64,000 bases of DNA. Origin: Providencia huaxiensis (GTDB lineage: Bacteria; Pseudomonadota; Gammaproteobacteria; Enterobacterales; Enterobacteriaceae). Where the stretch lies: NCBI RefSeq assembly GCF_002843235.3, contig NZ_CP031123.2:3038001-3102000 (forward strand), in the 5' to 3' direction. Each line of letters starts with the position of its first letter. Position 1 is the first letter of the stretch. This document shows positions 1-64,000 of this stretch, in pieces. The notes under the pieces are model-generated. The model did no database searches. It had not been told where the DNA came from and saw only the letters and a program-made list of their open reading frames with translations. A program made the translations under genes and the position numbers.

Positions 1-1
1 A

Positions 2-718
2 CTCGTTAACTTAAATGGTGAATTAATCGGTATTAATACCGCTATTTTGGCACCAGGTGGCGGTAATATCGGTATCGGTTTTGCGATCCCAAGTAATATG
101 GCTAAAAACCTTAGCGAGCAGTTAATTAAGCATGGTGAAGTAAAACGCGGGATCTTAGGTATCAAAGGTACTGAGATGAACTCCGATATCGCTAAAGCAT
201 TTAATATTGATGCACAGCGTGGTGCTTTCGTAAGTGAAGTTTTACCTAAATCATCGGCTGCTAAAGCAGGTATTAAATCCGGTGACGTTTTAGTCTCTGT
301 TGATGGTAAACGCATTAATAGCTTTGCTGAGTTAAGAGCTAAAATCGGTACCAGCCAAATTGGTAAAGAGATCACTATTGGTTTAATTCGCTCAGGCAAA
401 CCGATGGAAGTCAAAGTGGTTCTTGAGAACGACGAAGGCTCAGCAACAAAAGCAGAAAAACTGAGTGAATCGTTATTAGGTGCAACAATTTCTAATGCAA
501 CCGTTAGCAACACTAAAGGTGTACAAGTTGACAGCGTGGCGCCAAAATCGCCAGCCGCAGCCATTGGCCTCGTAAAAGGTGATTTAATCTTTGGTGTCAA
601 TGACGCTCGTGTTGAGACTATTGAGCAATTCCGTAAGATTATCGACGCTAAACCTCCGGTGTTAGCAATGAAAGTATTACGTGATGGTGAAACCTTATAT
701 TTACTGATGAAAAATTAA
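2..718 (+). CDS. degQ: Periplasmic serine endoprotease DegQ, C-terminal part (5' end outside window)
   Basis: The open frame runs in from the left edge, so the signal peptide and the catalytic His and Asp are missing. The first visible residues (LVNLNGELIGINTAIL) belong to the trypsin-like domain just after the catalytic GNSGG loop. Two PDZ domains follow, at about residues 70-150 and 160-238 of the 238-residue fragment, each with the usual carboxylate-binding and SAAKAGI/SPAAAIGL segments. Two PDZ domains make this a DegP/DegQ-type protease-chaperone rather than a DegS. The neighbour downstream is degS, which is the classical degQ-degS arrangement and favours DegQ over DegP. The family degrades or refolds misfolded periplasmic proteins. 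It ends before a strong intrinsic terminator, so degS has its own promoter. Confidence 0.9.
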   Translation, partial: LVNLNGELIGINTAILAPGGGNIGIGFAIPSNMAKNLSEQLIKHGEVKRGILGIKGTEMNSDIAKAFNIDAQRGAFVSEVLPKSSAAKAGIKSGDVLVSVDGKRINSFAELRAKIGTSQIGKEITIGLIRSGKPMEVKVVLENDEGSATKAEKLSESLLGATISNATVSNTKGVQVDSVAPKSPAAAIGLVKGDLIFGVNDARVETIEQFRKIIDAKPPVLAMKVLRDGETLYLLMKN

Positions 719-749
719 TTCATCAAAAACCCTCTGAAAATCAATAAAC

Positions 750-783
750 GGGTACAGTATCACTCTGCTGTACCCTTTTTTTT
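750..783 (+). terminator. Rho-independent terminator of degQ
   Basis: An 8-bp stem GGGTACAG/CTGTACCC (750-757 with 768-775) with a 10-nt loop is followed by eight T residues. It lies 31 bases after the degQ stop. Confidence 0.88.
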
Positions 784-832
784 GTGTTATGCTCAGAATA
801 TGTTTAAGCAATAACTAAATATTCTATATCCT

Positions 833-1897
833 ATGGTGAAGAAGCTAACTTTATCTGTCATGCTTGGCCTGTTGACTGCATTGATCATTATCGTTGCGGT
901 TCCTTCTTTGCGCCCTCAAGGTTTAGCCGATTTACTATATGGTAAAACAAGCAGTGAACCCGTCAGTTATAACAAAGCTGTACGTCGTGCTGCACCTGCA
1001 GTGGTCTATGTTTATAGCAGTTCAAAAGGAAGCTTCTCCCAGTCAGGACGTGAATTAAAGTCTCTCGGTTCAGGTGTGATCATGAGCCAAAATGGCTACA
1101 TTATCACGAATAAACATGTCGTTGATAACCCAGACCAAATCTTAGTGGCTTTACAAGATGGTTCTATTTTTGATGCCCTATTGGTTGGTTCTGATCCATT
1201 AACTGATCTCGCCGTACTGAAAATTGACGCTGATAACCTACCTGTTATTCCAATTAATACACAACGAGTCACTCATGTTGGTGATGTCGTACTTGCAATC
1301 GGTAACCCTTACAATATAGGTCAAACTGTTACTCAGGGGATTATCAGTGCAACAGGTCGCGTAGGGCTAAGCTCTACTCGCCGGCAAAATTTCCTGCAAA
1401 CAGATGCCTCAATCAACTCGGGTAACTCTGGTGGGGCATTAATTAATACCGAAGGTGAGTTAGTCGGAATCAACACGCTTTCTTTCACTGCTGGCCAGGG
1501 CATTAGCTCTGAAGGTTTAAGCTTTGCCATTCCTACTGCCCTTGCGACTAAAATCATGGATAAACTAATTCGTGATGGTCGAGTTATCCGTGGTTATATT
1601 GGTATTACAGCACGCGAACTGCCTCAAATTAGGTCAAATAACAATAATATTAACCAAATACAAGGGTTACGGGTTTTCCAGGTTGCCCCAAACGGGCCCG
1701 CAGCCAAAGCGGGGATATTGCAAGGAGACATCATTTTATCCGTTGATGGCAAACCGGCTATTTCAGCCGCAGAAACCATGGACTTAGTTGCAGAAATCCG
1801 CCCTGGAAGCAAAACCGCAGTACAGATTTTACGAGATGGCGAAATTAAAAATATTGATGTGATTATCGAAGAAATTCCTGATGAACAGGCAGGATAA
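833..1897 (+). CDS. degS: Site-1 protease DegS, sigma-E stress sensor
   Basis: DegS is an inner-membrane-anchored periplasmic protease. It senses unfolded outer-membrane porin C-termini through its single PDZ domain and makes the first cut in anti-sigma factor RseA. The 354 residues show an N-terminal membrane anchor (about 6-26), a trypsin-like domain with catalytic His95 (TNKHVV), Asp125 (TDLAVL) and Ser199 (GNSGG), and one PDZ domain from about residue 255. Length and single PDZ match the family and separate it from the preceding degQ. A hydrophobic anchor that is not cleavable fits the chosen start. It is convergent with murA, and the two are separated by a bidirectional terminator. Confidence 0.95.
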   Translation: MVKKLTLSVMLGLLTALIIIVAVPSLRPQGLADLLYGKTSSEPVSYNKAVRRAAPAVVYVYSSSKGSFSQSGRELKSLGSGVIMSQNGYIITNKHVVDNPDQILVALQDGSIFDALLVGSDPLTDLAVLKIDADNLPVIPINTQRVTHVGDVVLAIGNPYNIGQTVTQGIISATGRVGLSSTRRQNFLQTDASINSGNSGGALINTEGELVGINTLSFTAGQGISSEGLSFAIPTALATKIMDKLIRDGRVIRGYIGITARELPQIRSNNNNINQIQGLRVFQVAPNGPAAKAGILQGDIILSVDGKPAISAAETMDLVAEIRPGSKTAVQILRDGEIKNIDVIIEEIPDEQAG

Positions 1898-1919
1898 TCA
1901 TTTTAAAACGGTCTTTCGT

Positions 1920-1953
1920 AAAAAAGGTTGTTCGATATCGAACAACCTTTTTT
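1920..1953. terminator. Bidirectional terminator between degS and murA
   Basis: A nearly perfect palindrome centred on TTCGATATCGAA has A6 on the left and T6 on the right. It can terminate degS on the plus strand and murA on the minus strand. Confidence 0.9.
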
Positions 1954-2005
1954 GATTTATCAAATAGATGAATGAAGCCAACACTTCATTCACCTTTTCA
2001 AAGCA

Positions 2006-3268
<1,263 letters not shown>

Positions 3269-3320
3269 TCAAGTATTCTCGTATGTCGAATTTTACAGTC
3301 TGTTCGCTTAGGCTTTGAAA

Positions 3321-3575
3321 TCAAAGACCACTAAGTTTACGATCGCGCTCCCATTGCGCAGGGGTATACGCTTTAATAGACAGAGCATGGATGCGGTTAT
3401 CCGCAATATACTCCATTAAAGGCGCATAAATTGCTTGCTGTTGCTTAACACGGCTCATACCGTCAAACATGTCACCGACAGCAATAACCTGAAAGTGGCT
3501 ACCATCACCAGTAACAATAGCCTCATTCAGAGACAGTTTTTCCATCAATACTTGCTTAATTTCGTTGGTATCCAT
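3321..3575 (-). CDS. ibaG: BolA family iron-metabolism protein IbaG
   Basis: This small 84-residue BolA-fold protein matches IbaG (YrbA) in length and in the conserved central helix ([15 protein letters not shown]). It also has the conserved C-terminal [10 protein letters not shown] segment. BolA/IbaG proteins bind monothiol glutaredoxins through a shared [2Fe-2S] cluster and are linked to iron homeostasis and acid stress. It sits directly upstream of murA on the same strand. It is separated from mlaB by about 220 bases containing a terminator, so an ibaG-murA promoter should lie there. Confidence 0.92.
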
Positions 3576-3721
3576 AATGACTCAATTTATTAATTATTTG
3601 TGATTTATAATTTTACTCTAAATAGTGCAAATTGCATGCATAGCGTACAGAAGCATCCCAATAAGAATACTCAGAGCTTAATCCCCTATCCTAAAGGATT
3701 AGGCTCAACACTTAAACCAAA

Positions 3722-3757
3722 GAAAACGCCTCTCGTGCCGAAAAGCACATAGAGGCG
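3722..3757 (-). terminator. Rho-independent terminator after mlaB
   Basis: Read on the minus strand, CGCCTCT..GTGC pairs with GCAC.AGAGGCG (3745-3757 with 3727-3738). It is followed by a T-rich run (TTTTCT) just after the mla operon. Confidence 0.8.
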
Positions 3758-3797
3758 CTTATTTTTACATAACTTGACCCAATTTAGGATGTTTAAC

Positions 3798-4088
3798 CTA
3801 ATTGAGGATAATCGCTTGAACCCCATATAGTTCAATCAATGTATTCAAGTTATCACTGACACCGATAATATTCAGTGAACGGTTTTTAGCTTGGAGTTCA
3901 CTTTTTAAGCGAACCAGCATCGCTAACCCTGTTGAGTCCACGTGCTTAAGACCAGAAACATCTATATTTTCAACCTGTTCCAGCGATGAGTTTTTTTTAT
4001 CCCAAAACGACATTAACGAATCACGGTCTAATGTCCCGGTGAGATACAGTGTTGTTTCATTGAGTTCCCATGCTAACAACTGACTCAT
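3798..4088 (-). CDS. mlaB: STAS-domain subunit MlaB of the Mla phospholipid ABC transporter
   Basis: MlaB binds the cytoplasmic ATPase MlaF and is needed for assembly and activity of the MlaFEDB inner-membrane complex, which maintains outer-membrane lipid asymmetry. The 96 residues form one STAS domain with the characteristic VDSTGLAMLVRL segment near residues 50-61. It is the last gene of mlaFEDCB; its start codon is one base from the mlaC stop, indicating translational coupling. Confidence 0.93.
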   Translation of the reverse strand: MSQLLAWELNETTLYLTGTLDRDSLMSFWDKKNSSLEQVENIDVSGLKHVDSTGLAMLVRLKSELQAKNRSLNIIGVSDNLNTLIELYGVQAIILN

Positions 4089-4089
4089 A

Positions 4090-4719
4090 TTACTTTTTCT
4101 CTTCTAAAGTAATTGGCGCTTTTGCACTGATTTCTAACTGTTTTGTTAAGCCATCGACACCCTGCTTACGTAGAATATCACCCCATTCATTTTGCTTAGT
4201 CGTAATCATGCTCACGCCTTCTGCAATCATGTCGTAAGCTTGCCAATAACCTGTTTTGCTATTTTTTCGCCATTGGAAATCTAAACGTACGGGAGGACGA
4301 CCGTTGGTATCAATAATCGTCACACGGATAGCCACAATGTTTTTATCACCCAGTGGTTGCTCTGGTGCAATTTGATACGTTTGGCCATGATACATCGCCA
4401 ATGCTTGGCCATAAACTTGCTCAAGGTAATCTTCAAACGCGTTGAAGTAAGCCTCGCGCTGGGCAGGGGTAGCCCCTTTATAATAGGTTCCTAGCACCAA
4501 AGCCCCTGCATATTTAACTTGTACATAAGGTAATAGTTCCTCACGAACAATTGTTCTGAGATACTCGGGGTCTTGCTTAATTTTTGGTTGCTCTGATTTC
4601 AAGCGGTTAAACGTTTTCGCCGCCGCTTCATCCATTAATTTATAAGGGTTGGTTTGGTCTACTGCCATGGCAAATGGCGCAATTGCCAACATAGCAACCA
4701 TCATTAAACGTTTAAACAT
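4090..4719 (-). CDS. mlaC: Periplasmic phospholipid-binding protein MlaC
   Basis: MlaC shuttles phospholipids across the periplasm between the outer-membrane MlaA-porin complex and the inner-membrane MlaFEDB complex. The protein is 209 residues with a clear Sec signal peptide (about residues 1-19, ending AMA). The tgt2/MlaC domain follows, including the [20 protein letters not shown] region. It lies between mlaD (35-base gap) and mlaB (1-base gap), in the standard order. A C-terminal extension of mixed charge is typical of the family. Confidence 0.95.
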
Positions 4720-4754
4720 AATTCATTCCTTTATTCTTCAAAGGGAGCATCAAA

Positions 4755-5258
4755 TTACTGTGCAGTTGACTCTGGCTCTGCACCTTGGCTATCACCACTT
4801 TTATATAAAAACTGGCCAATTAAGTCTTCTAATACCATAGCTGGCTTCGTATCTTCAAGGCGCCCGCCATTTTTTAAGATTGCGATACCTAATTCTTCAT
4901 CATCTGGGCCGATATTCATTGCAATATACTGTTCACCCAACAAACCTGATGTGCGAATTGACAGTGAGCTCGAATCAGGAATATTGTCGTATTCACTCAA
5001 TAAATCAATTTTCACTTCAGGAACATAATTTTTTTTATCTAATGTGATACTGGCAACTCGACCAATCACCACACCGCCCACTTTGATTGGAGAGCCTTCT
5101 TTTAAGCCACCAATATTTTCAAAAGATGCTGATATTTGATAGGTGGATTGGCTTCCTATCGATTTTAAATCAGCGACTTTTAAACATAAAAAGATAATTG
5201 CGGCAATCGCCAGCAACATAAAACAACCAACCCATATTTCACTTTTTTTACTTTGCAT
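4755..5258 (-). CDS. mlaD: MCE-domain subunit MlaD
   Basis: MlaD forms the hexameric lipid-binding ring of the Mla transporter. The 167 residues contain one N-terminal membrane helix (about 9-27) and one MCE domain (about 39-117), with the conserved GGLKEGSPIKVGGVVIGRV motif. A short C-terminal helical tail follows. Gaps to mlaE (3 bases) and mlaC (35 bases) support a single operon. Confidence 0.95.
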   Translation of the reverse strand: MQSKKSEIWVGCFMLLAIAAIIFLCLKVADLKSIGSQSTYQISASFENIGGLKEGSPIKVGGVVIGRVASITLDKKNYVPEVKIDLLSEYDNIPDSSSLSIRTSGLLGEQYIAMNIGPDDEELGIAILKNGGRLEDTKPAMVLEDLIGQFLYKSGDSQGAEPESTAQ

Positions 5259-5261
5259 GAC

Positions 5262-6044
5262 TTAGTTCCCAAACATCAGTGCGGTAAGTACGAAATCCAG
5301 TCCTAAAACAGACAATGACGCATGTACAACTGTTCTTGTTGTAGCTTGGCTTATCCCCTCCGAAGTTGGGATGGCATCATAGCCATTAAATAATGCGATC
5401 CAAGTAACCGTGATGGCAAAGACTAAGCTTTTGATCACACAGTTGACTAAATCTAGCCGCCAATCAATGGAAGATTGCATTGAAGCCCAAAAAAAGCCTT
5501 CATCAATACCCTTCCAGTCAACCCCAACTAATGCACCACCTAAAATACCGACAGCAACAAAAATTAGAGATAACAATGGCATACTAATAAAACCAGCCCA
5601 AAAACGTGGGGCGATGACACGCCTAAGAGGGTCAACTGCCATCATTTCAAGGCTAGAAATCTGTTCAGTCGCTTTCATTAAGCCAATTTCAGCTGTTAAC
5701 GCTGAACCCGCTCGTCCAGCAAACAACAAGGCAGTCACAACAGGGCCTAGTTCACGCAATAGTGAAAGCGCCACCATCATACCTAAGCTAGCTTCAGCAC
5801 TAAACGTCGTGAGAACCAAATAACCTTGTAACCCTAAAACCATCCCAATAAATAACCCTGAGACGGCAACGATCAGCAATGACTGCACACCAATGGCGTA
5901 CAATTGCTTCATCAATAATGGCCATTGTTTACGAAACTCTGGTTTGCCAAGTAAGGCGCGAAACAGCATGTAGCCTGCTCGACCAAACGCGGAAAATATG
6001 TCAATCCATCGGCGTCCGAAGGCTGCAATCGCCTTTATTATCAT
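5262..6044 (-). CDS. mlaE: Permease subunit MlaE
   Basis: MlaE is the membrane permease of the Mla ABC transporter. It is 260 residues with about five to six hydrophobic segments. The MlaE/TTG2B signature is present, including [21 protein letters not shown] around residues 92-112 and the [18 protein letters not shown] coupling region. The gap to mlaF is only 5 bases. Confidence 0.95.
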
Positions 6045-6049
6045 TTTAT

Positions 6050-6853
6050 TTACCCTAATAAATCAGCTAGATAATCATTGGCGGGAAAACGAAATGGAAC
6101 AGGCCCATCCGCAATACCATCAAGGAATTGTCGCACACGAGGGTCTTGGTTTTCACGCAATTCTTCACCCGTTCCCTGAGCAATGACATGCTGCTGCGCA
6201 ACAATATAAGCATTATCTGCAATGCTCAATACCTCTGGAACATCATGGGAAACCACGACACAGGTGACACCCAATGCTTGATTAAGCTCATCAATCAATT
6301 TAACCAAAACACCCATAGTAATCGGATCTTGACCAACAAAAGGCTCATCAAACATGATTAAATCAGGATCTAGAGCGATAGCACGCGCTAAAGCTGCCCG
6401 CCTAGCCATACCTCCCGATAACTCAGATGGCATTAATTTTGCGGCTCCTCGCAAGCCAACCGCCTCTAATTTCATCATCACTGTAGTATGGATCAGCGAT
6501 TCAGGCAGGTTAGTATGCTCACGCAACGGGAAAGCCACATTATTGAATACGTCCATGTCTGTGAATAACGCCCCCGACTGAAACAGCATGCTCATCTTTT
6601 TACGAGACTGATACAGTTTTGAGCGTGACAGTGCAGGAATATTGTCACCATCAAACCAAATTTCACCTTCATTTGGCCGTAATTGCCCACCAATCAAGCG
6701 CAGTAATGTGGTTTTACCGATCCCTGACGGCCCCATAATTGCCGTAATTTTCCCACGAGGAACGGTCAGATTAATATTTTCAAATATTTTCCGATTTCCT
6801 CGAGTAAATGACATGTTCCGTACTTCAATTAAGTTGTCTGTCTGTGCTTGCAT
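6050..6853 (-). CDS. mlaF: ATPase subunit MlaF
   Basis: MlaF powers phospholipid transport by the Mla complex. Its 267 residues carry a Walker A motif GPSGIGKTT (41-49), the ABC signature [14 protein letters not shown], Walker [13 protein letters not shown] and an H-loop (VSHDV). It is the first gene of the operon. In E. coli a calcium/proton antiporter gene (yrbG) lies between mlaF and kdsD; here the space is non-coding and kdsD is divergent. Confidence 0.96.
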
Positions 6854-7318
6854 TGTTAAATAACTCGTTATACACCACGCGTAAATATTTTTATCCGTTC
6901 AGATGTTACCGAAAGATAAACTGAAAATCGTCAAATATCACAACAAAATAGAATTTATAGTATTATAGCGTCGAAAATATGACTTTTAGTATTACAACTT
7001 TGTTTTTACCTAAAGGAAACAGAGAAAAAACAATATAATTTCTTTATAGTCAGCAAAAGCTTTCGCTATTAACAGCAGATAGCTCTTAGAATGCTATGAT
7101 TTACCTAACTGAGGATACGCGAATTTGCCTATCTTTTTTTGGTTCAAGATGCTAATAAAACCATCTTATACGTATTAAATTCTACATCGAAGTGCCAAAA
7201 AATACTTATTAAGTCTAAAACTAACATTAAAAAGTGCTTAACTGACAAAATACTTACTGATACCAAGTATTCGTTATACAATTTGATTTCGCTAATCCGA
7301 TTAACTTAAAAGCTACGC
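6854..7318. other. AT-rich non-coding gap between divergent mlaF and kdsD
   Basis: These 465 bases contain no convincing reading frame, RNA gene or strong hairpin. They must carry the promoters of the mla operon (minus) and the kds-lpt operon (plus), but I could not choose a single convincing sigma-70 site. The antiporter gene yrbG, found here in E. coli, is absent. Confidence 0.6.
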
Positions 7319-8299
7319 ATGGAACTAGAAATGTCAAACTTCGATTTTCAGAAAGTAGGTAAAGAAGTTCTCCATATCGAACATGAAGGTTTAAAAAACC
7401 TAGAACAATATATCAATACTGATTTTGACCGCGCTTGCCAGCTTATTTTTAACTGTGAAGGCAAAGTCGTCGTAATGGGAATGGGGAAATCGGGGCATAT
7501 TGGGCGTAAAATTGCTGCCACACTAGCGAGCACAGGTACGCCGTCATTTTTTGTTCATCCAGGGGAAGCTAGCCACGGCGACCTTGGGATGATTACGCAT
7601 AAAGATGTTGTGTTAGCCATTTCAAATTCTGGGGAGTCAGGGGAAATTTTAGCTTTACTCCCTGTTTTAAAAAGAATTAAAGTGCCTTTAATCTGTATGA
7701 CTAACAACCCTGAAAGTAATATGGGAAAATATGCAGATGTGCATTTGTGCATCAAAGTGCCTCAAGAAGCCTGCCCTTTAGGGCTTGCACCTACCACGAG
7801 TACAACAGCAACACTCGTGATGGGAGATGCATTAGCGATTGCCTTATTAACTGCGCGCGGTTTCACGGCTAATGATTTTGCGCTTTCGCATCCGGGTGGC
7901 GCACTTGGGCGCAAACTTTTACTCCTCGTTCGTGATTTAATGAATACGGGTGATGATATCCCCCATATTCCTAAAAGCGCGTCTTTACGTGAGGCTTTAG
8001 TGGAAATTACCCGCAAAAAACTCGGTATGACAGTCATTTGTGATGATGACATGAATATTGAAGGTATTTTCACTGATGGGGATTTACGCCGTATCTTTGA
8101 TATGGGAATCGACCTGAATAACGCTAAAATTGCTGATTTAATGACCCCCGGTGGAATTCGGGTATCGCCAACCATGTTAGCGGTTGAAGCGCTCAATTTA
8201 ATGCAGTCTCGACACGTGACTTCATTATTAGTCGCAAATGATAACAAATTAGTTGGTGTGCTACATATGCACGATCTGCTACAAGCAGGTGTTGTATAA
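7319..8299 (+). CDS. kdsD: D-arabinose 5-phosphate isomerase KdsD
   Basis: KdsD interconverts ribulose 5-phosphate and arabinose 5-phosphate, the first step of Kdo synthesis for LPS. The 326 residues contain an N-terminal SIS sugar-isomerase domain (about 40-175) with the MGMGKSGHIGRKIAATLAST motif. A catalytic His-containing ALSHPGGALG segment follows, then two CBS domains (about 205-326). I keep the first ATG because its N-terminus (ELEMSNFDF) resembles the E. coli one. The in-frame ATG at 7331 is an alternative and has GGAAC upstream. kdsC follows after 14 bases. Confidence 0.95.
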   Translation: MELEMSNFDFQKVGKEVLHIEHEGLKNLEQYINTDFDRACQLIFNCEGKVVVMGMGKSGHIGRKIAATLASTGTPSFFVHPGEASHGDLGMITHKDVVLAISNSGESGEILALLPVLKRIKVPLICMTNNPESNMGKYADVHLCIKVPQEACPLGLAPTTSTTATLVMGDALAIALLTARGFTANDFALSHPGGALGRKLLLLVRDLMNTGDDIPHIPKSASLREALVEITRKKLGMTVICDDDMNIEGIFTDGDLRRIFDMGIDLNNAKIADLMTPGGIRVSPTMLAVEALNLMQSRHVTSLLVANDNKLVGVLHMHDLLQAGVV

Positions 8300-8313
8300 C
8301 AGAAGGAAATACT

Positions 8314-8874
8314 ATGACGTCTACCTTTTTGGAAACCTGCTATGGCCCTGTTGCCGATACTGTTTTAATCAAAGCAGAAAAAATCAAATTACTGATCTGC
8401 GATGTTGATGGTGTCATGTCCGATGGCTTGGTCTATATGGGAAATAATGGCGAAGAACTCAAGGCCTTTAATGTCCGTGACGGCTATGGGATACGTTGCT
8501 TATTAACGTCCGGTATTGAAGTCGCCATTATTACAGGAAGAAAAGCGAAACTTCTTGAAGATAGAGCTCAAACATTAGGCATTACATATCTTTACCAAGG
8601 CCAAAGCGATAAGCTTTTGGCGTATCACGAACTGTTAGATACACTACAATTATCAGATGAAGAAATAGCTTATATTGGGGACGACCTGATTGACTGGCCT
8701 GTTATGGCTAAAGTAGGCTTATCCGTCGCCGTCGCTGATGCCCACCCTTTGCTATTACCGAAAGCGGATTACGTGACTCGTATTGGCGGGGGAAAAGGTG
8801 CAGTCCGCGAACTTTGTGACCTTATTTTGCTTTCTCAAGACAAACTAGAAGAAGCAAAAGGTTTATCAATATAA
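8314..8874 (+). CDS. kdsC: 3-deoxy-D-manno-octulosonate-8-phosphatase KdsC
   Basis: KdsC removes the phosphate from Kdo-8-phosphate in LPS core synthesis. It is 186 residues, a HAD-family C0 phosphatase, with the nucleophile motif DVDGVMSDG near residues 30-38. Further conserved segments are ITGRKA and GDDLIDWPVM. A good ribosome-binding site (AGAAGGA) precedes the ATG. It is located between kdsD and lptC in the expected operon order. Confidence 0.96.
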   Translation: MTSTFLETCYGPVADTVLIKAEKIKLLICDVDGVMSDGLVYMGNNGEELKAFNVRDGYGIRCLLTSGIEVAIITGRKAKLLEDRAQTLGITYLYQGQSDKLLAYHELLDTLQLSDEEIAYIGDDLIDWPVMAKVGLSVAVADAHPLLLPKADYVTRIGGGKGAVRELCDLILLSQDKLEEAKGLSI

Positions 8875-8890
8875 CGAATAGATTGAATTC

Positions 8891-9466
8891 ATGAGCAATG
8901 CGAAGAAGTGGTTAATTATTATTTTATCCTTAGTGGTATTAGGACTTATCGGTTGGAATTTAGCGGGTAATGATTCCGACAGCGCAGAGGATAAAGTAAT
9001 TAATGATGGGCAACCTAATTATCAAACTGATGATTCAGTGACTTTTGTCTATAATCCAACGGGTAATTTAGCGTATAAACTCGTTTCAGATAAAATAGAT
9101 AACTACACTGAAGGAAAAATCACGTGGTTTTCGAAACCTGTTCTAACCACTTATAACGAAGCCGGTGAGCCTACCTGGACAGTTAAGGCTTTCAAAGCAA
9201 GGTTAACGAACGATAGAATTCTCTATTTATATAGCGATGTTCAAGTTGATAGCTTAACTAAAGACTCGCAGATCCAACGAATTACAACTGAGAGTGCAGT
9301 TGTCAATTTGACAACACAAGACGTTTCATCTGATGATAAAGTGACCATTGTTGGACAAGGTCTCAATTCTACTGGTATGAAAATGAAGGGAAACCTTCGT
9401 ACAAGAACGGCTGAATTAATCGAAGATGTAAAAACTCATTATGTGTTACAACCAGAAGAGCATTAA
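8891..9466 (+). CDS. lptC: LPS export protein LptC
   Basis: LptC is the bitopic inner-membrane protein that hands LPS from the LptBFG extractor to LptA. The 191-residue protein has a single N-terminal membrane helix (about 7-25). A periplasmic beta-jellyroll follows, rich in short alternating strands (YLYSDVQVDSL..., TTESAVVNL). It ends 1 base before the ATG of lptA and lies 16 bases after kdsC, so translation is probably coupled. Confidence 0.94.
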   Translation: MSNAKKWLIIILSLVVLGLIGWNLAGNDSDSAEDKVINDGQPNYQTDDSVTFVYNPTGNLAYKLVSDKIDNYTEGKITWFSKPVLTTYNEAGEPTWTVKAFKARLTNDRILYLYSDVQVDSLTKDSQIQRITTESAVVNLTTQDVSSDDKVTIVGQGLNSTGMKMKGNLRTRTAELIEDVKTHYVLQPEEH

Positions 9467-9467
9467 A

Positions 9468-10028
9468 ATGAATCAAGTAACTAAGAAACGTTTTATTCAA
9501 GGAGCTGTTGCCAGTGCAATTTTGGCTCTTAGCCTACCTGCGATGGCATTAAAAAGTGATACGCAGCAGCCAATGACGATTAATTCGGTCAAACAATCTC
9601 TTGATTTAGAAAAAAACGTCACCACTTTTACAGATGATGTTGTTATTAAACAAGGCTCTATTGATATCAGAGCCAATAAAGTGGTTGTTACACGCCCAAG
9701 TAGTGACTCAGATAAAATTGTGATTGAGGCCTTCGGGACCCCAGTTACCTTTTACCAGTTGCAGGATGATGGCAAGCCAATTAAAGGCCATGCCAGTAAA
9801 GCCCGTTATGAGGTTGATAAACAACTCGTCACATTAACAGGCAATGCTTATCTTGAGCAATTAGACAGCAATATTCAGGGTGACAAAATTACCTATATCG
9901 TGCCAACGCAACAAATGGAAGCATTTAGTGATAAAGGCAAACGCGTCACTACCGTAATACTGCCAGCCCAATTGCAAGAAAAAGGCCCTGCAGCGAATAA
10001 AAATTCATCAGAAAGTAAGAGTAAATAA
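9468..10028 (+). CDS. lptA: Periplasmic LPS bridge protein LptA
   Basis: LptA oligomerises into the trans-periplasmic bridge for LPS. I place the start at 9468 ([11 protein letters not shown]). This gives a normal Sec signal peptide ending LPAMA near residue 27, and the ATG lies directly after the lptC stop. An in-frame ATG at 9441 would add nine residues before the signal peptide and lies inside lptC. The mature protein has the OstA/LptA beta-jellyroll repeats ([17 protein letters not shown]). A Lys/Ser-rich tail ends the protein. Confidence 0.95.
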
Positions 10029-10033
10029 CTGTT

Positions 10034-10759
10034 ATGGCGACACTAACCGCTGAGAATCTAGCTAAAGCCTATAAAAAACGTAAAGTCGTTGAAGATGTCA
10101 GCCTGGAAGTTAAATCAGGTGAAATCGTTGGCTTGTTGGGACCAAACGGGGCCGGTAAAACAACGACCTTTTATATGGTTGTGGGTATTGTTCAGCGGGA
10201 TGCTGGCAAAATTATGATTGATGGTGAAGATATCAGCCTTCTACCGTTGCATGAACGTGCACGCCGTGGAATTGGCTATCTTCCTCAAGAAGCCTCCATT
10301 TTCCGTCGCCTCAGTGTTTATGATAACCTAATGGCTGTGTTAGAAATTCGCGAAGATTTGAACTCTCAGCAACGTAAAGAGCGTGCTGAAGAGCTGATGG
10401 AAGAATTTAGTATTACCCATCTTCGGGGCAGCATGGGGCAATCGCTATCCGGTGGGGAACGCCGCCGTGTTGAAATTGCTCGAGCACTTGCAGCTAACCC
10501 AAAATTTATTTTATTAGACGAACCTTTTGCGGGTGTTGACCCTATTTCCGTCTTAGATATCAAAAAAATCATTCAGCACTTAAGGGATTACGGCCTCGGT
10601 GTATTAATCACCGACCATAACGTGCGTGAAACCTTAGATGTATGTGAAAGAGCCTATATTGTCAGCCAAGGACACTTAATTGCTCATGGGTCACCAACCA
10701 TGATCTTAGAGAACGAACAAGTGAAACGTGTATACTTGGGTGAAGGTTTCCGGTTATAA
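10034..10759 (+). CDS. lptB: LPS export ATPase LptB
   Basis: LptB is the cytoplasmic ATPase of LptB2FGC. Its 241 residues show Walker [10 protein letters not shown] (36-44), the signature [15 protein letters not shown], Walker [14 protein letters not shown] and the H-loop TDHNVRET. The gap after lptA is 5 bases, and rpoN follows after 41 bases. This is the standard enterobacterial lptA-lptB-rpoN order. Confidence 0.97.
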
Positions 10760-10800
10760 ATTAGCGTATCGTCATTTTTTAGGGAGAATAAAACAGATTC

Positions 10801-12246
10801 ATGAAGCAAAGCTTGCAGCTTAGAGTCAGTCAACAACTTGCAATGACCCCTCAATTGCAGCAAGCCATTCGCTTGTTGCAGCTGTCTACACTTGAGCTTC
10901 AGCAAGAAATTCAACTCGCCTTGGAAACCAACCCACTTCTTGAACAAGAAGAGTTAAATTCCGAGTCTGAATCTATTGACTCCCTAAATGAAAATTCCGA
11001 TACCAGTGAGCTCGATACCAAAGACGCGCTCGAAAACCATGATATGCCAGATGAACTCCCTTTAGATACTAATTGGGATGAAATATATACGGCAGGAACA
11101 CCGTCAGGGACCAGTAATGATTATAATTTTGATGAACTCCCTGTTTACCAAGGTGAAACAACGCAAACATTGCAAGATTACCTGACGTGGCAAGCTGAGC
11201 TGACCCCTTTTACTGATACGGACAGGGCAATAGCCACCGCTATTATTGATTCAATAGATGATTCCGGTTACCTGACAACAGCAGTTTCTGATATACATGA
11301 AGGGATTGATAACCCAGAGATTAGTATTGAGGAAGTCATTGCTGTCCTCAAACGTATTCAGCATTTCGACCCACTGGGTGTCGCAGCACAAGACTTAAAA
11401 GAGTGTTTATTAATTCAATTGTCACTCTACCCTAAAGAAACTGATGGGCTACAAGATGCGAAGCTCATTATTAGTAACCATATTGATTTACTGGCTAACC
11501 GTGATTTTCGCCAGTTAGGTAAATTAACTCGCTTAAAAGAAGATGCGCTCAAAACCGCGATAGACCTGATTTTAACGTTGAATCCAAAACCTGGCCAATC
11601 TATCAATACCGGGGAATCGGAATACGTCATTCCTGATGTTTTAGTGAAAAAAATCGCAGGGCACTGGCAAGTTGAGTTAAATACAGATAGCATCCCTAAG
11701 CTAAGCATTAATAACCATTATGCTTCGATGCTGAATAATTCAGCGAGTGAAGATGACTCGCAATATATTCGTAGTCATCTGCAAGATGCAAAATGGTTGA
11801 TTAAAAGCCTTGAGAGCCGCCACGAGACACTATTAAAAGTCGCGACTTGTATTGTAGAACAGCAACAAGAATTCTTTGAGCTGGGAGAGGAGTACATGAA
11901 ACCGATGATACTGGCCGATATCGCCTATCAAGTGGACATGCATGAATCAACTATCTCACGAGTGACAACTCAAAAGTTTCTCCATAGCCCACGAGGCATT
12001 TTTGAGTTGAAATATTTTTTCTCCAGCCATGTTAATACGGACACAGGTGGCGAAGCCTCCTCAACCGCAATTCGAGCATTGGTGAAAAAACTGGTTGCTG
12101 CTGAAAACCCAGCAAAACCATTGAGTGACAGTAAATTGACGAGTATGCTGGCTGAACAAGGCATTCAAGTCGCTCGCAGAACTGTTGCTAAGTATCGAGA
12201 ATCGTTATCCATTCCGCCCTCTAACCAGCGTAAACAACTGGTTTAA
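10801..12246 (+). CDS. rpoN: RNA polymerase sigma-54 factor
   Basis: RpoN directs RNA polymerase to -24/-12 promoters and needs AAA+ activators. The 481-residue protein has the Gln/Leu-rich activator-interacting region I ([19 protein letters not shown]) and an acidic region II (about 45-115). The core-binding and helix-turn-helix regions follow, and the RpoN box [10 protein letters not shown] lies near residue 460. It leads the nitrogen-PTS block rpoN-hpf-ptsN-rapZ-npr. Confidence 0.97.
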
Positions 12247-12268
12247 TTGATAAAATAAGGAAGATTGT

Positions 12269-12556
12269 ATGGAATTTCAGATTACTGGACACAATATTGA
12301 AGTTACTCCTGCATTGCGCGAGACTGTTGAGAAAAAACTCAAAAAATTGGAACAATTATTTGATCGTATTAATAATATCCAAGTTGTCTTGAAAGTTGAA
12401 AAAGTTCAGCAAATTGCGGAAGCAACCGTGCAAGTCAATGGAGCGGATCTCCACGCATCAGCGGAAGAAAACGATATGTACGCCGCTATAGATATACTCG
12501 TAGACAAACTGTCGCGCCAATTAACCAAACATAAAGAAAAACTGAGACAACATTAA
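12269..12556 (+). CDS. hpf: Ribosome hibernation-promoting factor HPF
   Basis: The 95-residue short HPF (YhbH) has the same length as the E. coli protein. It converts idle 70S ribosomes to 100S dimers together with RMF in stationary phase. The S30AE domain is complete, with MEFQITGHNIEVTPALRETV at the start and the conserved basic C-terminal helix (KLSRQLTKHKEK). It begins 22 bases after rpoN with an AAGGAAG ribosome-binding site. Confidence 0.95.
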   Translation: MEFQITGHNIEVTPALRETVEKKLKKLEQLFDRINNIQVVLKVEKVQQIAEATVQVNGADLHASAEENDMYAAIDILVDKLSRQLTKHKEKLRQH

Positions 12557-12595
12557 TACATTGATACGGCTTATTAATGAGCCGGATAATGTTTC

Positions 12596-12630
12596 AAACC
12601 AGATGGTGGGATACACCATCTGGTTTTGTA
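12596..12630 (+). terminator. Strong hairpin terminator/attenuator between hpf and ptsN
   Basis: A perfect 13-bp inverted repeat, AAACCAGATGGTG/CACCATCTGGTTT (12596-12608 with 12614-12626), has a 5-nt loop and ends in a short T run. It separates rpoN-hpf from ptsN-rapZ-npr. Confidence 0.75.
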
Positions 12631-12649
12631 GTCCTAAGTGAACAATAAA

Positions 12650-13117
12650 ATGAATAGTGATATAGAAATCCAGTTAAACGTTGTTTTATCATCAGCCTGT
12701 ACACGTAATAATATTGTGTGCACCAGTAAAAAAAGAGCTTTAGAAATTATTAGTGAGCTGGCTGCCGTTGAATTGGAATTACCTGAAAATACGGTATTTG
12801 AAGCGTTATTAACCAGAGAAAAAGTTGGCACAACAGGTATTGGTGGGGGTATTGCCATTCCTCATGGAAAGCTGAACGAAGGTGAAAGTAGCCGTGCTGT
12901 CGGTGTCTTTTTGCATTTAGAGGAGCCGATTGCGTTTGATGCAATTGATAATCAGCCTGTTGACTTGTTGTTCGCGTTACTTGTGCCATCAGACCAATGT
13001 AAAACGCACTTGCATACATTGTCGCTTATCGCCAAAAAATTAGCCGATAAAACGCTCTGTAAACGCCTACGCAGTGCACAAAGTGATGAAGAGCTATACC
13101 GCATAATTACAGAGTAA
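12650..13117 (+). CDS. ptsN: Nitrogen-PTS EIIA component
   Basis: PtsN is the terminal phospho-acceptor of the PEP-PtsP-NPr-PtsN regulatory phosphorelay, which controls potassium transport and sigma-54-linked processes. The EIIA fold is complete, with the phosphorylated His in GGGIAIPHGKL near residue 69. I start at the ATG at 12650. An in-frame GTG at 12638 sits at the end of the terminator stem and has no ribosome-binding site. The N-terminus then aligns in length with E. coli PtsN (CTR motif near residue 18). Confidence 0.94.
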   Translation: MNSDIEIQLNVVLSSACTRNNIVCTSKKRALEIISELAAVELELPENTVFEALLTREKVGTTGIGGGIAIPHGKLNEGESSRAVGVFLHLEEPIAFDAIDNQPVDLLFALLVPSDQCKTHLHTLSLIAKKLADKTLCKRLRSAQSDEELYRIITE

Positions 13118-13236
13118 GTGATAAATTATGTATCTTGCCATATGCAAATGATATTGTTATGGTTTCTAAGTAATATTATTTGGCAAATACTGCTTTTCAA
13201 GAAGCACATTATTAGGAAACAAAAGGGAGCAAGCTC

Positions 13237-14088
13237 ATGGTGCTGATGATAGTCAGCGGCCGTTCCGGTTCGGGGAAATCCGTTGCCTTACGTGCGCTGG
13301 AAGATATGGGTTTCTATTGCGTAGATAACCTACCGGTTGTATTACTACCGGAGTTAGCGAATTCACTGGCTGATCGTAATATTTCAGCAGCGGTAAGCAT
13401 CGACGTGCGTAATATGCCCGACAATCCAGAGATTTTCGAAGAAGCGATTGATAAATTACCTTCAACCTTCTCTCCTCAATTATTGTTTCTAGATGCCGAT
13501 CGTAACACGCTTATTCGCCGTTACAGTGATACTCGTCGACTACACCCGCTTTCAAGTAAAAATCTTTCACTTGAAAGCGCAATAGATGAAGAAAATGAGC
13601 TACTTGAGCCTTTACGCTCTCGGGCTGATTTAGTTATCGATACTTCTGAAATGTCCGTTCATGAATTAGCTGAGATGCTAAGAACACGTTTGATGGGCAA
13701 ACGTGAGCGTGAACTGACAATGGTGTTTGAATCTTTTGGCTTCAAACATGGTATTCCTATTGATGCGGATTATGTATTCGATGTGCGCTTTTTGCCCAAT
13801 CCGCACTGGGATCCGAAATTGCGTCCAATGACAGGCCTTGATAGACCCGTGGCTGCATTCTTAGATAGGCATACTGAAGTCCATAACTTCATTTACCAAA
13901 CCCGTAGCTATTTAGAATTATGGTTACCGATGTTAGAAACCAATAACCGTAGCTACTTGACTGTCGCAATTGGCTGTACCGGGGGTAAGCACCGTTCAGT
14001 GTATGTCGCTGAACAACTTGCCGACTATTTCCGCTCTCGTGGTAAAAATGTGCAGTCACGCCACAGAACGTTGGAAAAACGCAAGTAA
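13237..14088 (+). CDS. rapZ: RNase adapter protein RapZ
   Basis: RapZ binds the small RNA GlmZ and delivers it to RNase E, so it controls glucosamine-6-phosphate synthase; it also binds GlcN6P. The 283 residues look almost identical to E. coli RapZ. They have a Walker A loop GRSGSGKS (8-15) and the RNA-binding C-terminus with GCTGGKHRS and the basic tail [18 protein letters not shown]. It lies between ptsN (119-base gap) and npr (5-base gap). Confidence 0.97.
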
Positions 14089-14093
14089 CAGCA

Positions 14094-14366
14094 ATGACCG
14101 TAAAAGCCACAATAACGCTCAAAAATCGGCTTGGAATGCATGCAAGGCCTGCTATGTTACTCTATGATTTAGTTAAACAATTTAACTCAAGAGTTATTTT
14201 GCGTAATAATAATCAAATTGAGGCTGAGGCCGATAGCGTTATTGCGATGTTGATGTTAGACTCAGAACAAGGCAGTAATATTGATATTGAGGTTAGCGGC
14301 CCAGATGAAAATCAGGCATTATCCGCAATTATTAACCTGTTCGAAAGTGGGTTTGACGAAGAGTAG
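14094..14366 (+). CDS. npr: Phosphocarrier protein NPr
   Basis: NPr (PtsO) passes phosphate from PtsP to PtsN. The 90-residue HPr fold has the active-site His16 in LGMHARPA. The start is 5 bases after rapZ, which suggests coupled translation. In E. coli yrbL follows; here the operon ends and rnk follows after a structured gap. Confidence 0.95.
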
Positions 14367-14422
14367 TCAATTCAAACCTAACGATAAAAATATCAATCTG
14401 TATTTTTTACAAAGGTAGGCTT

Positions 14423-14444
14423 AGAGATCGTGATCATGATCTCT
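14423..14444 (+). terminator. Possible terminator of the rpoN-npr region
   Basis: An imperfect palindrome, AGAGATC..GATCTCT with a central TGATCA, is followed by TCCCTTT. It is plausible as a weak terminator after npr, but the T run is poor. Confidence 0.4.
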
Positions 14445-14495
14445 TCCCTTTAAAGCGTATAGCGCCTAATATTTTAAACAAACTTATTTCTAGCG

Positions 14496-14530
14496 ACACC
14501 CCCTACCTTATGGGTGGGGGGTGTTTGCTT
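14496..14530 (+). terminator. GC-rich hairpin before rnk
   Basis: ACACCCCCTACC (14496-14507) pairs with GGTGGGGGGTGT (14513-14524), with one T-G wobble and a 5-nt loop, followed by TTGCTTTG. It ends about 20 bases before the rnk ribosome-binding site. It could be the terminator of the upstream unit or a leader structure of rnk. Confidence 0.55.
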
Positions 14531-14554
14531 TGTATGTCTCTATTGGAGTGTGGT

Positions 14555-14965
14555 ATGACAAAGCCAACAATTATTATCAATGATTTAGATGCTGAACGTT
14601 TAGATGCACTGATGGAACAGCCGGCTTATGCGGGCACACCGGTTGCCGATGCGCTCAATGATGAACTTGACCGTGCGGATATTCTGACCCCACAAGAAAT
14701 GCCTGCTGATGTGGTCACGATGAACAGTACCGTTCGCTTTTTGGATTTAATCAGCAACGAAGAGCGCACACGTACCTTAGTTTACCCGGCGTCACTGAAA
14801 GATAGCGCAGAGCAGCTGTCTGTTATGGCACCGATTGGTGCGGCCTTATTAGGCTTGCATGTCAACGATGAAATCAGCTGGGAACTGCCAAACGGCGTTC
14901 AAACACGTGTTCGCGTACTTGAAATTGTTTATCAGCCAGAAGCGGCTGGTGAGTTTCACCGTTAA
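14555..14965 (+). CDS. rnk: Regulator of nucleoside diphosphate kinase Rnk
   Basis: Rnk is a GreA-like protein that binds RNA polymerase and affects nucleoside diphosphate kinase levels. I choose the ATG at 14555 ([17 protein letters not shown]), which has GGAGTG six to ten bases upstream and aligns with E. coli Rnk. The longer frame from 14510 starts inside the preceding hairpin. The 136-residue product has the short N-terminal coiled coil and the FKBP-like C-terminal domain ([14 protein letters not shown]). Confidence 0.94.
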
Positions 14966-15045
14966 TCTCGACAACGGCTGAATTAAGGAAGGCTTAGCGA
15001 AAAAAGTTTTATTTAAAAAACTCTGGTAAGTCCTCTAACATATTC

Positions 15046-15070
15046 AGGCACTCAATTGAGTGCCTTTTTT
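15046..15070 (+). terminator. Rho-independent terminator of rnk
   Basis: A perfect 9-bp palindromic stem GGCACTCAA/TTGAGTGCC (15047-15064) is followed by six T residues. Confidence 0.85.
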
Positions 15071-15098
15071 GTTGCTTTAAAATGAGCAAAGTAGAAAA

Positions 15099-16439
15099 CT
15101 ATTCTCCCGCAATACTCATTTCAGGGATCAATACCGAACCACACTGAATATTGCTACGAGTTTCAATATCATCAGCGATAGTGACCATATTCGCCCACAT
15201 ATCTTTTAGGTTCCCAGCAATGGTAATCTCACTCACAGGGTATTGAATTTCACCGTTTTCGACCCAAAAACCTGAAGCCCCACGAGAGTAATCCCCCGTA
15301 ATACCGCTAACCCCTTGGCCCATTAATTCAGTAACGATTAGGCCTGTTCCCATTTGTTTCAGCAATGCATCGAAAGAAAGGCCTTGCCCTGCAATACGCC
15401 AGTTATGGATGCCACCCGCGTGACCCGTACTTTGCAGACCTAACTTTCTTGCGGAATAGCTGGTCATCAACCACGTTTGCAAAACACCATTTTCAACAAT
15501 ATTGCGTTCACAGGTACGAACACCTTCGCTATCAAAAGGGGATGACGCCAACCCACCCATTAAATGAGGTTGCTCATTGATAGTTAGCCAGCTTGGTAAA
15601 ATTTGCTTTCCTAAGCTATCCAATAAAAAAGAGGATTTACGATAAATACTGCTACCACTAATGGCGCCGACTAAATGACCAAATAGACCGGTTGCCACTT
15701 CTGCTGCAAAAATAACAGGGGCTTTCATTGTCGGTAATTTACGTGGCGATAAACGAGATAAAGTACGGCGAGCACACTCCTGCCCAACCCACTCAGGCGA
15801 CTGTAATGCCCCTAAGCTACGGCCAATCGTATAAGCGTAATCACGCTCCATTTCACCATTTTGCTCAGCAATCACACAGCTCGACATTGAATAACGGCTA
15901 GAACAGTAACTTTGCAACATGCCATGGGAGTTACCAAATACGCGAACCCCATAGTGGCCGTTAAAACTTCCACCTTCCGTGTTTACAATGCGTGAGTCTG
16001 CATTTAATGCTGACATTTCCGCAATCGACGCTAAGCGGATCGCTTCTTCAGGAGAAAGCTCGCTCGCTTGGAACAGGTTGAGGTCTGGTGCTTCAAAAGC
16101 TAGCAAAGATTTGTCTGCTGGCCCTGCACACGGGTCTTCTGAGGTGTAGTTAGCAATATCAATTGCCGCCTGAACAGTCCGTTCAATGGCTTCAGGGCTT
16201 AAGTCTGTAGAAGACGCACTGCCTTTACGTTGTTGATGATAAACAGTGATCCCTAGCGCGCCATCACTGTTAAACTCAACATTTTCGACTTCCCCTTGGC
16301 GGGTACTCACACTAATCCCTGTGCTTTTGTTTACTGCGACTTCCGCGGCATCACAACGTGTTTTGGCAAATTCTAATGCGTGTGCGACGGCTTCTTCGAG
16401 TTTTTTGCGTTGTTCGGTGACTTGTTCAGTTACACTCAT
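15099..16439 (-). CDS. tldE: Metalloprotease subunit TldE (PmbA)
   Basis: TldE and TldD form a heterodimeric metalloprotease that degrades unfolded peptides, processes microcin B17 and takes part in CcdA turnover. The 446-residue protein has the TldD/PmbA fold and lacks the HExxxH zinc motif, which is carried by TldD (present here at 19448-20893). The length matches E. coli PmbA, and the C-terminal [11 protein letters not shown] segment is conserved. darP lies divergently, as in E. coli. Confidence 0.96.
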
Positions 16440-16624
16440 GCTTTAGTCCAATCAATAATGTGGGGGAAACGTGATTTTCTGCCCTAACAAGCAAATGCTA
16501 GGTAGTCATAGAGGGGTTTTCCCAGTTACAATATATAATAGATGAATGTTAACACTCACAACACAGTAAATCATATTAATTACGCGTAATTAAACCACTG
16601 TGTTCGGTAAAAAGGAAAATCGAT

Positions 16625-17170
16625 ATGGCCAAACAGCCTGATGACTGGCTGGATGATATCCCAGCGCCGCAAGACGAAGAAGACGAGGAAATCATTTGGG
16701 TCAGTAAAAGCGAAATTAAACGCGATGCTGAGATCCTCAAAAAGTTAGGGGCTGAGCTCGTAGATTTAAGTAAAAGTGAGTTAGAGCGCATCCCGTTAGA
16801 TACTCAATTACTTGAAGCCATTGAACTTGCCCAAAAAATCAAACGTGAAGGCCGTCGTCGCCAATTGCAACTGATCGGTAAATTATTACGTTCACGTGAA
16901 GTTGAGCCAATTACAGAGGCTCTGGATAAGCTTAAAAACCGTCACAACCAGCAAGTGGTCATTTTACATAAACTGGAAGACTTACGTACCCGTTTATTAG
17001 ATGGCGGTGATGAAGTCATTGAAGACGTGGTTGCCCTGTTCCCACAAACAGACAGGCAACAACTGCGTGCATTAGTCCGTAATGCGAAAAAAGAGCGTGA
17101 AGGTAACAAACCACCAAAAGCCTATCGACAAATCTTTCAATACTTGAAAGATCTCTCTGAAATGGCTTAA
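16625..17170 (+). CDS. darP: Ribosome biogenesis factor DarP (YjgA)
   Basis: DarP associates with late 50S assembly intermediates. The 181 residues are mostly helical and highly charged. They start [13 protein letters not shown] with an acidic stretch ([18 protein letters not shown]) and contain the conserved [11 protein letters not shown] and [22 protein letters not shown] segments. It is divergent from tldE, and a terminator follows directly. Confidence 0.95.
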
Positions 17171-17176
17171 TGAATT

Positions 17177-17207
17177 ATCCCCTATGCTGTGGCTAGGGGA
17201 TTTTTCT
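17177..17207 (+). terminator. Rho-independent terminator of darP
   Basis: ATCCCCTA/TAGGGGAT (17177-17184 with 17194-17201) has a 9-nt loop and is followed by a T-rich run. Confidence 0.8.
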
Positions 17208-17343
17208 TTGTAAATTAAGCAATAATCTGAAAAACCTAACAGCGTGTTGATAGCGCTGCCGAAACAACCTATCATGCCATTGTTAGTCATACTCTGACCC
17301 GTATTATCGCGGCTGCTGAACCCCGATCAATAATGAGGAAGAT

Positions 17344-17577
17344 ATGGATAATACCCGAAATAGAGCATGGCGCAGAGCCAAAGCTCGGATCAATAAATCC
17401 CGCGATCAACTAAATTCACGCTTAGTTGACTGCTATACACCTGAAAAAAACTGGAAACAGATGTACGGTCGAAGCGAAAAGATGATCCGTGCAGCCCAAT
17501 TAGGGATGGCATACCCGCAAGTGAGTAATATACAGCTTGCCCGTATTAGCCTTGAAGAGACACACAATAACTCGTGA
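17344..17577 (+). CDS. Small basic protein of unknown function
   Basis: I do not recognise this 77-residue protein. A strong GAGGAAG ribosome-binding site precedes the ATG. Its stop overlaps the GTG start of the next gene by four bases (GTGA), so it is very probably translated and coupled to that phosphatase-like gene. The N-terminal half is rich in Arg/Lys (RNRAWRRAKARINKSRDQL), with no membrane segment or signal peptide. It is predicted to be helical. A nucleic-acid or ribosome contact is conceivable from charge alone, but that is inference. Confidence 0.7.
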   Translation: MDNTRNRAWRRAKARINKSRDQLNSRLVDCYTPEKNWKQMYGRSEKMIRAAQLGMAYPQVSNIQLARISLEETHNNS

Positions 17578-17903
17578 ATATTTTATTCATTTGCAGTAAA
17601 AACCAATGGCGTAGTCCAACCGCTGAACAGATCTGGCGCAACCATGAAAGTTGGGTCACCCGTTCAGCGGGAACGAGCCGCAATGCGAGGCGCCCTGTTA
17701 ATGCGGATTTAATCCGCTGGGCAGATGTAATTTTTGTGATGGAGCAAAAACATAAAAACCGCTTAAGAGCAGATTTCCCCCGCCTTTTGGAATACAAACC
17801 GCTTCATGTTCTGGATATTCCTGATGATTACCCCTATATGGACCCAGAGTTGATTGAAATACTCAAAACCAGTGTGCCTAGTATTCTTACCAACCATAAC
17901 TAG
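17574..17903 (+). CDS. Low-molecular-weight protein tyrosine phosphatase-like protein
   Basis: The protein starts MNILFICSKNQWRSPTAE. This contains a P-loop of CX5R form with Cys7 and Arg13 followed by Ser14, as in low-molecular-weight tyrosine phosphatases. It is only 109 residues, compared with about 145-155 for classical members, and it lacks the usual CxGNxCR sequence. It matches the short 'predicted protein tyrosine phosphatase' group. Candidate acid residues lie in the DIPDDYPYMDPE loop (81-91). The start is GTG, overlapping the preceding small gene by four bases. Substrate and activity are unknown. Confidence 0.75.
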   Translation: MNILFICSKNQWRSPTAEQIWRNHESWVTRSAGTSRNARRPVNADLIRWADVIFVMEQKHKNRLRADFPRLLEYKPLHVLDIPDDYPYMDPELIEILKTSVPSILTNHN

Positions 17904-18487
17904 CTAAAATGCGTTTTGATCGTATCAAGTAGTGTTCTGAACTCAGTATAGCCTTCTCTATCAAGAAAATGACCGGCTGAGCCTTCAATAATAACCTGTG
18001 TTTTTAAGGCATTAGCCAATGCTTTCGAAGACTCTGGTGACACAATTTCATCATTAGTTGATATAATCGATATTCGATTATTTGCCACTTGTATGAGTTC
18101 ATCATAATTCAATGGTTCGCTTGTGTGGTGCTGTAATTCAGGCAATGTAGGCTGTTCTTCATCAAACCCTGATACCAATACATAACCCGCTACCAGCTGC
18201 CCTGCATTTTGAAGAAATCGTAATACGGTAACGCAACCTAAGCTATGGCCAATCAAAACCGTATTTTCATCAATATCAAAAGGCAAGTGTTGTAAGCGCT
18301 GCTGCCATCTCTCAGGGTTGGGGGCTAATGAGTCAGGCATGGTGGGCACGTTAACAAAAGCGCCTAAAGCTTCGAGCTCTGATTTCAACCATGGAAACCA
18401 GTTTTTTTCAGGGGATGCGGTATAGCCGTGAACAATCAGGAATTTTTTTTCTTTTAGCGGAAATGCAGTACAGGTAACGTTATTCAT
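17900..18487 (-). CDS. RBBP9/YdeN-type alpha/beta hydrolase
   Basis: The 195-residue protein has the alpha/beta hydrolase signature. The oxyanion HGYTASPEKNWFPWL region is at 20-34, the nucleophile elbow GHSLG has Ser82, and an acidic residue Asp146 and a His173 (SAGHF) complete a likely Ser-Asp-His triad. The HGY..SPE.NW pattern and size place it in the RBBP9/YdeN serine hydrolase group, whose physiological substrates are mostly unknown. No signal peptide is seen, so it is cytoplasmic. It converges with the phosphatase gene, the 3' ends overlapping by four bases. It may be expressed with the barstar gene upstream (60-base gap). Confidence 0.8.
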   Translation of the reverse strand: MNNVTCTAFPLKEKKFLIVHGYTASPEKNWFPWLKSELEALGAFVNVPTMPDSLAPNPERWQQRLQHLPFDIDENTVLIGHSLGCVTVLRFLQNAGQLVAGYVLVSGFDEEQPTLPELQHHTSEPLNYDELIQVANNRISIISTNDEIVSPESSKALANALKTQVIIEGSAGHFLDREGYTEFRTLLDTIKTHFS

Positions 18488-18547
18488 CCTAAAGACCCCT
18501 ATCAGCTCAGTTATCTTATTTAGACTTTACCATGAGTGATAGGAATA

Positions 18548-18838
18548 TTAGTTAGAGCTTTTTGTTATATCTAAAGCAAAAATGAACTCTTCTTCCCACA
18601 TATCTTGTGCGTCATTCATCACATCAATAACATCTGCGAATTGGATACGTTGTTCCGCAGTCATGTGTGAAAACGTGATAGTTACAGGTAACTCAATGCC
18701 TGCGGAAACCATGTCCCACAGGGCATCAAGATTACGACCAAACCAGTCAGGAAGGGAAAATTGCCGAGCAAATTGGTCATAAAAATCATTCAATGAGTTT
18801 ATCTGCCTGAAATCAAAGCTCACCTGTTTGCTCATCAC
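18548..18838 (-). CDS. Barstar-family ribonuclease inhibitor
   Basis: The 96-residue protein contains the barstar signature LPDWFGRNLDALWD (29-42). By alignment with Bacillus barstar from memory, Asp38, Trp41 and Asp42 correspond to the barnase-contacting Asp35, Trp38 and Asp39. Asp77 takes the place of Glu76. There is no signal peptide, so it is cytoplasmic. It starts 9 bases after the barnase-like gene on the same strand, so the inhibitor is made from the same message. E. coli has an orphan barstar homologue (yhcO) in this chromosomal neighbourhood; here the cognate RNase is retained. Confidence 0.88.
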   Translation of the reverse strand: MMSKQVSFDFRQINSLNDFYDQFARQFSLPDWFGRNLDALWDMVSAGIELPVTITFSHMTAEQRIQFADVIDVMNDAQDMWEEEFIFALDITKSSN

Positions 18839-18847
18839 GATTTTCCT

Positions 18848-19336
18848 TTAGTTGACTTGTGTAAAGCTCTTATAATGGTCATGCGTCACAAAAATCATCC
18901 CATCAGATGAGTATAGCAAACGGTCTGCCCCACGATGGCCACAGCGATAATTAATGTCAGCTTCAAACCACTGGCGCCCTTGTGCAATGGGTAACCCTTT
19001 CTCACGGTTAGAAAAACGGTCGCCGCCAATCGCTCTTCCTGGTAATACATCGCAAAGATTGCCTTTTTTCGCATCCCATCCAGCTTCACGGGCTTGCTTC
19101 TTTGTCATATAAAAAGCGGGAAGTTTTTGATATTTTTCCATAAAACTAACGACATTATCTTGTGCGGTTAGTTTATCAATCGGTTGTGCTGTTTCTTTTG
19201 GCGTTATCGCTTCACGAGAAGGTGGATTACTTTGATTAACCGGTGGCTCAGATGGGGTTTTATCTCCACCATTAAAATACAGGCTAATCACAATCAAAAT
19301 AGCCATCAACACGACGGGTAAAATACGTTTATTCAT
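18848..19336 (-). CDS. Barnase-family ribonuclease with N-terminal membrane anchor or signal
   Basis: The 162-residue protein has an N-terminal hydrophobic segment (about 5-21), a Pro/Ser-rich linker (25-55) and a complete barnase (N1/T1-type guanyl RNase) domain from about 57. The domain aligns without gaps to barnase in the catalytic part. Lys79, Arg111, Glu125, Arg135, Arg139 and His154 match barnase Lys27, Arg59, Glu73, Arg83, Arg87 and His102. Cys95 and Cys132, absent from barnase, could form a disulfide if the domain is periplasmic. A GAGGTG ribosome-binding site precedes the ATG. The barstar gene follows. Export or inner-membrane display is inferred from the N-terminus. Confidence 0.9.
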   Translation of the reverse strand: MNKRILPVVLMAILIVISLYFNGGDKTPSEPPVNQSNPPSREAITPKETAQPIDKLTAQDNVVSFMEKYQKLPAFYMTKKQAREAGWDAKKGNLCDVLPGRAIGGDRFSNREKGLPIAQGRQWFEADINYRCGHRGADRLLYSSDGMIFVTHDHYKSFTQVN

Positions 19337-19355
19337 AACACCTCAGTTGTTTTGT

Positions 19356-19422
19356 GCTTTGCAGACACACAAACGCCCTAGTCACAACATCTCCAAGAGT
19401 TTGTCACAAGGGCGAGCAAAGC
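19356..19422. repeat. Long imperfect inverted repeat between tldD and the barnase gene
   Basis: Outer arms GCTTTGC (19356-19362) and GCAAAGC (19416-19422) and inner arms CGCCCT (19374-19379) and AGGGCG (19409-19414) can pair. The loop also holds a GTCACAA direct repeat. It may act as a transcript end for tldD, but it has no proper T run. Confidence 0.4.
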
Positions 19423-19447
19423 CTAATTTATATCATAACCGTGAAAA

Positions 19448-20893
19448 TTAAGCGGTACCACCAACGGTCAGTTTGTCCAGTTTTAATGTAGGCTGCCCCA
19501 CACCAACAGGCACACTTTGGCCTTCTTTACCACAGACACCAACGCCTTTATCTAGCGCTAAGTCATTACCGACCATTGAAATCTGCTGCATAGCTTCAAC
19601 ACCAGAGCCGATTAACGTTGCCCCTTTCACAGGAGAAGTAATCTTACCCTTTTCAATCAGGTAAGCTTCTGATGTCGAAAATACAAATTTACCTGAGGTG
19701 ATATCTACCTGACCACCACCAAAGTTTGGTGCATATATGCCTTTATCCACACTTGCGATGATTTCTTCTGGCGTTGATGCCCCTGCTAACATGTAAGTAT
19801 TGGTCATACGCGGCATAGGTAAGTGTGCATAAGATTCACGGCGTGCATTACCTGTTGGAGCAACTCCCATCAGGCGTGCATTCAGTTTATCTTGAATATA
19901 ATTACGTAAAATACCATTTTCTATTAGGACGTTATACTGCCCGGGTACCCCTTCGTCATCAATGGCAAGGGAGCCTCGACGGCCTGCTATCGTGCCATCA
20001 TCCACCACAGTGCACAGTGGTGATGCCACTTGTTCACCTATTTGACCTGAAAAAACAGAGGTGCCGCGACGGTTAAAGTCACCTTCTAAGCCATGGCCCA
20101 CCGCTTCATGTAATAGAACCCCCGGCCAACCAGCGCCCAGCACAACTGGCATCATTCCAGCAGGAGCGGCAATTGCAGACAAGTTCACCAGCGCCATACG
20201 CACCGCTTCACGTGCATATTGCTCAGCAACCACTTGCCCTTGATGAATTTCCAAGAAATACTCGTAGCCATAACGGCCACCGCCACCACTCGCACCGCGT
20301 TCGCGCTTGCCGTCATGTTCCACCAGCACGCTGACCGATAAACGCACTAATGGGCGAATATCTGCCGCTAAGGTGCCGTCTGTTGCAGCGACTAACACTT
20401 GCTCATAAACACCGGTTAAACTGGCATTGACCTCAATGACACGCGGGTCTTCTGCGCGAGCAATTTGGTCAACACGATGCAGTAAATCAATTTTTTGTTC
20501 CCGCGATAAGCTTTGCAGTGGATCTGCCATTGAATACAGTTTTTTATATTCAACGTTAGTTAGAATTTGTGATTTACCAGAACCTTGCTCATTCACAATA
20601 CTGCGTGCAGCAGTCGCACTTTGTGTCAGCGCATGTAGCGAAATTTGGTCTGCGTATGCAAACCCGGTTTTTTCACCACTGACAGCTCTCACACCAACAC
20701 CTTGGTCGATATTGTAAGAGCCATCTTTGATGATCCTATCTTCAAGCACCCACGATTCATGGAAGCTCGATTGAAAGAACAGATCCGCATAATCCAGATG
20801 GCGCTCAGATAACAAACCTAAAATGTCATACAGATTTTCTTGCCCAAGGCGGTTGGCGGCCAGCAAATGTTCGCTGACAGAAGCTAAACTCAT
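19448..20893 (-). CDS. tldD: Metalloprotease subunit TldD
   Basis: TldD is the zinc-binding subunit of the TldD/TldE protease. The 481-residue protein carries the HEAVGH motif (HExxxH, about residue 260) in [13 protein letters not shown]. The C-terminal [20 protein letters not shown] and the Gly-rich [10 protein letters not shown] segment are typical of the family. Its stop is followed by the barnase/barstar pair. It lies 5 bases after the nitrilase-like gene, which suggests co-transcription with yhdP and that gene. Confidence 0.96.
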
Positions 20894-20898
20894 ATTCG

Positions 20899-21750
20899 TT
20901 ACTCTTTGGTTTCTTTTTTAATCAATGATGTCAATTGCGGTCTAAAGCGGTTGTGTTTTACCACTTTAATTTGCCCACGCATGACACTTAAGCTGTCTGT
21001 TTTAATATTCAGTACCGTAGAAGCGACTGCATCCACGTTCTTTTTCATCACTTTACCCCACCCATCAACTGCAAGGCTGTGCCCCCATGTGCGACGGGTA
21101 CCATGCACACCGACTTGAGCAGGCGCTAAAATATAGCATTGGTTTTCTATCGCACGAGCGCGTAATAATGGCTCCCAATGTGCTTGGCCGGTATAACGGG
21201 TAAATGCAGCGGGTACAGAGATAATTTCTGCGCCTTGCTCACGTAATGCTTGGAATAAACCAGGAAAACGTAAATCATAACAAATTGTCATGCCAAGGCG
21301 ACCAACGGGTGTATCAACGACGGTAATATGTTCACCGCGTTGATAAATTACAGACTCGTTATAAGTGCCTTGCTCATCTTCGATATTGACATCAAACATG
21401 TGAATTTTGTCGTAGCGTGCTTTAATATTTCCTTCTGAATCAAATAATAAGCTACTACTTGTAATACGCTCAGGATCTTCACGGCTAACCATTGGCATTG
21501 AGCCAATTAAAATCCAAACATGATAACGTTTGGCCATTTCGCTGATCGCATTTTGCAAAGGACCTTTTCCTTGCTCTTCAGCTTGTTTGCGATACGTTGC
21601 TGCATCCGCAAATAACAGTGCGTTTTCAGGTGTCAGTACTAACTCAACAGTTTCGGGTAACTGTTTGATTTGTTGTTCTATTTGCGCCAAATTGTGTTTA
21701 GTATTATTTCCGCTACATAACTGCAAAAGTGCAACGTTGCCATTTTTCAT
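20899..21750 (-). CDS. Carbon-nitrogen hydrolase (Nit1-like, probable deaminated-glutathione amidase)
   Basis: The 283-residue nitrilase-superfamily protein has the Glu-Lys-Cys triad at Glu42 (LTPENAL), Lys115 ([10 protein letters not shown]) and Cys157 ([13 protein letters not shown]). The DKIHMFDV and CYDLRFPG motifs are typical of the Nit1/YbeM branch, which repairs deaminated glutathione. The gene sits between yhdP and tldD, overlapping the yhdP stop by one base (TAATG). The precise substrate is inferred from family resemblance. Confidence 0.85.
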
Positions 21751-24700
21751 TACTCTTGAGTCTCCTTAAGTTGACGTAATACCTCATCAATTTTTGGCTC
21801 GTCCAAGCTACCAGTTACTCGGTAACGAATAACAGAAACTTTACTCCATAATGGACCGAGCACTTTCGTTGCTGCAAATACCGCAGCCCCAGCAAATGGA
21901 TTTACCACAAACGCGGTTGCTACTCCTACTGTAGCAGATATTTCTGGTGTGATGACGGCTTCAACGTTAATTTGGCGTTTAACAAGGTCAATTTGACCAT
22001 CAAATGAAATGTCTGCAACTAAGCCATCAACATAGGTATTTTTCGAAACCAACACACCATTTTTAATCGTCGCATCACCTTTAATCGAGTCAAAATCGAA
22101 GTCATTACTAAACGTGTCGCTAAAATCAAATCGTAGTTTACGTAACAAGGCGTCAAAGCTGACTAAACGCAATATTTGCCCTGCCCGGCCACCGCCCATT
22201 TGGGCAATCGCACCTTTACCCAATTTCACAGACATTTTACCATTTAAAGAGGCAATATCGGGTGACCAAGGCAAATCGGCCCAATCTAAATCAAATTCAA
22301 TAGTATAAGGTGATTGGATAATAGGAACTAATATACCAAAATAGGCCGCTGTTTCGTCGAAAGCATCACCCGTTAATGAGCCTGCAACTTGTGTTTTGTT
22401 GCCTTTTTTGCTGTCCCAAATAGCATCTAGCTTTAATTTCGTGACACTGTTATCTAGCGTACCGCCCGTCAATTGCAATAATGACCCTTTAGGTTGGATA
22501 TTCGCACTAATCTCCCCCAGTTTCTGCCCAGCAACCCAACACTCTTTACAGTGCAACTGTAATTGCGGCCATTGGCTAAAATCAAATTGGGTTGTGGCAA
22601 GGTCATTAATTTGGGCGCTCGTGGAAGCACTGGGATTGTAATACAAATAATCAATGGCAACCTGCCAAGGCTGTGAAGCAAATATTTGTAACGAACCTTT
22701 CAGGTTTTCACTATTGATATGAACCAGTTGCTCAGCCCGTTGTAGATCATAGGAAAAGTTGACTGCATTCCATTGCTGCCCTACGAGATAAATAGATGGA
22801 ATATTGACCTCGAGCATGTCAGGTAAGCGAATATTCATACCGCCTTCTCGGCTATGAGAAGACACTAACAGCCCAGCTAATTTCTCCCAGTTCATATCGG
22901 TAATAGCTGGCAAATTAACGACAAAAGTCGAGCTTTTAGGTAATTCAGGAATGCCATTACGCCATTGGGCAACATGGGCTTTTAATAAGCTTAAAGGCTT
23001 ATCACTCAGCCCCCATTGAGTATTAAAACCAATGCGCTTACCAATATCACCACCAACCACCAACTGCTCTGTCGTTCCTTTCGCCTGAACATTGATTTGC
23101 CCAAGCTCGGCTAATAGAGCGCTATCAATAGCGGGTAGCTGGCTTTTCAGTTGTTTGAGCCCTGCGGTGACGTCTATTTGTAAACCTACTGGCTCTTTTG
23201 CCGTATTTGGAATGGTAATGGCGACTTGGCTTTTCCAGTCAGTGGTTCCTGACACCTTTTGCTTAATCTCAGCAGGCAACATTGCCAATTTATTCACCGC
23301 CCAGTTTCCGTTAATATTCACATCCACTAAATAATTTTTTGCTTGGTCTGTGGTGGTGAAGTCGACAGTTATCGGCTGTTCAAACCAATGGCCCCGCAGG
23401 TTTTCACCGCGTAAATCGCCATTGTTAAACTCAAAACTGCCCGTTAAAGCGGAAATAGTGCTATCAATCGGCTGAATGTATAAATCATTTTTATTGAGAT
23501 TGACCTTCCCTTTGGCAACAATGTCCTTACCCGCTACCAGTGGAATAGATAATCCCAACTGCCCATTAACTGTTCCCCCAATTTGTAACTCTTCAAGCGT
23601 ATCGCCAATTGAGTGGTTCATCGGGGTATGTACAAAATATTGTTGGATTTGTTTTCCTGTCCCACTGATATCCGCATTGATATACAACATTTCTTTAGTG
23701 TAATCCGGGATATTAGCATCAAGATTGGTTGCGGTGGCATCCGCCAATTTCACAGTTGGTGCATGCATATATAGCCCTGCACGCCTGAAGTCTAAATCCA
23801 TATCCAAGTTCAATAACGCAGGCCATTCGCTGTCATATTCAAATGTGGCATCACGCAGAGGGACGTAAACTTGGAATTGCCCATCATTGTCATCATAAGG
23901 AAAATGAGCAGGATCACCTTTATAGACTAAAGTCGCGTTATCTACACTACCTGCGATAATCGCTTTCGTCAGGTAATCTGCCACATCTTGGCCCATTAAT
24001 TTTTGGGGGAAATAACGCCATGCATCCCCCGCATCATCTAAACGAATTCCTGCGAGGATCGCGAGATCCGCATAATTTCCTTTTTTCGCTTTTGCGTAAC
24101 GAAACTCACCATTTGCCCAAAGAGACTGAGCTTGTACATCTAATGATGGGCTCCACAATTTAAATTCACTGTCATTATTGACCCAATGGAATTGACCTGT
24201 TGCCGTTTTTATCAAAAAAGGGGCTTTAAATTCATCACGATAATCCACTTCACTATCTTGTAAGCGAACTGTGGCACCACCACTTTGCATTCCACCAATT
24301 AAAGCCCCCGAAAAATGGTTAACCGAAGGTAATTCTTTCCATTTTTTCCAGCTAACATTTTGCCAGTCCATGTTAAATTGTACGTTTTCAGGCAGATTTG
24401 GCGTGATATCAAGCGCAAATTCACTCACCACCCCCGTTGGTTGGCGGTGTTGCCAATCCTGTACCATTTCAGGGGTTAAAAAGGAAAATGTGGGTAAAAC
24501 TTCGCTTAAACGTTCAAGTTCAATATCTTTTGCACGGATGCGCCAATGGTCATTATCCTGATATTTCTTGCTGGCAGGCAAATACAAGACAGAGACGCTC
24601 CCTTGCGGCCAGATAAACTCATTGGTTTTCAAAGTATCAAGCTCAGGAATGTTAAATAACCACCCATTCCCCTGCCTTTTCATTCGCAAAAGCAAATCAT

Positions 24701-25541
24701 TGACTTGCAAGTTTTGCGCTAATTCGCCCGTTCCCCAGTTAGCTTCACCTTGCCGTAGTTGAATAAGGCCACTATCAATCCGGTTATTTTTCAGGGTTAC
24801 CCAAGAAGACAAACTAAAATTGGCATCCCGCAATGAGGTATTATCACGCAGCCAGCGGCTAAGCCATGGCTGCATGTCAATATTATCCGCTTGCAAATAA
24901 AAAACCCCATCACTTAACACGCCATTTTTATCTAACACATCAAGCTTTACTTGCAGATAACCATGCTGCTTATTAATGGTTTCAAGGCTTACAAAACCTT
25001 GAGCACGATGCCGTTCATTGTCATTAAGCCATGAAAGCTCAGGTAAAATCAGCGTTGTTTTTTGTTCAGAAGGTGTGAGAAAGGTTAATTGGCTTTCTTT
25101 TAATACGAAATGGTCGAATTGCCTTAAAAATAGATCTTCAATCCCATCTAAAGAGCCGCCTTCCGCCGAGTCTCCAAAGCTAAAAGGAATTTTATAATCC
25201 ACATTTAATTGGTAAAAGGTTAAGTCACGAAAACGCCAGCGTAGAGAAAATAACGAGCTCCAGATATCTAATTCAACCCTAATAGTATTCGCTGTGACAT
25301 CGATGGCTTGATTCTGTAAAACCACATCAGATAACGTCAGTGCAGGACCAAAAGATTGCCAAGCCCCTTCGATTTTACCAAGCTGCACGGACATATCGGT
25401 CTTTTTTTCAACGTAATCGACCAAGTCTTGCCGATAATTATCGATATTTGGCAGAAGAAAACGCAGCCCTGACAACACTAATGCGCACAGCAATAATATA
25501 ACCGCAGTCGTCACCAGTGCTACACGTGGCAGTCGTCTCAC
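21750..25541 (-). CDS. yhdP: AsmA-like phospholipid transport protein YhdP
   Basis: YhdP is one of the large AsmA-family proteins (with TamB and YdbH) that bridge the periplasm and carry phospholipids to the outer membrane. The 1263-residue protein has an N-terminal membrane helix (about 9-29) and a long region of repeated short beta-strands. It also has the DUF3971/AsmA C-terminal part with GQILRLVSFDALLRKLRFDF, conserved in YhdP. Length is close to E. coli YhdP (about 1266). It follows rng by 14 bases on the minus strand. Confidence 0.95.
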   Translation of the reverse strand: MRRLPRVALVTTAVILLLCALVLSGLRFLLPNIDNYRQDLVDYVEKKTDMSVQLGKIEGAWQSFGPALTLSDVVLQNQAIDVTANTIRVELDIWSSLFSLRWRFRDLTFYQLNVDYKIPFSFGDSAEGGSLDGIEDLFLRQFDHFVLKESQLTFLTPSEQKTTLILPELSWLNDNERHRAQGFVSLETINKQHGYLQVKLDVLDKNGVLSDGVFYLQADNIDMQPWLSRWLRDNTSLRDANFSLSSWVTLKNNRIDSGLIQLRQGEANWGTGELAQNLQVNDLLLRMKRQGNGWLFNIPELDTLKTNEFIWPQGSVSVLYLPASKKYQDNDHWRIRAKDIELERLSEVLPTFSFLTPEMVQDWQHRQPTGVVSEFALDITPNLPENVQFNMDWQNVSWKKWKELPSVNHFSGALIGGMQSGGATVRLQDSEVDYRDEFKAPFLIKTATGQFHWVNNDSEFKLWSPSLDVQAQSLWANGEFRYAKAKKGNYADLAILAGIRLDDAGDAWRYFPQKLMGQDVADYLTKAIIAGSVDNATLVYKGDPAHFPYDDNDGQFQVYVPLRDATFEYDSEWPALLNLDMDLDFRRAGLYMHAPTVKLADATATNLDANIPDYTKEMLYINADISGTGKQIQQYFVHTPMNHSIGDTLEELQIGGTVNGQLGLSIPLVAGKDIVAKGKVNLNKNDLYIQPIDSTISALTGSFEFNNGDLRGENLRGHWFEQPITVDFTTTDQAKNYLVDVNINGNWAVNKLAMLPAEIKQKVSGTTDWKSQVAITIPNTAKEPVGLQIDVTAGLKQLKSQLPAIDSALLAELGQINVQAKGTTEQLVVGGDIGKRIGFNTQWGLSDKPLSLLKAHVAQWRNGIPELPKSSTFVVNLPAITDMNWEKLAGLLVSSHSREGGMNIRLPDMLEVNIPSIYLVGQQWNAVNFSYDLQRAEQLVHINSENLKGSLQIFASQPWQVAIDYLYYNPSASTSAQINDLATTQFDFSQWPQLQLHCKECWVAGQKLGEISANIQPKGSLLQLTGGTLDNSVTKLKLDAIWDSKKGNKTQVAGSLTGDAFDETAAYFGILVPIIQSPYTIEFDLDWADLPWSPDIASLNGKMSVKLGKGAIAQMGGGRAGQILRLVSFDALLRKLRFDFSDTFSNDFDFDSIKGDATIKNGVLVSKNTYVDGLVADISFDGQIDLVKRQINVEAVITPEISATVGVATAFVVNPFAGAAVFAATKVLGPLWSKVSVIRYRVTGSLDEPKIDEVLRQLKETQE

Positions 25542-25555
25542 TCATATCTCCTTTA

Positions 25556-27025
25556 TTACATCATCACGACATCAAAACGTTCCTGACTGTAAAGAGGCTC
25601 AGTCTGAACTTTAACTTGCTTCCCAACAAAGATTTCAACTTCTGCAAGGGCGTGTGACTCATCCCCTTTAAGGACATCTACCACCGCTTGAGAGGCATAA
25701 ACCAAGAACCTATCGGCATCTATCGTGCGGTGCACGCGAACTATTTCACGTAAAATTTCATAACATACTGTTTCGACTGATTTAACGGTTCCACGTCCTT
25801 GGCAAGTTGGGCAGTCATCGCATAACACATGTTCTAAGCTTTCTCTTGTGCGCTTGCGCGTCATTTCGACTAAGCCTAGCTGCGAAAAACCATTAATGGT
25901 TGTTTTGACTTTATCTTTACTCAATGCCTGCTCTAATGATGCTAGCACACGGCGACGATGCTCTGGGTCAGCCATGTCAATAAAATCAATAATAATAATA
26001 CCGCCTAAGTTGCGTAAACGCAGCTGCCTTGCTATCGCTTGAGTGGCTTCGATGTTGGTATTGAAGATGGTTTCTTCAAGGTTACGATGCCCAACAAATG
26101 CCCCTGTATTGATATCAATAGTCGTCATGGCTTCAGTTTGATCGATAATCAAGTAACCACCTGATTTCAATTCCACTTTTCGATCCATTGCTCGCTGAAT
26201 TTCGTTTTCAACGTCAAACAAGTCAAATATCGGCTGATTTCCCTGATAGAGTTCGAGCTTAGCTGTCATTTCTGGCACATACTCTTCGATAAACTCTTGT
26301 AATTGAGTATAGGTCAAACGAGAGTCAACACGAATGCGGTCAAGATGAGCGCCTGCAAAATCACGGATAATACGGAAGGCAAGCGCTAATTCACCATAAA
26401 TTTTTGTGCGAGTCACATTACGTTTTTTTCGCTCAATCACTTTCGCCCACAGGCGCTTTAAGAATGCAGCATCCTGTTTAACTTCCTCTTCCCCGACCCC
26501 TTCTGCTGCCGTACGGATGATAAAACCGCCATTTTCATCACAATACTGTGAAACACAGGCTTTTAAGCGTTCTCTTTCATCTTCACTTTCAATACGTTGT
26601 GAAACGCCAACATGGGAAGCCCCTGGCATAAAGACCAAATAGCGAGAAGGAAGAGTAATGTCCGTAGTAAGGCGAGCGCCTTTAGTACCAAGAGGGTCCT
26701 TAACGACTTGGACGATTAAATCTTGTCCTTGCTTAACCAGCTCTGCAATATCCCTGACATGAAAGTTTTTCTGCTCATCACCCGCAATACATTCCGTGTG
26801 AGGCATAATATCAGACGCGTGCAAAAAAGCCGCTTTATCTAGACCAATATCAACAAAGGCCGCCTGCATTCCTGGTAAGACGCGGCTCACACGGCCTTTG
26901 TAAATATTCCCTACTAGCCCTCTTTTCGCTTCTCGTTCAACATGAATTTCTTGTAATATCCCACCATCAATATAAGCAACGCGCGTTTCAGATGGTGTAA
27001 TGTTCACTAATAGTTCCGCTGTCAT
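25556..27025 (-). CDS. rng: Ribonuclease G
   Basis: RNase G matures the 5' end of 16S rRNA and decays some mRNAs. The 489-residue protein has an S1 domain (about 38-120) containing [21 protein letters not shown], followed by the RNase E/G catalytic domain. The DNase I-like metal site ([12 protein letters not shown]) and the zinc-link [11 protein letters not shown] with paired Cys are present. It has no RNase E-type C-terminal scaffold. Its ATG overlaps the end of yhdE by four bases. Confidence 0.97.
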
Positions 27026-27609
27026 GACTTCCCCTTACCATCACTTAACGCTAAAAATCGCTGAATTAGCTCGTCTGTTTCAACCAGTGGTAAACCAACA
27101 ACCCCATGATAGCTGCCATTAATTTTACGTATAAAACGCCCACCAATTCCTTGTATTCCATAAGCGCCTGCCTTATCCATTGGCTCACCTGACTGTATAT
27201 AATCCTGTATTTCGAGCAAAGATAACTCGCGGAATGTCACATCTGTCACAATTAGTGACTGCATCGTCTGTTGACGACTGGATAAGGCAATCGCCGTCAT
27301 GACTTGATGGGTTCTTCCCGATAATGCACTTAGCATCGCTTCTGCGTGCTGGCTATCTTGCGGTTTCTCTAAAATTTTACCTGCGAGAACAACGATAGTA
27401 TCAGCGCCCAAAACAGGCTGATTATCGGGTGCTATCGCAACACCAGCTAAAGATTTATCTCGTGCAAGACGCTGAACATAGTCTTGAGGCGTCTCCCCCT
27501 CTTGCCACTGTTCTTCTACCTCTGGACGCAAAATTTCAAAGGTATAATTAAGTTGCTGAACAAGTTCACGTCGACGGGGTGAACCGGACGCAAGATAAAT
27601 TAAACACAT
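27022..27609 (-). CDS. yhdE: Maf-family nucleotide pyrophosphatase YhdE
   Basis: YhdE hydrolyses dTTP, UTP and modified pyrimidine nucleotides, acting as a house-cleaning enzyme. The 195 residues begin [20 protein letters not shown], the Maf signature. ADTIVV and the QGIGGRFI motif of the dTTP/UTP-type subgroup are also present. It sits between mreD and rng, the standard mreBCD-yhdE-rng-yhdP order. Confidence 0.95.
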
Positions 27610-27644
27610 AAACTGAATTCCCAGTCAGACCGACAACTAGCACT

Positions 27645-28133
27645 CTAACATACTGAAAATTGCCGGCGAATTTTACGTAAAAGCAAAAATAGCCATGGCC
27701 ATAGAATACCATTCACTAAGCTATTCCAAAATACTTGCGGATGGAATAATACTTGTGATGATAGAAATTCAGCCCAAAAAACAGCAAGATCTTGAATGAT
27801 AGTAAGCAACATAATCACCAACGCTTGCTGCCACAACGCCATATTGCGCAACAGCTGGTGCTTATAAGAGACGAGATAACAAATAATACTAAAAGAGAGA
27901 GCATGCACTCCTAGTGCGGAACCCTGAATGGAATCAACGATAATTCCTAAGATAAAGCTTGTGCCAACACTCACTCGGTGTGGTAACGCCATCACCCAAT
28001 AAGTAAGAATCAACAGAAGCCATGATGGCCGGTAAAAACTGAGTTGCTCCGGCCAAGGCATGACTTGTAAAATCAATGCAATAAAAAATGATAACCAAAT
28101 AATGGCACGGCCATTTCCACGATACTCATCCAT
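27645..28133 (-). CDS. mreD: Rod shape-determining membrane protein MreD
   Basis: The 162-residue integral membrane protein has about five hydrophobic segments and is part of the elongasome with MreB, MreC, RodA and PBP2. The conserved [20 protein letters not shown] region is typical. It lies 44 bases downstream of mreC. Confidence 0.93.
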
Positions 28134-28177
28134 GCTAATTTACTCTCTTGCCCATAACCATACTGTGTTTCCTCTAC

Positions 28178-29146
28178 TTATGGTTGTGACGTCGGAGCCA
28201 TTGATGGTGGCAATGGAGGCCCCTGAATTTCATTCGGGTTAGGTAATACTTGCGGCAACACTTTCATTAAGCGTTCATTTGCTGCACGATAAACTTCCGA
28301 AGGCTGTAGTGGCGTTTTAGGATCGTTATCATTTCCCCATAATAACAGCAGGTAACGTAAACGTTGTAATTCAGCGCTCGGCTTCGCGCTTATGATCGTA
28401 TAAGCTCGTTGTGTGTCATGTTTTACGGCTGATACCACCCCAACTGGATACCCTTCAGGGAAACGCCCCCCTAACCCCGATGTGACAAGGACATCACCAA
28501 CACGAATATCGGTATTTTCAGGTAACGGTTCTAATTGTAGATCATCGGCACATCCAGAACCCGCCGCAATAACACGTACATCATTACGTAATACTTGTAC
28601 AGGTAAGGCATGGGCAGTATCACAAATTAACAAGACACGACTATTAAAGTTACTCACCCCAACCACTTGGCCAACAACGCCTTTATCACTAATAACGGGC
28701 TGCCCTTCATACACCCCTTCGTTACTGCCCTTGTCTATAACCACTTGGTCACGATAGGGTGTATTTGCCCCTGAAATCACTTGCGTTACCATCATGTGTT
28801 CATCTTGACGAAGTGGCGAGCCAAGCAACTCCCTTAAGCGCGCATTCTCCTGCTTAAGTTGCTCTAAAAGCAAGTTATCCGCTTTTTTCAGTAATAACTC
28901 TTGGCGTAACGCTTTGTTTTCAAATTGCAGTTGGTCCCTTGAAGAGAAACTTTCAGAGATATTATCTAGGAATTGGCGTGGGCCATTCGCTAAAAAATAG
29001 AATGGGCTAACCGCCGTGTCTAAGTAGTTACGGACTTTATTGAAAGGCTCGAAACGATGGTCAATCACCACCAGTACAAGTGCAATGATTACCGCAAAAA
29101 AAATGCGTAACTGTAGGGATGGACCTCGCCTAAAAATTGGCTTCAT
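28178..29146 (-). CDS. mreC: Rod shape-determining protein MreC
   Basis: MreC links MreB filaments to periplasmic cell-wall synthases. The 322-residue protein has an N-terminal membrane helix (about 10-26), a coiled coil (about 68-105) and the periplasmic beta-rich domain containing GQPVISDKGVVGQVV and VTSGLGGRFPEGYPVG. The C-terminal Pro-rich tail is shorter than in E. coli MreC (367 residues). Confidence 0.95.
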   Translation of the reverse strand: MKPIFRRGPSLQLRIFFAVIIALVLVVIDHRFEPFNKVRNYLDTAVSPFYFLANGPRQFLDNISESFSSRDQLQFENKALRQELLLKKADNLLLEQLKQENARLRELLGSPLRQDEHMMVTQVISGANTPYRDQVVIDKGSNEGVYEGQPVISDKGVVGQVVGVSNFNSRVLLICDTAHALPVQVLRNDVRVIAAGSGCADDLQLEPLPENTDIRVGDVLVTSGLGGRFPEGYPVGVVSAVKHDTQRAYTIISAKPSAELQRLRYLLLLWGNDNDPKTPLQPSEVYRAANERLMKVLPQVLPNPNEIQGPPLPPSMAPTSQP

Positions 29147-29190
29147 GTGTGGCTAAGTTTCGCTAATGTCAGAGGAACAAAAAATAGTCA

Positions 29191-29220
29191 AAACAGTTGG
29201 AGAACCGTCTCCAACTGTTT
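29191..29220 (-). terminator. Terminator-like hairpin between mreB and mreC
   Basis: A perfect 13-bp inverted repeat AAACAGTTGGAGA/TCTCCAACTGTTT has a 4-nt loop. On the minus strand it is followed by TTTTGACTATTTTTT. It probably ends most mreB transcripts before mreC, matching the known higher expression of mreB in relatives. Confidence 0.8.
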
Positions 29221-29232
29221 CTAAAAGGCCAT

Positions 29233-30879
<1,647 letters not shown>

Positions 30880-31860
30880 ATGAAAGCTCTCGTCCTACAA
30901 CAAACTGACGAAAAAATCGTCTCTGGCATTCAACCATTAACTACAGAAATGCTTCCAGCCGGAGATATTGTAGTCGATATTCATTGGTCCACACTCAATT
31001 ATAAAGATGGATTAGCCATTTGTGGAAAAGCAGGTGTTGTTCGCCAATATCCAATGGTACCCGGTATCGACTTTTCAGGCGTGATCCATCACAGTGAAGA
31101 CCCGCGCTTCCAAGTTGGCCAACATGTGCTACTCACTGGATGGGGAGTTGGTGAAACGCATTGGGGAGGCTTAGCCTCTCAAGCCAGAGTCCCGGCCAAA
31201 TACTTAACACCCCTTCCAGAAAATTTATCTTTAAAGCAAGCAATGATAATTGGCACTGCCGGCTTTACCGCTATGCTCTGCATAAACGCCTTAGAAGACG
31301 CAGGTGTGACACCAGATAAAGGTGAAATCATTGTTAGTGGAGCAAGTGGTGGTGTTGGCAGCACCGCTGTGCAAATACTTGCGTTATTAGGTTATGACGT
31401 TGTCGCGATATCAGGTCGAGCAGAAAACAGTAATTACCTAAAAAGTTTAGGTGCCAAGAGGGTATTACCTCGTAGTGATTTCACTCATCCCGCTAAACCA
31501 TTAGACAAACAGCTGTGGGCCGGTGCAATTGATACTGTAGGCGGTGAGTTACTCGCCAATCTTCTTGCACAAACACATTATAATGGTGCGGTTGCTGCCT
31601 GTGGCTTAGCCGGTGGTTTCGATTTACCGACCAGTGTCATGCCATTTATTTTACGTAATGTTCGGTTACAAGGTGTCGATTCCGTTTACTACCCTGCTGC
31701 AAATCGTCCTAAAGTATGGCAACGGCTCACGGAACTTCTCCCATCTTCTTTCTATGAGCAAGTCAGCAATGAGATCACGTTAGAAGATTCTGTCGAATAT
31801 GCAAAAAAACTCTTAAAAAATGAAGTGACTGGGCGTACGCTAGTTAACCTGCGAGGTTAA
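30880..31860 (+). CDS. acuI: Acrylyl-CoA reductase (NADPH) AcuI/YhdH
   Basis: The 326-residue medium-chain dehydrogenase/reductase of the YhdH/AcuI quinone-oxidoreductase type reduces the toxic acryloyl-CoA to propionyl-CoA with NADPH. A GroES-like N-terminus is followed by a Rossmann fold with VSGASGGVGSTAVQIL near residues 150-165. The VPGIDFSGVI and VYYPAANRP segments match YhdH. There is no zinc-binding pattern. A GGAGTG ribosome-binding site precedes the ATG. Confidence 0.92.
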   Translation: MKALVLQQTDEKIVSGIQPLTTEMLPAGDIVVDIHWSTLNYKDGLAICGKAGVVRQYPMVPGIDFSGVIHHSEDPRFQVGQHVLLTGWGVGETHWGGLASQARVPAKYLTPLPENLSLKQAMIIGTAGFTAMLCINALEDAGVTPDKGEIIVSGASGGVGSTAVQILALLGYDVVAISGRAENSNYLKSLGAKRVLPRSDFTHPAKPLDKQLWAGAIDTVGGELLANLLAQTHYNGAVAACGLAGGFDLPTSVMPFILRNVRLQGVDSVYYPAANRPKVWQRLTELLPSSFYEQVSNEITLEDSVEYAKKLLKNEVTGRTLVNLRG

Positions 31861-32095
31861 TCACCAACTTGTCGCGGTACTTTCGCCTAAATAGGGATTA
31901 CCGCACATTTTCCAAAATAAATTCGGGTATTTTCTCTGATAAGACCAGTATTTTGCTGCTATATGTCACGAAATAATTATAATGACGAACCTTGTCAGTA
32001 GAAAATCCATTTATTTTTATGATAAAAGATGACAAACGCTTAGCATCGCGTTATGTTGTCGGGCTATTGATAATATCGTCGGAGTTAGCAGCATA

Positions 32096-32560
32096 ATGGC
32101 AGAAGATATTCACATTTTACTCTTGAATGGGCCAAACCTAAACCTGCTAGGTACACGGGAACCCGATAAATACGGCAACCAAACTCTTGCCGATATCGTA
32201 TCCAACCTTGGGGCAGAGGCTAGTCAACTAGGGGTAAAACTGAGTCATTTTCAGTCAAACGCAGAATTTGAACTCATCGATAAAATTCATGCTGCACGTC
32301 ATGATGTTGATTTTATTCTCATCAATCCGGCTGCATTCACACATACCAGTGTTGCACTACGTGATGCATTACTCGCGGTGAGTATCCCGTTTATCGAGAT
32401 CCACCTGTCTAATGTGCACGCTAGGGAATCATTTCGCCAACATTCTTATTTCTCCGATAAAGCAATCGGTGTAATTTGTGGTCTAGGTGCTGATGGTTAT
32501 AGTTTTGCTTTACAGGCAGCGGTTAACCGTCTGCGCCTAATTAATTCAATCCAAATATAA
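32096..32560 (+). CDS. aroQ: Type II 3-dehydroquinate dehydratase
   Basis: AroQ dehydrates 3-dehydroquinate in the shikimate pathway. The 154-residue protein has the type II signature [16 protein letters not shown] and the catalytic-loop Tyr (DKYGNQT). The conserved [17 protein letters not shown] and [15 protein letters not shown] segments follow. It is placed 18 bases before accB, so co-transcription with accBC is likely. Confidence 0.96.
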
Positions 32561-32578
32561 GAGTACGGAATCATATCC

Positions 32579-33049
32579 ATGGATATTCGTAAAATTAAAA
32601 AGCTGATCGAGCTGGTCGAAGAGTCTGGCATTTCTGAACTGGAAATTTCTGAAGGTGAAGAGTCAGTACGTATCAGCCGCGTTTCACCTGCTTCTCAGGT
32701 TATGGCTGCACCTCAACAATATTACTCAGCACCGGTTGCACAGCAACCTGCTCTGGCTAATGCGGTTGCACCATCTGAAGCGATGGTAGCGCCAGCTGCG
32801 CCTGCAGCAGTTGCAGGTCACCAGGTTCGCTCACCAATGGTCGGTACTTTCTACCGCGCGCCAAGCCCAGAAGCGAAATCATTCGTTGAAGTTGGCCAAA
32901 CGGTCAGCGTTGGTGACCCACTTTGCATCGTTGAAGCGATGAAAATGATGAACCAAATCGAAGCAGATAAAGCAGGCGTTGTTAAAGCCATTCTGTTGCA
33001 AAACGGTGATGCAGTAGAATTTGACGAGCCATTAGTTGTCATCGAATAA
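32579..33049 (+). CDS. accB: Biotin carboxyl carrier protein of acetyl-CoA carboxylase
   Basis: AccB carries biotin between AccC and the carboxyltransferase. The 156 residues have an N-terminal dimerisation part, an Ala/Pro-rich linker (about 38-80) and the biotinyl domain with the biotin-accepting Lys in [13 protein letters not shown] thumb-like insertion ([17 protein letters not shown]) typical of AccB is present. accC follows after 12 bases. Confidence 0.97.
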
Positions 33050-33061
33050 CGAGGCGTTTCC

Positions 33062-34408
33062 ATGCTGGAAAAAATTGTTATCGCTAACCGTGGCGAAATC
33101 GCATTACGTATTTTGCGTGCCTGTAAAGAACTCGGCATCAAAACAGTAGCGGTTCACTCTACGGCAGATAGCGATCTAAAACACGTGTTACTGGCTGATG
33201 AAACAATTTGTATCGGCCCAGCAGCATCAGCAAAAAGTTACTTAAATATCCCTGCGATTATTTCCGCAGCGGAGATTTCAGGTGCTCAAGCGATTCACCC
33301 AGGATATGGTTTCTTGGCTGAAAACGCAGATTTCGCAGAACAAGTTGAAAACTCTGGTTTTGTTTTTATCGGTCCAAAAGCTGAAACCATCCGCCTAATG
33401 GGTGATAAAGTTTCTGCGATTAACGCGATGAAAAAAGCTGGCGTACCTTGCGTTCCGGGTTCTGATGGCCCATTAGGGAACGACACTGAAAAAAATAAAG
33501 CCATCGCGAAACGTATCGGCTTCCCTGTCATCATCAAAGCATCTGGTGGTGGTGGTGGTCGTGGTATGCGTGTGGTACGCAATGAGAAAGATTTAGAATC
33601 TTCTATCAACTTGACGCGTGCTGAAGCGAAATCCGCTTTTAATAATGATATGGTTTACATGGAAAAATTCCTTGAAAACCCACGTCATATTGAAATTCAA
33701 GTCATGGCTGATGGCCAAGGCCATGCGGTTTACTTAGCTGAGCGTGACTGTTCAATGCAACGTCGCCACCAAAAAGTGGTTGAAGAAGCACCAGCTCCAG
33801 GCATTACGCCGGAAATTCGCCGTAATATCGGTGAACGCTGTGCTAATGCATGTATTGAAATCGGTTATCGCGGCGCAGGTACCTTCGAATTTTTATTCGA
33901 AAACGGTGAGTTCTACTTCATTGAAATGAATACCCGTATTCAAGTTGAACACCCAGTCACTGAAATGATCACGGGTGTAGACTTGATTAAAGAGCAACTG
34001 CGTGTTGCCTCTGGGTTACCATTATCTGTGAAGCAAGAAGATATCGTGGTACATGGTCATGCTGTTGAGTGTCGTATCAACGCAGAAGATCCGAATACCT
34101 TCATCCCAAGTCCAGGTAAAATCACCCGTTTCCACTCACCAGGTGGTTTTGGCGTACGTTGGGAATCTCATATTTACGCAGGCTACACTGTACCTCCGTA
34201 TTATGACTCAATGATTGGTAAATTAATTACTTATGGTGAAACTCGTGAAATCGCTATTTCTCGTATGAAAAATGCGTTAAACGAATTAATCGTCGATGGT
34301 ATTAAAACCAATATTGAATTGCACCAAATGATTATGAGCGATGAAAACTTCCAAAAAGGTGGCACTAATATCCACTATTTAGAGAAAAAACTGGGGATTG
34401 CTGAATAA
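33062..34408 (+). CDS. accC: Biotin carboxylase subunit of acetyl-CoA carboxylase
   Basis: AccC carboxylates the biotin on AccB with ATP and bicarbonate, the first step of fatty acid synthesis. The 448 residues start [18 protein letters not shown]. They have the ATP-grasp domain with the glycine-rich [12 protein letters not shown] loop and the [30 protein letters not shown] active site (about 276-300). A strong terminator follows. Confidence 0.97.
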
Positions 34409-34442
34409 GTCAGCGATAACCTGTTTGGCTCATCGTCAATCG

Positions 34443-34476
34443 ATACCGTAACGCGCTGCGTTGCGGTATTTTTTTG
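34443..34476 (+). terminator. Rho-independent terminator of the aroQ-accBC unit
   Basis: ATACCGTAACGC pairs with GCGTTGCGGTAT (34443-34454 with 34458-34469), with one T-G wobble and a GCT loop. Seven T residues follow. Confidence 0.88.
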
Positions 34477-34584
34477 TGTTAAATACGCTTTATTGCACTT
34501 TTCTTCTGGTATTTTTCACACTCAGCCTGCGGATTATCGTACAATTGCTGATTATTTTTTTATGGGAATGAAGGGGAAGAACGG

Positions 34585-34827
34585 GTGGATAAACGTTTTC
34601 TTCAATCAAATAAAGAAGCACGCTGGTCATTTTATTTGACTATCGCCTATCTAATTGGCTGGGTTATTAGTGCCTACCTACCGGACAACACGCTTGGAGT
34701 TACAGGACTACCACTGTGGTTTGAATGGTCTTGTCTCATCTTACCCATCATTTTTATTTTGCTCTGCATAATGATGGTTAAACTGATTTTTAAAGACATT
34801 TCTCTGGAGGAGAATGATGCAGATTGA
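34585..34827 (+). CDS. yhdT: Small inner-membrane protein YhdT
   Basis: This 80-residue protein has two hydrophobic segments (about 13-32 and 44-68) and the DUF997 pattern. It is the short partner commonly encoded just before a sodium/solute symporter. It starts with GTG after an AAGGGGAAG ribosome-binding site. It overlaps the start of panF by 11 bases, so the two are translationally coupled. Function is unknown; a role with PanF is inferred from position. Confidence 0.88.
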   Translation: MDKRFLQSNKEARWSFYLTIAYLIGWVISAYLPDNTLGVTGLPLWFEWSCLILPIIFILLCIMMVKLIFKDISLEENDAD

Positions 34828-36277
34828 AGTTCTCCTGCCTCTCGTCGGCTACCTAGCTCTCGTTTTTTTGCTATCCATTTATGCATATAAAAAACGAACA
34901 AAAGGCGAGTTCTTAAATGAATACTTTTTAGGTAATCGTTCAATGGGCGGCTTTGTCCTTGCGATGACCATCACAGCGACTTATATCAGTGCGAGTTCAT
35001 TTATTGGTGGGCCAGGTGCTGCCTATAAATATGGCCTAGGTTGGGTGCTATTGGCGATGATCCAACTGCCTGCGATTTGGCTTTCCCTCGGCGTGCTAGG
35101 TAAAAAATTTGCTATTTTGGCGCGTCGCTATAATGCCGTTACGCTTAACGATATGCTGTATGCACGCTATCAAAGCCGGTTTTTAGTATGGTTTGCCAGT
35201 GTCAGCCTGCTCATTGCCTTTTTTGGCGCCATGACGGTGCAATTTATTGGTGGGGCGCGCCTATTAGAAACCGCAGCAGGTATTCCATATACTTATGGGT
35301 TAATGATTTTTGGGGTATCCATCGCACTCTACACCGCAATTGGCGGGTTTAGGGCCAGTGTCCTAAATGATGCGCTACAAGGGCTTGTAATGCTTTTAGG
35401 TACGGTGATCCTGTTAGTCGCGATTATTTACCATGCAGGTGGTTTACCTGCCGCGATAGAAAAAATGCATAGCATAGACCCTAAATTGGTATCGCCTGAA
35501 GGTGCAGATGACATTTTAAGCGGGCCATTTTTAGCTTCGTTTTGGGTTTTAGTCTGTTTTGGGGTGATTGGTTTACCTCACACCGCAGTACGTTGTATTT
35601 CATATAAAGACAGTAAAGCGGTTCACCGTGGAATTATCTTAGGAACGATCGTCATGGCCATGCTGATGTTTGGCATGCACTTTGCGGGGGCACTCGGTCG
35701 CGCAATTTTACCTGACCTGACGATCCCAGACCAAGTGATCCCAACTTTGATGGTGCAAGTGCTGCCACCTTTCGCAGCAGGGATTTTCCTAGCGGCACCA
35801 ATGGCTGCGATCATGTCGACGATCAACGCACAACTACTGCAATCTTCGGCAACCATCGTAAAAGATATCTATCTAAATACCGTGCCAACACAAATCAAAA
35901 ATGAAAAGCGTCTTGCGCGCATCTCTAGCCTTTCCACTTTGGTCTTAGGTGCATTGCTTTTAGTTGCAGCATGGAATCCGCCTCAGATGATTATCTGGCT
36001 GAATTTACTGGCTTTTGGTGGTTTAGAAGCTGTTTTCTTATGGCCATTAGTCCTCGGGCTATACTGGGAAAAAGCCAATGGAACAGGCGCTATCAGTGGG
36101 ATGGTCGTCGGAGGCGTCAGTTATGCCATACTGGCTAGCTTTAAAATTGAGATCATGGGTTTCCATGCCATCGTTCCCTCACTGGTTTTTAGCCTTGTGG
36201 CTTTCTTAGTGGGTAACCTTTTCGGTAAAAATCCCGTACAATCGACGCCAATTGAGCAGGTAACTAGCACGCACTAA
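34817..36277 (+). CDS. panF: Sodium/pantothenate symporter PanF
   Basis: PanF imports pantothenate with sodium. The protein (486 residues from the second of two adjacent ATGs, MQIEVLLPL, which matches the E. coli start) has about 12-13 membrane segments. It shows the SSS-family sequence, including FLGNRSMGGFVLAMTITAT and the GLPHTAVRCISYKDSKAVHRG loop. GGAGG lies 6 bases upstream of 34817, inside yhdT. Confidence 0.96.
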   Translation: MQIEVLLPLVGYLALVFLLSIYAYKKRTKGEFLNEYFLGNRSMGGFVLAMTITATYISASSFIGGPGAAYKYGLGWVLLAMIQLPAIWLSLGVLGKKFAILARRYNAVTLNDMLYARYQSRFLVWFASVSLLIAFFGAMTVQFIGGARLLETAAGIPYTYGLMIFGVSIALYTAIGGFRASVLNDALQGLVMLLGTVILLVAIIYHAGGLPAAIEKMHSIDPKLVSPEGADDILSGPFLASFWVLVCFGVIGLPHTAVRCISYKDSKAVHRGIILGTIVMAMLMFGMHFAGALGRAILPDLTIPDQVIPTLMVQVLPPFAAGIFLAAPMAAIMSTINAQLLQSSATIVKDIYLNTVPTQIKNEKRLARISSLSTLVLGALLLVAAWNPPQMIIWLNLLAFGGLEAVFLWPLVLGLYWEKANGTGAISGMVVGGVSYAILASFKIEIMGFHAIVPSLVFSLVAFLVGNLFGKNPVQSTPIEQVTSTH

Positions 36278-36339
36278 CGCCTATTATAGGCAAGTGATTT
36301 TGCTCAACCTGATATAAACGAATAAATAGAGAAAAAATA

Positions 36340-37224
36340 ATGCCTTGGATCCAAATTAAAATTAACTCCACCGCTCAACAGGCAGAAGCGCTTGGCGATG
36401 AACTGATAGAAACAGGGGCGGTATCCGTCACTTTTCAAGACAGCCACGACACGCCCGTTTTTGAGCCGCTTCCGGGGGAAACCCGCCTTTGGGGTGATAC
36501 CGATGTCATTGGCCTATATGACGCAGAAACCGACATGAAAATTGTCGTTGCTCAACTAGAAAATAGTCCTCTATTGAGTGCAGGTTTTATCCATAAAATC
36601 GAACAATTAGAAGACAAAGATTGGGAAAGAGAATGGATGGATAATTTTCATCCAATGCGCTTTGGGGAACGTTTGTGGATCTGCCCAAGTTGGCGCGATG
36701 TGCCCGACCCGACCGCTGTCAATGTAATGTTAGATCCTGGCCTTGCTTTTGGTACTGGTACGCATCCAACGACCTCATTGTGTCTTCAATGGCTAGACAG
36801 TCTTGATCTCGAAGGTAAAACCGTGATCGACTTTGGTTGTGGATCCGGTATTTTAGCGATTGCTGCCTTAAAATTAGGTGCTGCTCACGCGATTGGGATC
36901 GACATCGACCCTCAGGCTATCACTGCAAGCCGCGATAATGCGCAGCGTAACGGTGTTTCAGAGCGTTTATCTCTATACCTACCAAAAGACCAGCCTGATG
37001 ACTTACAAGCTGATGTCGTGGTTGCTAACATCCTTGCTGGCCCATTGCGTGAACTCGCCCCTATGATTAGCGTTCTACCTCGTCCGGGTGGGTTATTAGG
37101 ACTTTCTGGCGTGCTCGCCACTCAAGCAGAAGGAGTGGCTGATGCTTATCGTTCCACTTTTGAAATCGACCCTGTTGCTGAAAAAGAAGAATGGTGCCGG
37201 ATTACGGGTGTCAAGCATTTTTAG
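36340..37224 (+). CDS. prmA: Ribosomal protein L11 methyltransferase
   Basis: PrmA trimethylates ribosomal protein L11. The 294 residues have the small N-terminal substrate-recognition domain ([20 protein letters not shown]) and a SAM-dependent methyltransferase core. That core contains [20 protein letters not shown] (motif I) and [10 protein letters not shown] (motif IV). The panF-prmA-dusB-fis order is as in E. coli. Confidence 0.97.
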
Positions 37225-37474
37225 TGAGTTTTTTTATTAAAATTAGAGAATAATTTCTTTGAAAACAACGCCAGAATAGATTATCTTATAGCTCAAATAT
37301 TGCTCAATAGCTGGCGATAATCTGTTCTGCACGAGATTTGAACAGCACAACCGTTATTTTAATAAATCGTTATAGGATGAACTTAACTATTTGTTAAATA
37401 TAACTAATTTTATTTTTGCAAAAATGCAAGATAAAAAAATTAGTGATAAATAACCGTTTGCTCAAAGTTTGTCC

Positions 37475-37515
37475 TTTCATATCTCGTAAAAAATGCGTAA
37501 TATACGCGCCCTTGC
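37475..37515 (+). promoter_or_regulatory. dusB-fis promoter with GC-rich discriminator
   Basis: TTTCAT (37475-37480) and TAATAT (37498-37503) are separated by exactly 17 bases. They are followed by the GC-rich discriminator CGCGCCC and a start region CTTGCAGTCACAGTATGG. The arrangement resembles the E. coli fis promoter, which is inhibited by ppGpp/DksA and autorepressed by Fis. Start-site and regulation are inferred from that similarity. Confidence 0.8.
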
Positions 37516-37541
37516 AGTCACAGTATGGCCCCCATTTAGTT

Positions 37542-38525
37542 ATGCGAATCGGACAATATCAGTTGAGAAACTGTCTTATTGCTGCCCCCATGGCAGGCAT
37601 TACAGATAAGCCGTTTAGGTCGCTCTGTTATGACATGGGTGCTGGGATGACAGTATCAGAGATGCTTTCTTCTAATCCTCAAGTTTGGAAGACCGACAAA
37701 TCTAGACTTAGAATGGTTCATCGCGATGAACTTGGGGTTCGTTCCGTGCAAATAGCTGGCAATGATCCCGATGAAATGGCTGCCGCGGCTCAAATTAACG
37801 TTGAGAGTGGCGCTCAAATCATTGATATCAACATGGGCTGTCCAGCTAAAAAAGTGAATCGTAAGCTTGCAGGCTCTGCACTGCTACGCTACCCAGAAAT
37901 CGTGAAATCGATTCTTGAAGGTGTCGTCAAAGCAGTGGATGTGCCAGTTACCCTTAAGATCCGCACAGGCTGGTCACCTGAAGAGCGAAACTGCATAGAG
38001 ATTGCCAAATTGGCCGAAGATTGCGGCATTCAAGCTCTCACTATTCATGGCAGAACTAGAGCCTGTCTGTTTAATGGGGAAGCTGAATACGACAACATTC
38101 GGGCAGTTAAGCAGACTGTTACCATTCCGGTTATTGCCAATGGCGACATTACTGACCCGCTAAAAGCCAGGGCTGTTTTAGACTACACAGGGGCGGATGC
38201 CTTGATGGTAGGCAGAGCGGCTCAGGGAAGACCTTGGATCTTCCGGGAAATCCAGCATTATCTGGACACAGGTGAAATATTGCCACCAATGCCAGTGGCA
38301 GAGGTAAGGCGTATTATGCTAGCGCATGTACAGGAATTGCACGACTTTTACGGTCAAGGCAAAGGAGCCCGTATAGCGCGCAAACATGTTTCTTGGTACT
38401 TAAAAGAACATGCACCTGATGACCAGTTTCGGCGCTCATTCAACACCATTGAGGATGCCAGCGAACAGCTGGAGGTGTTGGAGGCATTTTTTGAAAATTT
38501 TTGCGTAAATAAAGATAAGAGCTGA
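37542..38525 (+). CDS. dusB: tRNA-dihydrouridine synthase B
   Basis: DusB reduces uridine 17 of tRNA using FMN and NADPH. I choose the ATG at 37542 ([20 protein letters not shown]), giving 327 residues. The longer frame from 37416 runs through the promoter and must be untranslated. The Dus signature [20 protein letters not shown] with the catalytic Cys and the TIHGRTR and NGDITDP segments are present. It is the first gene of the fis operon. Confidence 0.97.
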
Positions 38526-38532
38526 CAGAACT

Positions 38533-38829
38533 ATGTTCGAACAACGCGTAAATTCTGACGTACTAACCGTTGCTACTGTAAATTCACAAGATCAAGTAAC
38601 TCAAAAACCGTTACGTGACTCAGTTAAGCAAGCACTGAAGAACTATTTTGCTCAATTAAATAATCAAGATGTTAATGATTTATATGAGCTGGTATTGGCT
38701 GAAGTAGAACAGCCTTTGTTGGACATGGTTATGCAATATACCCGTGGAAACCAGACCCGTGCAGCCCTAATGATGGGTATCAACCGCGGAACTCTGCGTA
38801 AGAAACTGAAAAAATACGGCATGAACTAA
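38533..38829 (+). CDS. fis: DNA-binding protein Fis
   Basis: Fis is a nucleoid-associated factor for inversion, replication and rRNA transcription. The 98-residue sequence is almost identical to E. coli Fis as I recall it, including the helix-turn-helix [20 protein letters not shown] at the C-terminus. It follows dusB by 7 bases and is followed by an intrinsic terminator. Confidence 0.98.
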
Positions 38830-38859
38830 TCCTAGTCGGTTAATGCAGTGTTTTTGTGA

Positions 38860-38889
38860 GCCCTCACTGTAACGCAGTGAGGGCTTTTT
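38860..38889 (+). terminator. Rho-independent terminator of dusB-fis
   Basis: GCCCTCACTG/CAGTGAGGGC (38860-38869 with 38875-38884) has a 5-nt loop and five T residues. Confidence 0.92.
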
Positions 38890-38926
38890 ATTTGCAAAAA
38901 TAATGGCTAGTTGCCAAAATAATGTG

Positions 38927-40483
38927 CTAGGCCATTTGGGTGGATAAACTGAACTGCTGAACAGCTTGTTGTAATTCTTGCGTTTGCTCCGCTAATGAAC
39001 TGGCCGCTGTAGCCACTTGCTCAACTAAAGCCGCATTTTGCTGCGTAACACCGTCCATCTGTGTAATAGCGACCCCAACTTGGGCTATCCCTTTGCTCTG
39101 CTCTTCTGAAGCCACCGTGATTTGCGCCATAATTGCAGTCACTTCATTGACTCCCTGTAAAATATGCTCCATCGTTTTCCCCATCTCATTCACCAACCCC
39201 GTTCCTTTTTGTACGCAAGTTCCTGAATCTGCAATAAGCCGTTCAATTTCCATCGCAGCTTCCGCACTGTGGCTCGCTAACTTGCGTACTTCTGCAGCGA
39301 CTACCATAAAGCCGCGTCCATGCACACCAGCACGAGCGGCTTCGATGGAAGCATTGAGCGCCAAAATATTAGTTTGGAAACTAATATCGTTAATCATGTT
39401 GATAATATCAGCGATTTTTTGTGAGCTTTGAGAGATTTCAGTCATGGTCACGACAACCGAATCAACAATACTATTCCCTTTATTAGCGGCCACAAACGCT
39501 TCGCCTACAAGTTGATTAGCTTGATGTGTGTTTTCCATATTCAGTTGAACTGCTGCGGTAATTTCCTCCATACTCGCAGCTGTCTCTTCCAAAGCAGCGG
39601 CCTGCTCTTCTGTTCGTGATGAAAGGTCGCTATTACCATTTGAAATCTCACTTGCTCCCAGATAAATATTTTCACTTCCTTGCCGGATTGAATTGACCGA
39701 TTCACTTAAGTCTTTTCTCATCCCTTCAAGTATTGGAAACAATTTTCCTACACAACTATTTCCGAATGGCTGTATAGGATGGCTTAAATCGCCTTTGGCG
39801 ATATCGATAAAATGCTGCCTTAATAAGCCTAATGGTTTTTGCATCATCTCTGCCATATAGCGATCCGTAAAAATGAGCATAAAGATCCCTAATATTGCCG
39901 TGATAATCATAACCATTCGCGTAATATCCATCACGTTATCAACATGATTTCGAGCTTGGCTAATCAACTCTTCTGCAGTTTGGTTGAATTTTTGAATTGA
40001 TGCACCAAACGTTCGGCTCAATGCAGGAGTGACATTGTGGGCGTGAGATAAATATTTATTGGTATCACTTTCCATACTAAGGGTTAATTGAGGTTTTACC
40101 CCATCATCAAGTAGTGCTTGCCAGTTATTAATTGCCTGTTCTGCTATTTCAGGCGTCATTGGCCCAGGGGAAATCAATTTCATCTGCTCTAAATATTTTT
40201 CCATATTGGACATCGCCTCTTTGACTGGGCCATAATCCACCGTTTTCCCTTCACTTTTACTTTCCATTACTCGGGTTAACCGAGTGACAAAACGAAAATA
40301 TTGGTCATTTCCCTGACTAATTACCGTCATTTGCTGCACTAATTGTCTATCGATGTCATTTCCATCTGCGATACGTGATAGTGACCAACCACTGTATACA
40401 TTCGTTCCCCCCAAGATCAGGCACAAAATACTTAATAATACGAAGACCACAGTGCGGATTGAGTAATTTCGAAGTTTCTGCAT
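38927..40483 (-). CDS. Methyl-accepting chemotaxis protein, Tar/Tsr architecture
   Basis: This 518-residue chemoreceptor starts at the ATG at 40483 (MQKLRNYSIRT); a longer frame upstream would run through a sigma-28 promoter. It has a first membrane helix (about 10-33), a periplasmic four-helix ligand domain (about 35-185), a second membrane helix (about 190-210), a HAMP domain and a cytoplasmic signalling hairpin. A methylation region (EEQAAALEETAASMEE) is present. The tip reads EAARAGVHGRGFMVVAAEVR instead of the near-universal AGEQGRGFAVVAGEVR. The C-terminus lacks an NWETF-like tethering pentapeptide. The ligand cannot be predicted. Confidence 0.93.
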   Translation of the reverse strand: MQKLRNYSIRTVVFVLLSILCLILGGTNVYSGWSLSRIADGNDIDRQLVQQMTVISQGNDQYFRFVTRLTRVMESKSEGKTVDYGPVKEAMSNMEKYLEQMKLISPGPMTPEIAEQAINNWQALLDDGVKPQLTLSMESDTNKYLSHAHNVTPALSRTFGASIQKFNQTAEELISQARNHVDNVMDITRMVMIITAILGIFMLIFTDRYMAEMMQKPLGLLRQHFIDIAKGDLSHPIQPFGNSCVGKLFPILEGMRKDLSESVNSIRQGSENIYLGASEISNGNSDLSSRTEEQAAALEETAASMEEITAAVQLNMENTHQANQLVGEAFVAANKGNSIVDSVVVTMTEISQSSQKIADIINMINDISFQTNILALNASIEAARAGVHGRGFMVVAAEVRKLASHSAEAAMEIERLIADSGTCVQKGTGLVNEMGKTMEHILQGVNEVTAIMAQITVASEEQSKGIAQVGVAITQMDGVTQQNAALVEQVATAASSLAEQTQELQQAVQQFSLSTQMA

Positions 40484-40524
40484 AGAATTTCTCTTTCGCT
40501 GGGATAAAATAAGGATATTTAACT

Positions 40525-40551
40525 TTATCGGCACTATAGAGAAATATTTTA
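40525..40551 (-). promoter_or_regulatory. Sigma-28 (FliA) promoter of the chemoreceptor gene
   Basis: On the minus strand, TAAA (40548-40551) is followed by exactly 15 bases and GCCGATAA (40525-40532). This is the full enterobacterial flagellar class 3 consensus. It lies about 40 bases upstream of the chosen start codon. Confidence 0.9.
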
Positions 40552-40879
40552 ACCACTGTATTTGGTTGATTTTTACCCAAAATAAGTAAAAGCACTTATA
40601 TTTCAAAAGGGTTACTATTTGATTTTGGAAATCAAAGAATAATAAAAATTTGAGATTAATATGAGGAATTTGAAGTAGATCGCTAAATGCAAACATCCAA
40701 CCTGGGTAAATGAACCAGCCTTATCGCTATTATCACACCTAACCTAGTGCAAAAATTGCTACCCACTCAATTAGACACTCCGATAAGTCAACAGCTTATT
40801 TTCACTTAAATCAAATAATTAGCTACAGAATAAATTTGTTTAAATTAATTGATCTTGAAACTAACAATAATATAATAAG

Positions 40880-40905
40880 ATTGATTATCATTTGCATTAT
40901 CATTA
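40880..40905 (+). promoter_or_regulatory. Probable Fur-binding site upstream of the TonB-dependent receptor
   Basis: The segment TGATTATCATTTGCATTATCATTA contains two overlapping partial matches to the Fur consensus GATAATGATAATCATTATC. It is immediately upstream of the receptor gene, which suggests iron-repressed expression. Confidence 0.65.
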
Positions 40906-40925
40906 CAAAAGGCAAGCCTACTCCA

Positions 40926-43091
40926 ATGAAAAACATTTCCTCCGTTGGAAACAATATGGTTAAATTTAAGCCAAGTTTTATTTGTTTCATTATTTTATCA
41001 ACACTTTCTTTTACGACACATGCAGCCAATAAAGAACTTGAATCACCACAACTTCAAGAAACAACTGATGCTATTGAGCTACAAGATAGTTATGCACGAC
41101 CTGACTATGTTGAAATAGAACGTTTACGAGACACCAAACAAATTATTGTTATTTCAAAAGAAGATATTCAAGGCAAAGGAAACCGCACAATCTCTGATGT
41201 GCTTAAATCCGTTCCTGGTATTAGTGTCGATACCTCTGGACAAGGTAATATTGACTTGCGGGGACAAGGGGCTGAAACCTCACAACGTAACCTACAAGTA
41301 TTACTTGATGGGGCTCCAATTACCACATTAGCAAATCACCCTTATACCACTAACTACGATATTATTCCCGTTGAACAACTTGAGCGTATTGAGATCATTC
41401 CCGGTGGTGGAAGCGTTATTTACGGCTCAGGGACTGCCGGTGGCGTCATTAATATCACTTCAAATCTGAGAAGTATGGCTGATCCAAAAACAAGTGTTTT
41501 ATCTGAATGGAACTCAGAAGGATATCGCTTAAATGCCAATTTGGGCGCTCGGGTTAATGATAAGTTTTCAATTTTAGGTACTGCCAGTAAACTAAATCGT
41601 GATCTTTACTATAAAGATACCTACCGTAATTCAGAATATTATTCATTAGGTGGAAGATGGGATCTTACCCCAGATCAAAGCCTCATGTTACGAGGAAGTC
41701 ATCTCACTGAAAGTTCTCAATACGTGAAAACGCTCACATCACGTAATATCAAAAAGTATGGAAAAGACTACGTTCCACCAGACAAAACCGTCACTGTCGG
41801 TATTGATGAGAATGGTAAACTAATTAAAAAAACAATCAGCGGTTATCTGATCGGTGACCGCGAAGTCGATAGCTATAATTTAAGTTACCAAAATGCACTT
41901 ACTGAAAAACTCAATTTTGCTACAGATGTTTTCTACACTGATGGTTTTTATACTAATAATGCCAACTGGGAACAAAAAGTTAATCAAAAAAGCCATGGAA
42001 CAAAAATCAAATTAGATATCGGCTATCTCGATGATAGCAATCTACTTTTTGGTGTAGATTATGCAAAACAAAAGGCTTCTATTCATTATATTGGGAGCTA
42101 TAAAAAAGACAGTAAAGGCCGATATTATGGGGTTCCTCATAATTTTGATTATGATAAAACAACAAAGGCAATTTATGTCCTTAACAGCCTAAAATCAGAT
42201 CAATTTGTATTTACTCAAGGGTTGAGACGTGAATTGTCGGAATGGTCATTTGATAAAAGTGGCACAGTAAATGGGTCTGGTACTTCAGACCGTTGGAATA
42301 CCGCAGCTGAACTTTCTCTTGCTTACCTTTATCGCGATACTGGCCGAATTTATGGGCGATACGAACGAGGCTACACCCTTCCCGATGGCTTGCAAATCAG
42401 CGACCAATCTGTCGTCAATGGTGAGAAAATTTACACTCCCACTAAGGCCGAAGATGAAAAATATGACTTATTTGAAGTCGGTTTAAGAGACAAACTAGCG
42501 TTTAGTACTGTCAATGTCACGTTCTGGACATCCAATACGAATAACCAGCTAAATCGTATTTATCTCACTAGTGTCAATGATGCGAAGACAATGAACTTGT
42601 TAAAAACTCGTCGCTGGGGAGCTGATGTTGACTTCCAACAGACACTCGGTGATTTCACTTTCCAAGAATCCTATTCATGGCTCAGAGGGCGTTCTGATTA
42701 TAACAACCATGGCCGTCAGTTTTTGGAAGAAAACGGCAAAAATACCATTGATTACACAAAAAGTGGTTTAACTAAAGTGCCAGAGCACTCCGTTAAGCTA
42801 AAAGTAAAATACGACTTCACCGAAGATTTATCGGGAGATATTCAGTACACCTATTACGGTTCGTACAATAATTTCCTTTCTGATGCCAATAAAGAGGAAG
42901 ATGGCGTTGTTAAATCACGTGAGCTCATTGACCTCAGTGTTCGTTACACACCAATTGAACATATCGAATTATATGGTGGCGTCACTAACTTAATGAATAA
43001 AACTTACTACGACTATGTTACTGCAGGTTATGGTTCATTGATTCCTGGAAATGAGCGCTCATTCTTCGCAGGTATTAAAGCTACCTACTGA
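40926..43091 (+). CDS. TonB-dependent outer-membrane receptor (probable iron or siderophore uptake)
   Basis: The 721-residue protein has a Sec signal peptide ending THA, near residue 33. A plug domain follows (about 70-190) with IVISKEDIQGKGNRTISDVL, SVPGISVD and YGSGTAGGVINI. The C-terminus is a long 22-strand-type beta-barrel ending in the aromatic Tyr of FFAGIKATY. I start at the ATG at 40926; the ATG at 40956, with GGAA five bases upstream, also gives a good signal peptide. A Fur-like site upstream and a TonB gene downstream (20-base gap) suggest iron-complex uptake. The exact ligand cannot be assigned. Confidence 0.9.
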   Translation: MKNISSVGNNMVKFKPSFICFIILSTLSFTTHAANKELESPQLQETTDAIELQDSYARPDYVEIERLRDTKQIIVISKEDIQGKGNRTISDVLKSVPGISVDTSGQGNIDLRGQGAETSQRNLQVLLDGAPITTLANHPYTTNYDIIPVEQLERIEIIPGGGSVIYGSGTAGGVINITSNLRSMADPKTSVLSEWNSEGYRLNANLGARVNDKFSILGTASKLNRDLYYKDTYRNSEYYSLGGRWDLTPDQSLMLRGSHLTESSQYVKTLTSRNIKKYGKDYVPPDKTVTVGIDENGKLIKKTISGYLIGDREVDSYNLSYQNALTEKLNFATDVFYTDGFYTNNANWEQKVNQKSHGTKIKLDIGYLDDSNLLFGVDYAKQKASIHYIGSYKKDSKGRYYGVPHNFDYDKTTKAIYVLNSLKSDQFVFTQGLRRELSEWSFDKSGTVNGSGTSDRWNTAAELSLAYLYRDTGRIYGRYERGYTLPDGLQISDQSVVNGEKIYTPTKAEDEKYDLFEVGLRDKLAFSTVNVTFWTSNTNNQLNRIYLTSVNDAKTMNLLKTRRWGADVDFQQTLGDFTFQESYSWLRGRSDYNNHGRQFLEENGKNTIDYTKSGLTKVPEHSVKLKVKYDFTEDLSGDIQYTYYGSYNNFLSDANKEEDGVVKSRELIDLSVRYTPIEHIELYGGVTNLMNKTYYDYVTAGYGSLIPGNERSFFAGIKATY

Positions 43092-43111
43092 TTTAAACAG
43101 GAAACGTTTCA

Positions 43112-44089
43112 GTGACTATACACCCGTTTTTTCGTTATAAACTTGCTTTAGCGCTGTCACTCGTTATCCATATCATTGTCATTATGTTTATCGCCCTACA
43201 AATAGGTAGGGCGGTACCTATAGTGGAAGGGACGGAAACGATAACTTTATCTCTAGGGGGAGCAATGGGCTCTTCAGGGGGCACAGGAGAACAAAGTAGT
43301 AAGAGACAAGCGCAATTACAAGAAGTTGTATCAGAATCCCCCTCGAAGGCTGAAGCTGCTTCCCAACAGAAGCAGGTTAGCAAGTCTCAACCGAATGAAA
43401 GTAAAATACCTTCAAAAGCTCAACTTAAAAATTCATTGATTCCAGTGAATGTTCCCGTTGATAACACGATTGAATCGCCTTTACTCACGCAAAAAACAAA
43501 AGTAAATACAAAACCGGAAATCAGTCAGTCTGTACAAGGAAAAAAACAAGAAAAGCAAAGTAAATTACTGAACAATAACTCTCGAAATAACACAGAAAAT
43601 CAACTTATTGCTAATAAGATAAGCCATGAGATGCAACAAGGCTCACAAGAAACGGCTAAAGAAATGCCATCTAATTTAACTGATGAAAATCATTCTTCCG
43701 CAAACCCATCCGCTTCAGAGAGTAATCAAAGTGGTAAAGGGAATAATATATTATCTGGTAATAGCCAATTTTCGGATAATGGTGATGGAAGTTATACTGC
43801 ACTCGGTTCGAGTGGTATTTCCTATACAATTTTACAGGATGCAACCCCTAAGTATCCGAAAGAGGCTCGCTCCTTAGGTTATACAAAAGTGGTTAAAGTA
43901 CAACTCCGGCTATTAGTTGGATTAGATGGTCAAATTGAGTCCGTTGAAATACTAAATAATAAAATTCCTGATTTAGGTTTTAAAGAAGAAGCGGTTAAAG
44001 CGATTAAAAAAATGGTCTTTAAGCCCATTGTTTATCAAGGACAAAATATTAAAATGTATTTTAAAAAAACCGTCATCTTTCAATATTAG
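43112..44089 (+). CDS. TonB-family energy transducer paired with the receptor
   Basis: The 325-residue protein has an N-terminal membrane anchor (about 11-31), a long low-complexity periplasmic linker (about 50-235) and a TonB C-terminal domain (about 245-325) containing YPKEARSLGYTKVVKVQLRL. The linker is rich in Gln, Ser, Asn and Lys, not the Pro-Glu/Pro-Lys repeats of classical TonB. It starts with GTG after an AGGAAAC ribosome-binding site. It is probably a dedicated partner of the upstream receptor; no exbB or exbD is nearby, so it would need those from elsewhere. Confidence 0.85.
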   Translation: MTIHPFFRYKLALALSLVIHIIVIMFIALQIGRAVPIVEGTETITLSLGGAMGSSGGTGEQSSKRQAQLQEVVSESPSKAEAASQQKQVSKSQPNESKIPSKAQLKNSLIPVNVPVDNTIESPLLTQKTKVNTKPEISQSVQGKKQEKQSKLLNNNSRNNTENQLIANKISHEMQQGSQETAKEMPSNLTDENHSSANPSASESNQSGKGNNILSGNSQFSDNGDGSYTALGSSGISYTILQDATPKYPKEARSLGYTKVVKVQLRLLVGLDGQIESVEILNNKIPDLGFKEEAVKAIKKMVFKPIVYQGQNIKMYFKKTVIFQY

Positions 44090-44114
44090 CCACAAACCAT
44101 CGTATCGTTGGATA

Positions 44115-44152
44115 GGAAAAAAGGTACAGCGAACCCTCACTGTACCTTTGCA
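44115..44152. terminator. Bidirectional terminator between the TonB gene and tnaB
   Basis: AAAGGTACAG/CTGTACCTTT (44120-44129 with 44140-44149) has a 10-nt loop. An A6 run on the left gives T6 on the minus strand, so it can end both converging units. Confidence 0.82.
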
Positions 44153-44180
44153 GTTATTTTACAGCCTGTGTTTTGAAAAA

Positions 44181-45428
44181 TTAACGGTATATCGGTAACA
44201 AATTAAACTGCGCTAACAATTGGCAAATAATGCCGACGACTCCAAAGGCGATAACGGCATAAATTAACCCTTTTCCGCCCCACACTTTGAATCTAGAATC
44301 AGGAAAACGTTCTCTTACTTTTAATGCCATAACAGCAGGGCAAATAATTGCCCAGATACATGCAGCCATACCTGCATAAGCTATAGCGATTAAAAAACCA
44401 TTTGGGAATAACATGCAAAGAATAAGTGGTGGCAAGAAGCATAATAATGCAGATTTCATTCTACCCGATGGGTTGTCCTTAAAATTCAACGAAGCAAGAA
44501 TGTAATCAAATAACCCAATTGCGACGCCTAAGAATGAACAAAATACAGCACTAATAGAGAACCACAGTAAGAATGTTGCGATATTTTTGCTATTGAGTAC
44601 TGCATATAGTGATTCAATAAATGCATCTAAATTACCACCTTTATTGATAATAGTTAAAAACTCAGGTCTAGGTAGGTTTCCCATCGTTCCTAATATCCAT
44701 AGAAAATAGAGAACCAATGCCAAAACACAACCAATAATACAGCTCTTAACAACCTTTCTTTCATTCTCATGGTATAACTTATATAAGCTACAAACGTTAC
44801 CATGATAACCAAAAGATGTGATTGCATAGGGAATAATAATAAAAACAAATGGTAGTAATGATGCTTGCCCACCTTCTACTGGTGAGGTTAACAGTAAGTC
44901 TGTTTTAACAATAAGAAATAGTCCAGAGAAAGCCAGTACAAACAAAATTATTTTGATAAATAAAAATAGTGATGTTAAACGACTTGCCCCGATACCACTC
45001 CACCAAATACTCGCGCCTAAGATTAAGGTGAATAAAATAAATATCAATCTTAGATTTATGCTGTATCCGTAAATGGCAGCGGCTTCTTTAATAACTGAAC
45101 CTGCTGCAGATATATAGGCATATATTAATATATAAAGTACAAATATTAATGCTATATTGGCAATGTAACATGCCCATTTTGGTAATAGTTCTTTAGATAT
45201 AAAAAAGTAATTCGTTCCTGAACCATATTTTGATATACATTCTAGAATATATATTCCAGAGTGAAACATAAAAAAGCAAACAATTAATAAAATAACTACA
45301 GAGTTAATAAACCAAGCTCCTGCCATAATAGTAGGCAAACTAAACATTCCTGCCCCTATCATGGCACCGCCTAGCACAAAACCCCCTACCATTATGGAGG
45401 GTTCTTTCTTGGCTGCCGAATTATTCAT
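44181..45428 (-). CDS. tnaB: Aromatic amino acid permease, probably tryptophan-specific TnaB
   Basis: The 415-residue permease has about 11 membrane segments of the hydroxy/aromatic amino acid permease family (Mtr/TnaB/TyrP). The N-terminal GGFVLGGAMIGAGMFSLPTI motif is typical. I choose the ATG at 45428 (MNNSAAKKEPSIMVGG); the longer frame from 45479 passes through an intercistronic hairpin. Its position directly downstream of tnaA makes tryptophan import for indole production the likely role. Confidence 0.9.
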   Translation of the reverse strand: MNNSAAKKEPSIMVGGFVLGGAMIGAGMFSLPTIMAGAWFINSVVILLIVCFFMFHSGIYILECISKYGSGTNYFFISKELLPKWACYIANIALIFVLYILIYAYISAAGSVIKEAAAIYGYSINLRLIFILFTLILGASIWWSGIGASRLTSLFLFIKIILFVLAFSGLFLIVKTDLLLTSPVEGGQASLLPFVFIIIPYAITSFGYHGNVCSLYKLYHENERKVVKSCIIGCVLALVLYFLWILGTMGNLPRPEFLTIINKGGNLDAFIESLYAVLNSKNIATFLLWFSISAVFCSFLGVAIGLFDYILASLNFKDNPSGRMKSALLCFLPPLILCMLFPNGFLIAIAYAGMAACIWAIICPAVMALKVRERFPDSRFKVWGGKGLIYAVIAFGVVGIICQLLAQFNLLPIYR

Positions 45429-45454
45429 GGTGTTTACCTTAAGAATAAGGATGA

Positions 45455-45477
45455 GGTTCCCGCATTGCACGGGAACC
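45455..45477 (-). repeat. Hairpin between tnaA and tnaB
   Basis: GGTTCCCG/CGGGAACC (45455-45462 with 45470-45477) has a 7-nt loop and no T run. It is likely an mRNA-stability or partial-attenuation element that sets the tnaA/tnaB ratio. Confidence 0.55.
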
Positions 45478-45491
45478 ATAAGAACAACCTA

Positions 45492-46895
45492 TTATTTAAT
45501 TGGTTTTAATCTCGCAGTAAAGTGTCTTAATACTGGCGGTTCATATTCGAAATCTAGCCCTTTTAGGGTTGCAAATTTATCTTTTAAGCCAATCAGAGCA
45601 TCTGCAATGTAATCCATGTGGTCATTGGTATAAACCCGTCTAGCAATCGTTAATCGCATAAACTCCATATCAGCATGTTTTTGTTTACCCGTTTCAGGAT
45701 CACGGCCTAATAAGAATGAACCAATTTCAACCGCACGAACACCTGATTCTAAATAAAGTGCGTTAATTACCGCTTGAGCTGGGAACTGATCACCTGGAAT
45801 ATGTGGAACAAGTTTCTTACAGTCAACAAATACCGCATGGCCGCCTGTAGGATACTGAATTGAAATACCACCTTCACGTAAACGGTCACCTAAATATTTA
45901 ACTTGGCCAATACGATAATGCAGATATTCTTCTCCAGCCCCTTCTTCAAGCCCCTGTACCATTGCTGCCATATCACGCCCTGCAAGACCACCATAAGTCA
46001 CGAAACCTTCCATTGGTACGCAACGCTGTCTTGCTAAGGTAAAGATTTTTTCATCATTTTTAATACTGACTAACCCACCAATATTTAATAATGGGTCTTT
46101 TTTCGCTGACATTGTTAATGCATCAGCATATTTATACATATCGAGAATGATTTCTTTGATAGTAGAATTTTTATATTTAGGATCACGTTCTTTAATAAAA
46201 TACGCATTTTCACAGAAGCGCGCAGAGTCCATAACAACAAAAATATTATGTTGTTTTGCAATTTCATAAACTTCTTTTAGGTTAGCCATAGATACTGGCT
46301 GACCGCCCGCACTATTACAAGTTACTGTAGAAACGATAGCCACAACGTTTTCTGCACCATGCTTTGCAATATTATCTTTTAATTTTTGAATATCAAAGTT
46401 ACCTTTCCAGTCATCATAAGTATCCGAGTCATAGGCTTTTTCGGTAACAATATTAATTGCTTTACAACCGTTTAATTCAACGTGCGCTGCGGTTGTATCA
46501 AAGTGGAAGTTAGAAATAAATACAGGTTTTTTTGCGCCGCCTTGTTCCTGTTTAACTTTCAATAATACAGGGAACAACATATTTTCAGCACCGCGACCTT
46601 GGTGAGCAGGAATGATATAATCATAGTCAAACATCTCTTTCACTTTATCTTTTAAATCATAATAGTTACGAGATCCTGCATATGCTTCATCACCGGTGAT
46701 CATTGCTGCCCACTGGTGGTCACTCATCGCATTGGTGCCTGAGTCAGTTAATAAATCAATATAAACCGCACTACTTGGCAGTAAAAATGGGTTATATCCT
46801 GCTTCTTTTAGCGCTGCTTCGCGTTCTTCTCTTGATGGAATACGGATATTTTCTACCATTTTAATACGGAATGGTTCTACAATTCTTTTAGCCAT
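45492..46895 (-). CDS. tnaA: Tryptophanase
   Basis: TnaA splits tryptophan to indole, pyruvate and ammonia with PLP. The 467-residue protein looks nearly identical to the Proteus vulgaris tryptophanase as I recall it (start [13 protein letters not shown], end [10 protein letters not shown]). The PLP-binding lysine is Lys266 in [10 protein letters not shown], and the [11 protein letters not shown] and THQGRGAE-type segments are present. It is followed by a permease and preceded by a TnaC leader peptide gene, so it is inducible by tryptophan. Tyrosine phenol-lyase is the nearest alternative but fits worse. Confidence 0.95.
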
Positions 46896-46991
46896 GATAA
46901 TACCTTTAATTTTTCATTAAATAATAAATATTAGAGATTTAACCTATAATGAAATAAGTTAAAAAAACTTTAAGGAAAGAAAAAAGAAAGG
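46896..46991 (-). promoter_or_regulatory. tnaC-tnaA spacer with pyrimidine-rich, rut-like segment
   Basis: Just after the tnaC stop the minus-strand transcript reads CCTTTCTTTTTTCTTTCC, a G-free pyrimidine stretch suited to Rho loading. The spacer then becomes AT-rich and ends with AAAGG before the tnaA ATG. In the tna mechanism a ribosome stalled on tnaC blocks Rho access; that function here is inferred. Confidence 0.7.
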
Positions 46992-47093
46992 TTATTTATT
47001 TGGAAAGAAGAAGGCTAAGGAAATATCAATATTGAACCATTTCTTCATATAGAAGAAATACCTTGATATAAGTGATTCGTTTAACAAGAACAT
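46992..47093 (-). CDS. tnaC: Tryptophanase operon leader peptide TnaC
   Basis: This 33-residue frame has an AGGAG ribosome-binding site seven bases before its ATG. It encodes MKKWFNIDISLAFFFPNK at its C-terminus. Trp19, Asp23 and Pro31 keep the spacing of E. coli TnaC Trp12, Asp16 and Pro24, the residues required for tryptophan-dependent ribosome stalling. Unlike E. coli, two residues (Asn-Lys) follow the critical proline before the stop, as in the Proteus vulgaris leader. The gene lies 98 bases upstream of tnaA. Confidence 0.93.
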   Translation of the reverse strand: MFLLNESLISRYFFYMKKWFNIDISLAFFFPNK

Positions 47094-47129
47094 ACTATGA
47101 CTCCTATCAACGAGGAATTAGTACAACCG

Positions 47130-47243
47130 ACTGCCATTATATATATAACAGTTGTATTACCAAAGTAATCGCCATTGTCATAATATTGTACCTATATCAC
47201 ACTATTCTTGATATAGGCCAAAACAACTTGACTTAAATCACAG
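47130..47243 (-). promoter_or_regulatory. tna promoter region with CRP-like sites
   Basis: On the minus strand a TATAAT box lies at 47136-47141. A CRP-like site at 47186-47201 (perfect TGTGA half, second half TACAA) is centred about 60-65 bases upstream of the expected start, a class I position. A second TGTGA half-site lies at 47228-47243. Catabolite-controlled tna expression is known in relatives. Confidence 0.6.
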
Positions 47244-47382
47244 TATTAATCTCTATATCAAATTAAGAATTTAATATGATGATTTTTCGCTTAATCACAC
47301 CAATTAAGATATACATAAATAATGTAATTAGATAATTGCACAGGTTAATTTAGCTTAAACTTATTGCAACTTAAGTTAAATT

Positions 47383-47405
47383 GGTAAAATATTTTTTATT
47401 TTACC
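47383..47405 (-). terminator. Weak hairpin after the lipoprotein operon
   Basis: GGTAAAAT/ATTTTACC (47383-47390 with 47398-47405) has a 7-nt loop and no clear T run. It is a possible transcript end for the DUF799 operon. Confidence 0.35.
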
Positions 47406-47426
47406 CATTATTCAATCAATTAATAA

Positions 47427-48083
47427 TTACTGAGCATCTTTGCCATATTTAGGTGATCTAGGCCCATATAAGATACCATTAGGCTTACCTGCAGATAATA
47501 ACCTGACACTTGTTATACCCGCAATTGCATAGCTTTTGTCCGTCATTGTATCTACGATTTGGTTAACAACCGCTGAAACTAATGCTCCAATAATGCCATT
47601 TGAGGAAGAATTATTTTCAGCACTCGATGCCGTCGCGGAGCCACTCCATAATAATGTCCCTGTTCTGGCATCAACCAATTTCGCATCCGCGGTGACCCGA
47701 GTGTCACTAGAAATGACCTGATAACTTGTACCATACTCAGTAATATTCAAATAAAGTACTGCATCAGTACCAAAAATTTCGCGCAATTTTGCAGGTGGAA
47801 CAGCCTGAATATCGCCCGCATTTGTTATCCCATTTTGCTTAAATGTTTCTTCAACAACAGCAACAGGGAAAACATAATAACCCGCTTCAGCTAAAGGAAG
47901 CGTCGTTTGTGATAATAATCCATGACTGGCTTGTACTTCTGGTGAGCTATTTTGTGGTAACAGCACCAGAATACTTTTGGGCTTACTTTGATTAAATGCC
48001 GTGTAATCAACTTTCGTTGGCTGAGCACACCCCGTTAATAACCATGTCATTATCAATCCACAGACTATAAGTAAATGTTTCAT
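47427..48083 (-). CDS. DUF799 (GNA1162-family) outer-membrane lipoprotein
   Basis: The 218-residue lipoprotein has a signal peptide ending in the lipobox LLTGC (lipid Cys at about 19). The remainder matches the GNA1162/DUF799 family, with SHGLLSQTTLPLAEAGYYVFPV and a Gly/Ser-rich C-terminal part. The fold resembles TolB/CsgG N-terminal domains, and the GNA1162 protein of Neisseria is a surface-antigen candidate. Its start overlaps the preceding DUF4810 gene by four bases. The exact role of the trio is unknown. Confidence 0.85.
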   Translation of the reverse strand: MKHLLIVCGLIMTWLLTGCAQPTKVDYTAFNQSKPKSILVLLPQNSSPEVQASHGLLSQTTLPLAEAGYYVFPVAVVEETFKQNGITNAGDIQAVPPAKLREIFGTDAVLYLNITEYGTSYQVISSDTRVTADAKLVDARTGTLLWSGSATASSAENNSSSNGIIGALVSAVVNQIVDTMTDKSYAIAGITSVRLLSAGKPNGILYGPRSPKYGKDAQ

Positions 48084-48433
48084 TTTACTTTTCCTTTATT
48101 CTTCATGAGAAAATCCATGTAAGCCGCAGATTCTGGATACAATGCTTTTTCTGCAGTAAATTCTTGCATTGCAAGATCAATCGCTCCGGTTGTTGAATAC
48201 AATAACCCTAAATGCGCATGCAGCCCCGGTGGAGTTGCCAAACCATTTGCTTTACTCATTTCCAAATTCTTTTTCAAAGCTTGAATTTGTTCTTGAGGGC
48301 CAGTTTCTGTTTGTTGGTAATATTGGTAAACCGTTGTTTGATAACCGTCCCAGTGATATAGCGGTTTTGGTTCATTAGCACAGCCATTTAATAAAATAGT
48401 ACCGGCTAAAACAGCCAATAATTTAATTTTCAT
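48080..48433 (-). CDS. DUF4810 lipoprotein
   Basis: This 117-residue lipoprotein has the lipobox LLNGC (Cys at about 18) followed by EPKPLYHWDGYQTTVYQYY, typical of DUF4810. A short helical TPR-like part follows (GLHAHLGLLYSTTGAIDLAM). It is the middle gene of the three-lipoprotein operon, 9 bases after the CsgG-like gene and overlapping the DUF799 gene. Confidence 0.85.
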   Translation of the reverse strand: MKIKLLAVLAGTILLNGCANEPKPLYHWDGYQTTVYQYYQQTETGPQEQIQALKKNLEMSKANGLATPPGLHAHLGLLYSTTGAIDLAMQEFTAEKALYPESAAYMDFLMKNKGKVK

Positions 48434-48442
48434 GTTATTCCC

Positions 48443-49117
48443 TTATTTAGCTGGCTGCCATGCACCACTTTCAATACCAGAAACTAAGTTATTTACAGCT
48501 TCCCTAATTGCTAAATCTAATACTTTGCCATTTAAAGTTGAGTCATAACTGGCTGTGCCACCAAAACCAATCACTTCCCTATTTGATAATTCATATTCAC
48601 CAGCACCTTGTGAAGAAAATACCACTTCAGATGTTTGAACATTAACAACGTTTAAATTAACTTTGGCATAAGCGACTTGTGATTTTCCACGCCCTAAAAT
48701 ACCGAATAACTGGCGATCTCCTACTTCTTTTCGCCCAAATTCAGTCACATCACCAGTAATCACGTAAGTTGCACCTTTTAACTGTTGCGATTGGCCTTTA
48801 ATTCCAGCTTCTTCTTTAAGTTCTTGCATATTTGCACGGTCTAATACATTAAAACGCCCCGTTTGCTGCAAATGTGTCATCAAAATAGTTTTAGATTGAT
48901 TACCTAAGCGATCAACGCCATCAGAGAAAATGCCATTCATATAACTAGAACGATTATCAAATTTCCCTATTGATATTGGGCTTTTAGGACCTGAATATTG
49001 CGTGTTATATGTTGCAACTTTTTCTACGGCTAAGGAACGAGAAGATTCTTTAGCACAACCGGTTAATAATGCACTTGCAATAAAAATTGATGCAATGCTG
49101 ATTTTGGATATATTCAT
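48443..49117 (-). CDS. CsgG/HfaB-family lipoprotein
   Basis: The 224-residue protein has a lipoprotein signal with LLTGC (Cys at about 21). A CsgG-type domain follows, with PISIGKFDNRS, LMTHLQQTGRFNVLDRANMQEL and YVITGDVTEFGRKEV. In curli systems CsgG forms the outer-membrane secretion pore. This member is shorter and lies with DUF4810 and DUF799 genes, not with curlin genes. Pore formation is therefore uncertain. It is the first gene of the operon, with about 580 bases of AT-rich sequence upstream. Confidence 0.85.
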   Translation of the reverse strand: MNISKISIASIFIASALLTGCAKESSRSLAVEKVATYNTQYSGPKSPISIGKFDNRSSYMNGIFSDGVDRLGNQSKTILMTHLQQTGRFNVLDRANMQELKEEAGIKGQSQQLKGATYVITGDVTEFGRKEVGDRQLFGILGRGKSQVAYAKVNLNVVNVQTSEVVFSSQGAGEYELSNREVIGFGGTASYDSTLNGKVLDLAIREAVNNLVSGIESGAWQPAK

Positions 49118-49695
49118 TTAGCTATCTCAATTAAAAGAAAATTAGAATTAGAATTAATTTTTGCATTGTTATTTTGCATTAAATGAAAAACCGAATCTAG
49201 TCAAGATTACTTATTTTTTATCTTATATTTAGTTTTACTTTCAATTACTATAGTATTCATAAAGTAACTAGGGTTTACTAAAATGGTTTTCCAAAATAAA
49301 ATCAACCGTTTGATTATGTATTGATAGATTTAGAGGAAATGATTTAATTAGTAATCTTTAGTGATGATATCTAATATGGCCACGTATAATTAGTAATGTA
49401 TAGTATTAACTGTATTTATTGGATTCTAATTATAATTTCCTAATTAGCGGTTATATTTCCATATAATAAGTTAAAGTTGTCTATTTTTTCAATGTGTCAT
49501 TGGAAAGAGGCCTTTCTCATCTTGCATGTGCAGATTTACTGCAAACTATATCCATTTCCTGCATTAATTTAACCTTTAGTTAACATTAAGCATTGTACTT
49601 TACCTTAGAAACGTTGAGTGTAACTAAGTCACCTTGGACTCAAGAAATAGGCTTGTAATTAAAAAAATCAAACCCTCACCATAAGAGAGTTAGCC
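49118..49695. other. AT-rich non-coding gap between divergent lipoprotein operon and MFS gene
   Basis: These 578 bases are strongly AT-rich with short irregular repeats (for example AATTAGAATTAGAATTAA near 49143). No reading frame or strong hairpin was found. It presumably contains both divergent promoters; I could not assign specific boxes. Confidence 0.5.
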
Positions 49696-50991
49696 ATGAC
49701 AATGCAAACAATCGCAGTGAAATCATTTGGTTCTACAAAAACAACATCTAAAGTTTTACTCATTTGTTGGATGAGTATTTTATTTGAAGGTTATGATGTC
49801 GGTGTTATGGGGGCAGTTTTACCTACACTTGCTGAATATAAACAGTGGAATTTATCTCCTCTAGAACTAGGTGCTTTGAGTAGCTATGCGCTTGTTGGGA
49901 TGTTTTTCGGCGCGTTTATCATCGGTACTTTGAGTGAATTGTATGGTCGGCGCCGCATGTTACTTGCTTGTGTTACCTTATTTTCATTGACCATGTTAGG
50001 CGCAGCATTCGCACCAACACCTTGGCTTTTTGGTTTAATGCGTTTTATTGGTGGCATTGGTTTAGGAGGAGTTATTCCTGTTGCAGCGGCACTCACGATT
50101 GAATATTCCCCAACAGAAAAACGCTCTTTTAACTATGGAATTATGTATTCAGGATATTCATTAGGTATATTAAGTGCCGCGCTCGTCGCAATGTGGTTAT
50201 TAGAACACTTTGGTTGGCGTAGCGTGATTGCATTTGGTGCATTACCTCTATTACTTATTTGGCCAATGGCGCGTATTCTGCCTGAGTCATTAGAATATTT
50301 GACACACAAGGGCTTACATTCTGAAGCTCAAACTCTCGCTAAAAAACTCGACATTGATTACCAATCATCTTCAGAATATGTGCAACATAAATCACAAAGT
50401 ATTAAAGAGATTGTAGCAGTCGTATTTGCTTGGCGTCATTTGCGTGCCACCGCTTGCTTCTGGGTTGCATTATTCTGTGGGATGCTATTAGTTTACGGGT
50501 TAAATACTTGGCTGCCATCTATTATGCGAAAAGAAGGTTATAACCTTGGCTCTAGTTTAACATTTTTAATTGTGTTCAGTTTAGCCTCCGCATTAGGTGG
50601 ATTATTTCTCGGAAAAATTGCAGATAAATATGGCGTACGTAATTCTGTCGCATTTTTCTTTTTACTGGGTGCAATCGGTGTGGGTTGCTTGATATTCAAG
50701 CAAAATATCTATATGAATTACGTTCTCGTGGCTTTTGCAGGTGTTGGAAGTATTTCTGCCGCACTCATATTAACGGGTTATATTGCCAATTATTATCCAT
50801 CCAATGCACGAGCTTCCGCAACAGGTTGGGCCCTCAGTTTTTCTCGAATTGGCGCAATGACAGGCCCTATGTTTGGTGCTTATATCGCTAGCCTGGGGAT
50901 TGCCACTAGCTGGAATTTTATTGCTTTTGCTATCGTTGCCGTCATCGCAGCTACCGCGGTTATTTTGTTACCTAAACAACGCGCACTATAA
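49696..50991 (+). CDS. MFS transporter, aromatic acid:H+ symporter type
   Basis: The 431-residue protein has 12 hydrophobic segments. MFS motifs are present: FEGYDVGVMGAVLPTL in helix 1, GTLSELYGRRRMLL in loop 2-3, and a related GKIADKYGVRNSVAF in the second half. This pattern is closest to the AAHS group (PcaK, BenK, MhpT), which imports aromatic or related carboxylates. An AGAGAG ribosome-binding site precedes the ATG. No catabolic gene adjoins it, so the substrate is unknown. It could serve the tna or hut-linked regions, but that is speculation. Confidence 0.8.
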   Translation: MTMQTIAVKSFGSTKTTSKVLLICWMSILFEGYDVGVMGAVLPTLAEYKQWNLSPLELGALSSYALVGMFFGAFIIGTLSELYGRRRMLLACVTLFSLTMLGAAFAPTPWLFGLMRFIGGIGLGGVIPVAAALTIEYSPTEKRSFNYGIMYSGYSLGILSAALVAMWLLEHFGWRSVIAFGALPLLLIWPMARILPESLEYLTHKGLHSEAQTLAKKLDIDYQSSSEYVQHKSQSIKEIVAVVFAWRHLRATACFWVALFCGMLLVYGLNTWLPSIMRKEGYNLGSSLTFLIVFSLASALGGLFLGKIADKYGVRNSVAFFFLLGAIGVGCLIFKQNIYMNYVLVAFAGVGSISAALILTGYIANYYPSNARASATGWALSFSRIGAMTGPMFGAYIASLGIATSWNFIAFAIVAVIAATAVILLPKQRAL

Positions 50992-50994
50992 TGA

Positions 50995-51026
50995 CAAAAA
51001 AGGATAGGGTTTTCCCCTATCCTTCT
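50995..51026. terminator. Bidirectional terminator after the MFS gene
   Basis: AAGGATAGGG/CCCTATCCTT (51000-51009 with 51015-51024) has a 5-nt loop. A-rich sequence on the left gives a T6 run on the minus strand, so it fits the minus-strand pair best and also ends the MFS gene. Confidence 0.8.
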
Positions 51027-51058
51027 TGAATGAGAACGCACTAAACCATCACTAGGTA

Positions 51059-52189
51059 TCAATGCAAAGATTGATAAGAAACTTGAGCTCCCTTAGTTAA
51101 TTTATCTTCATTCGAATAAGTACTTTCTATTTCAATTAAGGATTGATCCGCCATATTGTATATTTTGTTATACAAAGGAAACTGAGGACGATAACGGATC
51201 TCTTTCGTGGCAAAATCCATCATTAAATATTGTTGCGAACCTCTAACTATATTCGAAACAATTAAACCTTGATTGCCGACTTCTAAGCTGTTCATGTGGT
51301 TATAACCGCTTTCTGCCATCACCTCAAAATGACCATTAGTATGAAATTGCATCAAAGAAAATAAGCGACGTGAGGGCTCTTGAGCAACTACAAAAATATC
51401 ACCATTACGATTTTGTGCTGATTCATTGATCCTGACAGGCAGCCATTTACTGCTAATAACCTGTTTTGTTGAGATATCCATAATAACTTCTAATGATCCC
51501 ATTTGGTTGCCATAGCTATACCACATCACTATTTTATCTCGATATGTTGCATAAGAAAAATTTGAATTTCCTTCAATTTCTTCAGGATATAATGACTTGG
51601 CTAAATCTCGAACATTCATAAAATGTTCCCATGTCATTCCTTTATCAGCACTGATAAAAATATTTTCATTATCCGCAACAACATAGAAAGGAGAGCTTTT
51701 AGATAAGTAGATTTTTCCCATAATCAACGTTGAAAATAGCTTGCCAGTTTTTTTACTCCAAGGTGTAAATTCACTCACTGAAAAATCAGTTAAGTTAATT
51801 TTTTGATAGCCATCACTGAACATCATTAAACATTGTTTTCTTTCACAAACCGCATTATAGAAACTTTGATCGCTATGAGTAATAAAATGCACGCCATTAT
51901 TATCTGCAAATAAAATCTGGTTATCATATTCGCTTGAAGGCATATAAGTATTATAAGAAGAGTAATAATAATTAGAACGGCCACTTTTTTTAGCTACAAT
52001 TAGCATCCCATTTTCTGCTGGAAATGTTGTTGCAAAATCATAACTACCAATCGGGAAGCTATTTTTATTGTGGTTTTTCCACTGCCAATCAACCGTACCA
52101 GCACGAATAAAAATAATAAAAGTGAAAGCGAGACTTAGTGCAAACACCAAAGCCAAAAAGAGAAAACGTTTACTCAGAAATGGGTTCAT
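51059..52189 (-). CDS. Membrane-anchored protein with sialidase-type Asp-box, function unknown
   Basis: I do not recognise this 376-residue protein. It has one N-terminal hydrophobic anchor (about 10-29). A presumably periplasmic region follows, rich in short beta-strands, including an Asp-box motif SADKGMTWEHF (S-x-D-x-G-x-T-W) near residue 180. Asp-boxes mark bladed propellers such as sialidases and Vps10 proteins, so a beta-propeller is likely. Only one clear Asp-box is seen and no catalytic residues can be assigned. It overlaps the upstream 417-residue gene by four bases, so the two form an operon. Confidence 0.75.
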   Translation of the reverse strand: MNPFLSKRFLFLALVFALSLAFTFIIFIRAGTVDWQWKNHNKNSFPIGSYDFATTFPAENGMLIVAKKSGRSNYYYSSYNTYMPSSEYDNQILFADNNGVHFITHSDQSFYNAVCERKQCLMMFSDGYQKINLTDFSVSEFTPWSKKTGKLFSTLIMGKIYLSKSSPFYVVADNENIFISADKGMTWEHFMNVRDLAKSLYPEEIEGNSNFSYATYRDKIVMWYSYGNQMGSLEVIMDISTKQVISSKWLPVRINESAQNRNGDIFVVAQEPSRRLFSLMQFHTNGHFEVMAESGYNHMNSLEVGNQGLIVSNIVRGSQQYLMMDFATKEIRYRPQFPLYNKIYNMADQSLIEIESTYSNEDKLTKGAQVSYQSLH

Positions 52190-53439
52190 GAGCGCACCTC
52201 CGTCACATAATCCGTTTGGCCATTATTACGACGTAAATGCTTCAAAATATATTGCGCTTGATAATACCCACTTCCACGCTGAGATAATTTAAAATATATC
52301 GCCACGCACAAAGCAATAAGAAAACTGATACCGAATAAAATCGTTACTGCGAAACTGATAAATAGCACACCTGTATCCACAATATTAACCCAGTCCCAAT
52401 AATCCCAATATCCGCCTTTCTCTAGGGTTTCGGAAATTGATAACCCTCCGGCCATAAAGACAAAGAACATTAAAAGTAAGCAAACGAACCCCCACAGCCC
52501 GAAATAAAAACCTCGTTCTTGAGGAGCCCCCTTACCAATCAAGCTATAGGCAAGTCCGTCTTGGTGATTGTAAATACCAAAAATTACCTGATCTTTTGAA
52601 TGCGCTTGGATATTTTTATGAAAAACCTCAAGTTCGTCACCTTGGGCAATAAAGAGATTATGGTTGTTAAATAATGGCTCATTAGCTGAAACCAAAACAT
52701 CCATATGGCTTTTATTAATCTGCAAGCCGATATGATTAAGCTTTTGTTCTGTATCCCCTCTTGCAACGGTTAAGCTAAGGGTTGAGGTAATATTAACCTT
52801 CCCACGAGTGGTGAGTAGTGACGCTTTATCACGATAATTATCGACTGATTGACGCAATTTACGGGCTTTGGCTTTCGAGGTTTTAATCCCTGGAATGTTA
52901 ATTTCCTGCTCTTGCTCGCTTTTTTGGTATTGCCCATCAATAACCAAATCCAACGCCTTTAAAATTCGCTTTCGTTTTGGACTTAAAATATATTTGGTTT
53001 CGGCCAATGCAAGGCCAAACAGAACGATCCCGCCGAAAGCTGCTAAACCTAGAATTGCCACTAGGATGATCATTAAGAAACTATCATCTGCATTAATAAA
53101 ACAGTAATACACTGCAGGAATTAGCATCATTAACAACAATGAAACTAAATATTGTATTCCTAACTTTCGAGTAAAACCGACTGTTCTGTCAGGCTCTAAA
53201 CGACCATGCTTTTCATGGTAAACCCATTTAACCCAATAGCTTCCATCGTTCATCTCTTCTGCGCAAATTATCAATGAGTCACCTTGCTGTATGCGCTCTA
53301 AAAAAATTTCGCTATTTGAAAAATCATCCTGATTAAAGAAAAATACTTTTTCACAAGCAATCAGTCTTACCATCCCCATTGGGCTGACATTTCGATAATC
53401 ACACTGAGTAAGATTGACATGGAAATATTGAGCTCGCAT
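52186..53439 (-). CDS. Multi-spanning membrane protein of unknown function
   Basis: I do not recognise this 417-residue protein. It starts MRAQYFHVNLTQCDYRNVSP. It has two membrane helices near residues 92-112 and 118-145, then a soluble central region (about 150-310) with a basic helical part (KTSKAKARKLRQSVDNYRDK). Two further membrane segments lie near 318-340 and 360-390. The central region could form a beta-sandwich (VNITSTLSLTVARGD, LFIAQGDELEVFHKN). No catalytic motif is visible. Its 3' end overlaps the Asp-box gene, so the pair is probably one functional unit. Confidence 0.75.
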   Translation of the reverse strand: MRAQYFHVNLTQCDYRNVSPMGMVRLIACEKVFFFNQDDFSNSEIFLERIQQGDSLIICAEEMNDGSYWVKWVYHEKHGRLEPDRTVGFTRKLGIQYLVSLLLMMLIPAVYYCFINADDSFLMIILVAILGLAAFGGIVLFGLALAETKYILSPKRKRILKALDLVIDGQYQKSEQEQEINIPGIKTSKAKARKLRQSVDNYRDKASLLTTRGKVNITSTLSLTVARGDTEQKLNHIGLQINKSHMDVLVSANEPLFNNHNLFIAQGDELEVFHKNIQAHSKDQVIFGIYNHQDGLAYSLIGKGAPQERGFYFGLWGFVCLLLMFFVFMAGGLSISETLEKGGYWDYWDWVNIVDTGVLFISFAVTILFGISFLIALCVAIYFKLSQRGSGYYQAQYILKHLRRNNGQTDYVTEVRS

Positions 53440-53572
53440 GAATAGTGCCTAATTTGCTAAGTAAATTTAACATTATGATAATAAATAAAGGTATATAGCC
53501 CTAGCAAAACTTACCTTATAATAAAATAATTCAGACAATGATTAACGCCTTTAACCGCCAATTATCTTAGGC

Positions 53573-53703
53573 GTTATACTCTAAATAATTCATGGTGCAG
53601 TTAGGCGACAAATGAATGAGACGCTAGGAGCCTACACCAGTAGGTGACTAGTGCGAATGAGTGCAGTCAACAACACGGCAACGTGAAGTATGACGAGTAT
53701 AAC
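53573..53703. repeat. ERIC (IRU)-type intergenic repeat
   Basis: This 131-base element is bounded by the inverted ends GTTATACTC and GAGTATAAC. Its centre (AGGAGCCTACACCAGTAGGTGACTAG, split here around 53627) is the degenerate counterpart of the ERIC core AGGAGCTTACATAAGTAAGTGACTGG. It lies between the membrane-protein gene and hutC. The repeat is transcribable and highly structured. Confidence 0.85.
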
Positions 53704-53734
53704 TAGCAAAGCCCATAATTACTGATAAACTGCA

Positions 53735-53752
53735 TTACATACAAAGTTTGTG
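53735..53752. promoter_or_regulatory. Candidate operator upstream of hutC
   Basis: TTACATACAA (53735-53744; TTGTATGTAA on the other strand) resembles half of a HutC-type operator. It overlaps the palindrome ACAAAGTTTGT (53741-53751). Autoregulation is inferred; the match is partial. Confidence 0.35.
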
Positions 53753-53808
53753 AGTGAAATGTGGCAATAAAACAATTTTACCACTCCTTCCTTTAACAAT
53801 AATTTTGA

Positions 53809-54531
53809 ATGACAGCGATGACATCACAACCTGCATATAAGCAAATTCAGTCTTACATTTTACGCAGTATTGATTTAGGAATTTTTAAGCCTGAAACTCA
53901 AATTCCCACAGAACTTGAGCTGTGCGCTCAATTTAATGTGAGCCGTATGACGGTGAATAAGGCCATTTCCGAGTTAAGCCAAAAAGGGATCTTGAATCGT
54001 ATTGCAGGAAAAGGCACATTTGTTGCCACTCAAAAACATGAACTCCCCGTTACAAAAGCATTTGATATTTTTGATGAAATTTCAACAAGCGGTAATAAAT
54101 ATAGCGGTCACCAATTACAGCTTAAAATTATTTCGGCATCAGCAGAAATCGCGCTACAGCTAGGAATTAGTGAAGGAAGTGATGTGGGTTACTGTAAAGT
54201 TCTACATTTTGAAAATGATATTCCTTTAATGTTAGAAGAACGCTATGTTAATCATGCCATTGTGCCTGATTTTGTTAAGCAAAAATATGGTGACACTGAA
54301 ACGCCGAGCGGTTATTTACAACGCCATTTTCCTGTTAGTGAAATGGAACATACTATTGAAGCCGCATTAGCCACAAAATCCATTGCTCAATCATTATCAA
54401 TTAAAGAAAACTCACCTTGCTTACAACTTAGCCGTCGCACTTGGACAGGTAGCACTCTAATTAGCTACGTTAATATGATCACAGCTGGCTCGCGTTACAA
54501 ATTAAAATTACATTCGCGAATTGAGAATTAA
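53809..54531 (+). CDS. hutC: GntR-family regulator, HutC type (histidine/urocanate utilisation repressor)
   Basis: The 240-residue protein has a GntR winged helix (about 10-75) with IPTELELCAQFNVSRMTVNKAI and GKGTFVA. A UTRA effector domain follows (about 95-235), containing MLEERYVNHAIVPDF and the C-terminal SYVNMITAGSRYKL. The combination is that of HutC, which represses hut genes and releases DNA on binding urocanate. The convergent minus-strand cluster contains hutU, supporting the assignment. The start at 53809 or the in-frame ATG at 53821 are both possible; neither has a strong ribosome-binding site. Confidence 0.85.
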   Translation: MTAMTSQPAYKQIQSYILRSIDLGIFKPETQIPTELELCAQFNVSRMTVNKAISELSQKGILNRIAGKGTFVATQKHELPVTKAFDIFDEISTSGNKYSGHQLQLKIISASAEIALQLGISEGSDVGYCKVLHFENDIPLMLEERYVNHAIVPDFVKQKYGDTETPSGYLQRHFPVSEMEHTIEAALATKSIAQSLSIKENSPCLQLSRRTWTGSTLISYVNMITAGSRYKLKLHSRIEN

Positions 54532-54537
54532 TGCAAA

Positions 54538-54564
54538 ATAAAAAAATGGGGCAAAATTGCCCCA
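54538..54564. terminator. Terminator shared by hutC and the etf genes
   Basis: TGGGGCAA/TTGCCCCA (54547-54554 with 54557-54564) has a two-base loop. Seven A residues on the left give a T run on the minus strand, so it is a strong end for the etf unit and a weaker one for hutC. Confidence 0.85.
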
Positions 54565-54618
54565 AAGCGACTGATAAAACAAAAATATCAAGCACAACTA
54601 CATCACAACAAATTCGTT

Positions 54619-56301
54619 TTACATTCCCTGATAAATAGGGCCTTCGCCTCCTTGCGGGGCTGTCCAAGTGATATTCTGTAACGGGTCTTTAATATCACAA
54701 GCCTTACAATGTAGGCAGTTTTGCGCATTAATTTGCAGTTTTTCTTCGCTCTTATCCTCTACAATTTCATAGACTCCCGCGGGGCAATAACGCGTCTCGG
54801 GCGCAGCATATTTCATTAAATTAACTTGGATAGGGACATTAATATCCGCCAATTTTAAATGGCAGGGTTGTTCCTCTTCATGATTCGTATTCGATAAAAA
54901 CACGGAAGAAGGCTTATCAAAAATTAATTTTCCATCGGGTTTTGGGTAATTTATTGGCGAAAAATTTCGTGCTTCTTTTATTCCTTCATGGTCTGCGTGT
55001 TTTAGCTTTAAAGTCCACGGACTACGGCCTTTTAATAACAATTGTTCCGCACCAAATAACATTGACCCAATCACTAACCCTTTTTTCATATAGGGTTTAA
55101 AATTGCGTGTTTGATAAAGTTCTTGATATAGCCAGCTCTCTTCAAATAGCTGGCGAAATTGTTTTTTAAACTGTGAATAGTCAACCATTCCATTCTGGTT
55201 AGCACTGAACCAGGCTTCTGCTGCTAATAACCCACTTTTCACTGCACAGTGTGTACCTTTAATTCGAGCTGCATTAAGAAAACCTGCATCATCACCGATT
55301 AATACACCACCGGGAAAGCTCAATTCAGGTAACGCGGCCAGCCCACCGGCCACCATCGTTCTAGCGCCATAGCTAATACGCTCTCCCCCTGATAAAAAAG
55401 CACTAAACTCAGGGTGGGTCTTTAAACGCTGAAACTCATCAAACGGTGATAAATAAGGGTTTTCATAATTTAACCCGACTACCAAACCCACTGCGACTAA
55501 GTTATCTCCATAGTGATAAGCAAAGCCGCCGCCATAGGTGTGGTTATCTAGGGGCCAACCAACAGAATGCACAACCAGCCCTGCTTGGTGTTGCTCTTTG
55601 GGAATTTGCCAAATCTCTTTGATGCCCAAGCCATAGGTTTGTTTACCGCTCTCTGCGGCTAAATTAAAATGATTTATCAATCTCTTACCTAGCTGGCCAC
55701 GGCACCCTTCCGCAAAAAAGGTCATTTTTGCCAGTAAATTCATACCTGGTTGGTACATCGCTGTTGGGTTGCCTGATTTATCCAGCCCCATGTCTCCGGT
55801 GGTGACGCCTATTACTTGGTTTTTATCATCAAACAGCACGTCAGTGGCAGCAAATCCGGCAAAAACATCAACACCTAATCTTTCAGCCTCAACGGCAAGT
55901 GCAGCACTTATCTGCCCTAAGCTACCAATGAGGTTGCCATTATTTTTCAAACAGCTTGGCAATAAAGATAGAGGTAAATGGCTCGCTTTATTTTCTTTCA
56001 ACCATAAAAAACGGTCATGGTTTACAGGGGTTAAAGAAGCCGACACCTTTTGTTGCCAATCTGGCAGCAATTCATCAAGAGCCCGAGGGTCTATCACCGC
56101 GCCAGATAAAATATGAGCACCTATCTGCGCACCTTTATCAATTAAACAAACTGATATCTCTGTGCCTTTCTCTGCTGCTAGCTGCTTTAATCGTATTGCT
56201 GCAGATAACCCTGCGGGTCCACCACCGACAATCAGGACATCGAACTCCATCGATTCCCGCTCGGGAGCCTCGTTTATCTTATCAATATTGTCGATAGCCA
56301 T
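54619..56301 (-). CDS. Electron transfer flavoprotein-ubiquinone oxidoreductase
   Basis: ETF-QO moves electrons from reduced ETF to the quinone pool at the inner membrane. The 560-residue protein has the N-terminal FAD motif VLIVGGGPAGLSAAIRL (about 25-41) and the IDKGAQIGAHILSG segment. The C-terminal [4Fe-4S] domain has Cys residues in RYCPAGVYEI and NAQNCLHCKACDIKDP. It is a full-length ETFDH type, not the shorter FixC/FixX split form. It is the last gene of the minus-strand array, 11 bases after etfA. Confidence 0.95.
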   Translation of the reverse strand: MAIDNIDKINEAPERESMEFDVLIVGGGPAGLSAAIRLKQLAAEKGTEISVCLIDKGAQIGAHILSGAVIDPRALDELLPDWQQKVSASLTPVNHDRFLWLKENKASHLPLSLLPSCLKNNGNLIGSLGQISAALAVEAERLGVDVFAGFAATDVLFDDKNQVIGVTTGDMGLDKSGNPTAMYQPGMNLLAKMTFFAEGCRGQLGKRLINHFNLAAESGKQTYGLGIKEIWQIPKEQHQAGLVVHSVGWPLDNHTYGGGFAYHYGDNLVAVGLVVGLNYENPYLSPFDEFQRLKTHPEFSAFLSGGERISYGARTMVAGGLAALPELSFPGGVLIGDDAGFLNAARIKGTHCAVKSGLLAAEAWFSANQNGMVDYSQFKKQFRQLFEESWLYQELYQTRNFKPYMKKGLVIGSMLFGAEQLLLKGRSPWTLKLKHADHEGIKEARNFSPINYPKPDGKLIFDKPSSVFLSNTNHEEEQPCHLKLADINVPIQVNLMKYAAPETRYCPAGVYEIVEDKSEEKLQINAQNCLHCKACDIKDPLQNITWTAPQGGEGPIYQGM

Positions 56302-56312
56302 TTGTCCACCTC

Positions 56313-57263
56313 TTACGCTAATGCTTTGTCAAATTCCGGTAAGATCTCAAATAGATCGCCAACAATGCCATAATCCGCGACTTGGAAAATCGGTGCCTCA
56401 GGATCACTATTAATAGCAACGATCACTTTACTTTCCTTCATACCAGCAACATGTTGAATTGCCCCGGAAATCCCTACTGCGATATATAAATCGGGTGCAA
56501 CGATTTTCCCTGTTTGTCCTACTTGGTAGTCATTTGGAACAAAACCAGCATCTACCGCAGCACGTGAAGCACCCACCGCAGCGCTAAGTTTGTCAGCTAT
56601 CGTTTCCAATAACGCAAAGTTGTCACCTGAACTCAAACCTCTCCCCCCTGAAATAACCACTTTTGCAGAACTCAATTCCGCACGGCTTACTTGGGTTAGA
56701 GATTGGCTTTTTAACTGACTACGCAAGGGAATATCAGCAAAGGAGACTTTTTCAATTTCAGCATGATTTTGCGCTTCATATCCCCCAGAAAATGCCGAAC
56801 TACGCACTGTAATGACCACCTGCTGGCCATTATTTTGTACTGTTGCTAACGCATTTCCTGCATAAATAGGCCTAATAAAAGCTTGAGGATCAATAACTTG
56901 GGTAATGTCTGAAATTTGTGCGATCCCTAACGTTGCCGCAACCCGTGGAGCAATGTTTTTACCAAATGTCGTCGCTGGAAACAGTAAATGGGTATATTCT
57001 TTTGCGATACTTGCCACTGCATGGCCCATCGGCTCTGCAAGTTGGTTTTTAAGGTTATCTGATTGTATTTCTAGGACTTTACTCACGCCCTGTATACTTG
57101 CAGCTGACTGAGCGACCTGTTCCGTCTCACTTCCTGCAACTAATAAGTGCAAATGACCACCAGCTGTGAGAAGTTGCTTTGCAGCGTTAATACTATGATA
57201 AGTAGATGTTTTTATTGTTTGATTATCATGTTCGACAACCACTAATACCGATATTTGGCTCAT
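56313..57263 (-). CDS. etfA: Electron transfer flavoprotein alpha subunit
   Basis: The 316-residue alpha subunit has the ETF N-terminal domain ([15 protein letters not shown]). The FAD-binding C-terminal domain follows, with [43 protein letters not shown] and [10 protein letters not shown]. With EtfB it accepts electrons from acyl-CoA dehydrogenase. It is 15 bases after etfB, and ETF-QO follows, so the three form a unit. Confidence 0.96.
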
Positions 57264-57278
57264 AGATATTTTCCTCGA

Positions 57279-58034
57279 TTAAATCACTTCTTTCGCTTGT
57301 AATGCACTAACTAGCTCTGTCGCGCTGCTTAACAATGTGCATTGCCCCGCTCGTTTTTTAGGTTCTGAGACACTCAGCGTTTTAATTTGCCCTAATGGCG
57401 TAAAATCCATCTCAGCAATATCGATAATATCTAACGTTTTTTTCTTAGCTTTCATGATATTAGGCAAAGTAGCATAACGAGGTTCATTGAGCCGTAAGTC
57501 CGTTGTGATAACCGCTGGTAATGGCATCTCTAACGTTTCTAAGCCACCATCAATTTCCCTTGTCACTTGCAATAATTGGCCTTCAAGCTTCACTTGTGAG
57601 GCAAATGTTGCCTGCGGATAGTCCAATAATGCACTAAGCATTTGGCCGATTTGATTACAGTCATCATCAATCGCTTGTTTGCCTAATAAAATAAGATCTG
57701 GCTGTTCCTTTTGCACAATTTGTTGAAGTAAACGTGCAATATCCAGTGGTTCTAAGGTTAACTCTTCCGGCTTTTGGACTAAAACCCCGCGATCTGCCCC
57801 AATCGCCATCGCACTGCGTAATGTATCTTGATAACCAATATCACCAACGGAAACAGCAATAACTTCTGCCGCTTTTCCCGCCTCTTTCAAACGTACAGCT
57901 TCTTCGACGGCAATTTCATCGAAGGGGTTGATGGCCATTTTGACATTTGCCAGCTCAACTCCTGAACCATCGGCTTTCACTCTTATTTTGACGTTATGGT
58001 CTATCACTCGCTTCACTGCGACTAAAATTTTCAT
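57279..58034 (-). CDS. etfB: Electron transfer flavoprotein beta subunit
   Basis: The 251-residue beta subunit begins [19 protein letters not shown], with the AMP-binding [16 protein letters not shown] and the ETF-beta signature ([35 protein letters not shown]). It is 152 bases downstream of the permease gene; that gap contains a short inverted repeat but no strong terminator. Confidence 0.96.
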
Positions 58035-58186
58035 AGCAACTCCTATCCCAATTCTTCAGCGATTGGTGGGTATGGTAATGTTCTAAAATCGTTTTTTAGG
58101 TTGAGAGAAACCGTAACAGTGATATTCACACTGCTACTGGCTATCTCAATTTTTACTATTTTGAATGCTAATTTTTTATGAAATGG

Positions 58187-59626
58187 TTATTTACTCGTAG
58201 GTAATATCAATCTGTCTGCCACTGACATAGGCCATTTTTTAATCGCCACATAGTAAATAACGCTGGTTGCGACTAAACCCACAATCCATGAGATATCAAC
58301 CCCGCCCAGTTTTTCGACTAAAGGCCCGGTATAGAAGCCCGTGGAAATAAATGGCAATTGAATCAATACCCCAACGATGTAAGTGATAATCCCAACTTTA
58401 TTCCAACGTCCATAACGGCCATTTGGATTAGCTAGCTCAGGTACATCGTAGCGGCCTTTAGTGACCCAATAGTAGTCAACGAGATTAATTGCACTCCAAG
58501 GGGTGAAAAATGCGAGTAAAAACAGCAAGAAAGCAGAGAATAACTTTAAGAATGAGTGCTGGCCTGCTAACCCTAAAGCGGTCGAGAAACTCACCATCAG
58601 AATGATGAAAAATAACCTTTGTCCGCGAGAAATTTGGCTTTTCCCTCGGAAACCACACCAGATCGCTGCCATAGACATAAAGCTACCATAAGCATTCAGT
58701 GCAGTTATGGTCACTTTCCCATAAAAAATACTGATGTACAGCAACGCTGCGATTAAACCTGTGCTACCTAACCCTACGATATAAGAGACTTCGTTACCTG
58801 CAAATTGATTGCCGGCAAGTGCTGCGGCAAAAACCCCTAAAATCATCGATGCTTGCGTACCAATCACTGTACCTGAACCGACGGCCAAAAAGGCTTTTAT
58901 TGTCGGAGTTTTAGTCGGTAAATAGCGAGAATAGTCAGCAACATAAGGCCCAAATGCAATTTGCCAAGAAGCGGACAATGACATCGCTAATAGAAAGTTC
59001 GTCCAGCTAAAATGGCGGTTTTCGAGTAGTATTGAGACATCATTCATATAAAACAGACGGAAAAATAGATAGAAGAACGTAATTACGCCTATAACGCTCG
59101 CCACTTTCCCTAAAATATGGATGATGCGATAACCACAAATTGTGATGCCGATTATCACCACACCAAAAATGATAATTCCCACCCAATCCGTCACATGTAA
59201 TAACTGACCGACTGCTTGCCCTGCCAGCACAGTACCACTAGCAGAAAACCCGACATACATCATACAAACCAGTAAGATAGGGATAACTGCACCATATACG
59301 CCAAACTGTACACGGCTCGAAATCATTTGTGGTAGCCCCAATTTCGGCCCTTGCACTGCATGCAAGGCCATCACCGCACCACCTAATAATTGGCCAATAA
59401 ATAAGCCTATTAATGACCAGAATACATCGCCACCCAGTACCACAGCCAAGGCACCAGTGACAATTGCGGTTATTTGCAAATTAGAACCAAACCAAAGTGT
59501 GAATTGGCTTGATAAGGTGCCGTGGCGCTCGGACTCTGGAATGTAGTCGATGGAACGCGCTTCGATTAAAGGTACATTCTCCTGCCGGGCTTTTTGCCCT
59601 GTTGCGATGTCGTTTGAAACTGTCAT
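58187..59626 (-). CDS. NCS1-family permease, candidate urocanate or imidazolepropionate importer
   Basis: The 479-residue protein has about 12 membrane segments and NCS1 (cytosine/allantoin/hydantoin permease) hallmarks, including LWFGSNLQITAI and GPKLGLPQMISSRVQFGVYG. In Pseudomonas hut clusters an NCS1-type carrier is the urocanate transporter. The position between hutU-linked enzymes and etf genes suggests an imidazole carboxylate as substrate rather than cytosine. A separate promoter is possible because a terminator-like hairpin lies upstream. Confidence 0.85.
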   Translation of the reverse strand: MTVSNDIATGQKARQENVPLIEARSIDYIPESERHGTLSSQFTLWFGSNLQITAIVTGALAVVLGGDVFWSLIGLFIGQLLGGAVMALHAVQGPKLGLPQMISSRVQFGVYGAVIPILLVCMMYVGFSASGTVLAGQAVGQLLHVTDWVGIIIFGVVIIGITICGYRIIHILGKVASVIGVITFFYLFFRLFYMNDVSILLENRHFSWTNFLLAMSLSASWQIAFGPYVADYSRYLPTKTPTIKAFLAVGSGTVIGTQASMILGVFAAALAGNQFAGNEVSYIVGLGSTGLIAALLYISIFYGKVTITALNAYGSFMSMAAIWCGFRGKSQISRGQRLFFIILMVSFSTALGLAGQHSFLKLFSAFLLFLLAFFTPWSAINLVDYYWVTKGRYDVPELANPNGRYGRWNKVGIITYIVGVLIQLPFISTGFYTGPLVEKLGGVDISWIVGLVATSVIYYVAIKKWPMSVADRLILPTSK

Positions 59627-59691
59627 GGTAACTCCTCTTTAAGCAAGGCTGGCTTAAAGAATGAACCAATTAATCGTAATGGAACCGCAAT

Positions 59692-59716
59692 AACTACAGT
59701 TGTAAGGTACAGTTAT
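59692..59716. promoter_or_regulatory. Inverted/direct repeat upstream of the NCS1 permease gene
   Basis: The sequence from 59692 has outer arms AACT/AGTT, an internal TTGTA-AGG-TACAG pseudo-palindrome and the repeat ACAGTT twice. It may be a regulator site for the permease, but it does not fit the HutC spacing well. Confidence 0.3.
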
Positions 59717-59855
59717 TAAGCATTACGCTGGGTGATGTTTTATCTGTTATTCACCCTAAATAACTAATTGAAATACATTCTTAAACCTGATTGTTGTTGT
59801 GTTTTTAATTCCATGATCCTGTTGTCAGGTAGTGCTTCCTATGGTGCTCCATAAA

Positions 59856-59882
59856 CCAGTAAACGCCTGTCCCGCTTACTGG
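59856..59882 (-). terminator. Hairpin after the acyl-CoA dehydrogenase gene
   Basis: CCAGTAA(G)CG pairs with CG(T)TTACTGG, read on the minus strand. It is followed by TTTATGG, a weak T run. It divides hutU-CoA transferase-dehydrogenase from the permease. Confidence 0.6.
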
Positions 59883-59901
59883 CTCAATACTGATAAATAA
59901 C

Positions 59902-61041
59902 TTAATGGGCGTCTAAAACGGCACGTGAAATAATAATTTTTTGTATTTCTGACGTCCCTTCAAAAATTCGTAAAATCCGTGCATCCCGCACATAACGCTC
60001 GAGAGGCAGGTCACGAATATAACCGTAGCCTCCGTGAAGCTGTAATGCTGCATCCGTAACAAAACCTGCGCACTCAGCTGCAAACAATTTTGCCGTAGCA
60101 GATTGCAAACTAAAACGTTCCCCTGAATCACGTAATTCCGCAGCTTGCCAAGTCAACATACGAGCAGCTTCCAATTGCGTGTGCATATCCGCAATACGCC
60201 ATTGGGTTCCTTGGTAAGCCGCTAATGGCTTTTTACCAATTTGGCGTTCTTTTACCCAGCCTAAAGCACTTTCCATCGCGGCTCGAGCAATACCTAATGA
60301 GGTTGCGGCCACTTCGACGCGCCCTTTATCTAAAACTTCCATGGCGGTATGAAACCCTTTGTTTTCCTCTCCCAGTAATGCAGATTCAGGTAGCCAACAA
60401 TTCAGTGCTAATTCATAAATGGTGCTACCCCGTAACCCCATGGTTTTTTCAGGTTGAGAAAATGCCACACCTTCCGTGCCTTTAGGGATCATAAATGCGC
60501 TGATCCCGCGAGCCCCTGCTTCTATATCCGTTTTCGCATATAACACGATGAAATCAGCTTCTTTGGCGTTAGTAATATAGTGTTTATTACCCCGAATGCG
60601 CCAGCCACCATTTTCACGAGTTGCCACGGTTCGCATATCTGCAGGGTTAGAGCCAGCAGCTGGCTCAGTTAAGCCAAATGCACCTAATAATTCCCCAGCT
60701 GCGGCTTTTGGTAACCAATGCTGTTTTTGCTCTTCTGTACCGCCAATCAGAATTGAATCTGTCGCCAAAAAATGCGCTGTTAGAGCCGATGAAGTCGAAG
60801 CACAAGCCGCTGCAACCGCTTCTACCACCTTACTCATCGCTACACTACCAATACCAAAACCGCCATACTGTTCAGGTAAATTAATTCCCCAACAGCCCAT
60901 TTCCCCCAACGCTTGTAAACTTTCAGCGCAAAAGGTTTCGGTTTCATCGTATCTTTGTGCATTCGGCTGTAAAATGTCGTGACAAACTTTTTCTATCGCA
61001 TCCACAACGGCTTGTTCTGTTTCATTAATATCAAAACTCAT
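59902..61041 (-). CDS. Acyl-CoA dehydrogenase
   Basis: The 379-residue flavoprotein is of the short/medium-chain acyl-CoA dehydrogenase type. FAD and acyl-CoA signatures are present: FGLTEPAAGSNPADMRT (about 133-149), the QLHGGYGY segment (about 337) and the catalytic glutamate in RILRIFEGTSEIQ (about 364). It overlaps the CoA-transferase gene by four bases and lies in the same array as etfAB and ETF-QO, so its electron route is encoded locally. I infer 3-(imidazol-4-yl)propanoyl-CoA as the substrate because of hutU and HutC nearby; butyryl-CoA-like substrates are the alternative. Confidence 0.92.
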   Translation of the reverse strand: MSFDINETEQAVVDAIEKVCHDILQPNAQRYDETETFCAESLQALGEMGCWGINLPEQYGGFGIGSVAMSKVVEAVAAACASTSSALTAHFLATDSILIGGTEEQKQHWLPKAAAGELLGAFGLTEPAAGSNPADMRTVATRENGGWRIRGNKHYITNAKEADFIVLYAKTDIEAGARGISAFMIPKGTEGVAFSQPEKTMGLRGSTIYELALNCWLPESALLGEENKGFHTAMEVLDKGRVEVAATSLGIARAAMESALGWVKERQIGKKPLAAYQGTQWRIADMHTQLEAARMLTWQAAELRDSGERFSLQSATAKLFAAECAGFVTDAALQLHGGYGYIRDLPLERYVRDARILRIFEGTSEIQKIIISRAVLDAH

Positions 61042-62222
61042 TGCATCGTCTCCGCATTTTTAATTGTTGTTTTCGCTGGCTTATAAACTGCGTTTGCCTC
61101 ACCTAATTTCGGGGCCCGGTGGGTCGAATGAGGTTTCTTTCCATTAAAAAAAACCGGTTGAGAAACCAATGGCGTTCCTCCGTCATTCAGGTGTGTTAGC
61201 ACTTGCCTCACTTGGGCATGCTCACTTTGTGTGGCTTGGTGTAAATTATGGATTGGTGAGGCAGGCACACCCGCGTTTAATAATATGTCGCATACCTCTT
61301 CAACGGTTTTTTGGCATGTCCAACTTTCGATTTCTTCTCGAAGCTCAGCTTGGTGCTGTGTTCGACTCGGGTCATTAAGGTAACGTGGGTCGTGGCATAA
61401 CTGCGTTTTTTCCATACACTCGCAAAAGCGTTGAAATAACTTTTCACTGGCAATCGCGATAACCACTAAACCGTCTTTTGCTTGATAGGTATCGAATGGC
61501 GTGGATACTGGATGGCGGTTCCCCACTAAGCTCGGGGCCTTATCATTCGCAAATAGGTTTGAAAGCCCAGTTAACTGCATGCTTAATAAGACATCCACCA
61601 TCGCCACATCAATATACTGTGCCGCTTCGCCATGACGCTCTCGCGAAAATAACGCACTGCTTATCGCCCATGATGCAAACATCCCTGCACACACATCGCC
61701 AATTGACTCACCGCTACGTGTTGGCCCCGTTTCTGGGAAACCCGTGACACTCATTAGGCCCGACATCGCTTGTGCCACGATGTCATAAGCGGGATAACTG
61801 GCTAATGGGCTATTTTGTCCAAAACCAGAAATACTGGCGTAGATTAATTGGGGGTTGTACTGCTTCAAGCTATCGAAATCGATACCAAGTCGTTGAGTCA
61901 CACCAGGGCGAAAGTTTTCAACTACCACATCACTTTCTTGGATTAATTGGAATAGAATCGCCCGGTCTTCGTCCGCTTTAAGATCCAATTCAATACTGCG
62001 TTTACCTCGGTTAATCAAACCGTAATAAACACTTTCGCCATCAATGAATGGCCCTAAATGGCGGCTATCATCACCGTGGTTGGGAACTTCGATTTTGATC
62101 ACTTCAGCACCGAGATCGGCCATCATACCCGTGCAATAAGGGCCGGCTAACACACGGCTTAAATCGATCACTTTGATCCCCGCCAGTGGCCCTTGTCTTT
62201 TCTGAGTTAACGCAGCATTCAT
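61038..62222 (-). CDS. Family III (CaiB/BaiF) CoA-transferase
   Basis: The 394-residue protein has the class III CoA-transferase pattern. It begins with GPLAGIKVIDLSRVLAGPYC, has DLGAEVIKIE, and carries the nucleophilic Asp176 in SIGDVCAGM. The rest of the fold is complete. It is located between hutU (56-base gap with a hairpin) and the dehydrogenase (4-base overlap). Family III enzymes move CoA between carboxylic acids, as CaiB does between carnitine and crotonobetainyl-CoA. Here urocanyl-CoA could be the CoA donor for imidazolepropionate; this is inference. Confidence 0.92.
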   Translation of the reverse strand: MNAALTQKRQGPLAGIKVIDLSRVLAGPYCTGMMADLGAEVIKIEVPNHGDDSRHLGPFIDGESVYYGLINRGKRSIELDLKADEDRAILFQLIQESDVVVENFRPGVTQRLGIDFDSLKQYNPQLIYASISGFGQNSPLASYPAYDIVAQAMSGLMSVTGFPETGPTRSGESIGDVCAGMFASWAISSALFSRERHGEAAQYIDVAMVDVLLSMQLTGLSNLFANDKAPSLVGNRHPVSTPFDTYQAKDGLVVIAIASEKLFQRFCECMEKTQLCHDPRYLNDPSRTQHQAELREEIESWTCQKTVEEVCDILLNAGVPASPIHNLHQATQSEHAQVRQVLTHLNDGGTPLVSQPVFFNGKKPHSTHRAPKLGEANAVYKPAKTTIKNAETMQ

Positions 62223-62248
62223 ACTGAATTCCTTCTATTTCAGAAAGA

Positions 62249-62271
62249 TGCCAGCTCAATTTCAGCTGGCA
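62249..62271 (-). terminator. Hairpin between hutU and the CoA-transferase gene
   Basis: TGCCAGCT/AGCTGGCA (62249-62256 with 62264-62271) has a 7-nt loop. On the minus strand it is followed by TCTTTCT, so it may be a partial terminator setting the ratio of hutU to the downstream genes. Confidence 0.55.
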
Positions 62272-62278
62272 CACGACA

Positions 62279-63946
62279 TTACTTCACCATAGGCAAACTA
62301 AGCCCTTGCTCTTTCGCACAGTTAATGGCGATGTCATAACCTGCATCTGCATGACGCATAACACCTGTTGCAGGGTCATTATGTAAAACACGCGCTAAAC
62401 GTTTATCTGCAGCATCGGTTCCATCACACACAATGACAACCCCCGAGTGCTGTGAGAAGCCCATTCCAACACCACCACCATGATGTAAACTGACCCATGT
62501 TGCACCACCAGCGGTATTTAACAGTGCATTCAATAAAGGCCAGTCTGATACGGCATCAGAGCCATCTTTCATGGATTCCGTTTCACGGTGTGGGCTTGCA
62601 ACAGAGCCTGAATCTAAGTGATCACGACCAATGACAATCGGGCCCTTTAACTCGCCACTTTTCACCATTTCGTTGAAAGCACGCCCCAATCTTTCTCTGT
62701 CTTTTAAGCCTACCCAACAAATACGAGCAGGAAGCCCTTGGAATGCGATACGTTCACGTGCCATATCGAGCCAATTATGTAAGTGTTTGTCATCGGGTAA
62801 TAATTCTTTTACTTTTTGGTCTGTTTTATAGATATCTTCTGGGTCACCTGATAACGCAACCCAACGGAATGGGCCAACACCTTCACAAAATAGTGGGCGG
62901 ATATAAGCAGGAACAAAACCAGGGAAATCAAAGGCATTGCTAATCCCTTCATCTTTTGCCATTTGGCGAATATTGTTGCCGTAGTCAAAAGCCGCTGAGC
63001 CTCGTTTTTGCATCGTTAGCATCGCATCCACTTGTACGGCCATACTTTTTTTCGCCGCTGTGGTTACCTCGGCAGGTGCAGTTTGCTGTTTTTCACGCCA
63101 TTGGGCGAGTGTCCAGCCCTGTGGTAAGTAACCGTGTACTGGGTCATGGGCACTCGTTTGGTCGGTGACTGAATCAGGGGTAATATTGCGTTTCACCAGT
63201 TCACTGTAAACATCAGCCGCATTACCTAATAGCCCAACAGAAACGGGTTGGCCATTGGCTTTGGCTTCTTCGATATATTGCAGGGCTTCATCAAGCGAAG
63301 TCGCTTTTTTGTCTACATAACGGGTTCTTAGGCGAAAATCGATACGGCTTTCATCACATTCGACCGCTATCATGCTAAAACCCGCCATGGTTGCTGCTAA
63401 CGGCTGCGCCCCGCCCATCCCACCTAAACCGCCCGTTAAGATCCAACGCCCTGCTGCGTTACCATTAAAGTGTTGTTTGGCCAGTGAAACGAACGTTTCA
63501 TAGGTGCCTTGGACGATCCCTTGAGAACCAATGTAGATCCAAGAACCAGCCGTCATTTGGCCATACATCATTAAGCCTTTACGATCTAACTCATTAAAGT
63601 GATCCCAATTCGCCCAGTGAGGAACAATATTTGAATTTGCAATCAATACACGCGGCGCATCTGGATGGGTAGGGAACACACCGACGGGTTTACCTGACTG
63701 CACTAGCAAAGTTTGGTCATCTTCCAACGTTGTTAGCACATCTAAAATTTTGTCATAGCATTCCCAATCACGTGCCGCACGGCCGATGCCACCATAGACC
63801 ACTAAGCTTTGAGGGTGCTCAGCAACATCCGGGTCTAAATTATTTTGGATCATGCGGTATACCGCTTCTGTCAGCCAGCTTTTACAGGTTTTCTCACTGC
63901 CACGTGGTGCGCGGATCACTCGAGTTGAGTCAGTACGATTTAACAT
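62279..63946 (-). CDS. hutU: Urocanate hydratase
   Basis: Urocanase adds water to urocanate, giving 4-imidazolone-5-propanoate, using tightly bound NAD+. I start at 63946 ([16 protein letters not shown]), which has AGGGG about nine bases upstream; the longer frame to 63964 begins before this site. The 555-residue protein is full length, with the glycine-rich NAD site [14 protein letters not shown] and the [18 protein letters not shown] segment near the C-terminus. Only 54 bases of upstream DNA are visible, so hutH may lie beyond the window. Confidence 0.96.
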
Positions 63947-63948
63947 GG

Positions 63949-63954
63949 TTGTAT
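63949..63954. promoter_or_regulatory. HutC-like half-site at the hutU start
   Basis: TTGTAT (GGATACAACC on the minus strand) lies just before the hutU ATG. It matches one half of HutC-type operators; the other half is not convincing. Confidence 0.25.
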
Positions 63955-64000
63955 CCCCTATCATCCATTTTTAATTAACTTTAAATTAACAATTTTATTT

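Follow-up and report, generated by a model that had tools for sequence, protein, structure and literature searches.

What does a urocanase gene do in one operon with a CoA-transferase (CoAT), an acyl-CoA dehydrogenase (ACAD) and electron transfer genes? The cluster that raises this question lies near the end of a 64,000-nucleotide stretch of the Providencia huaxiensis genome (contig NZ_CP031123.2, positions 3,038,001 to 3,102,000), hereafter called the window, and a first-pass annotation had proposed that it converts imidazolepropionate (ImP, dihydrourocanate) to urocanate. Genomic tests favor this reading, through linkage to histidine-degradation (hut) genes and a HutC-type operator sequence 5' of the cluster, and we consider it probable that the operon serves ImP catabolism under HutC control. 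According to a 2025 review, gut-bacterial ImP is linked to impaired insulin signaling and cardiometabolic disease and is a non-metabolizable product (PMC11872695). A search of open-licence PMC papers on ImP degradation found no gene assignment for the ImP-to-urocanate step. By its title, a 1973 paper reports imidazolylpropionate degradation by Pseudomonas testosteroni, and a 1965 title calls imidazolepropionate non-metabolizable in another organism.

Gene layout and protein families

The region comprises eight open frames, one HutC-type gene and seven minus-strand genes, at or near the positions given by the first-pass annotation (Table 1). Open frames and family matches in Pfam and NCBIfam confirm that hutU, the CoAT gene and the ACAD gene are contiguous; bases 61038-61041 are common to the last two, as expected from the four-base overlap described before, and coordinates and domain matches agree that the NCS1, etfB, etfA and ETF-QO genes follow downstream, all on the minus strand. 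Two placements were revised. The HutC-type regulator is present, but it lies on the opposite strand, convergent with the ETF-QO gene, and therefore sits beside the operon instead of forming its last gene. The hutU frame is likewise present, but position 63946, formerly taken as its start, is an internal ATG six codons into a frame beginning at 63964. Because the 5' side of hutU, judged by eye, holds an opposite-strand hypothetical gene followed by an ABC operon for branched-chain amino acids, hutU is probably the start of the operon. A Pfam search of the eight proteins at E 0.001 gave no match to families of enoyl-CoA hydratase, hydroxyacyl-CoA dehydrogenase, thiolase or acyl-CoA ligase, which bears out the reported absence of these enzymes, and an Rfam scan of positions 40000-64000 gave no match. 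The folds of the cluster proteins are those predicted from sequence.

Table 1. Genes of the cluster, with positions in the window and supporting family matches
Feature	Position	Strand	Family match
HutC-type GntR/UTRA repressor	53809-54531	+	TIGR02018, 244.4 bits
ETF-QO (ETF-ubiquinone oxidoreductase)	54619-56301	-	PF05187, PF21162 (Fer4_ETF_QO, ETFQO_UQ-bd)
etfA, electron transfer flavoprotein alpha subunit	56313-57263	-	PF01012, PF00766 (ETF, ETF_alpha)
etfB, electron transfer flavoprotein beta subunit	57279-58034	-	PF01012 (ETF)
NCS1 permease	58187-59626	-	PF02133 (Transp_cyt_pur)
Acyl-CoA dehydrogenase (ACAD)	59902-61041	-	PF02771, PF02770, PF00441
Family III (CaiB/BaiF) CoA-transferase (CoAT)	61038-62222	-	PF02515 (CoA_transf_3), 403 bits
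hutU, urocanase	62279-63964	-	TIGR01228, 983 bits

By curated cut-offs, the window hutU is a urocanase and not a thiourocanate hydratase: it scores 983 against a cut-off of 375 for TIGR01228, and remains below the cut-offs for thiourocanate hydratase (697 vs 930) and S-methyl thiourocanate hydratase (718 vs 880). It is the second genomic copy, 74% identical to the hutU of another hut locus elsewhere in the host genome, which also carries hutG. The HutC-type protein passes TIGR02018 (cut-off 220), fails a second HutC model, NF011575 (182 vs 424), and shares 37% identity with its HutC-like counterpart at the other hut locus. These hydratase scores weigh against a variant of the pathway whose natural substrate would be a relative of ImP, such as an N-methylated form or the ergothioneine-derived 2-thio-imidazolepropionate. 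The breakdown of ergothioneine by ergothionase and thiourocanate hydratase shares a urocanase-family hydratase with the cluster, and CoATs of the same group stand beside a curated thiourocanate hydratase in three loci (L064, L077 and L078). However, the window hydratase is a hutU by its cut-off, the thio-type CoATs form a branch separate from that of the window CoAT, and their ACAD-like neighbors are distant from the window ACAD (25-26% identity where matched), so that such a substrate appears highly improbable.

The CoAT carries the family III domain and the expected aspartate: D176 is invariant in 13/13 aligned sequences and aligns with an Asp in the five solved structures listed. From formyl-CoA transferase, we take this putative catalytic residue to be the one used here. 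The best NCBIfam models are oxalate, glutarate and mesaconate transferases, all scoring below their own cut-offs. L-carnitine CoA-transferase CaiB (NF002914, 129 vs cut-off 413) and CoA:oxalate CoA-transferase, the name given in several sources (NF008511, 349 vs cut-off 522), were rejected as identities; we propose an imidazolepropionate/urocanate CoA-transferase instead. Some relatives have other partners, namely an MDR reductase, or an ammonia-lyase-like protein with a hydratase and a hydroxyacyl-CoA dehydrogenase, and the reaction is therefore not fixed by the CoAT alone. A CoAT profile run on 369 Gammaproteobacteria, a sample without the known Pseudomonas carriers, gave no match of at least 400 bits besides the host, and 68/369 genomes had a match at E 1e-80 irrespective of gene context.

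All three ACAD domains (N-terminal, middle and C-terminal) are present, and the sequence is closest to generic short-chain enzymes. Glu361, within FEGTSEIQ, aligns with the EGTSE motif Glu in 5/5 structures listed and is presumably the catalytic residue, a putative assignment by alignment. The enzyme is a proposed imidazolepropionyl-CoA dehydrogenase. Identification as the acryloyl-CoA reductase AcrC (its best NCBIfam model, NF042972; 388 vs cut-off 640) or as a crotonobetainyl-CoA dehydrogenase (carnitine model, 176 vs cut-off 540) was rejected. Of the genome's three PF00441 matches, the first is the window ACAD, the second adjoins a CaiB-like CoAT and the third falls in a frame of 838 aa. 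Inspection of 41 related ACADs for imidazole-specific residues gave many invariant positions and no signature; the outgroup was poor, with one of its three members the wrong protein, and no residue signature is therefore claimed.

Conservation, hut linkage and the operator

The hutU-CoAT-ACAD order is kept in 21/23 other genomes of the genus, so the cluster is not a chance arrangement; one of the remaining two has a CoAT with in-frame stops and the other has no CoAT. More widely, one scan yielded 80 CoAT loci, of which the CoAT tree puts 46 in the window's group and 34 elsewhere, counted as they come and uncorrected for relatedness. Tree support was 87 for a 60-row group and 96 for a nested 57-row group. 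Hut or hut-like genes lie within ~10 kb in 32/46 window-group loci, or 27/46 by strict labels; the strict count would be 28/46 with L060, whose urocanase was labeled hut-like by identity and meets the hutU cut-off but not the thiourocanate ones. A homologous ACAD (at least 48% identity) directly follows the CoAT in 30/46, including L047, where a long overlapping frame had hidden it from the automatic label. Both features occur together in 18 of the 46 and at least one in 44, whereas neither was found in the other 34 (0/34). L044 entered the hut-linked count through a hutU fragment at its contig end, and L099, which has no hut gene and branches basally on the window side when the tree is midpoint-rooted, was counted with the 34; moving it into the window group gives 32/47 and 0/33.

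The CoAT, mostly with the ACAD, stands beside hut genes in alpha-, beta- and gammaproteobacteria and in actinobacteria. The pair is found inside hut operons in Paracoccus aminophilus (hutI-hutH-hutG-CoAT-ACAD-hutU), likewise in P. alcaliphilus, and in Thioclava (hutI-hutH-CoAT-ACAD). Asked whether the genes keep company with hut genes or with an unrelated pathway, the comparison thus returned hut co-occurrence. Comamonas testosteroni, which we take to be the former Pseudomonas testosteroni, carries a CoAT close to that of the window and 90% identical to the C. terrae CoAT, whose locus includes hutH, hutU and hutC-like genes and an ACAD. Sixteen plasmid stretches (L006, L121-L135), hand-picked from match lists, stand outside the 46/34 counts; the plasmid DNA search returned mainly hutU relatives, and its best match led to the Paracoccus locus. 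On P. yeei, Pseudosulfitobacter and Leisingera plasmids, the CoAT-ACAD pair lies beside LysR genes with no nearby hut genes.

An operator-like TTGTATATACA lies about 300 bp 5' of hutU, 264 bp past the end of the window, and places the TGTA-N2-TACA pattern at the cluster promoter. This HutC operator core has four copies in the 4.8-Mb genome, three of them at hut promoters including the cluster's, and a reversed-pattern control gave 0 copies in the same 4.8 Mb; since the 11-mer was picked after inspection of these promoters, the telling part is that only a single further genomic copy exists. In the three other Providencia checked (3/3), TGTATATACA occurs about 310-332 bp upstream of hutU. Operator-like sites number 12 in 832 kb of the 46 window-group loci vs 0 in 559 kb of the other 34, and 36/46 have no site of the searched form. 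The hutC, NCS1 and etfB genes of the window showed no such site on their upstream sides. The sites of L063, L067 and L070 lie >1 kb from the CoAT, perhaps as part of the divergent hutC/hutH side. Footprinting in Pseudomonas gave TGTA-N2-TACA as the HutC consensus (PMC12977541), and P. aeruginosa HutC sites unlike it are reported (PMC12772324). We regard TTGTATATACA as the likely HutC operator of the cluster, with HutC binding predicted from the pattern.

Linkage and operator together bear on whether the CoAT and ACAD might act on an unrelated short-chain or aromatic acid, with hut adjacency a mere regulatory convenience. The generic short-chain character of the ACAD would suit this, as would the pairs without a hut neighbor in the stretch examined (12/30 CoAT-ACAD loci, and 14/46 window-group loci overall, seven of which end at contig ends, one only slightly). 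Against it stand the repeated hut linkage across phyla, also within hut operons, and the operator-like site at the cluster promoter; we give this explanation very little credence.

Proposed route and its direction

In the proposed ImP pathway, the NCS1 permease would import ImP, and the CoAT would place CoA onto it, most simply from urocanyl-CoA with release of urocanate. The ACAD would oxidize imidazolepropionyl-CoA to urocanyl-CoA, EtfAB and ETF-QO would pass the electrons to ubiquinone, and HutU would channel urocanate into standard hut catabolism, the remaining genes of which lie elsewhere in the genome. Substrate, direction and CoA donor are all inferred from gene content, and direct exchange between urocanyl-CoA and imidazolepropionate is modeled on known CoA-transferase cycles. 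No priming CoA ligase is present among the eight genes. Alternatively, another donor (acetyl-CoA, succinyl-CoA, etc.) could be used and urocanyl-CoA released separately, so that CoA is not recycled. Family III transferases accept many donors, and the sub-threshold oxalate, glutarate and mesaconate matches of the CoAT fit this version; however, HutU presumably acts on the free acid and no thioesterase is found among the eight cluster genes, and we hold it to be unlikely.

The permease is proposed to import imidazolepropionate (or urocanate), the cargo being assigned by context; NCS1 genes also lie downstream of the ACAD in Pseudomonas (L044, L046) and Brevibacterium (L047, L051, L052) loci, and NCS1 permeases presumably fall under COG1457. 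Four PF01012 matches make up two ETF pairs in the genome. The window ETF-QO has ubiquinone-binding and 4Fe-4S domains above cut-off (PF21162, PF05187) and is the genome's only strong PF21162 match, the other (44 bits) lying beside the second ETF pair. A strong ETF-QO occurs in 22/23 other genomes of the genus vs 0/12 other genomes of the family sample, being confined there to the genus with the cluster, and the genus genome without this CoAT is also without ETF-QO.

The first-pass annotation had read the ETF-QO as a pointer to oxidation, which holds up: a strong ETF-QO and a urocanase in one operon favor oxidation towards urocanate. The reverse, in which reduction of urocanate via urocanyl-CoA to imidazolepropionate would serve as an electron sink, in the manner of CaiAB and crotonobetaine, draws on the fact that a family III CoA-transferase with an ACAD is also the carnitine-respiration pair, and on the presence at 159-166 kb of the host genome of a CaiB-like CoAT, an ACAD and the second ETF pair. 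Nevertheless, the operon's strong ETF-QO is absent from the 12 other-genus genomes, its urocanase would compete for urocanate, and CoAT-ACAD pairs are present in Acetobacter, Acidocella, Novosphingobium and Roseovarius, which are aerobes. We judge the reductive direction very unlikely.

Related systems and significance

Like the hut system (HutH, HutU, HutI, HutG/HutF, HutC), the cluster has a urocanase, a HutC-type regulator and a hut-type operator sequence and would feed the same downstream steps; unlike it, the cluster is without HutH and adds CoAT, ACAD, ETF and ETF-QO. With the carnitine cai system (CaiA, CaiB, FixABCX) it shares the combination of family III CoA-transferase, ACAD and ETF genes that makes up that system, but its proteins fall under carnitine cut-offs, it is without hydratase or ligase, it has a strong ETF-QO, and the host has a separate cai-like locus. 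The urocanate reductase UrdA is an unrelated flavoprotein with the free acid as substrate, and the proposed route would undo its reaction. The frames with the two FMN_bind matches of the genome measure 228 and 292 aa, which we take to be smaller than UrdA. UrdA converts urocanate to ImP (PMC11872695). In a study comparing 113 HutC regulons, the main-text section on HutC mentions neither a CoAT nor an ACAD (PMC5343134). The gamma-butyrobetaine bbu cluster also combines an ACAD-like enzyme (BbuA), class III CoA-transferases (BbuB and BbuC) and a transporter, with a thioesterase; BbuA, however, eliminates trimethylamine, and no hut gene, urocanase or ETF-QO is among the six bbu genes listed (PMC8364193).

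A broader reading, which we hold tentatively and at somewhat less than even chances, would make the CoAT a member of a widespread, unrecognized imidazole-acrylate CoA-transferase family serving several side-chain pathways, with Providencia as a gut-associated ImP sink. Such pathways would include the oxidation of ImP, by a SCAD-like ACAD encoded with hut genes, and the handling of thio-imidazolepropionate, where ACAD-like genes accompany thiourocanate hydratase. In a further variant, a zinc-type MDR reductase would adjoin urocanase, and another route, perhaps for histidine betaines, would comprise a histidine-ammonia-lyase-like enzyme, ABC transporter, enoyl-CoA hydratase and hydroxyacyl-CoA dehydrogenase.

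If the ImP pathway is correct, HutC-linked COG1457-family permeases, left without assignment in the regulon study (PMC5343134), would gain a candidate substrate, the old C. testosteroni phenotype named in the 1973 title would be explained, and the 'CoA:oxalate CoA-transferase' label of such proteins would be corrected. Genes returning ImP to urocanate would constitute a bacterial sink for ImP, and ImP degraders would become recognizable in genomes and metagenomes. For Providencia, the cluster would represent a self-contained set that probably sends ImP back to urocanate for histidine-type breakdown, and in many unrelated bacteria similar gene sets adjoin the genes for histidine degradation.

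Gene content and proposed route

The first-pass annotation had described hutU, a family III CoA-transferase (CoAT), an acyl-CoA dehydrogenase (ACAD), an NCS1 permease, etfB, etfA, an ETF-ubiquinone oxidoreductase (ETF-QO) and a HutC-type regulator, and this set was recovered as eight open genes whose names agree with both Pfam and NCBIfam. The 4-base overlap reported between CoAT and ACAD is present, and the stated absence of a hydratase, thiolase or ligase holds among the eight genes, which likewise include no thioesterase. The regulator does lie beside ETF-QO at the cluster end, but on the plus strand and convergent with it. By curated cut-off, the window HutU is a urocanase and not a thiourocanate hydratase. 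None of the NCBIfam models listed for CoAT, ACAD, both ETF subunits, ETF-QO and the permease reached its cut-off, and NCBIfam therefore records no specific function for these proteins.

The individual parts of the cluster are all of known kinds, and its logic is similar to that of the carnitine (cai) system and the gamma-butyrobetaine (bbu) cluster. In the proposed route, imidazolepropionate (ImP) would be imported by the NCS1 permease and receive CoA through CoAT, most simply with urocanyl-CoA as the donor; ACAD would oxidize the resulting ester, electrons would pass from EtfAB via ETF-QO to ubiquinone, and HutU would act on the urocanate set free. The lack of ligase, hydratase, thiolase and thioesterase genes fits a CoA-recycling pair formed by CoAT and ACAD. 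Both proteins retain putative catalytic residues, CoAT Asp176 and ACAD Glu361, whose roles follow from studied homologues. A pathway running in the reverse direction, from urocanate to ImP, is disfavoured, as the ETF-QO and the urocanase in the same operon both argue against it, together with the aerobic habit of several host organisms.

Among open-licence PMC papers, none was found that assigns genes to ImP catabolism. The HutC section in the main text of a 113-regulon HutC study names neither a CoAT nor an ACAD, and where that text lists a COG1457 permease it carries no substrate assignment (PMC5343134); a passage of a 2025 review terms ImP non-metabolizable (PMC11872695).

Conservation of the CoA-transferase and its partners

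Conservation with hut genes in other genomes, proposed earlier as a check, was borne out beyond the genus. A single profile scan, with each GTDB species represented by one genome, yielded at least 589 confirmed CoAT stretches, of which the best 80 were retained. In a maximum-likelihood CoAT tree (97 rows, quick search, SH-aLRT only, midpoint root), the window's group took in 46 of these 80 loci (60 rows once plasmid loci are counted; its support of 87 is not starred), among them loci from Providencia, Pseudomonas, Comamonas, Variovorax, Acidovorax, Acetobacter, Roseovarius, Paracoccus, Brevibacterium and Corynebacterium. Within this part of the best 80, hut or hut-like genes lie within ~10 kb at 32 of the 46 loci (27 by strict labels) and a homologous ACAD (≥48% identity) directly follows CoAT at 30; 18 have both features and 44 at least one, and the two with neither end early at contig ends. 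Neither feature occurs at any of the other 34 loci of the same 80, the mean stretch length being 18.1 kb for the 46 versus 16.4 kb for the 34. Fisher's exact test for 32/46 versus 0/34 gives p ~2e-11, uncorrected for relatedness.

Locus L044 of Pseudomonas lundensis follows the Providencia order, hutU (a fragment at the contig end)-CoAT-ACAD-NCS1-etfB. On a Paracoccus aminophilus plasmid the CoAT-ACAD pair lies within a hut operon (hutI-hutH-hutG-CoAT-ACAD-hutU), as it does within hut operons on annotated plasmids of P. alcaliphilus and Thioclava, and on an annotated Mesorhizobium plasmid it adjoins hutC and an amino-acid ABC transporter. According to its title, a 1973 paper describes the degradation of imidazolylpropionate by Pseudomonas testosteroni, a species now placed in Comamonas. 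A CoAT labelled C. testosteroni shares 90% identity with that of C. terrae and 92% with that of another Comamonas, and the loci of the latter two both hold hutH, hutU, HutC-like genes, NCS1 and ACAD.

Within the genus, 21 of 23 other genomes carry an intact CoAT (83–97% identity) between hutU and ACAD; in one of the remaining two, CoAT is broken by in-frame stops, and the other has only distant CoAT paralogues. Strong ETF-QO matches (>100 bits) occur in 22 of the 23 and, by coordinates, lie within 7 kb of CoAT in all 21 intact-CoAT genomes; the genome without this CoAT has no strong match, and the match of the broken-CoAT genome falls in a short, 317-aa frame. Other genera of the same family gave 0/12 strong and 4/12 weak matches, and other genomes of the order 11/24 strong ones. 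Given this distribution, the operon seems to have brought the respiratory link with it in the host's family. At L030, the broken-CoAT locus (genome G010), ACAD and hutU still match, and the module may be decaying.

Second hut locus and putative HutC-type operators

The closest proteins that bear an organism name come from Providencia. At 2.13 Mb the host genome has another hut locus, which holds hutH, hutU and hutI together with a HutC-like gene and an amino-acid permease, and hutG scores above its cut-off at 2.29 Mb. At the second locus, hutU was named by PF01175, the HutC-like gene by protein comparison with the window HutC-type protein, hutH and hutI by matches to annotated Paracoccus genes, and the permease by eye. 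The host's two urocanases share 74% identity and its two HutC-type proteins 37%; genome-wide, PF00441 has three matches and PF01012 four, the latter representing two ETF pairs.

A first promoter comparison, using a 14-mer, gave close matches at the promoter of each hutU and at that of hutI, and none upstream of the window hutC, NCS1 or etfB, the other hutC or the permease. The 11-mer TTGTATATACA, picked after this comparison, has four copies in the 4.8-Mb host genome (the other locus's hutU, its hutI, the window hutU promoter and one elsewhere), and the reversed pattern has none. The window-cluster copy lies ~300 bp upstream of hutU, 264 bp past the window end, and TGTATATACA occurs ~310–332 bp upstream of hutU in all three other Providencia checked. 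The 46 loci (832 kb) hold 12 operator-like sites, spread over 10 of them, whereas the other 34 (559 kb) hold 0; the Paracoccus operons likewise showed none. A passage of published work on Pseudomonas gives the HutC consensus from gel shifts and footprinting as TGTA-N2-TACA (PMC12977541).

Related loci with other partners

Coordinates of the cluster, of loci (L-numbers) bearing CoAT relatives, and of a further gene pair in the window
Locus	Position	Strand	Content
Window	53809-63964		Whole cluster
Window		minus	hutU, CoAT, ACAD, NCS1 permease, etfB, etfA, ETF-QO, in that order
Window		plus	HutC-type repressor
L064	3244-12371		CoAT relative, thiourocanate hydratase, ACAD-like
L077	5327-13246		Same set
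L078	4801-13513		Same set
L049	3789-5977		Zinc-type MDR reductase directly before CoAT, hutU nearby
L050	8989-12846		Same set
L066	3158-7027		Same set
L076	8804-11128		Corynebacterium hut locus (hutH, hutU); CoAT, distant ACAD (27-32% identity)
L087	8714 onwards		Same set
L121	7407-11866		Operon: CoAT relative, ABC transporter, HutH-like ammonia-lyase, 3-hydroxyacyl-CoA dehydrogenase, enoyl-CoA hydratase
L122			Same operon
L123			Same operon
L130			Same operon
L131	2037-10338		CoAT-ACAD adjoining ring-hydroxylating oxygenase, aminotransferase, FAD oxidoreductase genes
L127	9013-17330		Same set
L133	7971-12340		P. aminophilus pAMI4: CoAT, dehydrogenase annotated glucose 1-dehydrogenase, MaoC dehydratase, hutH-annotated gene (short of hutH cut-off)
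Window	47427-49117	minus	Two small lipoprotein-like genes; GNA1162-type and CsgG-type pair-like, by eye only

The thiourocanate hydratases, assigned by curated model, accompany ACAD-like genes at three loci (two checked at L078, one each at L064 and L077), and these sets are a possible thio-imidazolepropionate counterpart. Elsewhere ACAD is replaced by the MDR reductase, and the Corynebacterium pairing of CoAT with a distant ACAD is apparently independent. The ammonia-lyase-type operon, found in Rhizobium, Agrobacterium, Neorhizobium and Sodalis, perhaps degrades a histidine betaine; its transporter is annotated as osmoprotectant type in Neorhizobium. At L054, a HutH-like gene precedes CoAT.

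Because relatives in the same CoAT group have differing partners, CoAT alone does not determine the reaction, and the group as a whole suggests a family acting on imidazole-acrylate-type acids. In P. huaxiensis, where the remaining hut genes lie elsewhere in the genome, the cluster would add a urocanate entry point to a pathway that is otherwise present.
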